DNA of 43,607 nt from Phycisphaera sp. (GTDB taxonomy: Bacteria; Planctomycetota; Phycisphaerae; Phycisphaerales; Phycisphaeraceae): contig WGMF01000050.1 of the NCBI GenBank assembly GCA_016125215.1, positions 1 through 43,607 on the forward strand, written 5' to 3'. The translations under genes were made by a program, and so were the position numbers. The notes beneath the pieces are model-generated. The model saw only the letters and a list, made by a program, of their open reading frames with translations. It was not told the DNA's origin and searched no databases. Shown here piece after piece: positions 1 to 43,607 of this stretch (positions are counted from its first letter, which is position 1; every line of letters begins with the position of its first letter).

Positions 1-137
1 GCAACCGCGTGTTCGAGGACGGGGCTGACATCGATCGAGCCTGCCACGATAGTTGGAACAAACTGACGCCCGAGCGGCTCAAAACCATCACTGCGACCGA
101 GTGGCTCACGCACGAGAATTAAATGGGATTGGTATTA
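1..137 (+). mobile_element. 3' end of an IS630-family insertion sequence
   Basis: The window opens inside an insertion sequence. The transposase reading frame ends at 122, and the element seems to end at a TA dinucleotide at 136-137. The inner edge, read on the minus strand, is TAATACCAATC. It matches the start of the second IS630 copy at 43465 (TATTACTAATC) at 9 of 11 positions, as expected for terminal inverted repeats. IS630 elements duplicate TA on insertion, which fits the TA at the edge. The rest of the element lies outside the window. Confidence 0.7.
3..122 (+). CDS. IS630-family transposase, C-terminal fragment
   Basis: This open frame runs from the window edge to a TAA at 120-122 and gives 39 residues. 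The segment contains NRVFEDGADI, a tryptophan/asparagine pair in SWNKL, and ends in TATEWLTHEN. It resembles the last part of IS630 transposases, where the DDE catalytic domain ends in a conserved NR.F / AWN.L / I.S...W pattern. The catalytic aspartates lie upstream, outside the window. Whether this copy is intact cannot be told. The family call rests on pattern recognition and is supported by the matching N-terminus at the other end of the window. Confidence 0.65.
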   Translation, partial: NRVFEDGADIDRACHDSWNKLTPERLKTITATEWLTHEN

Positions 138-166
138 GAGGTGTTTTGAACACCGCGTATGAACTC

Positions 167-649
167 TTAATCCGTGGGCGGTTGGATGAAGAGTTTGTGT
201 TTGATTGCCCGGACCTCTTCGAGGAACTTGAGCCTGCGGTAGGCGGTGACGTTTTGCGCGTAGAGTCGGGCGTAGTGGTTGAGGGTGGAGCCGGAGAGCA
301 GCAGGGCGAGGGGCGAGGGGAGGTGGTTTTCTTTTGCGATGCGAAAGAGCAGCCACTGCTGGGGCCAGCTCAGGCCCAGTTGCCTTGCCACGTCGTGGAA
401 GATGCGGATCGGCGCGGAGCGTTCGTGCCGGGTCTGGTGTCGGCGACGGAGCCAGAACGCCAGCACGAGCAGCAGGACGCCTGTGACGCCAAAGACAAAG
501 TGCAGGGGGTTGATGAGCAGGTTGCCGTTGAAGTATTCGGGCTTGAAAACGTCGGTGGCGTTTTCGAGACCGCCCCACGAGCGCGCGGGTGGGCTGCCGG
601 GCGTTCGGGTCTGTGCTAAGACGTGGATGACGGATAGGGCAAGATTCAC
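167..649 (-). CDS. Hypothetical membrane protein with one transmembrane helix
   Basis: This protein of 160 residues starts with GTG at 649, and that codon overlaps the TGA stop of the upstream HEAT-repeat gene (GTGA, 4 bp). This implies translational coupling and one operon. The first 15 residues are weakly hydrophobic. A clear membrane segment lies near residues 47-66 (centre VTGVLLLVLAFWL), followed at once by a basic stretch (RRRHQTRHER). That places the roughly 95-residue C-terminal part in the cytoplasm. This part is rich in leucine and arginine and has no motif I recognise. I do not know its function; the coupling suggests it works with the HEAT-repeat protein. The gene ends 30 bp from the IS630 remnant, so the insertion lies just beyond its stop. 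Confidence 0.6.
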   Translation of the reverse strand: MNLALSVIHVLAQTRTPGSPPARSWGGLENATDVFKPEYFNGNLLINPLHFVFGVTGVLLLVLAFWLRRRHQTRHERSAPIRIFHDVARQLGLSWPQQWLLFRIAKENHLPSPLALLLSGSTLNHYARLYAQNVTAYRRLKFLEEVRAIKHKLFIQPPTD

Positions 650-2649
650 TGCGTGGGACTCGGCGTGTGGGTGACTGCGGGTACGGATTGGTCAGCGGGG
701 GAATCCTCCGCGGGTGATTGGTCTGAACTTCCGGGGGCGGGGGCGGGGGAAACTTCCGGGGGGGGGGACATGAGGGTGATGGGGGATTGGACTGTTTCGC
801 GTGCTCGGTTTTTGATTTTGGGGTCGGGGTCGGAGACGGAGAGTTCCGCGACGTGTCGTGCCATTTCGATCAGGCCGGCTTGTTCCACGAGCCACAGGGC
901 GCTGTTGCGATGGGGCGAGCGGTGGTCGCTGAGCATGCGTGAGAGGGCGCCCAGAGCGTCGGTGGTGCGCATGTCCATAAGCGCGGCGATGGCGTTGGCA
1001 CGGGGTCGGTTTTCCTCGTGGTCCGCCATGTGGAGCAGGCGGTCGATGTGGCGGGTGGACTGGAGTTGCTGGAGGGCTTCGACGGCGTTGGCACGGACAC
1101 GGGCGTCTTTGTGGTCCAGTGAGTCTTCGAGCGTGTCGAGGGCTTCGGGTGATTCCCCACTGCCCAGCGCCCCGACGGCGGCCGAGGCGACGACGTGGTC
1201 GGTGTGCTGGGCCAGTCTGACGAGGGCTTTCTCGAAGAGGTTGCCCTGGTTGAGTTGATGGATCATCGAGATCGCGCGGAGCTTTCGTTCGGGGTCGGCG
1301 TGGGCGAGTTGCCGGGCCAGTTGGCTGTGGAAGTTGGGGTCGAGTTTGATCAGCGCCCTGCCCGCGGCCAGGCGCTGGGGTGCACCCAGGCGTGGCCAGG
1401 CTTCCCACAAACGATCAAAGCCCATCTGGCTCATATAACGCCCTGCCAGAGCGCGGAGCGATGCGTGCGGGCTGTTGACGAGCTTAAGGGAAATCTGTGC
1501 CAGTCCAGACCAGCGGATACGCAGCAGGACGCGGTACGCCAGCCGGGCGATGCGTTCGTCGGCATCAAGTGTGAAGTGGCTGATAGCCTCGGCATGGTCG
1601 GCTATGGCTTTAGGGGTCAGCCCGTCGTAAAGACAGCGAAGGGTGGACAGACGTGTCATGGCGTCGCGGTGGCGGAGCGTGCGCATGAGCAGCTCACGCT
1701 GGCGCGGCGCGGGCAGGGGCAGCGCGGCGATGTATCCCGGCAGGCCCCGGCTCTGCGTGGGGGTCAGGCGTTCGAGGCGTTCCACATTCGGCACCAGCGT
1801 GTGCGGGTCACGCAGGCCCGCGAGCGTCTCGACACTCCGGGGCGAGCGGAGCAGGTGCGACATCGGCAGCGCGTGGACGACGTTGTCGTTGACCACCGAC
1901 CTGCGCAGGCCCACGATGCAGGACTCCGTCAACGTCGACACGCGCAGCCAGGCCACGCAGGCCCGGACCGCCGGCGCGTCCGTGGCCGACTCAAGCATGT
2001 TCCGCACGGGTTCGAGGGCGGGGTTGCGCAGCTCGTTGAGCAGGTGCAGCGCCCGTTGCATCGGCCGGGGACAGAGTGTGGCTAAAGCCCGCAGCACCGT
2101 ATCCTGCTGGTGGTGGCGGTAGAGCGCCACGCCCTCTTCCACCGCGGTGATGAGCTGCGCGATGGGGCGGGCGTCGTGGGTTGGGGCTTGATGACCTGTG
2201 GGGTCCTGTTCCTCGGCGAGGATCGCGGAACGAGCCAGGTCGAGCACCGCCTGCCCCGCTTCCCGCCGGGTTGTCTCCGAGCCGTGCCGCAACTGCTCGA
2301 TGACGAGGTAGCCCAGCCGGTGCGCCCGGGCCTGACGGATGACCTCTAGCACGTTCGCAGGCCCCGGGCCGACTTGTTTGGCACAGACCATCCGCAAGGG
2401 CCTGTCGAGAAGTTCATTGAGATCGAGCAGCCGACCCTGGAGGTCGCTGTCGAGCAGGTGGAAAAACTCGACCAGCCCGGCAAGCCCCTCGGGGTCCCGT
2501 CGTTCGAGCAAGGTCAGCGCGATCAGCCGTCTGCTGGTGGCGTCGGCTGTGGGGATGGCGAACACCATCGAGCGATCCACGCACGGATCACCCACGAACC
2601 GCAACAGCTCAAAAATCCGAAAGGAGACACTCATGCCAGGCCTGCTCAT
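646..2649 (-). CDS. HEAT-repeat protein
   Basis: This protein of about 667 residues has many helical pairs typical of HEAT repeats. Clear examples are in the second half: ASAAVGALGSGESPEAL, DARVRANAVEALQQL and RPRANAIAALMDM, spaced about 30 residues apart. HEAT solenoids usually act as protein-binding scaffolds, so the partner is unknown. There is no signal peptide or membrane segment, so a cytoplasmic location is likely. The last 40 residues are a low-complexity Pro/Ser tail encoded partly by CCCCGGAAG-type repeats. A second ATG six codons in (MSVSF) is an alternative start; neither has a strong ribosome binding site. The stop overlaps the start of the small membrane protein, so the two form an operon. 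Confidence 0.8.
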   Translation of the reverse strand: MSRPGMSVSFRIFELLRFVGDPCVDRSMVFAIPTADATSRRLIALTLLERRDPEGLAGLVEFFHLLDSDLQGRLLDLNELLDRPLRMVCAKQVGPGPANVLEVIRQARAHRLGYLVIEQLRHGSETTRREAGQAVLDLARSAILAEEQDPTGHQAPTHDARPIAQLITAVEEGVALYRHHQQDTVLRALATLCPRPMQRALHLLNELRNPALEPVRNMLESATDAPAVRACVAWLRVSTLTESCIVGLRRSVVNDNVVHALPMSHLLRSPRSVETLAGLRDPHTLVPNVERLERLTPTQSRGLPGYIAALPLPAPRQRELLMRTLRHRDAMTRLSTLRCLYDGLTPKAIADHAEAISHFTLDADERIARLAYRVLLRIRWSGLAQISLKLVNSPHASLRALAGRYMSQMGFDRLWEAWPRLGAPQRLAAGRALIKLDPNFHSQLARQLAHADPERKLRAISMIHQLNQGNLFEKALVRLAQHTDHVVASAAVGALGSGESPEALDTLEDSLDHKDARVRANAVEALQQLQSTRHIDRLLHMADHEENRPRANAIAALMDMRTTDALGALSRMLSDHRSPHRNSALWLVEQAGLIEMARHVAELSVSDPDPKIKNRARETVQSPITLMSPPPEVSPAPAPGSSDQSPAEDSPADQSVPAVTHTPSPTQ

Positions 2650-2847
2650 CCCGCTATTTTTTTGTCAGCCGAACCGCCGGGGACCCTCGTGCGTACGATT
2701 GGCCGTGCCAGACCCTCAAACCCCGTGAATACAACCGCTTACCCCTGCCCCTACCCCTGTTATCGGCCGTACGATCCCCCCCGCTGGAACAGTCGGTTGT
2801 GTCAGGCGTCCGATAAAAAAAATACCCCTAAAATCTTAACGAGGGTC

Positions 2848-2875
2848 TTCTCAATTCCTGACAACCCGCTATAAT
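2848..2875 (+). promoter_or_regulatory. Putative sigma70-type promoter for the 2931 gene
   Basis: A perfect TATAAT lies at 2870-2875 in a stretch richer in A+T than its surroundings. A weak -35 candidate, TTCTCA, is at 2848-2853 with a 16-bp spacer. Transcription would start near 2882, giving a leader of about 50 nt. The wider gap 2650-2930 separates two divergent genes and also holds short C-rich direct repeats (CCCCTGCCCCTACCCCTG near 2743). I see nothing else in it. Confidence 0.45.
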
Positions 2876-2930
2876 GTCCATTCCGCGTCGAGAATTTCCC
2901 CCCAGCTTACCCAGACGATCAGGGGCCTAA

Positions 2931-3494
2931 ATGAGGTCTAAAATGAGCATCAGCCATAAATCCAGTAACACTCAACTCTTCCGGTTGATGTTGTACAAAC
3001 GCGCCCTCCATCCTGAACTTTTTTCACTCCAGGGTCGGCGGACGGGTCGGCAGCCGGAATACGAGATCGAAAACTGGATCATCGCCGGCGGGCATATCGT
3101 CCGCTTTCAGGTCGGTCAGAATTGCCTCGTCGAGACCGTGATCGAGCGTGGCGACCACCTGCCGGAGACCGGCCTGGTCCATGCCCTGCCCTGTCTGGGC
3201 GAGAAGGACTACGACCTGAAGCCTGCCAACGACAGGATCGGCTACGTCACCACGATCCAGACCGAAACCCTCACCGACAACCTCTACATGGCGACCTACC
3301 GCGAGATGGTCGATTTTGCCCAGGAGACCGGCGCCCTGGCTTACCAGTACACCGAAGAGACCGCCGAAGCCGCCCCGAGCATCAGCATCCTCGATGTTCA
3401 ACGCTACAAACGCGAGTACCACATCCAGAGCTACCACCTCGTCGGTTCCAACGGCCTGGTCCTCCGCACGCAATCCATCTTCGAGCGCCTCTAA
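2931..3494 (+). CDS. Conserved hypothetical protein (possibly DUF2617-like)
   Basis: This soluble protein of 187 residues has no signal peptide or membrane segment. The visible order is an N-terminal LYKRALHPELF segment, a beta-rich centre (IIAGGHIVRFQVGQNCLVETVIE) that includes a Cys in a GQNCLVETV context, an acidic TYREMVDFAQETG helix, and a C-terminal YHIQSYHLVGSNGLVLRTQS segment ending in IFERL. The layout recalls single-domain DUF2617 proteins, but I am not certain. ATG at 2931 and at 2943 are both possible starts: the first follows AGGGGCC, the second GAGGT. It stands alone, with its own promoter and terminator, so it is a single-gene transcript. I cannot assign a function. Confidence 0.65.
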   Translation: MRSKMSISHKSSNTQLFRLMLYKRALHPELFSLQGRRTGRQPEYEIENWIIAGGHIVRFQVGQNCLVETVIERGDHLPETGLVHALPCLGEKDYDLKPANDRIGYVTTIQTETLTDNLYMATYREMVDFAQETGALAYQYTEETAEAAPSISILDVQRYKREYHIQSYHLVGSNGLVLRTQSIFERL

Positions 3495-3524
3495 ACCGCC
3501 TTGCCTATCTTGACAACAAAATCG

Positions 3525-3552
3525 CCCAGCCACGTGTGTGGCTGGGTTTTTT
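3525..3552 (+). terminator. Rho-independent terminator of the 2931 gene
   Basis: A perfect 9-bp stem, CCCAGCCAC (3525-3533) with GTGGCTGGG (3538-3546), has a 4-nt loop and is followed directly by six T (3547-3552). It lies 30 bp past the stop codon. This is the clearest intrinsic terminator in the window. Confidence 0.9.
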
Positions 3553-3655
3553 CATCCCCAAAATACACAGGCCACATCAAGCCGGGCACGAGCCCTCGAA
3601 TGCCCGGATGTCGTAACATTGGAAGGGTTCCCCATGGTGAATCGAGATAGGATTT

Positions 3656-3678
3656 CAACAGAGCGAGAAACTCTGTTG
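3656..3678. other. Perfect 8-bp hairpin past the prepilin gene
   Basis: CAACAGAG (3656-3663) and CTCTGTTG (3671-3678) are exact inverted repeats with a 7-nt loop. The hairpin lies 39 bp past the stop of the minus-strand prepilin gene. There is no real T-run on either side (minus strand continues AAATCC), so it may be a weak terminator or a 3'-end stabilising hairpin. Confidence 0.35.
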
Positions 3679-3716
3679 CTTCACCTATCCGCCCCCGATC
3701 TGTATCCGTGGAACGA

Positions 3717-4598
3717 TCACTCGGGCAATGGGAGCATCCATCCCCGCAGGAGTTCTTTGGTAGCGGTCACGCGCGGATCGAGATAACCAACACTGTATAG
3801 GGTCCTGACAGCGCCGTCGTCCGTTGAGTAGTTGTAATCCACACGTTGAGGCGTCACGCTTGCCGGGTTGCTTATGTAATATTCGCGGTAATAGGTCTGG
3901 CCCTCTTCGACCGCACCGGGGGTTTTGTGCAACCACTCCATGTTGTTCCAAAACCAGACCACATCGGACGAGATCAGCCGAAAATCCTTGTTGTCGTACA
4001 TCGTGCCGGCACTATCAAAGCGTTCGGTATCACCGATCTTCTTCATCCCCTGCTTCACGGTGAAGTATACCGCCCCTGAGCCCCAACGAGTATCCGCATT
4101 GGCCACGGGGGGATTCACGTTGTTGATGGAAGTTCTCCCGAAATAGTGTGAGTATGATGTGACGATAGCCGGATTGTTTGCGGTGTCGATATCGATCCCC
4201 GGGTTGTTGTAATCCACCGCGCCCTTACTGTATTGCTCGGGTGCCAGAGGGCAAAGCCAACTGCCTTTGAGTGTGCCGCCGAAATATGGCTTGAGACCCT
4301 GTCGCCAGTCAAAAGACGACGCGCCCGAGTTCAAAGCGATCACCGTTGGCGCGACCATATAACCCGTTTCTTCGGATGGGCAGTAGGGATAGTGCGCCGC
4401 GTTGTCACTTGCGTAAGACGTCACACCGACCGCGACCTGTTTGAGATTCATCACGCAGACCACGTTCCGGGCTTTGTAACGTGCCCGTGAAAGAGCGGGA
4501 AGTAGGATCGCGATGAGGAGCGTGGCGATGGTGACGACCACCAAGAGCTCAACGAGTGTAAACGCCGATGGTTTTCCCCTGGTGACGTTTGAGGTCAT
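3717..4598 (-). CDS. Prepilin-type (type II pseudopilin-like) protein
   Basis: This protein of 293 residues starts with a type IV prepilin signal: a short basic leader, then FTLVELLVVVTIATLLIA with the key Glu at position +5 of the mature protein. It continues through LLPALSRARYKAR and CVMNLKQVAVGVTSYASDN, the usual lead-in to the planctomycete H-X9-DG/DUF1559-like prepilins. A prepilin peptidase would cut before Phe, and the mature protein would sit in the inner membrane or a pseudopilus. The residue before the cleavage site is Ala (KPSA|FTLVEL), not the usual Gly. The C-terminal region is a beta-rich globular head (DWRQGLKPYFGG, WGSGAVYFTV). Planctomycete genomes carry many such proteins and their roles are largely unknown. 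No pilus assembly genes are nearby. Confidence 0.85.
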   Translation of the reverse strand: MTSNVTRGKPSAFTLVELLVVVTIATLLIAILLPALSRARYKARNVVCVMNLKQVAVGVTSYASDNAAHYPYCPSEETGYMVAPTVIALNSGASSFDWRQGLKPYFGGTLKGSWLCPLAPEQYSKGAVDYNNPGIDIDTANNPAIVTSYSHYFGRTSINNVNPPVANADTRWGSGAVYFTVKQGMKKIGDTERFDSAGTMYDNKDFRLISSDVVWFWNNMEWLHKTPGAVEEGQTYYREYYISNPASVTPQRVDYNYSTDDGAVRTLYSVGYLDPRVTATKELLRGWMLPLPE

Positions 4599-4730
4599 TT
4601 TACATTACCAAAGATGATTGGACTGCGGGAGATGGCAATCGAACGCGATTATCAAATTATATCGGATACCTACCAACCCGAACAGGGGAAAATGGATCAG
4701 CCCAAAGAAAAAGAGTCTGATATAGGCGGA

Positions 4731-6683
4731 TTATTCGGGGTTAACCTTTTTAAGCCAGACACTTTGGAGGATGGGGACGAGGGGGTCGTTGGGGTCGCGG
4801 GTGGCGGCGAGGTCCAGGCCATAGTGGACGGTTTTGTCGGAGCGCATCTGGTAGCCGAGGTAGGCCATCATGATCGCGGGGTCGGTGAGGTTGGTGGCTT
4901 TGATGGACTTGTCGAGTTCGTTGCAGACCCACTTGAGCCTTTCGGGCGAGGGCAGGAGTTGGGGGTCGTAGCGTGTGGCAATGAGCTGGGGGTGTTCGTC
5001 GAAGAGCCTTCGCAGTTCGAGGGCAGCGGATCGGATCAGGCCGGCCCCGAGGCTGGCGTGGATCAGTCCGACGCGGGCCATGGTGTGGTTGGGGTCGTAG
5101 TTCAGGGCGCTGCGGTAGGAGCGGACGGCGTCGAAATACTGACCCGCGGCGAGTTGTTGCTCGCCCTGTGTGAGGGCCTGATTGACCTTGTTGTCCGTTT
5201 GGCCTGCCAGGCTTTGTACGACGGGCAGGTCGTACTCCATGGACTTGAGGATCGCATTGAGCCTTCCGCGCACGCGCAGGTGTTCTTCGCTGTGGGTGTT
5301 GAGGTCGTCGGGTGAGATGGGTTTGGGTAACTGCGTATCGGGAGATTGTGCGGTGGCGGCGGCGTCGAGACCGGGTTGCGCGGGATTGCCAGCCGTGGCT
5401 TGATTCGGGCTTCCGGGGGTGCTTCCCGGGGTGCTTCCGGGGGCGGGGTTACTTCCGGGGGGGTGGAGGATTTGTTGGATGAATTGCTGGTCGGGGTCGA
5501 GAGCGAGTTCGTGTTGATCGGGGAGTGTTGTTTTTTCGGGTTGCTGGGTTGCGACGCCGCGTGCGGTGAGGAAGGCTTGCCTGCGTGCCTGTTGGGCGGC
5601 CTTGAGGTCTTCGGGGGAGAGGTTTTGTTCGAGGATGTCCCGTCCCGTCGCGGTCTGTTTGATTTCCTGGGCCAGTTGGTCGGGTGGGAAGAGTGGAGTT
5701 GTGGGTTTTCCGCCCGCGGCGAGTTCTTTGGCCTGGCGTGCCTGTTCGAGCAGTTTCATGTAGACATCGTCGCCGGGCGAGGCCTGGCGGGTGCCCTGGG
5801 GGGTGAAGAGCGAGGCCTGGATCTGGGCAAGTCGGTCGTCGATTGTGCGCACATGTTGGCCGAGGCGCTCGTCGCTGACCATGGCGTTAGCTATGCGTCC
5901 GATCTCGCTTGCGGTGGCGGGCTGGGTCTGCGTGTTGTTGTCTCGGATGTTGCCTTTGAGTTGTTGGCCGTCCCACCGGGCACTGGTCCGGGGGGTTTGG
6001 TCGTCATTTTCGTCTGCGGTTGACTGGGTGTTGGCCAGGTTCGGCGTTGGCAAGGTATTCGAGGTGAACCCGTAGTCTTTGACGTTCTGTCGGACGCCCA
6101 GGAGGGGCGAGAGGGTGATCTGGTGTGTCCTGCCCTCGTCGTCGACGCGCGAGCTGATGGCGTTGTAGGTCCGGGACTGACCGGTGATGAGCGGGTTGGC
6201 GGATTGGCCTGCCAGGTCGGTGTAGCGGTAGGTGCCGTCCCACCGGTTTTCGCCGCCGGGCTGGTAGTAGTTGCCGTCTTCCTGGAGCGGGGAGAACGAG
6301 GAGGCCCGCCTGATGGAATCGGGCGGGGCATAGCCGCCGGGCTCGTTGATGAAGGGGTTGCTCGGCGCGCTCTGCGAGTTGAAACGGAAGAGCGTGTCGG
6401 AGGGCAGTCGGCCCCGGAAGGAGTCGTTGGGGGCGTAGGGGATGTTGCCGTGGAAATAGCCCAGGCCGGTCACATTGCCGTTGATGATGTCGTTGGCTCT
6501 ATTTTGATAGGGGTCACGACCGGGTTCGTTGTACCCGCCGCTGCCGACGCGGAGGTTCTTGTCCAGGAGCCTGCCGTCCTGCTTGACTTCCTGCTGCGCC
6601 AGCGCGGGTAGGGTGATGGCTAGCAAAACCGTAGCCGCAGATAAACGCAGATGAACGCAGATAGATCGGGAATGCTCAGACAT
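4731..6683 (-). CDS. Secreted TPR-domain protein
   Basis: This protein of 650 residues starts with a signal peptide (hydrophobic core SAATVLLAITLPALA, likely cut after ALA near residue 29). A long, low-complexity, Asn/Gly/Pro-rich region follows, with a DKNLRVGSGGYN motif near the mature N-terminus. A Pro-rich segment with PGST repeats lies near residues 410-430. The C-terminal 170 residues form tetratricopeptide-like helices (LTQGEQQLAAGQYFDAVRSY, then ALNYDPNHTMARVGLIHASL). TPRs mediate protein contacts, so this may be a cell-surface or periplasmic scaffold. The start at 6683 is supported by AAAGGAG 9 nt upstream. The codons for residues 8-18 lie in a dispersed CGCAGAT-type repeat (see the repeat at 6633). 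Confidence 0.8.
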   Translation of the reverse strand: MSEHSRSICVHLRLSAATVLLAITLPALAQQEVKQDGRLLDKNLRVGSGGYNEPGRDPYQNRANDIINGNVTGLGYFHGNIPYAPNDSFRGRLPSDTLFRFNSQSAPSNPFINEPGGYAPPDSIRRASSFSPLQEDGNYYQPGGENRWDGTYRYTDLAGQSANPLITGQSRTYNAISSRVDDEGRTHQITLSPLLGVRQNVKDYGFTSNTLPTPNLANTQSTADENDDQTPRTSARWDGQQLKGNIRDNNTQTQPATASEIGRIANAMVSDERLGQHVRTIDDRLAQIQASLFTPQGTRQASPGDDVYMKLLEQARQAKELAAGGKPTTPLFPPDQLAQEIKQTATGRDILEQNLSPEDLKAAQQARRQAFLTARGVATQQPEKTTLPDQHELALDPDQQFIQQILHPPGSNPAPGSTPGSTPGSPNQATAGNPAQPGLDAAATAQSPDTQLPKPISPDDLNTHSEEHLRVRGRLNAILKSMEYDLPVVQSLAGQTDNKVNQALTQGEQQLAAGQYFDAVRSYRSALNYDPNHTMARVGLIHASLGAGLIRSAALELRRLFDEHPQLIATRYDPQLLPSPERLKWVCNELDKSIKATNLTDPAIMMAYLGYQMRSDKTVHYGLDLAATRDPNDPLVPILQSVWLKKVNPE

Positions 6684-6831
6684 GGAGTCCGCTCCTTTGA
6701 ATAAGGATACTCCTATCCATCGCCCCTATGAAGCCAACAAGACGACACTAATGAATTATTGGACGCCCGAGTGACGATGTCGATCAAAATATCGCGGTTT
6801 TATCCGCGTTCATCTGCGTTCATCTGCGGCT
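6633..6831. repeat. Paired inverted CGCAGAT arrays flanking the TPR gene start
   Basis: The left arm at 6633-6662 consists of three CGCAGAT-type units. The right arm at 6802-6831 is its inverted copy, identical at 28 of 30 positions, with 139 bp between. The left arm is inside the TPR protein's signal-peptide codons. The right arm lies just past the greA stop at 6841. The spacer holds the TPR gene's ribosome binding site and presumably its promoter. Related arrays occur at 32377, 34781 and 41668. Confidence 0.75.
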
Positions 6832-6840
6832 GGTCTTGCT

Positions 6841-7305
6841 TCAGAGAATCTCGACAACCTCGAACCGCTTGGTCCCGCGTGGCAGGTCGACCTTGACCAC
6901 GTCGCCGACGCGGGCCTTGAGCAGTGCCTCGCCCATCGGGCTGGAGGTGGTGACTTCGATCTCATCGCTGTCAAAGCGACCGGTCGCCTCGCCCACGAGT
7001 TTGTAGAGGTCTTCCGAACCGTTGGCGGTGTCCTTGAGCTTGACGACCGCGCCGAGGAAGACGATGTCGTCGGGGATGGCGGACCCGTCGGCGACACTGG
7101 CGGTCTTGAGGCGTTCCTCGAGCCTTCGGATCTCGGCTTCGTTGAGGCCCTGGTCGTCGCGGGCGGCGTGGTAGTCGGCGTTTTCCTTCAGGTCGCCCAG
7201 CGCGCGGGCCTCGGCGATGCGCTTGGAGAGCACGGGCCGTTGGGACTTGAGGCCCTCGAGTTTCTCTTCCAATTGACGTTTTTCGTCGGCGGTAATGAAT
7301 TCCAT
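6841..7305 (-). CDS. greA: Transcription elongation factor GreA
   Basis: GreA binds the RNA polymerase secondary channel and stimulates cleavage of the 3' end of backtracked RNA, releasing stalled complexes. The protein has 154 residues, close to the usual 158. The N-terminal coiled coil (residues 1-75) carries the acidic tip motif GDLKENADYHAARDDQG, with Asp38 and Glu41 at the catalytic tip. The C-terminal FKBP-like domain contains the conserved SPMGEALLKARVGD stretch. ATG at 7305 has AAGGA 8 nt upstream. The gene lies head to head with the DUF4159 gene and just upstream of the TPR gene. A paralogue could exist elsewhere, but the family assignment is secure. Confidence 0.95.
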   Translation of the reverse strand: MEFITADEKRQLEEKLEGLKSQRPVLSKRIAEARALGDLKENADYHAARDDQGLNEAEIRRLEERLKTASVADGSAIPDDIVFLGAVVKLKDTANGSEDLYKLVGEATGRFDSDEIEVTTSSPMGEALLKARVGDVVKVDLPRGTKRFEVVEIL

Positions 7306-7541
7306 ATCCGTCGGTCCTTGCTGTTTTCGATGTCGTGCGAAACCTACAAGTTTACACGCAACCCGCCTGCGGGCAAACCCCGATCTCCGTCACGTCCTTC
7401 ACAACTCGGCCCACCCCACACGACCGTCGGGAACAAAATCGTGCATTTTTTGCACCCGCCCTCTGGAAATGCAACCCCTGTCTCGGTTATGATGATAAGG
7501 TCAAAAAACCCCGTTCAATCCAGCCGCGCGGAGATAGGTGA

Positions 7542-9923
7542 ATGCATATGTCACGCAGACTCATCTTGTTGTGTACGTGCCTGACCGTGGTCAGCCTCTG
7601 TGCCCCGCGTGCCATGGCGGTCAGCGACGAAGAGGTCGGCCAGACCATTGCCAAGATGAAAGAGTGGCTCTACGCACAGCAGGGCAACGCGGGCAAGGGC
7701 GGCGGCAAATCAGCCCCCGACGCCTGGGACCTGGACGAGCCGGGCAAAGACCACGCGAGCGGCAAGAACTACGGCGGACAGACCGCGCTGGTCGTCCTGG
7801 CGCTACTGGTCTCCGGTGAATCGCCCCAGAACCCCAAGCTTGCCAAAGCCATCGACTGGCTCAAGAAAATCAAGGAAGAAGAATTCATCGGCACCTACGC
7901 ACGCGGCATCCGCGCCTGCGTCTGGGGCCAGTTGCCCGACACCTACAAGCCCATGCTCGAAGCCGACGGCTCGTGGCTGCTCGAAACCCACAACAAGCAC
8001 AAGCTCGGCCTGTTCGACTACACGCAGGGCTACAGCTCGCGCGTCGACAACAGCGTCACGCAATACGGCGTGCTGGGCCTGTGGCAGGTCGCGCTGCGCG
8101 GCGGCAAGGTGCCCGAAGAATTCTGGCAGACTATTGCCAAACACTTCTACGACGCCCAGAACCCCGACGGCGGCTGGACCTACGGCTCAACAGGCAACAC
8201 CAAGGGCACCATGACCTGCGCCGGCCTGGCTTCGCTCTACATCGTCCAGCAGCAGATCTACCGACAGAACAAAATGCCCAACGCGGAACTCAACGCCTCG
8301 ATCGACAAAGCCCTCAACTGGTTCGACAAGAACTTCAGCGCAAGCGCATCGGTCGGCGGCGGACCCAAGTGGTACTACCTCTACGGCATCGAACGCGTCG
8401 GTATTGCCTCCGGGTACAAGTATTTCAACAAACGCGACTGGTACGAAGACGGCGCGGAAGAGATCGTCAAGGCCGCCAAGAACAACGGCACCGTTGGCGG
8501 GGCGGTCTACGACACCGCCTTTGCCCTCATGTTCCTCGCACGCGGCCGGTACCCCGTCTGGGTCTCCAAGCTCCAGGTCGACTCCGTCGACGACCCGACC
8601 CAGGACGCGGACATGGCTGCGGATTCGGGCGACAAGAAAGACAAGAAAGATAAAAAACAGGCCGCCTCCGACCACATCCGCTGGAACGATCGGCCGCTCG
8701 ACCTGAGCCAGTTCACCGAATACCTCTCCGACTACCGCGAGACCGAACTCAACTGGCAGATCGTCGACGTCGACACCCCCGCACGTGAGTGGGCCAACTC
8801 ACCCATCCTCTACCTCAATTCCGCACAACGCATCGACTTCAACGACAAGCAAGCCAAAAACATCAAACGCTACATCGACTTCGGCGGAACCCTCGTCTGC
8901 GTCGCGCAGGACAACAGCGGCGCGTTCGTCAAATCGATGACCGACTTCGCTGAAAGAATCTACCCCGCTTACAAGGTCAAACGCCTCGACCCCGACGACC
9001 CCATCTTCACCATCCAGGACCGCGTCGAATCGACCTGGGCCTCCGGCATCATGGTCCTCTCCAACGGCGCACGCAACCTCATCTACATCATCCCCCAGGA
9101 CTGGAGCTGGGTCTTCCAGAGCGACAACAACCCCGGCAGCAACCCGGCCTGGGGCATGATGACCAACCTCTGGGCCATGACCAGCGACCGCGGACAGTTG
9201 CCCAACCGCCTCGAACCCGTCATCGAACCCCGCAAGGGCGGCGGCTCGGGTGAATTCGTCGTCGGGAGACTCAAATACAACGGCAACTTCAACCCCGAAC
9301 CCGGCGCGTGGATTGCCCAGTCCATCCGCGTGGCCAACCAGGCGGGCTACAACGTCAAGCCCGTCACGATGACCTTCGCTGACCTTGACAAGACCAACGC
9401 CCGTCTCGTCCACCTCGCCGGCGTCGAGAGCTACTCCCTCTCCAGCGACGACCTGACCGCCATGGAGGCCTACATCAAACGCGGCGGCACCGTCCTCATC
9501 GAGACCGTCGGTGGGCAAGGCCCGTTCGTGGCCGACCTCGAATCCTCACTCGTCGAACATTTCAAGTCCCCGCCCGTCCCGATCTCGCCCTCAAGCCCCA
9601 TCATCACCGGCAGCGGCCTATCGGGCGGCTACGACGTCTCACGCTGCGTCTACCGACGCTTTGCCGTCGTCCGACAGGCGCTCTCCACAAGACCGCGACT
9701 GGCGTGCATCAACGTCGACGGACGCCCCGCCATCATCGTCTCCGGCGAGGACCTCTCCATGGGCATGGTCGGCACGCACATCTACAACGTCGTGGGCTAC
9801 TCCCGCGAGTCCGCTCGCAGACTCATGACCAACATCGTCCTCTTCGCCAAGGGCCAGAACTTCACCGAAGTCAACGAAGCAATCGAAGACAAGGGCAAAG
9901 ACGGCGACGAGAAGTCGGAATAA
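7542..9923 (+). CDS. Secreted prenyltransferase-repeat and DUF4159 protein
   Basis: This protein of 793 residues starts with a signal peptide (RRLILLCTCLTVVSLCAPR, probable cut after AMA near residue 27). Residues 30-330 form an alpha/alpha toroid of prenyltransferase/squalene-cyclase type repeats: GGQTALVVLALL, TQYGVLGLWQVAL, NPDGGWTYGSTGN and TMTCAGLASLYIV. A charged Asp/Lys linker (DKKDKKDKK near residue 365) leads to a DUF4159 domain (NDRPLDLSQFTEYLSDYR, then LNWQIVDVD, SPILYLNS and GGTLVCVA). A second such domain appears to follow near residues 600-780. This architecture is common in planctomycetes and its function is unknown. The toroid fold need not mean terpene chemistry, and I see no DXDD motif. 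GGAG lies 8 nt before ATG 7542; ATG 7548 is an alternative. Confidence 0.85.
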   Translation: MHMSRRLILLCTCLTVVSLCAPRAMAVSDEEVGQTIAKMKEWLYAQQGNAGKGGGKSAPDAWDLDEPGKDHASGKNYGGQTALVVLALLVSGESPQNPKLAKAIDWLKKIKEEEFIGTYARGIRACVWGQLPDTYKPMLEADGSWLLETHNKHKLGLFDYTQGYSSRVDNSVTQYGVLGLWQVALRGGKVPEEFWQTIAKHFYDAQNPDGGWTYGSTGNTKGTMTCAGLASLYIVQQQIYRQNKMPNAELNASIDKALNWFDKNFSASASVGGGPKWYYLYGIERVGIASGYKYFNKRDWYEDGAEEIVKAAKNNGTVGGAVYDTAFALMFLARGRYPVWVSKLQVDSVDDPTQDADMAADSGDKKDKKDKKQAASDHIRWNDRPLDLSQFTEYLSDYRETELNWQIVDVDTPAREWANSPILYLNSAQRIDFNDKQAKNIKRYIDFGGTLVCVAQDNSGAFVKSMTDFAERIYPAYKVKRLDPDDPIFTIQDRVESTWASGIMVLSNGARNLIYIIPQDWSWVFQSDNNPGSNPAWGMMTNLWAMTSDRGQLPNRLEPVIEPRKGGGSGEFVVGRLKYNGNFNPEPGAWIAQSIRVANQAGYNVKPVTMTFADLDKTNARLVHLAGVESYSLSSDDLTAMEAYIKRGGTVLIETVGGQGPFVADLESSLVEHFKSPPVPISPSSPIITGSGLSGGYDVSRCVYRRFAVVRQALSTRPRLACINVDGRPAIIVSGEDLSMGMVGTHIYNVVGYSRESARRLMTNIVLFAKGQNFTEVNEAIEDKGKDGDEKSE

Positions 9924-9985
9924 CCGCGACACAACCTCCCGCCTGTTGAGCGGTCACATCGCAAACGCCAATTTGTAGTGCGTGG

Positions 9986-10288
9986 TCAGGCGTCCCGCGA
10001 CACGTCGTTGATGTTCGTCGAGTGCTTGCGGAAGTAGTGGAATCCCATGAAGCCCAGCGAGCCGAGCACCGCGTACATCGAACCCATCATGTAGAGGATC
10101 GAGTAGTTGTAGCCGGCCGCGAGCTGCGGGGTCTCGGCCTTGTCCGTGCCGTTGCCGTCACCCGAACCCTCCGCGACCGTCTCGGCACAGTTCGGGCACG
10201 CACGCACCACACCGGGCACCACGCCCAGGAGCGACACGCACACCACCGATACCCACAGGCTGCTGCGAAACTTCTTCAACTTTGTCAT
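9986..10288 (-). CDS. Small secreted or membrane protein with CPNC motif
   Basis: This protein of 100 residues has an N-terminal signal (SSLWVSVVCVSLLGVVPGV, cut near VRA) followed directly by a CPNC pair, a short acidic Gly-rich stretch, and one membrane helix (YSILYMMGSMYAVLGSLGFM) with a basic cytoplasmic tail. The CxxC right after the signal peptide could bind metal or haem, or form a disulfide, on the outer face of the membrane. I recall similar small CPNC-plus-helix proteins as conserved in planctomycetes, without an assigned function. It starts 3 bp after the stop of the PDZ gene, so the two are almost certainly co-transcribed and coupled. Confidence 0.7.
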   Translation of the reverse strand: MTKLKKFRSSLWVSVVCVSLLGVVPGVVRACPNCAETVAEGSGDGNGTDKAETPQLAAGYNYSILYMMGSMYAVLGSLGFMGFHYFRKHSTNINDVSRDA

Positions 10289-10291
10289 GGC

Positions 10292-11074
10292 CTACTCCGC
10301 GGGCGGATTCTCTTGGAGGTTGTTCTCTTGGGGGATGTTCTCTTGAACCGGGGGCAGCGTCAACTCCGGGCCTTGCCCACCGGCGGTCGCGTCGTGGCCC
10401 AGCCCCTCACGGAAATCGTCCCACGACTTGTTGATCGCCTGACGCAGCGCCTGGTCATTGCTGTAGAGCTGCAGCGATAGCAGCGGCGCCAGCCGTACCG
10501 TGATGTTACGCACCTTGCCGTCGCGCAGCGTCTGGAAGATGACCTTCCCGCCGGCGGGCGTGTCCTGGATCAACTCGACAAATTCCTGCTGGATCAACAG
10601 CGCGTTGTCGTTGTTGCCCAGCGCCTTGCCGTTGGCGCCGAGCAGGATGTCGCCGACCTCGAGCGATTCGTAAGCCGGGAAACCCTCGAACACCGACGCC
10701 ACCCCCACCGCGGCCCGGCCAAGCTCGGGGAGCTCTTCCTTGGACAGGCCGATCGGCACGATCCCCACCGCACCCTTGTCGCCCGGCTGCACCCGCTTGG
10801 CCAGTTCGTCCCTCACCACGACGTGGTGGGCAATCGACAGCAACCGCTGGCGCTGCTCGGCGCTGGTCGCTCGGGAGTAAAGTTCACGCAGCGCCTCGCG
10901 GGTCAGCGACTCGTCAGCCAACATCCGCCTGGTCGCCGACTGACGCACCGAATACTCCGCGCTGCCCAGGTCGGACAGGTCGGCTGCGCTGTCCGCGCGC
11001 ACACACGGGCACCACACCGTGACACACACAGCGATTGCAAACGCCGACCGGAGGGTCCCGTCGAATAATCTCAT
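10292..11074 (-). CDS. Secreted PDZ-domain protein
   Basis: About 260 residues from ATG 11074, chosen because GGGGG lies just upstream and the signal peptide starts there (SAFAIAVCVTVWCPCVRA). A HEAT-like helical region (SAEYSVRQSATRRMLADES) follows. A PDZ domain spans about residues 110-210, with the peptide-binding strand region near GIVPIGL and the typical YESLEVGDILLGANGKAL, ending in RDGKVRNITVRL. PDZ domains bind C-terminal peptides, so it may recruit or sense envelope proteins; no protease domain is attached. The last 20 residues contain three QEN repeats encoded by a 15-bp tandem repeat. It is upstream of, and 3 bp from, the CPNC protein gene. An earlier in-frame ATG at 11101 is less likely. 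Confidence 0.75.
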   Translation of the reverse strand: MRLFDGTLRSAFAIAVCVTVWCPCVRADSAADLSDLGSAEYSVRQSATRRMLADESLTREALRELYSRATSAEQRQRLLSIAHHVVVRDELAKRVQPGDKGAVGIVPIGLSKEELPELGRAAVGVASVFEGFPAYESLEVGDILLGANGKALGNNDNALLIQQEFVELIQDTPAGGKVIFQTLRDGKVRNITVRLAPLLSLQLYSNDQALRQAINKSWDDFREGLGHDATAGGQGPELTLPPVQENIPQENNLQENPPAE

Positions 11075-11183
11075 GACCCCCAAGTATAGCACCCACCCCA
11101 TCGAACCCGTTCACTTGCGACCGGAGGGCCGGCGACACGTCCGCGGTGATTATTGACCATTGAATGGAAAAGTTCATTTCTGA

Positions 11184-11290
11184 TTCCCCCTCTCCCGCTT
11201 GCGGGGGAGGGGTTAGGGGAGGGGGTTCTTCCTTAAATCAGGTCAAATCATCACCCCCCCCGCCCCTCCCTCTGGAAGAGGGAGGGGAAA
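11184..11290. repeat. GC-rich dispersed repeat with two hairpins
   Basis: Two G/C-rich palindromes sit side by side. The first is CCCTCTCCCGC paired with GCGGGGGAGGG around 11188-11211. The second is CCCCTCCCTCT paired with AGAGGGAGGGG at 11263-11287. The CCCTCTCCCGCTTGCGGGGGAGGG type is a recurrent intergenic element in many GC-rich bacteria. It lies between the PDZ gene's start and the terminator of the next gene. No coding is seen here. Confidence 0.6.
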
Positions 11291-11321
11291 ATCAAGTTAA
11301 CTTATCCAGTCACTCATCAAT

Positions 11322-11361
11322 AAAAAGAGGTACGGCTCGAAGCAGGGGATACTTCGAGCCG
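11322..11361 (-). terminator. Terminator of the 11397 gene
   Basis: Read on the minus strand, a perfect 10-bp stem CGGCTCGAAG (11361-11352) pairs with CTTCGAGCCG (11342-11333) across a 9-nt loop. TACCTCTTTTTATT follows. It lies 35 bp past the stop of the secreted protein gene at 11397. Confidence 0.75.
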
Positions 11362-11396
11362 CACTCGATCAGGGGTCGGGGTTATCAGACAGTTGA

Positions 11397-11942
11397 TTAG
11401 TCCACGGGCCTGAGGACCAGTTGCAGTTCGTCCTTGTTTTCCTTGGGGGCACGGGGCACCATCGGGATCGGTTGCGTTCCGTTGCCGGGCTTTTCGAGGA
11501 TCATCAGGGGCTGGGGGTTGGTCACGCCCATCGCCATGTCGCCCGTCTCGTTGGGGTTGTTGGTCACGATGCGGGCGCCGTTGTTGACCTGCGCGGACCA
11601 GACGGCAAAGGCCTGCCGTATCGAGTGGTTGGCGGGCAGTCGGCGGAGCATCTCCTGGAAGTCCTCGCTCTTGGGGTCGAGGTAGATCGTCTGGTTGACG
11701 ACGCGGACCTCGATCAGGTGCGGGCGGACGGGCTGCTCCGAGAGCGATCGGCTGACGACGGACGAGCGGTCGACGATGTTGCGATTGATGACATAGGTGT
11801 CGTAGTTCCGGCCGTCGCCGATGCGTGCTCGGGACGGCGGGGTGACGATGCGAGCGGTGTGGTCGGCCTCGGCCCAGGTGAGCGAGACAGCCCCGCCCAC
11901 ACTCATGCCCCCAACCAGCGCCCAGATGGCATACTTAGACAT
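11397..11942 (-). CDS. Secreted hypothetical protein
   Basis: This gene encodes 181 residues from ATG 11942. The start is set by a strong AAAGGAG 8 nt upstream and by the signal peptide it creates (YAIWALVGGMSVGGAVSLTWA, cut near residue 23). The open frame extends further upstream, but without hydrophobic or conserved features. The mature protein has a mostly polar N-terminal half (DGRNYDTYVINRNIVDRSSV), a strand-rich centre (HLIEVRVVNQTIYLDP) and a C-terminal basic/acidic tail ending ELQLVLRPVD. I recognise no domain. The export signal and own terminator point to a single-gene unit for a periplasmic or surface protein. Confidence 0.65.
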   Translation of the reverse strand: MSKYAIWALVGGMSVGGAVSLTWAEADHTARIVTPPSRARIGDGRNYDTYVINRNIVDRSSVVSRSLSEQPVRPHLIEVRVVNQTIYLDPKSEDFQEMLRRLPANHSIRQAFAVWSAQVNNGARIVTNNPNETGDMAMGVTNPQPLMILEKPGNGTQPIPMVPRAPKENKDELQLVLRPVD

Positions 11943-12447
11943 CGTGTCTCTCCTTTGATTAGACACCGTCCCTCCCAGGTCGGTGTGCGTCTCGAATGTT
12001 GACCGAGGGTGGCGCTGGATCACCGCCACTCTCGGTCGTCCCAGATCGGGCCTGCATGGTCGGGGTATCACGAACCCTGACCGTCTCTTCTGCGAATCCT
12101 CCGGGCGACCCCGACCGTCTGACCGGCCGGGTTTCTTTTCCAATCAGGGATCAGGCAACGGGGGTGCCAGAGGGCCTGGCGGGGGGATGGGTGACGCAAG
12201 GCCATTGTTTACAGGGTGTTGCGCGTGCCGTGAGTGAATTGACGTGTCGCGCGGCCCTTGCCGGATGTTGCCTCGACGCAACGTTCGGTTTACCCGGTGT
12301 TCCACCGATGCCACACTTGGCCGTCGAGCGACGGTCCCCGCATCAGCCCCACAGACACGGACAATCGAATGGGATATCCTTTGAGTCCCAAAGAATCGGG
12401 ACGGACCCCGATCAAGATGTACCGCCGACCCGTCGGCACCTTACACC
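11943..12447. other. Intergenic region between divergent genes
   Basis: These 505 bp separate the secreted protein gene (-) from the MFS gene (+). The main visible structure is a near-perfect 14-bp inverted repeat at 12001-12037. Further right there are several copies of the word GACCGTCT (near 12080-12122), which may reflect duplication. Reading frames cross the region on the plus strand, but they lack ribosome binding sites and recognisable domains, so I leave them out. I find no RNA gene. Confidence 0.5.
12001..12037 (-). promoter_or_regulatory. Large hairpin in the leader of the secreted protein gene
   Basis: GACCGAGGGTGGCG (12001-12014) and CGCCACTCTCGGTC (12024-12037) pair at 13 of 14 positions plus one wobble, with a 9-nt loop. 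It lies 59 bp upstream of the ATG at 11942. There is no T-run on either side, so it is not a simple terminator. It could be an operator or a 5'-leader structure. Confidence 0.4.
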
Positions 12448-13635
12448 ATGTCACTACGCAATCGTCTGTTGCTGGTCACCTTTCTCGAAAGCGCCGCGAC
12501 GATCCTGCTCGAACGGGGGATTTATTTTTTCACCGAGCACATCCTGCGATTCACCAACGCGATGAACCTGGGGTTGGCGGTGGTATTCGGGTTCTGCTAC
12601 GTCCTCGGGGCGCTGGGCAGCCAACGCATCAGCGACCGCACCGGGACCCGTCGATTGGTGCTGGCCGTGATGGTCATCAATCTGGTGCTGTTGACGGTGC
12701 TGTGCTTCGTGCAGAGCGTGGCGATGATCTTTGTGGCCATGGTGTTCATGGGGCTTCTCAACGGCGTGAAGTGGCCGGTGATCGAGAGCTACGTCAGCGC
12801 GGGCAGCAGCGGGAAGGGGACCTCCGACGCGGTGGGCTACTTCAACATCTCCTGGTCGCTCTCGGTGCCGATTGCCTTAGCGGTGGTGGGGCCCTTGATC
12901 TACTGGCGTCAGGGCACAGCCCTGGGCGACGCGGCGCTGTTTCTCATGGGTATCGCGCTGAGCGTGCCGGCGTTTATGCTCACGTGGACGTTCCCCCGTC
13001 ACGCCACGCACCTGCCGCCGGACCACCCGCAGCGGCCGTCACCTGAAAAACTCGCGCGTCTGCGCCGCCTGCTCTCGGCCAGCCGGTGGCTGATGTTTGC
13101 GGTCTATTCCATGCTCTTTGTGCTGGCACCGCTGATGCCCAGCGTCTTTAAGAATCTGGGCGTGGGCATCAACTGGGGGCCGGCCGCCTCGGGCAGCCTC
13201 GACGTGATGCGGTTGATGTCCTTCATCATGTTGCGATTCTGGGTCGGCTGGCACGATCGGCGGTGGCCGTTGGTGGTCGCCATGCTCGGCGCGCCGGTAG
13301 GGATGGTGATGACGTTGCTGTCGGGATCGCTGCCGGTGGTGCTCGTCGGCGGGGTGATCTTTGGCTTGTCCGCGGGGATGGTGTATTACGCGGCGTTGTA
13401 TTACGCGATGGTGGTGAGCAACGCCTCGGTCGACGCGGGCGGTGCGCACGAGGGTGTGATCGGCTCGGGCTTTTTCATCGGGCCTTTGGTGGGATTTGCG
13501 GGCAATCTGATCGGGGCTGGCGTGGGCGACCCGATGATGGGCGTGGTGCTGGGGGCGCTGCCGATCGTGGTGGTGTGTTCGGTGGTGGGGTGGCGTAAGC
13601 TCGCGTGGGGGATGCCGGGGCGCGTGGGGGGGTGA
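12448..13635 (+). CDS. MFS transporter
   Basis: This integral membrane protein of 395 residues has about 12 hydrophobic helices. Between helices 2 and 3 lies GALGSQRISDRTGTRRLVL, which matches the loop 2-3 signature G...DR.GRR of the major facilitator superfamily. A central basic loop (RPSPEKLARLRRLLSASR, near residues 194-212) separates the two six-helix halves. The substrate cannot be read from the sequence. Neighbours face other ways, so context gives no hint. There is no clear ribosome binding site before ATG 12448. The gene shares an intergenic region with the divergent secreted protein and converges on the PhyH gene. Confidence 0.85.
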   Translation: MSLRNRLLLVTFLESAATILLERGIYFFTEHILRFTNAMNLGLAVVFGFCYVLGALGSQRISDRTGTRRLVLAVMVINLVLLTVLCFVQSVAMIFVAMVFMGLLNGVKWPVIESYVSAGSSGKGTSDAVGYFNISWSLSVPIALAVVGPLIYWRQGTALGDAALFLMGIALSVPAFMLTWTFPRHATHLPPDHPQRPSPEKLARLRRLLSASRWLMFAVYSMLFVLAPLMPSVFKNLGVGINWGPAASGSLDVMRLMSFIMLRFWVGWHDRRWPLVVAMLGAPVGMVMTLLSGSLPVVLVGGVIFGLSAGMVYYAALYYAMVVSNASVDAGGAHEGVIGSGFFIGPLVGFAGNLIGAGVGDPMMGVVLGALPIVVVCSVVGWRKLAWGMPGRVGG

Positions 13636-13649
13636 CCGCACATGGAAAT

Positions 13650-13676
13650 AAGAAACCCACCCTCGGAGAGGGTGGG
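13650..13676 (-). terminator. Terminator of the PhyH gene
   Basis: A 9-bp perfect stem, CCCACCCTC (13656-13664) with GAGGGTGGG (13668-13676), has a 3-nt loop. On the minus strand it is followed by TTTCTTATTTCC, a usable T-rich tract. It lies 26 bp past the PhyH stop and 20 bp past the MFS stop, so it may serve both convergent genes, with a weaker tract on the plus strand. Confidence 0.65.
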
Positions 13677-13701
13677 CGTTCTTGTGGGGGCATCAATACG
13701 C

Positions 13702-14643
13702 TCAAGATTTTGCGGCTACCGCCGGGGCGGCTTCCGGAGCAGGGGGACGATTGGCTTTGCAGGTGCGGAGCCAGACGGACTTGGGCGGGGTCTTGACGCC
13801 CTTCCACGCGTAGGGGTCGATGCCCGAGACGGGGACGATGGCCCTGCGGTCGGCGTTGGCCGGCCTTTCGCCCTCGGCAATGTCCCACGGCAGGAGCGAC
13901 CAGGCGTTCATGTAGTGGTTGACCAGCACACGGCGGTAGATGTCACTGCGGTTTTTTCGTGAGCGGTGCAGGAGGTAGCCGTTGAAGAAGACGACCGCGC
14001 CGGCCTTGACTTCGACGGGGACTTCCTTGGATTCATCGAAGCCGTACGACTCGGGGGCAAAGTCGAACTCCTCCTCGTTGTCGTGTGCTTTCTGTGGGTA
14101 GAGGTAGCCGGTCTTGTGCGAGCCGGGGACGACCCAGAGGCAGCCGTTCTGGATGGTGGCGTCGTCGATGGCAATCCACGCGCCGATGAGCGAGCGGTCG
14201 CGTGTGGGGATATAGATTTCATCCTGGTGCCAGGCCTGCCCCTGGAAGCCCGGCGGCTTGACGAAGAGCATCGACTGCATGCACTTGACGCTGCCGTCCC
14301 AGCTTCCGGGGGGCAGGTGCGCCGCGGTGATCTGGCTGAGGATGCCGCAGACCTTGGGGTGCTTGATGTATTTGAGTGTGACGGGGCTGACGTGGTGGGG
14401 CTGATGGATGCAGAGGATGTTCTTGAGCACCTCGCGGTCGGACATATTCTGCGCATCGTCTACGGGCTTGAGAGAATCGCAGGGGTACTTGCCGCGTGCA
14501 AGGTCGATGGTGTCTTTTTTGAGTTCTTCGAGTTCCTCGGGCGTGATGAGTCCGGGCTGGATGTGGTAGCCGTTCTCGACAAAATCCCGGACCTGCTGGT
14601 CGCTGAGAACCCTGGGCACGTCGATGCGCGTATCTGATGTCAC
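13702..14643 (-). CDS. Phytanoyl-CoA dioxygenase (PhyH) family protein
   Basis: This 313-residue protein belongs to the Fe(II)/2-oxoglutarate-dependent PhyH family, which hydroxylates diverse small molecules. The iron-binding triad is visible: His139 and Asp141 in AWHQDEIYIP, and distal His226 in NGYLLHRSRKNRS, where nearby Arg residues would bind 2-oxoglutarate. The order matches the family: an N-terminal VRDFVENGYHIQPGLITPEE segment, the jelly-roll core, then GCLWVVPGSHKTG. The Ala/Pro-rich last 15 residues look disordered. The substrate is unknown; planctomycetes carry many copies. It is transcribed away from the methyltransferase/ABC operon and may share regulatory sites with it. It has its own terminator. 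Confidence 0.9.
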   Translation of the reverse strand: MTSDTRIDVPRVLSDQQVRDFVENGYHIQPGLITPEELEELKKDTIDLARGKYPCDSLKPVDDAQNMSDREVLKNILCIHQPHHVSPVTLKYIKHPKVCGILSQITAAHLPPGSWDGSVKCMQSMLFVKPPGFQGQAWHQDEIYIPTRDRSLIGAWIAIDDATIQNGCLWVVPGSHKTGYLYPQKAHDNEEEFDFAPESYGFDESKEVPVEVKAGAVVFFNGYLLHRSRKNRSDIYRRVLVNHYMNAWSLLPWDIAEGERPANADRRAIVPVSGIDPYAWKGVKTPPKSVWLRTCKANRPPAPEAAPAVAAKS

Positions 14644-14723
14644 GGAATTTGCTCCTGAAGAGGATAATAGGCGTTGATCGCTAATTGGTAGGAAATTATG
14701 GGTATATTAAGTCTATCTGACAA

Positions 14724-14742
14724 GATATGGAGGCAGCATATC
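14724..14742. promoter_or_regulatory. Palindromic operator candidate upstream of the PhyH gene
   Basis: GATATG (14724-14729) and CATATC (14737-14742) are exact inverted half-sites with a 7-bp centre, about 81 bp upstream of the PhyH start in an A+T-rich stretch. This is the size of a dimeric repressor or activator site. No regulator gene lies next to it. Confidence 0.35.
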
Positions 14743-14797
14743 CATGCCTGATATTAACATCAAAATCGGCTTTTGACGAAATTCTCACGCCGAAAGG

Positions 14798-14825
14798 TTG
14801 ACCTGAGCGTCTCATCTGTTACGGT
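14798..14825 (+). promoter_or_regulatory. Putative promoter of the methyltransferase/ABC operon
   Basis: TTGACC (14798-14803) and TACGGT (14820-14825) are separated by 16 bp. This fits a sigma70-type promoter with a good -35 and a fair -10. Transcription would start near 14832, about 23 nt before the terminator-like hairpin. Confidence 0.45.
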
Positions 14826-14854
14826 GCAGTCTTAGGGTCACCCCTGACATCCCC

Positions 14855-14900
14855 GGTTCCCCCGCGTTTCACGCCGCCGCGTGGGGGAGTCTCGTTTTTT
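14855..14900 (+). terminator. Intrinsic terminator inside the operon leader (possible attenuator)
   Basis: Arms 14855-14866 (GGTTCCCCCGCG) and 14880-14891 (CGTGGGGGAGTC) pair over 12 positions, with three G-U wobbles. A TCG gap is followed by six T (14895-14900). No plus-strand gene lies between the divergent PhyH start and this hairpin. It can therefore only stop transcripts that begin in the leader: an attenuator of the downstream operon or the end of a small RNA. Confidence 0.6.
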
Positions 14901-14972
14901 ATGGGCGGTCGTGGAAAGGAAGGCTCTTGTCCGCTCGCCGGGCTTGGGTTGGAAGACAACAGGAACAAACCC

Positions 14973-15785
14973 ATGACACAGACCAATCCCATCACCGACC
15001 GCAGGCTCGCAGTGCGTCTGGGTCGGCCCTCTCTGTTTGATTTTCGATTCCCCGATTCCCGAAGCGGTCTGGACCAGGACGAAGCCTGGTGCGAAGCGAA
15101 TATCGACGGCAAGTGGCAACGCTTCCGCTTCCACGATTACCACGATATCTACGACGTGCCCGGGCTTTACGAGAGCCTTTTTTACCGTCGACTGCGGTGC
15201 AATTCCCCGGTACGCGTTGCGGGCCTGCTCAAGCGGGTTCTTCAAGACGCAGGCCAGACCCCGGAAAACCTCCGCGCCCTGGACCTGGGCGCGGGCAACG
15301 GGATGGTCGGCGTCGCCATGCACGACATCGGCGTGCCCTCGGTGGTCGGGATGGACATCATCCCCGAAGCCCGGGACGCCACCGACCGAGATCGGCCGTG
15401 GGTCTACGAAGACTACCACGTGGTCGACCTGACCGACCTGTCTGAAAAATCCGAAGAGCAGTTACGGTCCTTCGAGGCCAACCTGCTCGTGAGCGTGGCG
15501 GCGCTGGGCTTTGGTGATGTCCCCGACCAGGCCTTCCTCAAGGCGCTGGACCTCGTCGAGACCCCCGCGTGGCTGGCGTTCAACATCCACGAAAAATTCC
15601 TCGACGACGCCGACCCGACCGGCTTTGCCGCCCTGATCCGCACGCTTCAGAAGCTCGGCGTCCTGCGTATCCAGGCCCTCGAACGCTACCGACACAGGCT
15701 CTCTTACAAGGGAGAGCCGCTGCACTACATCGCCATCGTGGCCACCAAAGAGCTTGATGTCCCCGACGAGCTTTTCGAGCGGTGA
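14973..15785 (+). CDS. Class I SAM-dependent methyltransferase
   Basis: The gene encodes 270 residues from ATG 14973, which has AGGAAC 8 nt upstream. A Rossmann-type methyltransferase core starts near residue 110: motif I is ALDLGAGNGMVGVAM, followed by an acidic end of strand 2 in VVGMDIIPEARD and, further on, LLVSVAALGFGDVP. The N-terminal 100 residues are an extra cap with FRFHDYHDIYDVPGLYE. The methyl acceptor is unknown; the fold fits a small-molecule or protein N/O-methyltransferase. The stop overlaps the GTG start of the ABC ATPase (GTGA), so the three genes 14973-18183 are translationally coupled. That links the enzyme to uptake of a quaternary-amine type compound, though this is inference. 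Confidence 0.8.
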   Translation: MTQTNPITDRRLAVRLGRPSLFDFRFPDSRSGLDQDEAWCEANIDGKWQRFRFHDYHDIYDVPGLYESLFYRRLRCNSPVRVAGLLKRVLQDAGQTPENLRALDLGAGNGMVGVAMHDIGVPSVVGMDIIPEARDATDRDRPWVYEDYHVVDLTDLSEKSEEQLRSFEANLLVSVAALGFGDVPDQAFLKALDLVETPAWLAFNIHEKFLDDADPTGFAALIRTLQKLGVLRIQALERYRHRLSYKGEPLHYIAIVATKELDVPDELFER

Positions 15786-16591
15786 ACCCCGAAACGGTGA
15801 TCGAGTTCGACAGCGTGGAGAAGCGCTACGCCTCTTCCACGTCCGCGTCGCACAGCGAGACCATCGCGGTGTGTGGGGTGAATCTGTCGGTGCCCAGGGG
15901 TGAATTGCTCGTGATCCTCGGTGAATCGGGGTCGGGCAAGACCACTCTGCTGAAGATGGTCAACCGCCTGATCCCGATCACGGCCGGCTCGATCTCGGTC
16001 GTGGGCACGCCGACGAGCCAGACCCCGCGTCACGAGCTTTGCCGACGCATCGGTTACGTCTTCCAGGGCGTCGGGCTGATGCCCCACCTCACGATCAGCC
16101 AGAACATCGCCATCACGCCCGCGCTGCTCGGCTGGCCACGCGAGCGCATCCGGGCGCGCGTTGACGAACTCTTACAGCTTGTCAGTCTCCCCCCCGGGGA
16201 CTACCGCGACCGACTGCCGCGCCAGCTCTCGGGCGGTCAACGCCAGCGCGTCGGGGTTGCCCGCGCACTGGCCGCCGAGCCGGGCATTGTGCTCATGGAT
16301 GAGCCCTTCGGCGCGCTGGACCCGCTCACACGCGACCAGCTCCAGCGCGAGTACCGCGCCATCCACGACCGCCTCGGACTCACCACGGTCATGGTCACGC
16401 ACGACATGACCGAGGCCCTGCTTTTAGCCGACCGCATCGCCGTGATGAAAGAGGGCACGCTCCTGCGTGTCGGTTCGCCGCACGAACTGCTCACCGAACC
16501 GGGCGACGAGTACACCGCTGCGCTGATGCGGACCCCACGAGAGCAGGCCGACCGAGTTGAAGCCCTCATCGCCGAGGGGGGCCGAGCGTGA
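15782..16591 (+). CDS. Osmoprotectant/quaternary-amine ABC transporter ATP-binding protein (OpuCA-like)
   Basis: This 269-residue ATPase would power the permease encoded next. Walker A is GESGSGKTT (near residue 44), the Q-loop is in GYVFQGVGLMPHL, the signature is LSGGQRQRVGVARAL, Walker B is GIVLMDEPFGALD, and the switch His is in VMVTHDMTEALLLADR. The F-G-A-L-D version of Walker B and the MTEALLLADRIAVM stretch are typical of the glycine betaine/choline/OpuC branch. It is shorter than ProV (about 400) because it lacks the C-terminal CBS pair. It starts with GTG overlapping the methyltransferase stop, and its own TGA overlaps the GTG of the next gene. Confidence 0.9.
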   Translation: MNPETVIEFDSVEKRYASSTSASHSETIAVCGVNLSVPRGELLVILGESGSGKTTLLKMVNRLIPITAGSISVVGTPTSQTPRHELCRRIGYVFQGVGLMPHLTISQNIAITPALLGWPRERIRARVDELLQLVSLPPGDYRDRLPRQLSGGQRQRVGVARALAAEPGIVLMDEPFGALDPLTRDQLQREYRAIHDRLGLTTVMVTHDMTEALLLADRIAVMKEGTLLRVGSPHELLTEPGDEYTAALMRTPREQADRVEALIAEGGRA

Positions 16592-18183
16592 CGCAGAATA
16601 TCTTCGAACAGTTCGGGGCGTTGCCCGTGCTGCTCGCGGCCCACCTCAAGCTCACGGTCGTGGCGCTCGTGGCGGGGCTGGGGGTCAGCATCCCGGCTGC
16701 GATCCTGGCTATCCGTGTTGCAAGGTTGCGTTACCCCATGCTCACGGCGGCCGGCGTCGTGCAGACCGTCCCCTCGCTGGCACTGCTCGCGCTCATGGTG
16801 CCCGCGCTCGAACTCATCCGTCGCACGGGGGTCAACATCTCCTCCTTCGGTTTCGTCCCCGCCGTGATCGCGCTGACGATGTACTCCATCCTCCCGATCC
16901 TGCGCAATACGGTGACGGGGGTGATGAACATCGAGCCGGCCATCATCGAGGCGGCACGGGGCGTGGGCATGACCGACGCGCAGGTGATGCGCCGGGTGCA
17001 GCTGCCGCTTGCGGCCCCGGTGGTCATCGCGGGCATCCGCACCGCGGCGGTGTGGGTCGTGGGGATTGCCACACTGGCCACACCCATCGGCCAGCCGTGT
17101 CTGGGGGACTACATCTTCACCGGGCTGGGCACACGGAACTGGGTGATGATCCTCTTCGGCGTCGTCTTTGCGGCGCTGTTGGCGGTCATCCTCGATGCGC
17201 TGATTGCCGGGGTGCAGCGCTCACTCGACACGCGCAGGCCCACGTTGGGCTGGTCGTGTGGGGCGGCGTTGGCGGTGGTATTCGTCGGCGGGCTTGTTTT
17301 GCCGTCGCTCGTGTCACGGGGGGCGGTGGGGGAGCACGAATTCGAACAGACCGTTGAATCCGACCCTGCCACGCTCGGGCCGATCCGCATCGGTGCCAAG
17401 ACTTTCACCGAACAGTTCATCCTTGCAAGGCTGATCGACCACGTCCTGACCGACGCGGGTTACGCCACGAAGCGCACGGAGAACCTCGGCTCGACCATCG
17501 CCTTCGACCAGCTCAAAGCCGGCAACCTCGACGTGTTCGTCGATTACTCCGGCACCGTCTGGGCCAATGACATGAAGCGCACGGGTAATGCTTTACCCAA
17601 TCGCGTGCTCGAAGAGATCACCTGGTGGCTCGCCCGCAAGCACAACATCCGATGCCTGGGTTCGCTGGGTTTTGAGAACAGCTACGCGCTGGCGATGCGA
17701 CGCGATCTAGCCCAGCAACTGGGCATCCAGACCATCGCCGACCTCGTGCCCCACTCCCCGGGCATGGTGATCGCGGGGGACTTTGAGTTTTTCGGTCGGC
17801 CGGAGTGGCGGGCGCTGCGTGACGGGTACAGTCTGGCGTTCAAAGACCAGAAAGGCATGAACGCCACGCTCATGTATGAGGCTGTCAAGACGGGCGACGT
17901 CGACGTGATCTCCGCATTCTCGACGGACGGTCGCATCTCCGCCTTTGACCTGCTTGTGCTCGGTGACCCCAAGCGGGTCATCCCGCCCTATCACGCTGTG
18001 CTGCTTGTCGGGCCGCGGGTCGCCTCGGACAAACGATTGATCCGCACGCTGCGTCCGCTTGTCGGGGCCATCACGCTGGAGATGATGCAAAACGCTAACG
18101 AAGTTGTGGACGTGGAGGGCCAGCCGATTTCCCAAGCCCTGATGCAGTTGCAAACCCGGATTGAAAAAGAGATTCCACGTTGA
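16588..18183 (+). CDS. Fused permease and substrate-binding protein of an osmoprotectant-type ABC transporter
   Basis: Two normally separate subunits are joined in these 531 residues. Residues 1-210 are an OpuCB/ProW-like permease with five or six helices and the EAA loop (EAARGVGMTDAQVMRRVQLP). A further helix (AALAVVFVGGLVLPSLV) leads into an OpuCC-like periplasmic binding domain from about residue 265 (IRIGAKTFTEQFILARLIDH, NLDVFVDYSGTVW, GFENSYALAMR, ISAFSTDGRI and VIPPYHAVLLV). The linker tethers the binding domain to the outer face of the membrane. Such fusions include GbuC/ProX-type and EgtUBC-type systems, so the ligand could be betaine, choline, carnitine or ergothioneine. GTG start overlaps the ATPase stop. 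Confidence 0.88.
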   Translation: MTQNIFEQFGALPVLLAAHLKLTVVALVAGLGVSIPAAILAIRVARLRYPMLTAAGVVQTVPSLALLALMVPALELIRRTGVNISSFGFVPAVIALTMYSILPILRNTVTGVMNIEPAIIEAARGVGMTDAQVMRRVQLPLAAPVVIAGIRTAAVWVVGIATLATPIGQPCLGDYIFTGLGTRNWVMILFGVVFAALLAVILDALIAGVQRSLDTRRPTLGWSCGAALAVVFVGGLVLPSLVSRGAVGEHEFEQTVESDPATLGPIRIGAKTFTEQFILARLIDHVLTDAGYATKRTENLGSTIAFDQLKAGNLDVFVDYSGTVWANDMKRTGNALPNRVLEEITWWLARKHNIRCLGSLGFENSYALAMRRDLAQQLGIQTIADLVPHSPGMVIAGDFEFFGRPEWRALRDGYSLAFKDQKGMNATLMYEAVKTGDVDVISAFSTDGRISAFDLLVLGDPKRVIPPYHAVLLVGPRVASDKRLIRTLRPLVGAITLEMMQNANEVVDVEGQPISQALMQLQTRIEKEIPR

Positions 18184-18303
18184 TGGAAACCCGGACGGGT
18201 GGATTGCGTCTAACACACAGATCGTGATTTGCCCCCACCCATTGGGGGTCATACGCTATACCGTTCTGTAAACTCATTTTCTCCACACAACAGGAGTTCG
18301 ATC

Positions 18304-20175
18304 ATGGTGGTCAGCCGACGCTTGACAGGGGTATGGATGGGATTGGTCGCAACCGTTCTGGCGCTGGCTGCCTTGCCGCACGCACAGGCCGCGCCGGCAG
18401 TCCTCGACGAATTGCCCGACGGCGTGCCGATGGCGGTTGTCGTGCCGAGCCTGTCCGGCCTGGACGCCAAGGTGAAGATGGTCGCCAACGCGATGGGCAT
18501 GATGGCGCCGGAGATGATCGACGTCGTCGGCCAGATCAAAGCCGAGACCGGCATCAACGCGGGGCTGAACGCCGACGGTGCCGCGGTCTTCGTGATCCTC
18601 GCGCCGCTGCCGACCTATGAAAACATGAAGAAGGGCCAGGAGCCGGAGATGGCGGTGCTCGTGCCCATCACCGATTACAAGGCCTTCCTCTCGAACTTCA
18701 ACGCCCAGCCGGCCGAGGGCGTCGTGGCTGTCACGATGAAAGACGGCTCGCCGGCGTTCACCAAGCAGGTCGGCTCCTACGCGGTGCTCAGCCCCAAACA
18801 GGCCGCGGCCGAGGGCTACCAGCCGGGCAAGAAGTCCGCACAGGTCATCGACAGCGTCAGCGCCCTGGGCAAGAGCGTGCTCGAGGGCAGCGATGCGTTC
18901 ATCTACATCAACCTCCAAGCGATCGAGCCTCTGGCCATGCCCGCGCTGGCTGAGGGTCGGGCTCAGATGGCCCAAGACCTCCAGGCTGCCGGCGCGGTGC
19001 TGCCCGGTGTCCAGGAGTACCTCACGATGTACCTCGACGCGGTCGAGGCGGTCGTGCGTGACGGGCGCGGCGTGGTGATCGGCCTGGGCGCCAACGAACT
19101 GGGCATCCACATCACCAAGGCCGCGGCGTTCGACCCCGGCTCGGCTACGGGCAAGATGTTCAAAGCCGGCGGCGACGCCAAGGGCCCCATGGAACACCTG
19201 CCCAACCAGGACTACCTCTTCGCCGGCGCGGTGGACATGCAGGCCCTGGCGGTGGGCGACCTGATCGACAAACTCATGGCCGGCCTCGAAAAGATGCCGA
19301 TGACCGCGGGTATGGTCGGGGCTGTCAAGCCCCTGATCCCCTCGATCAAACAATCCAAGGGCATTGCCTTCCTGATGACCCCGCCCGACCAGGCCAACAT
19401 GATGGCCGGCGGTTTGTTCAAGGGCGTCAACATCATCCACGCCGCCGACGCCCCCGCCATGAGCAAGGCCTATCAGGATGTCATCACCAACATGAACAAC
19501 CTCGCCATCGAGATGCCCGCGGTCCCCGACCCGCAGACCGGTCAGGTCGACCCCAACGCACCCAAGATGAAGATGACCTACACCACGCAATACACGCCCA
19601 ACGTCCTGCAGATCGACGGCGTCAACGTGGATCAGTACAACGTCTCGGTGCAGTTGCCCCCCGAGATGATGCAGGCCAACCCCATGATGGGGCAGATGAT
19701 GATGATGACCGGGGCCGGCAACCAGACCGGCTACATTGCCACGCAGGGTGAGTACGTCGTCATCACGACCTCCGCTGACGCCGCCGCGGTCCGGGCTGCG
19801 ATCGACTCGGTCAAGAACGGCCAGGGCCTCGGCACGGATCAGACCATCGCACAAGTGCGTGAGCAACTCGGCCCCAAGCCGGCGATGGAGGCCTACATCA
19901 ACGTCCGCACCATCCTCAACCTCGGCAACATGTTCGCGGGCATGTTCCTCGGCCAGGCGCTTCAAATCCCCGAAAAACTCCCGCCCGTGGCCATGTCCAT
20001 GAACGTCGAAGATGCCGCGATGCAAGGCAAGCTCTTCGTCCCCATCTCCGTCATCAAGGCGATCAAGGACATTGCCGACCAGGTCAAGGCCATCCAGCAA
20101 CAACAGATGCAACAAAACGGCGGCGGTCAGCAGGGCCAGGGCGACCAGGACGGCCCACCCCCCGCGCCGTTCTGA
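18304..20175 (+). CDS. Secreted Met-rich hypothetical protein
   Basis: The gene encodes 623 residues from ATG 18304, set by AGGAG 9 nt upstream and by the signal peptide that follows (MGLVATVLALAALPHAQA, cut before APAV). The mature protein starts AVLDELPDGVPMAVVVPSLS and alternates hydrophobic strands with Met-rich helices (ANAMGMMAPEMIDVV; later PMMGQMMMMTGAG). The layout recalls planctomycete DUF3352-like periplasmic proteins, but I cannot confirm the family. The last 30 residues are Gln/Gly-rich and disordered. It has its own terminator and is followed by sppA on the same strand. A function cannot be assigned. The long open frame on the opposite strand is a composition artefact. Confidence 0.75.
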   Translation: MVVSRRLTGVWMGLVATVLALAALPHAQAAPAVLDELPDGVPMAVVVPSLSGLDAKVKMVANAMGMMAPEMIDVVGQIKAETGINAGLNADGAAVFVILAPLPTYENMKKGQEPEMAVLVPITDYKAFLSNFNAQPAEGVVAVTMKDGSPAFTKQVGSYAVLSPKQAAAEGYQPGKKSAQVIDSVSALGKSVLEGSDAFIYINLQAIEPLAMPALAEGRAQMAQDLQAAGAVLPGVQEYLTMYLDAVEAVVRDGRGVVIGLGANELGIHITKAAAFDPGSATGKMFKAGGDAKGPMEHLPNQDYLFAGAVDMQALAVGDLIDKLMAGLEKMPMTAGMVGAVKPLIPSIKQSKGIAFLMTPPDQANMMAGGLFKGVNIIHAADAPAMSKAYQDVITNMNNLAIEMPAVPDPQTGQVDPNAPKMKMTYTTQYTPNVLQIDGVNVDQYNVSVQLPPEMMQANPMMGQMMMMTGAGNQTGYIATQGEYVVITTSADAAAVRAAIDSVKNGQGLGTDQTIAQVREQLGPKPAMEAYINVRTILNLGNMFAGMFLGQALQIPEKLPPVAMSMNVEDAAMQGKLFVPISVIKAIKDIADQVKAIQQQQMQQNGGGQQGQGDQDGPPPAPF

Positions 20176-20201
20176 TCCAACCCCCACGTCACCCCTCCAC
20201 G

Positions 20202-20231
20202 TCCCGGGCCTCAACCCCCGGGATTTTTTTT
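20202..20231 (+). terminator. Terminator of the 18304 gene
   Basis: A perfect 7-bp stem, TCCCGGG (20202-20208) with CCCGGGA (20217-20223), is followed directly by eight T (20224-20231). It lies 27 bp past the stop codon. Confidence 0.88.
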
Positions 20232-20256
20232 AGATGCAAACCCCAGCCCGTCCCCG

Positions 20257-20289
20257 TGCAAAGCCCAGCCCGTCCAGGGCTGGGATCAC
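20257..20289 (+). repeat. REP-like palindrome, family 1 (CCCAGCCC variant)
   Basis: A conserved TGCAAAG is followed by stem CCCAGCCC (20264-20271), loop GTCCA, stem GGGCTGGG (20277-20284) and ATCAC. The flanks and loop match the repeats around the transposase at 28544, but the stem bases differ in a compensating way. A partial copy (TGCAAACCCCAGCCCGTCC) lies just before it, near 20235. Confidence 0.7.
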
Positions 20290-20354
20290 CTCCCCCTCAA
20301 CTGCTACACTTCACCATATCTTCTCTCACCACTCCACCCCGGGAGACCCTTGAA

Positions 20355-22238
20355 ATGCCACGCGCCCACGCACACACCGGCTCGGTCCGTCAGATGCTGA
20401 CCGTCACTTTCCTTGGCTTTGCCTCGATCATCACGGCTTTCTCGCCCATCACATCCGCTGCGGACACCGCGCCCGCTAACGCCGCCCAGACCGCCGACGC
20501 CAACAAAGCCCAGAACAAGCGCGTCGGGTGGATCGAGATCACCGGCCCCATCGAAGACCGTCCCGACCCCAACGCCTGGATGCGCGAAGAGAAAAACCCT
20601 TCGATGCGCACGATCGTCCAACAGGTCCTGACCGTGGCCAACAACGACAACTACGCCGGCCTCGTCATCAGCCTCGACCAGACCGAGTTGAGCACCGCCC
20701 AGGTGCAGGAGATCGCCGACGCCATCGCCGCCGCGCGCGCCAAGGGCAAACACGTCATGGTCTACTCCGAGTCCTACGACCTGCGCAGCTACCTGCTCGC
20801 CTGCGCCGCGGATGAAATCCTCCTGCTCAACAAAGGCTCGCTCGAACTCGCGGGCCTGGGCATGGAAGAGATGTACTACGCCGGCCTGCTCGAAAAGATC
20901 GGCGTCAAGGCCGACTTCGTCCAGGTCGGCAAGTTCAAGGGCGCAGCCGACCCCTTCATCGGAACACAGCCCAGCCCCGAGTGGGACCAGAACATCAACG
21001 CCCTGCTCGATGACATCTACGATCAGGCCCTCTCCCGCATCGCCAACGCCCGCAAGATGTCGCGCGAACAGGTCGAGGCCGCCATGAAAGACTCATGGAC
21101 TCTCGACGACAAGGGCTACGTCGCGCGTGGACTGGTCGACAAACTCGTCGACCGCGACCTCACCCAAGCGACCGGCGACGCCTTTGGCGAAGACTTCGAC
21201 TGGGACACCACCATGGGTGTCACGCAAGCCCCCATGAAAATGGACAACCCCTTCTTCATCTTCCAGATGCTCCTCAAGGGTGCCAAACAGGAAGTTAGAC
21301 GCAACTCCATCGCCGTCATCCACGCCGACGGCGAGATCCACTCCGGCGACAGCAGCTTTGCCGGTCCCGTCCCCGTCGCTCCCCGTGCCGGCCTCTTCGG
21401 CGGGGCCTCCATCGGGTCACGCACCATCACCGAAACCCTCGCCGACGTACGCGACAACGAACTGGTCAAAGGCGTCATCCTACGCATCGATTCCCCGGGC
21501 GGAAGCGCTTTGGCCAGCGAAGTCATGTGGCAGGCCATCCGCGACTGCGCAAAGGAAAAACCCGTCTACATCAGCGTCTCCTCACTCGCCGCAAGCGGCG
21601 GCTACTACATGGCCTGCGCAGGTGACAAAATCTACGTCGAACCCACCAGCATCGTCGGGTCCATCGGCGTCGTCAGCGGCAAGATGGTCCTCGGCGGCCT
21701 CTATGAAAAAATCGGCCTGAGCATCACCACCCGCGCCCGCGGCCCGATGGCCGACATCTACAGCTCCGTCACCCCCTTCAGCGAAGAGCAGCGCGCCGCC
21801 ATGCTCGCCGCCGCCTCACGCATCTACGACCAGTTCCTCGACCGCGTCACCAAGGGCCGGGACAAAAAAATCGCCAACCTCGACAACGTCGCACAGGGCC
21901 GCGTCTTCACCGGACGACAAGCCGTGCTCAACGGTTTAGCCGACCAGATCGGCGGACTCGATCAAGCCGTCAAAGACATGGCGGAAAAAGTCGGCCTCGC
22001 GGAAGGGGCCTACGACATCGTCGACCTCCCCGAACCCCCAAGCTTCGCGGAAATCCTCGACTCGATGATCGGCCTCCAAGCCGGCCCCGGCCTCGACCAA
22101 CTCGCCACCGCCCGCACCGCCCAATCCCTCCTCGGCCCCGAAGCCTGGCAACAAGTCCGCACCGGCCTCGCGGGACTCATGCTCCTCAAAAAAGAACCCG
22201 TCCTCACCCTGATGCCCTACGCGCTGCGGGTGAAGTGA
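20355..22238 (+). CDS. sppA: Signal peptide peptidase SppA, 67K type (peptidase family S49)
   Basis: SppA degrades signal peptides left in the membrane after protein export. Length is 627 residues from ATG 20355 (GGGAG 10 nt upstream), close to the 618 of the long E. coli form. Two S49 domains are present: residues 55-300, with the general-base Lys195 in VGKFKGAADPF, and residues 310-570, with the nucleophile Ser414 in SLAASGGYYMACAGD. Their positions fit the Lys/Ser dyad (K209/S409 in E. coli). An N-terminal hydrophobic stretch (MLTVTFLGFASIITAFSPI) anchors or exports it; the active site faces the periplasm. It stands alone, after a terminator and a REP-like repeat, and converges on the DUF2442 gene 7 bp away. 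Confidence 0.92.
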   Translation: MPRAHAHTGSVRQMLTVTFLGFASIITAFSPITSAADTAPANAAQTADANKAQNKRVGWIEITGPIEDRPDPNAWMREEKNPSMRTIVQQVLTVANNDNYAGLVISLDQTELSTAQVQEIADAIAAARAKGKHVMVYSESYDLRSYLLACAADEILLLNKGSLELAGLGMEEMYYAGLLEKIGVKADFVQVGKFKGAADPFIGTQPSPEWDQNINALLDDIYDQALSRIANARKMSREQVEAAMKDSWTLDDKGYVARGLVDKLVDRDLTQATGDAFGEDFDWDTTMGVTQAPMKMDNPFFIFQMLLKGAKQEVRRNSIAVIHADGEIHSGDSSFAGPVPVAPRAGLFGGASIGSRTITETLADVRDNELVKGVILRIDSPGGSALASEVMWQAIRDCAKEKPVYISVSSLAASGGYYMACAGDKIYVEPTSIVGSIGVVSGKMVLGGLYEKIGLSITTRARGPMADIYSSVTPFSEEQRAAMLAAASRIYDQFLDRVTKGRDKKIANLDNVAQGRVFTGRQAVLNGLADQIGGLDQAVKDMAEKVGLAEGAYDIVDLPEPPSFAEILDSMIGLQAGPGLDQLATARTAQSLLGPEAWQQVRTGLAGLMLLKKEPVLTLMPYALRVK

Positions 22239-22245
22239 TACGTCT

Positions 22246-22509
22246 TTATTTGCTGGTCTTGCGGTCGGCCCGTGCATCCAGCCACTTCTTAAATGTTTTT
22301 GGTCCCTCACATGAAGGCCTGCCCGCTAACAGCCCTACGACGCTGATGTCTTCATCCAACTCCGGCCAGTGGATACCAATTCCGCGGCCATTGAACTCCC
22401 AATGGTCTCGCTCCTGTTTTGTCCCATGTACAAGACGGGGAAACCAGACCAAGGGTACGGTGATCGTCCGGCCATCAACCAGGTCCACCGACAGTTCATC
22501 CTCGGTCAC
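22246..22509 (-). CDS. DUF2442 domain protein
   Basis: This is a protein of 87 residues. Core features of DUF2442 are visible: VDLVDGRTITVPLVWFPRL, then GIGIHWPELDEDISVVGLL. It starts with GTG at 22509 with no clear ribosome binding site. The frame continues upstream to the stop of the DUF4160 gene (22534-22536) without another start, and the eight codons between look like part of the domain (ASNGVRVTEDEL), so translation may depend on coupling to DUF4160. DUF4160-DUF2442 pairs recur in bacterial genomes and have been suspected of toxin-antitoxin-like roles, but the function is not established. Here the upstream partner is broken by a MITE. Confidence 0.8.
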   Translation of the reverse strand: MTEDELSVDLVDGRTITVPLVWFPRLVHGTKQERDHWEFNGRGIGIHWPELDEDISVVGLLAGRPSCEGPKTFKKWLDARADRKTSK

Positions 22510-22533
22510 TCGGACGCCATTGCTTGCCGTGTT

Positions 22534-22917
22534 TCAATTGTTGAAGAACTCATGCCATTCCGCCAAAAGTTGGTCTTGGTGTTCGATGACCAATCGCTCA
22601 ATCACCCTCAATTCTCTTGAATTGTACCCCACATTGTAAGACATCATCACCGGATTCAGCCAGTACTTTACTTCATCATCGTCACATCGAACATGGATAT
22701 GTGGTGGTTCAACACCATCGCCGACATAAAAGTGGAAGCGATAAGAAAGTGTGTGAGAAGCTTAGGGGTGCCACTGGCGGCTTGTCTGCCAGTGCTGTCA
22801 AGGTAGGGCTTTTTCACTGGCGGACAAGCCGCCAGTGGCACCCCAATACACTCCGTTGCTATTACAGTCTAGCTTCTCACACGCTTTCTAAGGTCCAATC
22901 CGCATGACCGTCGGCAT
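22534..22917 (-). pseudogene. DUF4160 gene interrupted by a 144-bp MITE
   Basis: The start (MPTVMRIGP, ATG at 22917) is followed at once by a TAG created by an insertion. The rest resumes at 22743, in the frame expected once the insertion and one target copy are removed: YRFHFYVGDGVEPPHIHVRC, then NSRELRVIERLVIEHQDQLL, ending EWHEFFNN. The joined product would be 78 residues, the usual DUF4160 size, with the typical EPPHIHV motif. It ends 24 bp before the DUF2442 start and begins 14 bp past the nuoD stop, in the same direction. As it stands only nine residues could be made. The gene appears freshly broken, since no other damage is visible. Confidence 0.88.
22745..22888. mobile_element. MITE with 18-bp terminal inverted repeats and TTA target duplication
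   Basis: The 144-bp element starts GAAAGTGTGTGAGAAGCT and ends with the inverse of GAAAGCGTGTGAGAAGCT (17 of 18 match). TAA lies on both sides (22742-22744 and 22889-22891), which is TTA on the gene strand. Inside is a second inverted repeat of 30 bp with one mismatch, beginning GGGGTGCCACTGGCGGCTTG, that would fold into a long hairpin. There is no coding capacity, so a transposase would act in trans. A 3-bp TTA/TNA duplication fits IS5-group (IS1031/IS427-like) transposases. Confidence 0.85.
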
Positions 22918-22931
22918 CGTTTCTTCATCCT

Positions 22932-24188
22932 TTACCGATCCACCTGTCCCATCACGATGTCGATTGAGCCGATGATTGCGGGGACGTCGGCGAGCAGCAC
23001 GTCTTTGCACACCGCCGTCGTGACGGAGAGGTTGCAGAACGTCGCGGCGCGGGCTTTGCAGCGGTAGGGGATGGGGCCGCCTTGGGATTCGAGGTAGAAG
23101 CCGAGGATGCCGCGCGGGTTTTCGGTTTCGACGTAGACCTCGCCGGCTTCGGGCTTGAAGTTGCGTGGGAGTTTCACACGGTAGCAACCGGCGCTGTTGC
23201 CCACGCCTTCCGGGGCGGGGAGCATCTTGATCGCCTGGCGGATGATCTTGCAGCTCTCGACCATCTCGCGCATGCGGATGATGTAGCGGTCCCAGCAGTC
23301 ACCCAGCGTGCCCATTTCGCCCTTGGCGGTGATGACGTCGAAGTCCATCTCGTGGTACAGGCCGTAGCGTTTGGAGGCGTCGTCGGGGCGACGCAGGTCG
23401 TAGGCAATGCCGCTGCCGCGGATGACCGGGCCGGTGAGGGCGTAGTCGATCGCCATCTGTTTGGGGATGACGCCGACGTTGGCGGTGCGCTTGATGAAGA
23501 TGTGGTTGTAGGTGAGCAGGTCGTTGTATTCGGGGATCTTCGGCTCGAAGTAATCGAGGAACTCGATGATCTTGTCGGTGTAGCCGTCCGGCAGGTCGTG
23601 CGTCGAGCCGCCGACGGTGAAGTAGGAATACGTCAAACGTGCGCCGCAGACCATCTCGAACAGGTCCAGCACGTACTCGCGTTCACGGAAGGCGTAGAGG
23701 AACGGCGTAAACGCGCCGATGTCCAGGCCGTAGGTCCCGAAACTGACTAAGTGTGAGGCCACACGGTTGAGTTCGCAGATGATGATGCGGATGAGTTCCG
23801 CCCTGCGTGGCAGCGTGATGCCGGCTAACCTCTCGGCGGCAAGGCAGAATGTCCAGTTCTCGTTCATGCCCGCGAGGTAGTCCATGCGGTCGGTGTAGGG
23901 GATGTACTGGAAATAGGCGACGTTCTCGCCGATCTTCTCGGCACAGCGGTGGAGGTAGCCGATGTGGGGGATGGCTTCGAGGACCATCTCGCCGTCGGTG
24001 CGTAGGACGACACGGAGCACGCCGTGCGTCGAGGGGTGCTGCGGCCCCATGTTGACGAGCATCTCTTCGGTCTTGACGTCGGCCTGGTCGGTGGCACCAT
24101 CACCGGATGCCCGGTCGTAAGCTTCCGGGGGGGCGTCTGGGGTCTGGATGCGGAAGGATTGTTCGGTCTGGGATTGGGTCGTGGTCAT
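22932..24188 (-). CDS. nuoD: NADH-quinone oxidoreductase subunit D
   Basis: NuoD is the 49-kDa subunit of respiratory complex I and forms part of the quinone-binding site in the peripheral arm. The protein has 418 residues. The diagnostic NMGPQHPSTHGVLR is at about residue 47, followed by HIGYLHRCAEKIGEN and TDRMDYLAGMNEN, and it ends in the usual DVPAIIGSIDIVMGQVDR. The N-terminal 45 residues before the core are a polar extension with a Pro-rich segment. No other nuo gene is adjacent: upstream is a sulfatase and downstream the broken DUF4160 gene. The subunits are therefore scattered, or the rest of the cluster is elsewhere. A strong ribosome binding site is not evident. Confidence 0.95.
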   Translation of the reverse strand: MTTTQSQTEQSFRIQTPDAPPEAYDRASGDGATDQADVKTEEMLVNMGPQHPSTHGVLRVVLRTDGEMVLEAIPHIGYLHRCAEKIGENVAYFQYIPYTDRMDYLAGMNENWTFCLAAERLAGITLPRRAELIRIIICELNRVASHLVSFGTYGLDIGAFTPFLYAFREREYVLDLFEMVCGARLTYSYFTVGGSTHDLPDGYTDKIIEFLDYFEPKIPEYNDLLTYNHIFIKRTANVGVIPKQMAIDYALTGPVIRGSGIAYDLRRPDDASKRYGLYHEMDFDVITAKGEMGTLGDCWDRYIIRMREMVESCKIIRQAIKMLPAPEGVGNSAGCYRVKLPRNFKPEAGEVYVETENPRGILGFYLESQGGPIPYRCKARAATFCNLSVTTAVCKDVLLADVPAIIGSIDIVMGQVDR

Positions 24189-24202
24189 AGCTGGGACATT
24201 GT

Positions 24203-24310
24203 AGCGGGGAGGGGGAATGGATGATGGATAATGGATGATGGATGATGTAAAACCAGCGGATAGCAGGCTGCGATCTTGTTGATCCTCAAAATCCTGTGAT
24301 CCTGTCGGAC
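24203..24310. repeat. Dispersed GATGGATGATGG repeat and GATCCTGT repeat
   Basis: Between nuoD and the sulfatase gene lies a run of ATGGATGATGGATAATGG units preceded by GGGGAGGGGGA. The same motif appears inverted near 41806-41845. A second short repeat follows (GATCTTGTTGATCC and ATCCTGTGATCCTGT, 24272-24308). Both look like dispersed simple-sequence elements. Confidence 0.55.
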
Positions 24311-24314
24311 AATT

Positions 24315-25976
24315 TCAGGTCCCGATGCGTGTGACCTCGATCTGTCCGACGGTGCGGACGCCGGGGTCGGTCTGGTTGGGGCGGAGGTCTTCGACAGGGC
24401 CGAAGGCGAGGCAGCTTACGGTTTGCGGGCCGGCGTCGAGGGTCAGTTCGGTGGTATAACAGGTTGTAGGGATGGTGAGGATTTTTTCTACTGATCCGCA
24501 GCGCAGGACCCACTCGCGGTTGAGCGGGCCGTTCCCGAGGTGGATGTCGAATCGATACCTTCCGGGGGCGTGGACATCGACGAGCCAGTAGCCTGCGTAG
24601 GTCGTGCCCCAGCTCTCCTGCGTGCCGAGCAGGCGTGCATCTTGAAGTGAGAGCAGGACCGTGGGCGAGGCGGGGTGGCCCAGAACGATGCGTGGCGGCG
24701 CGTAGTTGTCGGGCCTTTCGGCTGCGACTTCGTCGAACCATTTTTCGTAGTGTGCGATCAATGCCGCCACGACATCCGGCTTGCGTGGGGCAAGGTTGTG
24801 TTCTTCACCGGGGTCGTTGTGGATGTCGTAGAGTTCGTCGGGCGCAGTCGAGTCGGGCCGATACCACTTGTATTGTTGCGTGATGGTCGTGGCGTTCTTG
24901 AATCGCTTCGGCTCGTCACCGCGGTGCCACTGCATGCAGACAGCCCGGTCGGTCGGGGGTGATTTTTTCCGCATCACGGGCAGCATGTTCGAGCCGTCGA
25001 TCTTTTTGTTTCCAGGCAATACGAAGCCGCACACGCTGGAAAACGTCGGGACCCAGTCGATGGGGTTGGCCAGCGCGTCGCAGTCGCTTGCGGGCAGTTG
25101 CCCCGGCCAGCGGACGAGGCACGGCACACGGATGCCGCCCTCGTACATCGTGCTCTTCATCCCGCGCAGGTTGCCGTTGTAGCGCAGGCGACCGTCCACC
25201 ACCGAGCTTTGGCACTGCCCGTGGTCGCTGGTGAAGACGACGATCGTGTTGTCGCGCAGCTTGTAGCGGTCGAGCGTGTCGAGGAGTTTGCCGACGTTGT
25301 GGTCGATGTTGGCCACCATGCCGTAGATTTTCTGCCACTTCTCGGGCAGGTCCTTGCCTTTGACACGCTGGACCCACTCATCGCCGATGATGTGCGGGGC
25401 GTGCGGGGCGTTGTAACCGACGTACGCAAACCACGGCTGGTTGTGTTGGCGCTTGGCAATCCAGTCGGTGGCGGCGTCGGTGAAGATGTCGGTGCAGTAG
25501 CCTTTGCTCTCGACGGTGTCGCCGTTGCGCAGGAGCAAGGGGTCGAAGTAGCCGCTGCGTTTGTCGAACATGCCGGGGTTGCCGTGTTGGCCGAGTCCGC
25601 CGCTGGCGTGCCAGAGGGTGTCGTCGAAGCCCTTGTCGCAGGGTCGCATGGGGTTGCAGTCGCCCAGGTGCCACTTGCCGAACATGCCCGTGTCGTAGCC
25701 GACGCTCTTGAGCATCTGGGCCAGGGTGACTTCATCGTGGTGCATCATGGCGCGACCGACGTAGGTGTCGATGGCGCCGGTGCGTTGGGGGTGTCGTCCG
25801 GTCATGATGGCGGCGCGTGCGGGTGTGCAGAGCGGCCCGGTACAGTAGCGTGTCATGCGTGTCGACTCGTGGCCCATCTTGTCGAGGTGGGGCGTGTCGA
25901 GGTGCGGGTTGCCGTGGAGGGAGAGGTCGCCCCAGGTCAGGTCGTCACAGATGACAAAGAGGATGTTGGGTTTCAT
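24315..25976 (-). CDS. Sulfatase (arylsulfatase family)
   Basis: This 553-residue protein is of the type I sulfatase family, which hydrolyses sulfate esters with a formylglycine made from Cys. The site is Cys50 in PLCTPARAAIMTGRHPQRTG (C-x-P-x-R pattern). Metal ligands include Asp11-Asp12 in ICDDLTWGDLS and TSDHGQC in the second half. A C-terminal region of about 110 residues (GYWLVDVHAPGRYRFDIHLG) forms a beta-sandwich-like extra domain. There is no signal peptide: the protein starts MKPNILFVICDD, so it is predicted cytoplasmic, unless the true start lies elsewhere. Natural targets are likely sulfated polysaccharides or their fragments. It diverges from recN. Confidence 0.92.
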   Translation of the reverse strand: MKPNILFVICDDLTWGDLSLHGNPHLDTPHLDKMGHESTRMTRYCTGPLCTPARAAIMTGRHPQRTGAIDTYVGRAMMHHDEVTLAQMLKSVGYDTGMFGKWHLGDCNPMRPCDKGFDDTLWHASGGLGQHGNPGMFDKRSGYFDPLLLRNGDTVESKGYCTDIFTDAATDWIAKRQHNQPWFAYVGYNAPHAPHIIGDEWVQRVKGKDLPEKWQKIYGMVANIDHNVGKLLDTLDRYKLRDNTIVVFTSDHGQCQSSVVDGRLRYNGNLRGMKSTMYEGGIRVPCLVRWPGQLPASDCDALANPIDWVPTFSSVCGFVLPGNKKIDGSNMLPVMRKKSPPTDRAVCMQWHRGDEPKRFKNATTITQQYKWYRPDSTAPDELYDIHNDPGEEHNLAPRKPDVVAALIAHYEKWFDEVAAERPDNYAPPRIVLGHPASPTVLLSLQDARLLGTQESWGTTYAGYWLVDVHAPGRYRFDIHLGNGPLNREWVLRCGSVEKILTIPTTCYTTELTLDAGPQTVSCLAFGPVEDLRPNQTDPGVRTVGQIEVTRIGT

Positions 25977-26084
25977 GGTGGGGATTCCGTTGCGCTGGGT
26001 CGTCGGGGTAGTCGGACGGAGGGTGTGTCATAATGCGGGGATTTCCAGCCGTCAAACCGTGGGGGAAGAAAGTAAAATGCCTGC

Positions 26085-27788
26085 GTGCTGCGTGAGCTAC
26101 ATATCTCGAACCTCGCGGTGATCGAGGACGTGCGACTGGACCTGTGCGACGGGCTGAACTGTTTCACGGGCCAGACGGGCGCGGGCAAGAGCCTGATCCT
26201 CGGGGCGTTCGAGGTGTTGCTCGGGTTGCGCTCGACGGAGCTGGGTCAGATGCTGCGTCCCGGTGCGCAGGAGGCGCGGGTGTCGGGTGTCTTCGAGGTC
26301 CACGACGAACGCACGCGCGCCGCCGTAGCGCAGGTGGCCGACCTGGCCGAAGGCGATGCCCACGAGCTGCTCATCACACGAAAAGTCTTTGCCTCCGGTC
26401 GCACCAGCGCCACGGTCAACGGCCAACCCGCGACCGCCGCAATGGTCCGCGCGATCGGCGAGACGCTCGTCGATATTCACGGCCAGCACGACCACCAGTA
26501 CCTCCTGCGTCCGTCTAATCAACTGTCTATCCTCGACGCGTATGGCCGGTGCGAAGACCTGCGCGAGCAGTTTGCCGAGCACCACCGCACGCTTGGGCAA
26601 CTCCAGCAACGGTTGGCGGAGCTGAGCGCCTCACGCACGCTCCGCAAGCAGCAGCTCGACCTTTACGAGTTCCAGGCCGACGAGATCGACGACGCGGCGG
26701 TCGTAGCGGGGGAGTATGAAGAGCTGCGTGCCCGACAACGGATGCTGGCCAACGTGCAGCGGCTGGTGAAGGACGCCTCCTCCGCGCACGCGGCGCTTTA
26801 TGAAACGGACGGCTCGGTCGTCGAGCGTCTGCAGATGATCGTCCACCTGCTCAACGAACTGACCCAACTCGACGCGGGGGTCGGTCCGATCGCCGAACAG
26901 GTGCGCACCGCGACGCTCGTGCTCCAGGACAGCAGCTTTGATTTAAGCCGATATGTGGAACGGCTCGAAGCCAACCCCGGCGAACTGGCCGAGGTCGAAG
27001 ACCGGCTGGACACGCTCAACCGGTTGATGGCCAAGTATTGCGACACCTCTTCGACGACCGACGCGGCCGGCGAACTGCTAGCGTATCGGCAGGACCTCGA
27101 AGCGGAGCTCACCCGACTGCGCGGGGAAAACGAAGACCTCACGCAACTCGAAAAACAAATCCAGTCGACGCGGACACAGATGGACCTCGTCGGTCGCAAG
27201 CTCACCAAGGCCCGCCACGCCGCGGCCACAGACCTGTGCCCGAAAGTCGGCGAGCACCTCAAAGAGCTGGGCATGGCCGAGGCGGAGTTGTCCGTCGAGT
27301 TTGTTGAAGATCAAGCATCCGCCACGGGCCTGGAATCGATTGAGATGCTCGTGCGGACCAACCCCGGCCAACCCGCGCGGCCGCTTCGCAAAATCGCTTC
27401 CGGGGGCGAACTCTCACGCATCATGCTTGCGCTCAAGTCGATCCTGGCACAGAGCGACCGCATCAGCGTGCTGGTCTTCGATGAGATCGACGCGAACATC
27501 GGCGGACGCATGGGCACGGTGATCGGGCAGAAGCTCCGGGCGCTCTCGCGTCAGAGTCAGCAGGTTTTATGCATCACGCACCTGCCACAGATCGCCGCGT
27601 ATGCCGACCGCCACCTGCGGATTGCCAAGCGTGTCGAGGGCACCGGCCCCCGGAAGCAGACGGTCACGGGTGTCACGGTGTTGGAGGGGCAGGCGCGTGT
27701 GGAAGAGCTGGCGGAGATGCTCGCCGGCAACGCGGTGACGCCGACGACGCGCAAACAGGTCAAGGAAATGTTGCAGGGAGCCAACTAG
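26085..27788 (+). CDS. recN: DNA repair protein RecN
   Basis: RecN is an SMC-like ATPase that helps hold and process DNA ends during double-strand break repair. It has 567 residues, the usual length. Walker A is GQTGAGKS (residues 29-36) after the characteristic LRELHISNLAVIEDV start. Two coiled-coil stretches (about 155-210 and 290-365) flank a hinge-like centre. The C-terminal half has the signature SGGELSRIMLALK and Walker B in VLVFDEIDANIGG, then VLCITHLPQIAAYAD. It starts with GTG at 26085; an upstream ATG at 26077 is out of frame. The next gene starts 2 bp after the stop, so they are co-transcribed. Confidence 0.95.
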   Translation: MLRELHISNLAVIEDVRLDLCDGLNCFTGQTGAGKSLILGAFEVLLGLRSTELGQMLRPGAQEARVSGVFEVHDERTRAAVAQVADLAEGDAHELLITRKVFASGRTSATVNGQPATAAMVRAIGETLVDIHGQHDHQYLLRPSNQLSILDAYGRCEDLREQFAEHHRTLGQLQQRLAELSASRTLRKQQLDLYEFQADEIDDAAVVAGEYEELRARQRMLANVQRLVKDASSAHAALYETDGSVVERLQMIVHLLNELTQLDAGVGPIAEQVRTATLVLQDSSFDLSRYVERLEANPGELAEVEDRLDTLNRLMAKYCDTSSTTDAAGELLAYRQDLEAELTRLRGENEDLTQLEKQIQSTRTQMDLVGRKLTKARHAAATDLCPKVGEHLKELGMAEAELSVEFVEDQASATGLESIEMLVRTNPGQPARPLRKIASGGELSRIMLALKSILAQSDRISVLVFDEIDANIGGRMGTVIGQKLRALSRQSQQVLCITHLPQIAAYADRHLRIAKRVEGTGPRKQTVTGVTVLEGQARVEELAEMLAGNAVTPTTRKQVKEMLQGAN

Positions 27789-27790
27789 CC

Positions 27791-28345
27791 ATGCCCAGTC
27801 TCGTTGCCCGGTTACTGCTTTCGATGTCGGTGATTCTTTTTGCCGCGGCGGTTTACGTGCCGATTTTTTTCTTCTTCGACCAGGTCGCACGGTTGCGAGA
27901 CGCGGCCGGGCTCTGGTTTACGAGTCTCATCACGATGGGCGTCCTTGTTGCGGGCTGGTTGTTGACGTGGTTGTCCCTGGTCCGGTGGAACACCATGCGG
28001 ATGGGACTGACGATCGGTTCGGTGTTTGCGGCGATGGTGCCCGCGGCTTTTGCGGCGGCGATCCCGATGATGGGCCGATCCGATGAAGAGTTGATCCCGA
28101 TCTTCGGCATCCTGGTCTGGGCACCGGTCTGGCTGGGTGCGACGGCCCTGATCTGGCGTGAAACCAAGGCCGAACGCATGCAGAGGCTCAAGCACGCCAC
28201 GGGCAAGTCGGAACTGCCTTGCCCCGAGTGTGGTTACAACCTCGCCGGCCTGCGCGAGGCAAAATGCCCCGAGTGTGGCTGCACGTTCACGCTCGACCAG
28301 TTGGTGGCGTCGCTCAACAAGAGCGGAGAATTGACGCAGGGGTGA
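27791..28345 (+). CDS. Membrane protein with C-terminal zinc ribbon
   Basis: This protein of 184 residues has four predicted membrane helices: SMSVILFAAAVYVPIFFFF, SLITMGVLVAGWLLTW, IGSVFAAMVPAAFAAAIP and IFGILVWAPVWLGATALI. A basic stretch follows, then a rubredoxin-like zinc ribbon with CPECGYNLAGL and KCPECGCTF near residues 142-165. The CPECGYNL ribbon after membrane helices is common in planctomycetes and should bind one zinc ion in the cytoplasm; its role is unknown. ATG 27791 lies 2 bp after the recN stop, suggesting coupling. The REP/RAYT module begins 50 bp downstream. Confidence 0.8.
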   Translation: MPSLVARLLLSMSVILFAAAVYVPIFFFFDQVARLRDAAGLWFTSLITMGVLVAGWLLTWLSLVRWNTMRMGLTIGSVFAAMVPAAFAAAIPMMGRSDEELIPIFGILVWAPVWLGATALIWRETKAERMQRLKHATGKSELPCPECGYNLAGLREAKCPECGCTFTLDQLVASLNKSGELTQG

Positions 28346-28396
28346 GGGGCAGGGGGGTTGCATCACATCCCGATGTGCATCGCGGTATCCCTGAAC

Positions 28397-28425
28397 CCCG
28401 CCGCTGGACGCGGCGGGCTTTGCAA
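28397..28425 (-). repeat. REP-like palindrome, family 1 (CCCGCCGC variant), upstream of RAYT
   Basis: On the minus strand: TTGCAAAG, stem CCCGCCGC, loop GTCCA, stem GCGGCGGG. The flank and loop are shared with the other family-1 copies and only the stem differs, in a paired manner. A partial copy (GCGGCGGGCTTTGC) follows at 28431-28444. Confidence 0.8.
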
Positions 28426-28473
28426 GTGACGCGGCGGGCTTTGCGTGTCGATAAAATATCGTTATTGTTCGCA

Positions 28474-28507
28474 TTGCAAAGCCCGGGGCGTCCAGCCCCG
28501 GGATCAC
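28474..28507 (+). repeat. REP-like palindrome, family 1 (CCCGGGGC variant), upstream of RAYT
   Basis: TTGCAAAG is followed by stem CCCGGGGC (28482-28489), loop GTCCA, stem GCCCCGGG (28495-28502) and ATCAC. It faces the 28397 copy head to head, so the two form a paired unit of the BIME type, 37 bp before the transposase start. Confidence 0.85.
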
Positions 28508-28543
28508 ACGCACCCCATTCCCGCGGGCCTGCTCATGCCCCTG

Positions 28544-29080
28544 ATGCTCCGGCCGTGGAACAACTTCTTCCACTGCACGGGGTCAACGTATGGGGTGTGG
28601 CTCCCGGGCGACGCGCGCGGGTGGCGCAGCAGGGACCACCGCGTCCATGTCGAGGGTGACTACAAGAACCCACCGCCCGAAGGGCAACACGCACACCTTC
28701 ACGACGATGTGCAAGGCAGACTGTCGGACGATGCGGTCCGGTTCACATCCGCACAGTGCCGGGTCGCTTGCGCCGCGTGGGCCGAGGCTCTCGGGCATTA
28801 CCACACCGCGTTCATCGATCTCGCCATCGGACCAACCCATTGGCATTTGCTTGTGCAATGGTCCGAGGGTCAACCCAAAACACTCGTTGGCAAGTTAAAG
28901 ACGTGGAGTGTGAAACAACTTCGAGAGCGGGGTCATGTGTTTGAAGGTCCGGTCTGGGCGGCGGGTTGCCGGTGTCTGCCGATACGGGATGAAGGCCACT
29001 TTAATAACGTGTCGGCCTACATCGCGAGGCATTTGCACGAGGGTGCGGCGGTGTGGTCAGTCATTTCCAAGGAAAATTGA
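28544..29080 (+). CDS. REP-associated tyrosine transposase (RAYT, IS200/IS605-like)
   Basis: This Y1 HUH-family enzyme of 178 residues is expected to cut and rejoin single-stranded DNA at REP hairpins. The HUH motif is PTHWHLLVQW (near residue 96) and the catalytic Tyr is in VSAYIARHLHEGAAVW near the C-terminus. The N-terminus (PWNNFFHCTGSTYGVWLPGD) matches the second copy at 38311 (PWNKWWHCTGHTYGSWLPGD), which supports ATG 28544 over ATG 28535. Paired inverted REP-like palindromes lie directly upstream (28397-28507) and downstream (29137-29205), the classic RAYT setting. The frame is intact, so it may be active. No strong ribosome binding site is seen. Confidence 0.85.
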   Translation: MLRPWNNFFHCTGSTYGVWLPGDARGWRSRDHRVHVEGDYKNPPPEGQHAHLHDDVQGRLSDDAVRFTSAQCRVACAAWAEALGHYHTAFIDLAIGPTHWHLLVQWSEGQPKTLVGKLKTWSVKQLRERGHVFEGPVWAAGCRCLPIRDEGHFNNVSAYIARHLHEGAAVWSVISKEN

Positions 29081-29136
29081 TTGGGGTGTATGCGGCGGTG
29101 ATGCGGGTGTGTCCCGCCGCGGATCCCGCTGCGGAT

Positions 29137-29165
29137 CCCGCCGCTGGACGCGGCGGGCTTTGCAA
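29137..29165 (-). repeat. REP-like palindrome, family 1 (CCCGCCGC variant), downstream of RAYT
   Basis: This has the same stem, loop and flank as the copy at 28397-28425, also on the minus strand. The left flank has a short duplication (GATCCCGCTGCGGATCCCGCCGC, near 29122-29144). Confidence 0.8.
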
Positions 29166-29172
29166 CGGGAAG

Positions 29173-29205
29173 TGCAAAGCCCGGGGCATCCAGCCCCGGG
29201 ATCGC
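29173..29205 (+). repeat. REP-like palindrome, family 1 (CCCGGGGC variant), downstream of RAYT
   Basis: TGCAAAG is followed by stem CCCGGGGC, loop ATCCA, stem GCCCCGGG and ATCGC. It pairs head to head with the 29137 copy, repeating the arrangement seen upstream of the transposase. Truncated tails (CCCCGGGATC, 29214-29223) follow. Confidence 0.8.
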
Positions 29206-29273
29206 CCCGGGATCACCCCCGGATCGCCCCCGATGAACTCCCTCACTGCGCCGCTGTGGGATGACGCTCCCGC

Positions 29274-29588
29274 TCACGGCCTCTTGTCTTGCACCTTGTC
29301 GAGCATTCTGCCGACGGCGACCTTGATGCGGTCGGCGGTTTTGCTGACGGTGAGGTAGAGGTCTTCGCCCCGCTCCTCGACGATGACGGGGTGGAGTTTC
29401 TCGAAGAGCGCGGTGGCCTTGCAGATTTTATCGACGCCGCCTTTGGGGCCGTTCACGTCTTCGAGCACGACCTCGACGCCCTGGACGTGTTTGTCGTGCT
29501 GGTTGAGGGCGTGGGTCATACGCTGCTCAACGTGCTCAGCGATGGCGGGGGTCATCTCAAATCGTCGTGCCTGGATGTCGATCTTCAT
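29274..29588 (-). CDS. hpf: Ribosome hibernation-promoting factor (short HPF)
   Basis: HPF binds the 30S subunit in the decoding region and keeps ribosomes inactive under stress or in stationary phase. It has 104 residues, typical of the short form without the dimerisation tail. The N-terminus MKIDIQARRFEMTPAIAEHV and the centre KATALFEKLHPVIVEERGED fit the S30AE/YfiA domain, as does the ending with KTADRIKVAVGRMLDKV. ATG 29588 has AAAGGAGC about 7 nt upstream, a strong site. It lies downstream of htrA on the same strand, but a terminator separates them, so it is probably expressed alone as well. Confidence 0.92.
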   Translation of the reverse strand: MKIDIQARRFEMTPAIAEHVEQRMTHALNQHDKHVQGVEVVLEDVNGPKGGVDKICKATALFEKLHPVIVEERGEDLYLTVSKTADRIKVAVGRMLDKVQDKRP

Positions 29589-29626
29589 GGTGTGCTCCTT
29601 TGACGGTGGATAGCAAAGTACCAGAT

Positions 29627-29667
29627 GAAAAAGCCCACGGGCCTTCGTGAGAAGGACGGGTGGGCTA
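29627..29667 (-). terminator. Terminator of htrA
   Basis: On the minus strand an imperfect 15-bp stem, AGCCCACCCGTCCTTC (29666-29651) with GAAGGCCCGTGGGCT (29646-29632), has a short TCAC loop and is followed by TTTTTCATC. It lies 24 bp past the htrA stop and before the hpf ribosome binding site. Confidence 0.75.
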
Positions 29668-29690
29668 AGGAGAAGGTCAAAACACGGGCA

Positions 29691-31310
<1,620 letters not shown>

Positions 31311-31403
31311 CGACGATCTCCTGAGGGTTGTTGCGGTTTGTCTTTGCCCCTCCGGGCTTCTGTGAATCATACGCAGCGTGTTGGCCGCGGTTCGCAAGGC
31401 GGT

Positions 31404-32309
31404 TCACCTTTTACGCGGTTTGCGTGTGTGGGGTTTGGCGTGTCTGGGGGGTTGTTCGATCATCGGATACGGGTGGTCTTTGAGCAGGTAACGCCCCGAG
31501 GCCACGAGCCGTGCCCACCGATCGGCTGCGCGCGACAGTTGCTTGCCGAGGTCCGCAATGGGCTTGACGAACGGGGGTTGCCAGTCGGTCATGCCCACGA
31601 GGTCCTGCAGCACCACGACGTGGCCGTGGCACGCCGGTCCCGCGCCACAACCGACCACCACCACGGGGCGGGGGTAGGGCGACGACCCCGATATGGACGC
31701 GGCCCGCTCGACGACCCTGTCAGAAACTTCTTGGGGTGTCGCTTCGAGCAGGATCATCGACACGCCGGCGTCGATCATGGCGCACGCAGCGCGGACGATG
31801 GCGTCGGCGTGGGCGGGTGTCCGACCGGCGCTGTGGTAGCCGCCCGTCTGCCGCGCAGCCTGCGGGCGCGAGCCGAGGTGTGCCACGACGGGAACACCGG
31901 CGTGGACCATGCGCGATACCAACGGCTCAAAAGTTTCATCGACTTCGAGCTTGACCGCGTCGGCGCCACCCTGAGAGAGAAAGAGCGAGGCGTTGCGCAG
32001 CGCCTCATCGTCGCCGCACTGGTAACTGCCGAACGGCATGTCCGCCATGAGAAAACATCCGGGGGCGCCCCGACGGACCGCCGCGGTGATCTCGAGCATG
32101 AAGGGCATCGACGCCGGCAGCGTCGAGTCGTGGCCGAGGATGAACTGTGCCGCGGTGTCGCCGACGAGGAAGGCCTGGATACCACCCTGCCACAGCCACC
32201 GCGCGGTGGTGGCGTCGTAACAGGTGAGCATGGCAAACTTCTCACCGGCGCGCACCTTGGCGCGGAGCGTCCGTAATGTCACACGTTCGGTATGGGTTTG
32301 TTCGGGCAT
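31404..32309 (-). CDS. panB: 3-methyl-2-oxobutanoate hydroxymethyltransferase
   Basis: PanB transfers a hydroxymethyl group from 5,10-methylene-THF to 2-oxoisovalerate, giving ketopantoate, the first step to pantothenate and coenzyme A. The family pattern is present: AMLTCYDATTARWL, FLVGDTAAQFILGHDSTLP (usually GDSLGM..LGYDSTLPV), ADMPFGSYQ, AVKLEVDE, HLGSRPQ, and VGCGAGPACHGHVVVLQDLVG. Several core residues vary from the norm (ALLEATP where ECVP is usual), but the metal- and substrate-binding acidic residues are there. Length is 301 residues from ATG 32309; ATG 32330 is an alternative. The tail is rich in basic residues (HAKPHTRKPRKR). No other pan gene is nearby. Confidence 0.88.
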   Translation of the reverse strand: MPEQTHTERVTLRTLRAKVRAGEKFAMLTCYDATTARWLWQGGIQAFLVGDTAAQFILGHDSTLPASMPFMLEITAAVRRGAPGCFLMADMPFGSYQCGDDEALRNASLFLSQGGADAVKLEVDETFEPLVSRMVHAGVPVVAHLGSRPQAARQTGGYHSAGRTPAHADAIVRAACAMIDAGVSMILLEATPQEVSDRVVERAASISGSSPYPRPVVVVGCGAGPACHGHVVVLQDLVGMTDWQPPFVKPIADLGKQLSRAADRWARLVASGRYLLKDHPYPMIEQPPRHAKPHTRKPRKR

Positions 32310-32315
32310 CCCATG

Positions 32316-32321
32316 ATTATA
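32316..32321 (-). promoter_or_regulatory. -10 element overlapping the panB start region
   Basis: A perfect TATAAT on the minus strand (plus ATTATA, 32316-32321) lies only 6 bp before ATG 32309. A -35 is not clear. If used, the mRNA would be leaderless or nearly so, starting close to the ATG. This also makes the longer start at 32330 unlikely. Confidence 0.35.
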
Positions 32322-32376
32322 AGAGCACAAACAAGATGAAAGCTAAGCGCCGCGGAGTAAAGCGGGTGTCGATACA

Positions 32377-32484
32377 GAAACCGCAGATTGCACAGATTTC
32401 ACAGATTGAATCCGATTGATGACCGTGAAAATCTGCGTTGAATCAGTCTTGAATCTGCGTCATCTGCGTCATCTGCGGATTCTT
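32377..32484. repeat. Paired inverted CGCAGAT-type arrays between panB and the Rieske gene
   Basis: The left arm GAAACCGCAGATTGCACAG... (32377-32415) and the right arm with GAATCTGCGTCATCTGCG and CATCTGCGGATTC (32450-32482) are imperfect inverted arrays of the same unit, with an extra AATCTGCGTTGAATC between. Together they fill most of the 257-bp gap between genes. I see no coding here. Confidence 0.7.
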
Positions 32485-32566
32485 CCCCGGCCCCGTTTAT
32501 CCTTTGTGCCCTTATCGGATATGTCGGAAGCTGTTCAAAATGATCCCCGGATGATTCCTGAAAGTT

Positions 32567-32875
32567 TCAGCGGACATACACCCGGTGATCTTCGACTTTC
32601 ACCTCGTAATGTTGCACTCGGTAGGTCGGGTTGTCGGGGCACTGGCCGGTGGCCAGCTCGAAGGGCCAGCCGTGCCACGGGCACAGGACACAGCGGGATT
32701 CCCCGTCGATGCGTCCAGCCGAGAGCGAGCCGCCGGCGTGCGGGCAGGTGTCGTCCATCACGATCACTTCACCGTTGTGACGAAACACCGCAAGCGGTCT
32801 GCCGTGGTGGACGACATAGTGGCCGCCCACATGCGGGATCGCGGTCAGATCACACAATGGCTGCCAATCACTCAT
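32567..32875 (-). CDS. Rieske [2Fe-2S] ferredoxin-like protein
   Basis: This small soluble Rieske protein has 102 residues. The cluster ligands are in CPHAGGSL (Cys, His) and CPWHGWPFEL (Cys, His), 19 residues apart, as in the NirD/ferredoxin-component type. A single-domain Rieske protein usually passes electrons to an oxygenase or a nitrite/redox enzyme; no partner gene is adjacent. A start at ATG 32875 (MSDWQPLCDL) is preferred; an earlier in-frame start at 32881 lies in a CACCATTCACCACTCAC simple repeat. It lies 35 bp downstream of the ABC gene on the same strand and could be read through from it. Confidence 0.85.
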   Translation of the reverse strand: MSDWQPLCDLTAIPHVGGHYVVHHGRPLAVFRHNGEVIVMDDTCPHAGGSLSAGRIDGESRCVLCPWHGWPFELATGQCPDNPTYRVQHYEVKVEDHRVYVR

Positions 32876-32910
32876 CACCATTCACCACTCACTAGTCACC
32901 ACTCACCCGC

Positions 32911-34722
32911 TCACGCCTGCGTGGCCAGCACGAACTGCCGGTAGAGGTGGGCGTAGATGCCTTTTTGCCCGAGCAGCTCGACGTGCGTGCCGCGTTCGAT
33001 GATCTTGCCCTGTTCGAGCACCAACACGCAGTCGGCGTGGCGGATCGTGCTCAGGCGGTGGGCGACGACAAAGCTCGTACGGCTCACGAGCAACCTGCGC
33101 AGGGCTTCCTGGATGCGGGCCTCGGTCATCGTGTCGACGCTGCTGGTCGCTTCGTCGAGGATGAGGATGCGTGGGTCGGCGAGCATCGCGCGGGCAAAGC
33201 AGACCAGTTGCCGTTGGCCCAGCGACAGCGCGGAGCCTCTCTCGCCGACCTGTGTGTCCAAGCCCATCGGGAGCGATTCGAGCAGGTCCAGGCAATCGAG
33301 TTTACGGGCGGCCTCCTTGGCTTGCTCTTCGCTCGAGCCGGTCTTGCCCATGCGGATGTTGTCGAGCACCGTGCCGGTGAAGAGGAAGTTCTGCTGGAGC
33401 ACGATGCCCATGTGTTTGTGCAGGCTGTCGGAGCGGATGGTGAGGATGTCGCGGCCGTCGATGAGCACCTGCCCGCTGGTGGGGAGGTAGAACTTGCTGA
33501 TGAGGTTGATGATCGAGGTCTTGCCGCTGCCCGTCGAGCCGACCAGCGCGATGACCTGCCCCGGCTCGGCGACAAAGTCGATGTGCTTGAGCACCGGTTT
33601 GCCCGGGTCGTACTCGAAGCACAGGTTCCTGAGTTCGACCCGGCCGACCATCTTGTCGATGTCCGTGGCGTCGTCAGCGTCTTTCCACTGCGGCTTGGTG
33701 TCGAGCAGTTGATAGATGCGTTCGGCGCCGGCCATGGCCTGCAGCGCGTTGTTGTATTGCTGGCCGAGCATCCGCACCGGGCCAAAGAAGACGCCGGAGA
33801 GGAAGAAGAAGGTGACCAGGTCGCCGGGCGGGGCGTGGATGGCGGGCGTGAGCACGCGGTATCCGCCCACGAGCAGGAGGGCCGCCATGAAGAACTGCGT
33901 GTTGAGTTCGAGCAGCGGGGAGAAGATCGCGTTGGCGCGGGAGACGAGCATGTTGTAGTTGCTGTGGTCGTGGACGAGTGTGCTGAACATGCCTGCGTTG
34001 ATGTCCTGGCGCACGAAGCTCTGCGTCACACGGATGCCCGAAACACTCTCGGCCAGTGTGGCGGTGACGCGCGAGAAACTCTCCTGCACGGCGCGCATGG
34101 CGCGTGAGAACCGCAGGGCAAAGGCTTTGTTCATCAGCCAGAGCATCGGCCCCATGCACGCGACGATCACGAAGAGCATCCGGTCGACGTAGAGCATGAT
34201 CGCCGCGGAGACGATCATCTGCCCGATGCCGACGATGCTGACAAAGACGACTTCCTGGACGCCCACGCGGATGGCCTCGATGTCGCTGGTCATGCGTGAG
34301 ATGATTCGGCCGAGCTTGGTCTTGTGGAAGAAGCTCATGGGCATGGAGTGCAGGTGCTCGAAGACCGCCTGGCGCAGGTCGCGTACGACGTTCTCGCCCA
34401 GGATCAATGCGTAGCGCGTGCGGAACACGAGCAGGTAGTGCGTCATGCCCGCCAAAAGAAGAAAGCCGACGGACGCCAGCACGGTCACGAGGTAGTCGCC
34501 GTCTTCGATCGGGCCACGGATGATCGAACCCAGGGACCACGCGATCAGGGGCAGGAGCATCGACCGCACGACGACGAGCACGAAAAGTTTGGCCCGCATC
34601 CCGGAGTAGGGGCGGGTCTGCGCAAAGAGCCGACGGATCAGCCCCCTGTCGAGCGGGCGTTTCTCAAGCTCGCGCTCTTCGGCGGTGTAGTGGGCCAAAA
34701 CTTGGACGGGCTGTTTCTTCAT
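32911..34722 (-). CDS. ABC exporter half-transporter with degenerate signature motif
   Basis: This 603-residue protein has a six-helix membrane domain (residues 40-330; coupling segment KLGRIISRMTSDIEAIR) fused to an ATPase domain. Walker A is GSTGSGKTS, Walker B ILILDEATSSVD with the catalytic Glu intact, and the switch is VVAHRLSTIRHAD. The signature reads LSLGQRQLVCFARAML in place of LSGGQ, so one ATP site built with it would be impaired. The neighbour at 35032 has the complementary change, so the two probably form one heterodimeric exporter for lipids, drugs or peptides. They are on the same strand, 309 bp apart, with repeats between. MKKQPVQVL at 34722 is the start. Confidence 0.9.
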   Translation of the reverse strand: MKKQPVQVLAHYTAEERELEKRPLDRGLIRRLFAQTRPYSGMRAKLFVLVVVRSMLLPLIAWSLGSIIRGPIEDGDYLVTVLASVGFLLLAGMTHYLLVFRTRYALILGENVVRDLRQAVFEHLHSMPMSFFHKTKLGRIISRMTSDIEAIRVGVQEVVFVSIVGIGQMIVSAAIMLYVDRMLFVIVACMGPMLWLMNKAFALRFSRAMRAVQESFSRVTATLAESVSGIRVTQSFVRQDINAGMFSTLVHDHSNYNMLVSRANAIFSPLLELNTQFFMAALLLVGGYRVLTPAIHAPPGDLVTFFFLSGVFFGPVRMLGQQYNNALQAMAGAERIYQLLDTKPQWKDADDATDIDKMVGRVELRNLCFEYDPGKPVLKHIDFVAEPGQVIALVGSTGSGKTSIINLISKFYLPTSGQVLIDGRDILTIRSDSLHKHMGIVLQQNFLFTGTVLDNIRMGKTGSSEEQAKEAARKLDCLDLLESLPMGLDTQVGERGSALSLGQRQLVCFARAMLADPRILILDEATSSVDTMTEARIQEALRRLLVSRTSFVVAHRLSTIRHADCVLVLEQGKIIERGTHVELLGQKGIYAHLYRQFVLATQA

Positions 34723-34740
34723 GGCTTGGTGCAGCGATCC

Positions 34741-34955
34741 ATATCAACCACAGAGAGACACAGAGAGAAACTGTCGGCAAATTACGCGGATTTCGCAGAT
34801 TGAGAAAATCACCGCAGAGAGCGCGGAGTTCGCAGAGAGATCATCGATATCCATGATTCAAAAGCTGATCTGACAATGCCCTCTCTGCGTCCTCTGCGCT
34901 CTCTGCGGCAAATCGGCTTTCCAATCCGCGAAATCTGCGTAATCTGCGGATCACT
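34741..34955. repeat. Nested inverted CGCAGA-type arrays between the two ABC genes
   Basis: The 309-bp gap 34723-35031 is mostly repeat. Outer arms ATTACGCGGATTTCGCAGAT (34781-34800) and the inverted copy at 34922-34943 match at about 20 of 22 positions. Inner arms ACCGCAGAGAGCGCGGAG... (34811-34839) and the inverted copy at 34880-34908 match at about 25 of 28. A CCACAGAGAGACACAGAGAG run precedes them (34748-34767). The layout would fold into one long, two-part hairpin inside the operon. Confidence 0.75.
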
Positions 34956-35031
34956 CCTGCCCCCTTTGGGTGCATCTGTGTTTCGGTCATGCATCATTCT
35001 GTTAGGCGCTCTAAATAGTCAAGCGAGTGGT

Positions 35032-36954
35032 TCACGGCTCCTCCATGCCCAGGAGTCTTAAGCTCTCGTCATCGGCGGTCTGGAGGTTGGCAGCCTGTTG
35101 ATAATGACCGCCCGCGTGGTTCATCAGTTGGTCGTGCGTGCCGACCTCGACGACGCGGCCGGCGTTGAGCACGATGACCTTGTCGGCCCGACGCAGCGTG
35201 CTCAACCGATGGGCCACCACAAACGTCGTGCGCCCCTGCATGGCCGCGTCCATCGCGTCGAGGATCTCGTGCTCCGTCTCCGGGTCGACCGCCGCCGTCG
35301 GGTCGTCGAGCAAAAGGATCTTGGGTTCGAGCAGCACCGCGCGGGCAATCGCAAGGCGCTGGCGTTGTCCGCCGGAGAGGTTCACCGCGTTTTCGGAGAG
35401 CAGCGTGTCGTAACCCTTGGGCAGCTTCTCGATGAACTCGTGCGCCGCGGCGATACGGGCGGCCTTCTCAACCTGCTCACGCGACGCATTGGGGTGCCCG
35501 AACGCGATGTTGAACGCCACCGTGTTGGAAAACAAAAAGCTCTCCTGAAAAACCAGCCCGATGTTTCGGCGAAGCTCGTCGAGGTCCAGCGCTCGCAGGT
35601 CGTGCCCGTCGACGATCACGCGCCCCTTGTCCGGGTCGTAGAAGCGCGGGATCAGCGATAGCAGCGTGCTCTTGCCCGCGCCGGTCGCGCCCACGATCGC
35701 CACACACTGGCCCGGCTCAACCTTGAGCGAGATGTCGTGCAGCACCGGGTTCTTCGGGTCGTAACCGAATGTCACGTGATCGAAAACAATCTCGCCCCTG
35801 GCGTTGCCCAGCTTCCGGGGGTTGGGCGGGCTTTGCACTTCGATCGGCGCGTCGAGCACCTCGAAGACCCGCTGCGCCGCGGTCAGGCTGACCTGGATCG
35901 TGTTGGAGATGTTTGCCACCGTGCCGACCTGGTTGGAGAACTGTTGGAGCAGGCCGGCAAATACCACGAGGCCCGTGCCCAGCGCGATGCCCTTGCTTGC
36001 GTCCTGCTCGTGAAGCATCACGAGGTACCCGCCGAAGATTAAAAGCACGAAGAGGTTGACGTTGGTGAGGAAGCCCACCATCGGGTTGAACGTCGAGGTC
36101 TTGCGGAAGATCAGGCTCTGCTGACTGCTGACCGAGTCGTTGGCGGCCTTGAATCGCTCGACCTCGCGCCGCTGCATCGCAAAGCCCTTCACGACGTGGA
36201 CGCCCTGCACGCTCTCGGAGAGCGTGTTGATCATCTGGTCGCGCAGCTCGCGGTTCTTGACGTACTCCGGCCGAACCGTGCGCGAGAAGCGGACGGTGAG
36301 CCACCAGAGGATCGGCGTCGTGGCCAGGCCCGCCAGCGTCAGCCCGACGTGGATGTTGAGCATGTAGGTCAGGTAGACCGTCAGCGAGAGCACCAGTTCG
36401 AGGATGGCAATGAGCACGCCCGAGACGAACTGCGTCATCGCGTTGGTGTCGCCGGTGACACGGTTGATGATCGACCCGGAACTGTTGGCGTCGTAGAAGC
36501 GAAACGACAACCGCTGGAGCTTGTCGTACACGTCGCTGCGCAGCTTCACCGCGATGCGACGCATCGACAGGTCCGCTGCGCTGATGGCCGACCCGTAACC
36601 CAGAAACGCCCGCAAGAGCGCCAGCGCCATGATCGCCCCCGCCACGATCGCGATCATGACCATCGGCTCGTAGTCCCTCGGGTCGATCAATCCAAAGGGC
36701 GCCTTGGGCACCGCGACCTTGTCCGGATCGACCGCGTGGCGCACCACGTCCACGCCCAACCCCACCAGCCCCAGCCCCGACAGGCCCAGCAGCAGAAGCG
36801 AGACGTTGAACGCCAGCACCACCAGACAGCGCACCCTGAACTGCCAGGCCAGCATCAGCAAACGTCCGATGAGCGTCCACTGCGTCAAGGCCCCGGGGGT
36901 AACCGTTGCGGTGCTGTTCGTTGAGATGGGTGCCCTTTGGCTTTGCCCAGACAC
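35032..36954 (-). CDS. ABC exporter half-transporter with degenerate Walker B
   Basis: This protein of about 640 residues has a six-helix membrane domain (RFYDANSSGSIINRVTGDTN is the coupling region) fused to an ATPase. Walker A is GATGAGKST and the signature is LSGGQRQRLAI, intact. Walker B reads ILLLDDPTAAVD, with Asp where the catalytic Glu is expected, so its own ATP site should hydrolyse poorly. This matches the pattern of asymmetric heterodimers such as TM287/288. The start is unsure: I chose GTG 36954, with GGAG 11 nt upstream; the frame stays open to a TTG at 37011. It diverges from the aldolase gene. Confidence 0.88.
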   Translation of the reverse strand: MSGQSQRAPISTNSTATVTPGALTQWTLIGRLLMLAWQFRVRCLVVLAFNVSLLLLGLSGLGLVGLGVDVVRHAVDPDKVAVPKAPFGLIDPRDYEPMVMIAIVAGAIMALALLRAFLGYGSAISAADLSMRRIAVKLRSDVYDKLQRLSFRFYDANSSGSIINRVTGDTNAMTQFVSGVLIAILELVLSLTVYLTYMLNIHVGLTLAGLATTPILWWLTVRFSRTVRPEYVKNRELRDQMINTLSESVQGVHVVKGFAMQRREVERFKAANDSVSSQQSLIFRKTSTFNPMVGFLTNVNLFVLLIFGGYLVMLHEQDASKGIALGTGLVVFAGLLQQFSNQVGTVANISNTIQVSLTAAQRVFEVLDAPIEVQSPPNPRKLGNARGEIVFDHVTFGYDPKNPVLHDISLKVEPGQCVAIVGATGAGKSTLLSLIPRFYDPDKGRVIVDGHDLRALDLDELRRNIGLVFQESFLFSNTVAFNIAFGHPNASREQVEKAARIAAAHEFIEKLPKGYDTLLSENAVNLSGGQRQRLAIARAVLLEPKILLLDDPTAAVDPETEHEILDAMDAAMQGRTTFVVAHRLSTLRRADKVIVLNAGRVVEVGTHDQLMNHAGGHYQQAANLQTADDESLRLLGMEEP

Positions 36955-37082
36955 CGGCCGATCACTCCACGCGACGCGCGATTGCCATACACACAACCCC
37001 ACGCCACGCAACGCAGTTTAACCCGATCCTCACCGGACGCCACCTGATAGAATCGAACACCGGGCAGGGGACTTGATTTACA

Positions 37083-37094
37083 GACAAGTTTGTC
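37083..37094. promoter_or_regulatory. Small palindrome in the aldolase leader
   Basis: GACAAGTTTGTC is a perfect 5-bp inverted repeat with a 2-bp centre, 66 bp before the aldolase ATG. A -10-like TAGAAT lies at 37048-37053, about 30 bp upstream, without a convincing -35. The palindrome would sit near the start of the transcript and could be an operator. Confidence 0.3.
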
Positions 37095-37159
37095 CGACAA
37101 TCCCCCTCCCGCGCGCAGCCCCGTGCGCGGCTTCAATCCACCCTCAACAGGAGTTTGTC

Positions 37160-38221
37160 ATGTCCGCTTCCAAGATTCACGAACTGCTCGGCTCCGAGGC
37201 CGACGCGCTGCTCAACTACAAAGCCAGGGGCTTCGACAAGTCCGCCCTCCACCTCCCCGGGCCGGACTTTGTCGATCGCGTCGTCTCCATCACCGACCGC
37301 TCGCCGCAGGTGCTGCGCAACTTCCAGATGATGCTCAACACCGGCCGACTCGCGGGGACGGGCTACGTCTCGATCCTCCCCGTCGACCAGGGCATCGAGC
37401 ACTCGGCCGGCGCTTCGTTTGCCCCCAACCCGATCTACTTTGACCCCGAGAACATCGTCAAGCTCGCCATCGAGGGCGGCTGCAACGCGGTGGCGTCGAC
37501 GCTCGGTGTCCTGGGCGCGGTGAGCCGAAAGTACGCCCACAAGATCCCGTTCCTTGCCAAGCTCAATCACAACGAACTGATGACCTACCCCAACCAGTTC
37601 GACCAGGTCATGTTCATGCAGGTCGAGCAGGCGTTCGAGATGGGCGCCACCGCCGTCGGTGCGACGATCTACTTCGGATCCGACCAGTCCACCCGCCAGA
37701 TCCAGGAAGTCTCAGCCGCCTTTGCCCGCGCACACGAATTGGGCATGGTCACCGTGCTGTGGTGCTACCTGCGCAACAGCGGCTTCAAGGTCGACGGCAA
37801 GGACTACCACGTCTCCGCTGACCTCACCGGGCAGGCCAACCACCTGGGCGTGACCATCGAAGCAGACATCATCAAACAGAAGCTGCCCGAGAACAACGGC
37901 GGGTACAACGCGCTCAAGGGCTACGGCAAGACGCACAAGAAGGTCTACAGCGACCTGACCCCCGGCGACCACCCCATCGAGCTTTGCCGGTACCAGATTG
38001 CCAACTGTTACATGGGCCGATCTCCGCTCATCAACTCCGGCGGGGCGTCGGGTGACAACGACTTTGCCGAGGCGTGCAAGACCGCGGTGGTCAACAAGCG
38101 GGCCGGCGGCATGGGCCTGATCTCCGGACGCAAGGCCTTCCAGCGCCCGATGAAAGAGGGCGTCTCGCTGCTCAATTTGATCCAGGACGTCTACCTCGAC
38201 AAGAGCGTGACGGTGGCGTAA
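37160..38221 (+). CDS. Class I fructose-bisphosphate aldolase (FbaB/DhnA type)
   Basis: The enzyme splits fructose 1,6-bisphosphate into two triose phosphates (or joins them in gluconeogenesis) through a Schiff-base lysine. It has 353 residues from ATG 37160, with AGGAG 7 nt upstream. Visible features are [13 protein letters not shown] near residue 75, [25 protein letters not shown], the [14 protein letters not shown] segment holding the likely Schiff-base Lys, and [11 protein letters not shown] plus [12 protein letters not shown], which bind phosphate. These fit the FbaB family (about 350 aa). It is metal-independent, unlike class II FbaA. It diverges from the ABC exporter gene and is followed by the second REP/RAYT module. 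Confidence 0.9.
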
Positions 38222-38266
38222 CCCCTCCGGAAGTTTCCCCGGAAGATTATTTTTCAACTTTTGCTT

Positions 38267-38302
38267 AAAGCGGAGGGATAGCCATCCCTCCGCTTTGTTA
38301 AT
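38267..38302 (+). repeat. REP-like palindrome, family 2, upstream of broken RAYT
   Basis: A perfect 13-bp stem, AAAGCGGAGGGAT (38267-38279) with ATCCCTCCGCTTT (38284-38296), has loop AGCC and is followed by GTTAAT. It lies 14 bp before the transposase start and is unlike family 1 in sequence. It could also serve as the terminator of the aldolase gene. Confidence 0.85.
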
Positions 38303-38310
38303 ATGAAAAG

Positions 38311-38922
38311 ATGCCGGGTCCATGGAATAAATGGTGGCACTGCACGGGGCACACCTACGGTTCATGGTTGCCCGGGGACGGACGCGGGTTCCGTACCTGG
38401 CGGCACATCGAGCACGTTGAGGGAGAGTATAAGAACCCGCCACCCCCCGGTACCTTTGACGAACGTCTCGCGCAATCACGGGGTGAAATGAAACGAGACA
38501 CGGTCAAGCTCACCGCAGACGAGCAGGTCTTTATCTGTCGCTCCATGGTTGAGAAACTCAACGAGTGGTCTGTCGAATGGATCGACCTCAGTGTGGACCC
38601 GACGCATTTCCACTTGTTGGTCAGGTTTCAACCGATCGATGGGCGGATGATGAATCCCTCGCTCGTGCCACCCTAAAAATCTTCATTGCAAGATGGTCGT
38701 GATCCTGTCCCGCGACACGCCATCGGGCTGTTGAAAAAACATGCTTCGCACGCGTTGCGGCAGGCGGGGTTGCAAGCACGCACCGGGGGTTTGTGGGGCA
38801 AGCGGAGCATGATTATCCCGATCGAGAACCGTGAGCATCAGTTGGCGACGGTTCGCTACATCCGTCGCCACGCCGAATGCGGTGCGGCGGTGGCATCGAA
38901 GTTGTTCAAAACCGGGGATTAA
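38311..38922 (+). pseudogene. REP-associated tyrosine transposase with internal stop
   Basis: One continuous frame of 203 sense and nonsense codons is split by a single TAA at 38674-38676. The first part has the conserved N-terminus (HCTGHTYGSWLPGDGRGF) and the HUH motif (DPTHFHLLVRF). The second part, with no frame change, has HAIGLLKKHASHALRQAG, GGLWGKRSMIIPIE and the catalytic Tyr in TVRYIRRHAECGAAVA. It is a paralogue of the intact copy at 28544. The break separates the HUH residues from the Tyr, so it should be inactive unless the stop is read through. Family-2 palindromes lie on both sides. The final stop is within the GTTAAT flank of the downstream palindrome. Confidence 0.85.
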
Positions 38923-38953
38923 CAAAGCGGAGGGATGGCTATCCCACCGCTTT
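38918..38953 (-). repeat. REP-like palindrome, family 2, downstream of broken RAYT
   Basis: This is the inverse of the upstream copy: AAAGCGGAGGGAT (38924-38936), loop GGCT, then ATCCCACCGCTTT (38941-38953) with one mismatch. On the minus strand it is followed by the same GTTAAT. The two copies therefore flank the gene in opposite orientation. Confidence 0.85.
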
Positions 38954-39008
38954 ATGGATTTCTGACAATGGACTCTGAAATCGCGGAAAACCCGCCCATA
39001 AAAAAAGC

Positions 39009-39036
39009 TTGGTAAACGCGGCACCTGGTGTAAAAT
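39009..39036 (+). promoter_or_regulatory. Putative promoter of the CBS gene
   Basis: TTGGTA (39009-39014) and TAAAAT (39031-39036), with a 16-bp spacer, fit a sigma70-type promoter. Transcription would start near 39043 and leave a leader of about 130 nt before ATG 39172. Confidence 0.5.
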
Positions 39037-39171
39037 AATGTCAGCGGCCAGATGCATCAGCCGCCCATGTCAAGGTCACGGTTAGTGGGTTAGACAGGTC
39101 TGCGACATCTCACGTTCAGTGTCCCGCGCAGCGGGTTTGTCCGATCGACATTTTTACAGGAGCCAAGAAGT

Positions 39172-39609
39172 ATGGCCACCATCCGCGACATCCTTTCGCA
39201 CAAAGGCACGTCCGTGCAGACGATTCGGCCCGAGGCCACGGTGCTCGAAGCGGCGCAGGTGATGAACCGGCATAAGATCGGTGCCCTCGTCGTCGTGGCG
39301 GACAACGAGTTGCAGGGCATCTTCACCGAGCGCGACGTGCTCAGGCGCATCGTGGCGGAGCAGCGCGACTCCGCCTCCGTGCGTGTGGCTGACGTGATGA
39401 CCACCGAGGTCGCCTGCTGCCGAACTACGACTTCAATTGACGAGGCCCGCGCGGTGATGAAGAACCGTCGCATCCGGCACATGCCCGTGATCGACGAGGG
39501 ACGCACGCTGCTGGGGCTGATCTCGATCGGCGACCTCAACGCCCACGAGGCCAACGCACAGGAGCAGACGATCTACTTCCTGCACGAATACATCTATGGC
39601 CGAACGTGA
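39172..39609 (+). CDS. CBS-domain pair protein
   Basis: This protein of 145 residues is made almost wholly of two CBS domains (about residues 8-62 and 72-130). CBS1 contains TVLEAAQVMNRHKIGALVVV and ends GIFTERDVLRRI. CBS2 contains SIDEARAVMKNRRIRHMPVI and ends GLISIGDLNA. Such pairs bind adenosine nucleotides or NAD and regulate partner enzymes; here there is no attached enzyme. The last 15 residues (TIYFLHEYIYGR) form a short tail that is conserved in this kind of protein. ATG 39172 has AGGAG about 11 nt upstream. It is a single gene with a probable promoter of its own. Confidence 0.9.
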   Translation: MATIRDILSHKGTSVQTIRPEATVLEAAQVMNRHKIGALVVVADNELQGIFTERDVLRRIVAEQRDSASVRVADVMTTEVACCRTTTSIDEARAVMKNRRIRHMPVIDEGRTLLGLISIGDLNAHEANAQEQTIYFLHEYIYGRT

Positions 39610-39949
39610 AGTCGGCTGGGATCGGGTTTTGATCGGCACCCGATCGTGTCGGGTGCCGCAGACGACCACATGATCGAAGGGTCGAGCCTCCGGGCTTTAC
39701 TTCCGGGTTACGCTTTCGTGTTTCGCTTCCGGGGGGTGGGGGGCGGGCTTGTTCGGAACGCAGCGTGTGGCGATGTCGAAGACTCTACACATGTGATGCG
39801 CCCGACGAAACCGGGTGATGCGGATCGATTTTCCCTCACGCGCGACAAGCCCGCTCCCCTTTTTTTGCGAGTAGCGTCTGACGACGGTTCGATGCACAGC
39901 CATCGGGGGACGGGGCGGAGTCCGGTCAGGAGGGGCGATTGGCGATGGG

Positions 39950-40006
39950 CTTCCGGGGCGTTCGCTTCCGGGATGTTCGCTTCCGGGGCTTGCACTTCCG
40001 GGGGCC
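39950..40006. repeat. 15-bp tandem repeat (TTCCGGGGNNTTCGC)
   Basis: Three successive units, TTCCGGGGCGTTCGC, TTCCGGGATGTTCGC and TTCCGGGGCTTGCAC, are followed by a fourth partial TTCCGGGGG. A looser copy (TTTCGCTTCCGGGGG) lies at 39721. The core CTTCCGGGG recurs across the window. Confidence 0.7.
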
Positions 40007-40061
40007 GGGGGTGGGTGGGGAGAGCGGGGACACGGGAAGCGGTCCACATCGTCCTCGCCGG

Positions 40062-40093
40062 AAGCCGGCCAAACTCGCGGCCGGCTTTCTGTT
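40062..40093 (+). terminator. Hairpin with T-rich tail, plus strand
   Basis: AAGCCGGCC (40062-40070) pairs perfectly with GGCCGGCTT (40079-40087) around an 8-nt loop. The tail reads TCTGTTT. It may end plus-strand transcription from the CBS side, 450 bp upstream, or protect against read-through into the opposing gene. Confidence 0.4.
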
Positions 40094-40139
40094 TACCGGC
40101 ACACGGATTAACCGCCAAGACGCAGAGAACGCCAAGCAG

Positions 40140-40814
40140 TCAGTGAGATGGGAAAGCGTCGTGGATCTGTTGAACCACCGCGCGGGCTTCGTCGGAGCTG
40201 ATATGACTGTTCTGCAACACGGCTACCAGCGCCAACAAAGACACCGCGAAGACCAACGCATACCCCAGGCTCACCATCGAATGCCCCACGCCCCCGATGG
40301 GTCCGGGTTGCTCACTTACAACGTGTTTGGCCTGGGTCATCCCCGACACCAGGCACCCATGAAACGACGCCATCACGAGCTCGGCGATCAACACGCCATA
40401 CAACGGCGCGAGCAGTGCCGCCGCGATGGCCGGTCCGATCTTCGAGGGGTCGCTCATGTCCCGAAGCATCACGATCAGGTTCACCATCAATCCCGTCATA
40501 CCCGCGCCCCACGCCAGTTGGTACCCCCGCTCGAACACCTTCGCGCCGGCGTACAGTTCGACGGAAGTGGAGGCGTCCGCCGACCAGACGCACACGAACG
40601 CCCGAAACACACCCACCGGGCCGTGGCTGACCAACCAACCCCCAAGGATGATCGTCCCCACCCATAACACCGAGGGCAGGTCCACGAAATACCACAGGTT
40701 TCCACTGGACCACGAAGCCCACGCCACCGCGGAAGCCAGCACCCCAAAACCCAACACGATCCGTAAACGTGTGACCATGACAAGCCCTCGGGTTCCGCGA
40801 TTGTCCGTTGACAT
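40140..40814 (-). CDS. MotA/TolQ/ExbB-type proton-channel-like protein
   Basis: This membrane protein of 224 residues resembles the MotA/TolQ/ExbB superfamily. The family core is SKIGPAIAAALLAPLYGVLIAELV near residue 125: helix 3 begins with the GPA..AALL..YG pattern. Two N-terminal helices (LGFGVLASAVAWASW, VLWVGTIILGGWLVS) and a C-terminal helix (SLGYALVFAVSLLALVAVL) make four in all, as in MotA. It is shorter than flagellar MotA (about 290), and no MotB, TolR or ExbD gene is next to it, so the machine it drives is unknown. An alternative start is ATG 40778 (MVTRLRIVL), after GAGGG. Confidence 0.7.
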   Translation of the reverse strand: MSTDNRGTRGLVMVTRLRIVLGFGVLASAVAWASWSSGNLWYFVDLPSVLWVGTIILGGWLVSHGPVGVFRAFVCVWSADASTSVELYAGAKVFERGYQLAWGAGMTGLMVNLIVMLRDMSDPSKIGPAIAAALLAPLYGVLIAELVMASFHGCLVSGMTQAKHVVSEQPGPIGGVGHSMVSLGYALVFAVSLLALVAVLQNSHISSDEARAVVQQIHDAFPSH

Positions 40815-40895
40815 AAGATCGGCTGTCCGATAACGCTCGCTTGAAACCCGGCCACGATTCCGCGAAGCTTTACGCTTTCCTCACGACGCACACGC

Positions 40896-41630
40896 ATGGC
40901 CGACAAACCCTACACCAACCTCAAAAACACCGACCTGCTCACCGTCACCGGTCTGCACAAGCACTACCGCACCGGCGGGCAGGACCTGCACGTCATGCGC
41001 GGCGTCGACATGACCGTCAAGCAAGGCGAGTGGTTAGCGATCCTCGGCGCGTCGGGGTCGGGCAAGAGCACACTGTTGCACCTCGTCGGCGGGCTTGATC
41101 GTCCCGACGGCGGCACGGTCCTCTTCAAGGGCCAGGATGTCTACGACTCGGGCGTGTTGGACCGCAACGTCTACCGTTGCAACACCGTCGGCTTCGTCTT
41201 TCAGTTCTACCACCTGCTGCCCGAGTTCACCGCGCTGGAGAACGTGCTGGCTGCGGCGTTGGTGAGGCACGGTGTGTTTTCATGGCTCGGTCAGAAGCGT
41301 CAGGCCAAAGCGCGGGCGCAATCGCTGCTCGAACAGGTCGGCCTCAAGGACCGCACGACCCACAAGCCCAGCAAGCTCTCCGGCGGGGAACGCCAGCGCG
41401 TCGCCATCGCCCGCGCCCTGATGAACGAGCCCACGCTCCTATTGGCTGACGAACCGACGGGCAACCTCGACGCCGAGACCGGGGCGCAACTGCTCAAACT
41501 CTTCACCGACCTGCACAAAGCCGGCCAGACCATCGTCATGGTCACACACGACCTGCGTGTGGCTGACACCGCCGACCGCGTGGTCAGACTCGAGCGTGGC
41601 AAGGTCGATCAGGCCGGTGTGCGCACCTGA
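40896..41630 (+). CDS. LolD/MacB-type ABC transporter ATP-binding protein
   Basis: This ATPase of 244 residues belongs to the LolD/MacB/FtsE branch, whose members power lipoprotein release or act as mechanotransmitters in the inner membrane. Walker A is GASGSGKST, the Q-loop is VGFVFQFYHLLPEFTALENV, the signature LSGGERQRVAIARAL, Walker B LLLADEPTGNLD, and the switch VMVTHDLRVADTADR. The FQFYHLLPEFTALENV and EPTGNLD stretches are typical of LolD. The partner permease (LolC/E-like) is not in the window: rplU follows 411 bp later and the MotA-like gene is divergent. So the exact partner and cargo are open. Confidence 0.88.
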   Translation: MADKPYTNLKNTDLLTVTGLHKHYRTGGQDLHVMRGVDMTVKQGEWLAILGASGSGKSTLLHLVGGLDRPDGGTVLFKGQDVYDSGVLDRNVYRCNTVGFVFQFYHLLPEFTALENVLAAALVRHGVFSWLGQKRQAKARAQSLLEQVGLKDRTTHKPSKLSGGERQRVAIARALMNEPTLLLADEPTGNLDAETGAQLLKLFTDLHKAGQTIVMVTHDLRVADTADRVVRLERGKVDQAGVRT

Positions 41631-41667
41631 TGGGGTCGTTCGCCGTGGGTCATCGGGAGCGGGGAAG

Positions 41668-41906
41668 GAACCGCAGATGACGCAGATGACACAGATTGGA
41701 GACAGGAGTTAGGGGTTAGGAGTTAAGAGGTTGCTTTCATTTAGCCCGGTCGCTTGCGACCGATGGGCTAACAATCAACCGGGATCATCAATCCTCAGGG
41801 TTCCTCTACTCTGGCATCATCCATCATCCATTCCTCCTCCCCCCTCTGTGTTCTCATCGGTGAATCCCGCCATTATCTGCGTCATCTGCGGAATCTGCGG
41901 TTTCTG
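41668..41906. repeat. Paired inverted CGCAGAT arrays
   Basis: The left arm, GAACCGCAGATGACGCAG... (41668-41699), and the right arm, ATTATCTGCGTCATCTGCGG... (41872-41906), are imperfect inverted copies about 170 bp apart. This is the fourth such pair in the window. Between them lies the TTAGCCC palindrome. Confidence 0.7.
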
Positions 41907-41978
41907 TCTCGGCGGAACCGGTTATTCCGTGACGCTCGACCCCACCCGGCGTGTGCGGGGGAGGTCGGCGCAAGGCGT

Positions 41979-42007
41979 TTGCGGGGCGGTCGGGGGGGTG
42001 GTAAGAT
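41979..42007 (+). promoter_or_regulatory. Putative rplU promoter
   Basis: TTGCGG (41979-41984) and TAAGAT (42002-42007), with an optimal 17-bp spacer, fit a sigma70-type promoter 34 bp before the start codon. The spacer is unusually G-rich (CGGGGGGGTGG). Confidence 0.6.
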
Positions 42008-42041
42008 ACTTGGCTCGAATCAACCCCCCACGAGGTGGCCC

Positions 42042-42359
42042 ATGTACGCGATCATCGAAGACAGCGGCACGCAGATCAAGGTTTCCGAGGGCGATGTGGT
42101 GAACGTCGCCATCCGCGAGTTACCCGCCGACGTGGCGACGCTGACCTTCGACAAGGTCCTGGCTGTCTCCAAGGCCGAGGGCGAGCTTTCGGTCGGTCAT
42201 CCGCACGTCTCGGGTGCCAAGGTGACGGCGGATATCCTCTCTCGTGAGCGTGGCCCGAAGGTGCGCATCTTCAAGTTTGCCCGCCGCAAGAACTACCGCC
42301 GAAAGAAGGGCCACCGCCAGGACCTGATGCGCGTCAAGATCACGTCCATCCAGGGCTGA
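42042..42359 (+). CDS. rplU: 50S ribosomal protein L21
   Basis: L21 binds 23S rRNA and helps assemble the large subunit. It has 105 residues from ATG 42042 (GAGGTGG 3 nt upstream), matching the E. coli length of 103. It starts MYAIIEDSGTQIKVSEGD and contains the typical tail KVRIFKFARRKNYRRKKGHRQ, followed by TSIQG. Usually rpmA (L27) follows rplU; here the next gene is on the opposite strand, so rplU stands alone behind its own promoter. Codon use and composition look native. Confidence 0.95.
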   Translation: MYAIIEDSGTQIKVSEGDVVNVAIRELPADVATLTFDKVLAVSKAEGELSVGHPHVSGAKVTADILSRERGPKVRIFKFARRKNYRRKKGHRQDLMRVKITSIQG

Positions 42360-42394
42360 CCGGACGGGCAACGCCCAGTTTGTGACCATGTTGT

Positions 42395-43464
42395 TCAGGC
42401 CGCCAGTGACGTGGCGACTTCGAGGCTGTATCTGTCGACGATCAGCGGGTTGAACTGCGTGCCCCTGCAGCGGTCGAGTTCGCGCACCACCTGTGCGGGG
42501 GACATGGCCTTGCCGTCGAAGTTCTCGCGGAGGTCGGGTTCGATCACGAAGAAGCGAGGCAGACCGCCCGCGCGGTTGGCCGTTGGGGGCATGGAGGCTT
42601 CGGACTTTTTTCCAGGCTCCTTGCGCATACCGTTGAACCATATGTCCGTACCATCGCCGCCCCTGACATGCGAGCGGCCACCGACAAGGAAGCGGTAGGC
42701 GTGGTCGTCTTTCATGGCAGGCAAGTCGATGACGCAGCGCATGAGCAGAACTTCTTTATCCCAAAATGTATTGGGAGGATTGCCGCAACCGCAGAAGTGA
42801 TGCTCACCGATGCAGTTGCCGATCGGCGCGAGCTTGCCGTTGTGATGGGCGAAGGGAGCAAAACCCGTCTTCCAGCCCGCGCCCTTGGCGTCGAAACCGG
42901 GCGTCATCCACTGCTGGGCACCCTCGGGCAGCGTGACGGGGCGGTAACGCAAGCCTTGCTCCCACAGCTTTTCCTCGGGCGGGTCAAACGTGAGGTAATC
43001 CCACTCGATCTTGTCGCGGGCCGGTCCCCAGGGTTGCCAGTTGTAGTCCGTGACGCCGATCTTCTGGTAGAGATCGACCAGGCCATCCACGTAACGGTTG
43101 GTGGTCTTGGTTTGCAAGGCCGAGTTGATCCATCGGAGGTTCTCCCCCACGTATTGCCAGATCACCTTGTCGCGCATCACCGGCTCAAAGACCTCCTTGA
43201 GCTTGGGCCCGAACTTCTCCGGGTCTTTGCGCATGTACAGGTCGAGGTGCGGCAGCGGCTCATCGGGGAAGCGCTGCTTGGACGCTTCGTAAAGGACGTC
43301 CGCACCCCCGGGCACCTCAGCCAGGAAGCCAGCAAGGCCGTTGAGCACGTAGTCCACGCCGTTCTGCATGTCACGGTTGCCGGGCGTGTCGAAGGTCCTG
43401 GGGAACTCGGCGTAGGCCTGCCCGAGCGTCTGCACGGCATACATCTGCACCTCGGGGCTTGCGC
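42395..43464 (-). pseudogene. 3' part of a gene cut by an IS630 element (HEAT-like/beta-sandwich protein)
   Basis: About 356 C-terminal codons remain. The frame runs out of the IS630 end at 43465-43466 with no start of its own that makes sense, so the 5' part is beyond the insertion. The first 110 residues look helical and repeat-like (VQMYAVQTLGQAYAEFP, VDYVLNGLAGFLAEV). The second half has an extended beta-rich region (WMTPGFDAKGAGWKTGFAPF, YRFLVGGRSHVRGGDGTDIWFNG) similar to galactose-binding-like sandwich domains. It recalls planctomycete DUF6288-type proteins, but I am not sure. Export cannot be judged because the N-terminus is missing. Confidence 0.65.
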
Positions 43465-43466
43465 TA

Positions 43467-43607
43467 TTACTAATCGGAGCATGATATAGTGAACATTCGG
43501 GGTATGGGTTTCGTAGAAGGGGGATGAAGCGATACGATGCACGGATGCTGACGGCCCAGGCCAAGGAACAATTGCGGCTGCGTGTGGCACATGCGGTCGT
43601 CGAGGAA
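43467..43607 (+). mobile_element. 5' end of an IS630-family insertion sequence
   Basis: The element begins at a TA (43465-43466) with TTACTAATCGGAGCATG, resembling the inverted end of the copy at the left edge. A transposase start follows at 43524, after GGGGG. The element runs off the window. It faces the same way as the copy at 1-137 and interrupts the gene at 42395. Confidence 0.75.
43524..43607 (+). CDS. IS630-family transposase, N-terminal fragment
   Basis: The 28 residues start MKRYDARMLTAQAKEQLRLR, then VAHAVVEE. This matches the usual beginning of IS630 transposases (a short basic lead, then EQLR.RAV.AV.EG), which opens the helix-turn-helix DNA-binding domain. ATG 43524 follows AAGGGGG 3 nt upstream. 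The rest lies outside the window. It could be the same kind of copy as the left-edge fragment; the two pieces do not overlap in sequence, so identity cannot be tested here. Confidence 0.7.
   Translation, partial: MKRYDARMLTAQAKEQLRLRVAHAVVEE

Follow-up and report, generated by a model that had tools for sequence, protein, structure and literature searches.

A terminator-like hairpin in the leader of a methyltransferase/ABC transporter operon of a Phycisphaerae-type bacterium, possibly a weak attenuator

A compact hairpin followed by a run of six T residues (T6) lies in the 5' leader of an operon encoding a methyltransferase, an ABC ATPase, and a fused permease/binding protein in a Phycisphaerae-type bacterium (Phycisphaera sp., contig WGMF01000050.1; the 43,607 nucleotides analyzed are called the window below). 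A sequence-only reading had placed a terminator-like hairpin with T6 between a plausible promoter and the first ATG, and rereading of positions 14855 to 14900 confirmed it. The hairpin and its T-run are real and nonrandom. We tentatively interpret them as a weak, promoter-proximal, intrinsic-terminator-like hairpin that may act as an attenuator. Transcription would start near 14832, the hairpin and T6 would be formed in RNA within about 70 nt of the start, a share of polymerases would stop at T6, and the remainder would read on to the ATG at 14973; as an attenuator, the hairpin would lower, and perhaps tune, operon expression. The best reading is that of a lineage-restricted attenuator lacking an aptamer and probably ordinary in kind. 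Our favored ranking puts a weak promoter-proximal terminator first, then a nonterminating stem-loop, and then translation control. The features of the region are given in Table 1.

Table 1. Predicted features of the divergent intergenic region and the flanking genes (positions in the window)
Feature	Position	Strand	Basis or remark
Predicted promoter of the methyltransferase/ABC operon, TTGACC-N16-TACGGT	14798..14825	+	direct reading
-35 box TTGACC; 16-nt spacer; -10 box TACGGT	14798-14803; 14820-14825	+	
Small stem-loop (6 pairs) where the transcript is expected to begin	14832..14847	+	fold of 14832-14900; short
Terminator-like hairpin, 13 stacked pairs (4 G-U), 11-nt loop	14855..14891	+	
TCG spacer (14892-14894), then T6 (14895-14900)	14892..14900	+	
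Remaining leader, in frame and uninterrupted from the alternative start ATG 14901	14901..14972	+	
AGGA ribosome-binding site	14961-14964	+	8 nt ahead of ATG 14973
SAM-dependent methyltransferase, first gene of the operon	14973..15785	+	PF13489 and homologues
ABC ATPase, glycine-betaine/choline type	15782..16591	+	best match TIGR01186
Fused ABC permease and substrate-binding protein	16588..18183	+	PF00528, PF04069, PDB relatives
PhyH, read opposite to the operon	13702-14643	-	
Predicted PhyH promoter TTGTCA-N17-CATAAT	14695..14723	-	strict promoter scan
Perfect dyad GATATG-N7-CATATC, a possible operator, located between the two divergent promoters	14724..14742	.	sequence

As had been stated before, PhyH is read the other way, and the hairpin lies in the operon's own leader. 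The distance from the -10 box to the hairpin is 29 nt; with a start expected at about 14832, only the 6-pair stem-loop and about 7 nt would precede the hairpin in the nascent RNA. Because this leaves little room for an aptamer, any input to an attenuator would more likely come from a protein, from translation, or from the speed of the polymerase than from an RNA-bound small molecule. With regard to a leader-peptide attenuator, two small plus-strand frames (14727 to 14801 and 14773 to 14835) precede or span the predicted promoter, and inspection by eye revealed no ribosome-binding site before either of them.

The hairpin had been described as 12 bp long; its presence stood, and folding revised its size to 13 stacked pairs, of which 4 are G-U. 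Its folding energy is -19.1 kcal/mol alone and -20.3 kcal/mol with the tail, and 6 of 200 shuffles of the 46-nt hairpin plus tail folded at least as well. Chance expectation was evaluated using 3,000 dinucleotide shuffles each of the leader (14826 to 14972) and of the whole intergenic region (14644 to 14972). A dG of <=-19 with T>=6 was reached in 19 of the 3,000 leader shuffles; a helix of >=9 with T>=5 and a gap of <=4 in 18; a helix of >=12 stacked pairs in 1; and a loose combination (i.e., dG of <=-15 with T>=5) in 175. For the whole intergenic region, the same four criteria, in the same order, were reached in 2, 38, 1, and 71 shuffles per 3,000. Folded with its flanks, the leader was not more stable than its shuffles (148 nt, z = 0.57; 61 nt, z = -0.58), so the signal consists of the compact helix plus the T-run and not of overall stability. 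The hairpin stays favored in longer transcripts, with core pair probabilities of 0.68 to 0.82 for 14832 to 14930 and of 0.99 to 1.0 in the other three transcript lengths tried. It is absent from the sites returned by a strict scan, which limits the loop to 8 nt. T6 starts 3 nt past the stem, with TCG between, a spacing less than ideal for an intrinsic terminator.

These values bear on the second-ranked explanation, namely that the hairpin is a nonterminating 5' stem-loop, acting in mRNA stability or insulation, and that T6 follows it by chance. We consider this somewhat unlikely. The TCG spacer would weaken termination, the loose hairpin/T combinations are those found in 175 of the 3,000 leader shuffles, and GC-rich hairpins, mostly without a T-run, are present in the leaders of some relatives (e.g., four of one genus). 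The full helix with T6 is nonetheless rare (1 to 19 per 3,000 shuffles), and the locus carrying the nearest homologue of the methyltransferase (L003) likewise carries a T-rich tail at the corresponding place.

Rarity was also assessed on both strands of a 426,753-base genome sample made up of the window and 20 further stretches. Only three sites combined T>=6, a gap of <=4, and a helix of >=12: this hairpin, which is the only one in a divergent intergenic region, and two sites antisense to called genes. Relaxing the limits to T>=5 and a helix of >=9 with a gap of <=4 gave 26 sites (11 antisense to genes, 7 within genes, 3 convergent, 3 codirectional, and 2 divergent), in a sample with 45 divergent regions in all. 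Three of these 26 sites fall in convergent gene ends, which cover 8 kb on both strands, versus 11 in approximately 379 kb of antisense sequence, a density that hints, from few counts, that hairpin-T terminators are used in this genome. At T>=4, there were 66 sites, with 5 in convergent positions versus 6 on intergenic strands expecting no gene end ("antiboth"). The density is similar in these two strand classes, so terminators of the hairpin-T type do not stand out sharply from the rest of the genome and are enriched weakly.

The promoter proposed upstream of the hairpin is poor by the E. coli consensus, its -10 box matching TATAAT at 3/6 positions, and a strict promoter scan of 10000 to 20000 returned no plus-strand promoter-like site. 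Despite the poor -10 box, recurrence supports it: TTGACN-N16/17-TAnGGT was found within 450 nt upstream of the methyltransferase at 10 of the 100 distinct loci (the window counted among them), versus about 0.2 per 100 loci by a rough uniform-base estimate. Four of these ten loci (L006, L007, L008, and L011) belong to one genus. In the genome sample, which is 11% intergenic, 6 of 13 occurrences of TTGAC-N-TAnnnT are upstream of genes; of the narrower TAnGGT form there are two copies, this one and another located within a gene. The sole promoter-like site of the strict scan (1 in total versus 1.4 in shuffles) is on the minus strand, reads from 14723 to 14695, and fits PhyH. A perfect dyad adjoins the -35 box of this predicted PhyH promoter. 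With up to 1 mismatch allowed, a whole-genome search located the dyad in one place, with no second copy, against approximately 2 predicted by chance for that many mismatches; its perfection and position are what speak for a possible operator. The promoters are as plausible a site of regulation as the hairpin.

The methyltransferase shares 59% identity with its nearest homologue, in L003, and no closer relative was found in 151 genomes, in 400 genomes, or among the best 80 of 407 loci, a set that may omit records very near the window's own. In a FastTree phylogeny, the window is sister to L003 (support, 0.93), followed by L004 (0.76) and then by L009 plus L010 (0.91). L003 has a hairpin (CTTGATCGG...CCGATCGAG) at 1254 to 1282, followed by TTTTGCTTT with a T4 run. 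This hairpin lies 8 nt behind the -10 box of a TTGACA-N16-TAGGAT promoter, and the ATG is at 1359; the T-rich run ends 67 nt before the ATG in L003 versus 72 nt in the window. A whole-leader MAFFT alignment of the pair misplaced the L003 leader, and local alignments were used instead. The local similarity score of the two leaders is 34, which was matched or exceeded in 15 of 3,000 double shuffles, and the L003 leader has the highest local-alignment z-score (4.4) of 97 relatives (60 shuffles each). The next leaders were those of L013 (z = 3.8; raw score of 35.5 versus 34 for L003) and L028 (z = 3.3), and neither contains a strict hairpin-T site. The stem sequences differ between the window and L003 and both pair; two sequences cannot establish covariation.

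Most of the relatives studied lack the hairpin. L004 has a weak hairpin only, with 7 stacked pairs, before T5. L047, whose operon is of the same type, has a strong hairpin (-18.6 kcal/mol) with T5 that starts at 2780, a TTGACA at 2750, and an ATG at 2876. Its -10-like GAGGGT ends 1 nt before the hairpin, which makes the promoter doubtful or leaves the 5' arm of the hairpin partly untranscribed; this promoter is not listed under the recurrence rule. L009 and L010, from one genus and with the same operon, have promoters that align closely and leaders that do not. The leaders of L006, L007, L008, and L011, from another genus, have a predicted long GC-rich hairpin just past the promoter, mostly without a T-run. 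In this predicted structure, both partners change at 2 of 28 pairs, and few of the leaders contain a T-run; it was not accepted as the same element.

Enrichment across the family was evaluated under a strict rule (T>=5, helix of >=9, and gap of <=4) applied to the 300 nt preceding the point where protein similarity begins, a region that is therefore partly coding. Strict sites were found in 2 of 98 upstream regions, the window included, versus 11 of 1,991 control tiles of the same loci, and in 2 of the 16 codirectional methyltransferase-ATPase pairs, again with the window included. Looser rules gave 5 of 98 versus 38 of 1,991 and 9 of 98 versus 91 of 1,991. The window apart, no family-wide enrichment of hairpin-T sites was clear in these 98 regions versus 1,991 tiles. 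Overall, the attenuator interpretation is favored because the hairpin with its T-run is rare in both the shuffles and the genome sample, because L003 holds a similar element in the same slot, and because L047 has a hairpin with T5. It is weakened by the lack of clear enrichment in the family, the weak enrichment of hairpin-T terminators in the genome sample, the 3-nt offset of the T-run from the stem, the 4 wobble pairs among 13, the unconserved leaders of L009 and L010, and the doubtful promoter of L047. A broader version, in which an aptamer-free attenuator would follow the promoters of methyltransferase/transporter operons in some Phycisphaerae, with read-through set by a protein or the transcription machinery and with structure kept while the stem sequence changes, as between the window and L003, is improbable.

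The leader downstream of T6 also allows a reading in terms of translation control, which we judge unlikely. Here, the start would be the ATG at 14901, its ribosome-binding site (GGAG, 14886 to 14889) would be hidden in the 3' arm of the hairpin, and T6 would be part of the spacer. This ATG comes immediately after the T-run, in the reading frame of the methyltransferase; L003 likewise has an ATG 1 nt past its T-rich run, from which the frame of its gene is open, and the start in L009 comes after TTTT. The codon score of 14901 to 14972 (-0.009) is ambiguous, falling between the coding (0.34) and intergenic (-0.41) means. The AGGA spaced 8 nt before the ATG at 14973 is, however, the better site, and by eye the earlier ATG of L003 has no ribosome-binding site. 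The match between the window and L003 past this ATG needs three one-base gaps, which shows that it is not conserved as protein, and the similarity of the relatives mostly begins near residue 20 of the shorter form.

A terminator in this position had suggested a riboswitch, a proposal that was not supported: we obtained no Rfam match at the gathering score, only 29 nt separate the -10 box from the hairpin, and the leader is not conserved in L009 and L010. Covariance-model searches gave no match at the gathering score for the leader or for any part of the window. A permissive search of 14600 to 15000 yielded two candidates, both rejected: the Pseudomonas sRNA P37 at 14749 to 14817 (E value, 0.35; 18.6 bits versus a gathering score of 50) and snoU82P (E value, 8.6). 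Among 34 relatives' loci (20 plus 14; 31 distinct, of 131), in which L047 and L119 are from one species, no match was found in the methyltransferase leaders, and the matches comprised one TPP riboswitch and four tRNAs. The TPP riboswitch (62.6 bits) is at 3226 to 3325 of L014, approximately 1 kb from the methyltransferase and outside its leader. Nor did conserved covarying stems emerge from related leaders, with L009 and L010 sharing the promoter and not the leader and with the relatives found being too distant (best protein identity, 59%) for covariation with the window itself. In the parts of the literature consulted, on riboswitches in Planctomycetes/Phycisphaerae and on the leaders of betaine, methyltransferase, and ABC transporter genes, nothing recognizable concerned this operon.

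We estimate that a new class of transcriptional riboswitch, or of attenuator controlled by an aptamer, is very unlikely. It would suit the position of the hairpin, and transporter and methyltransferase genes are plausible targets. A segment 5'-GACAUCCCC could also pair with the 3' arm as an antiterminator (-11.3 kcal/mol versus -12.3 kcal/mol for the terminator arm), but alternative pairings of this kind arise readily where the arms are rich in C and G. The missing matches at the gathering score in the window and in the leaders of the 34 loci count against this class, as do the leaders' divergence among relatives and the little space for an aptamer after the predicted start, a space that disappears in L003 and L047 if their predicted promoters are right. 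The least probable explanation makes the hairpin the 3' end of a small RNA of its own, about 70 nt long. The promoter and the terminator-like hairpin would frame a 69-nt unit (14832 to 14900), but a DNA search of the genome with 14640 to 15000 gave no second copy, Rfam gave no match at the gathering score, and the strict scan offered no other plus-strand promoter-like site able to serve the operon.

The coupling of the methyltransferase to an ABC transporter of the quaternary-amine type, also proposed from the sequence, was borne out by profile matches and by recurrence in relatives. The methyltransferase matches PF13489 (E value, 9.8e-5; 22.6 bits, under the cutoff of 27) and gave no match in NCBIfam. 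For the ATPase, TIGR01186 is the best match (267.5 bits, under the cutoff of 326.6). ProX entries are the closest PDB relatives of the binding domain; the OpuBC/OpuCC (choline/betaine) and EgtUC (ergothioneine) binders are further down. The methyltransferase/ATPase association recurs in 16 of 100 distinct loci codirectionally and in 8 of 100 divergently, counts in which one of the 16 (L037) had no ATPase match in a separate search and some loci end too early to be judged. A methyl-donor or osmolyte signal for the operon is a guess.

If transcription does stop at the hairpin, it would provide a handle on the control of a recurring, uncharacterized methyltransferase/transporter operon and would add to the examples of leader attenuation from beyond the standard model bacteria; if it does not, the hairpin would be an ordinary 5' stem-loop. 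The fused permease/binding layout has been reported for EgtUBC and OpuF (PMC9732360). The present operon resembles OpuF/EgtU, as described there, in combining an ATPase with a fused permease and binding protein, and differs in that a methyltransferase comes first and ProX is closer by sequence. Transcriptional riboswitches likewise place a hairpin and T-run upstream of metabolic or transport operons, whereas this leader has no recognized aptamer, little space after the predicted start, and no conserved leader found among its relatives. Premature termination in the 5' untranslated regions of E. coli is the subject of PMC7815308. Unlike leader intrinsic (Rho-independent) terminators and attenuators, the element described here has its T-run 3 nt off the stem and is predicted from sequence; like them, it places a GC-rich hairpin and a T-run between the promoter and the first gene.
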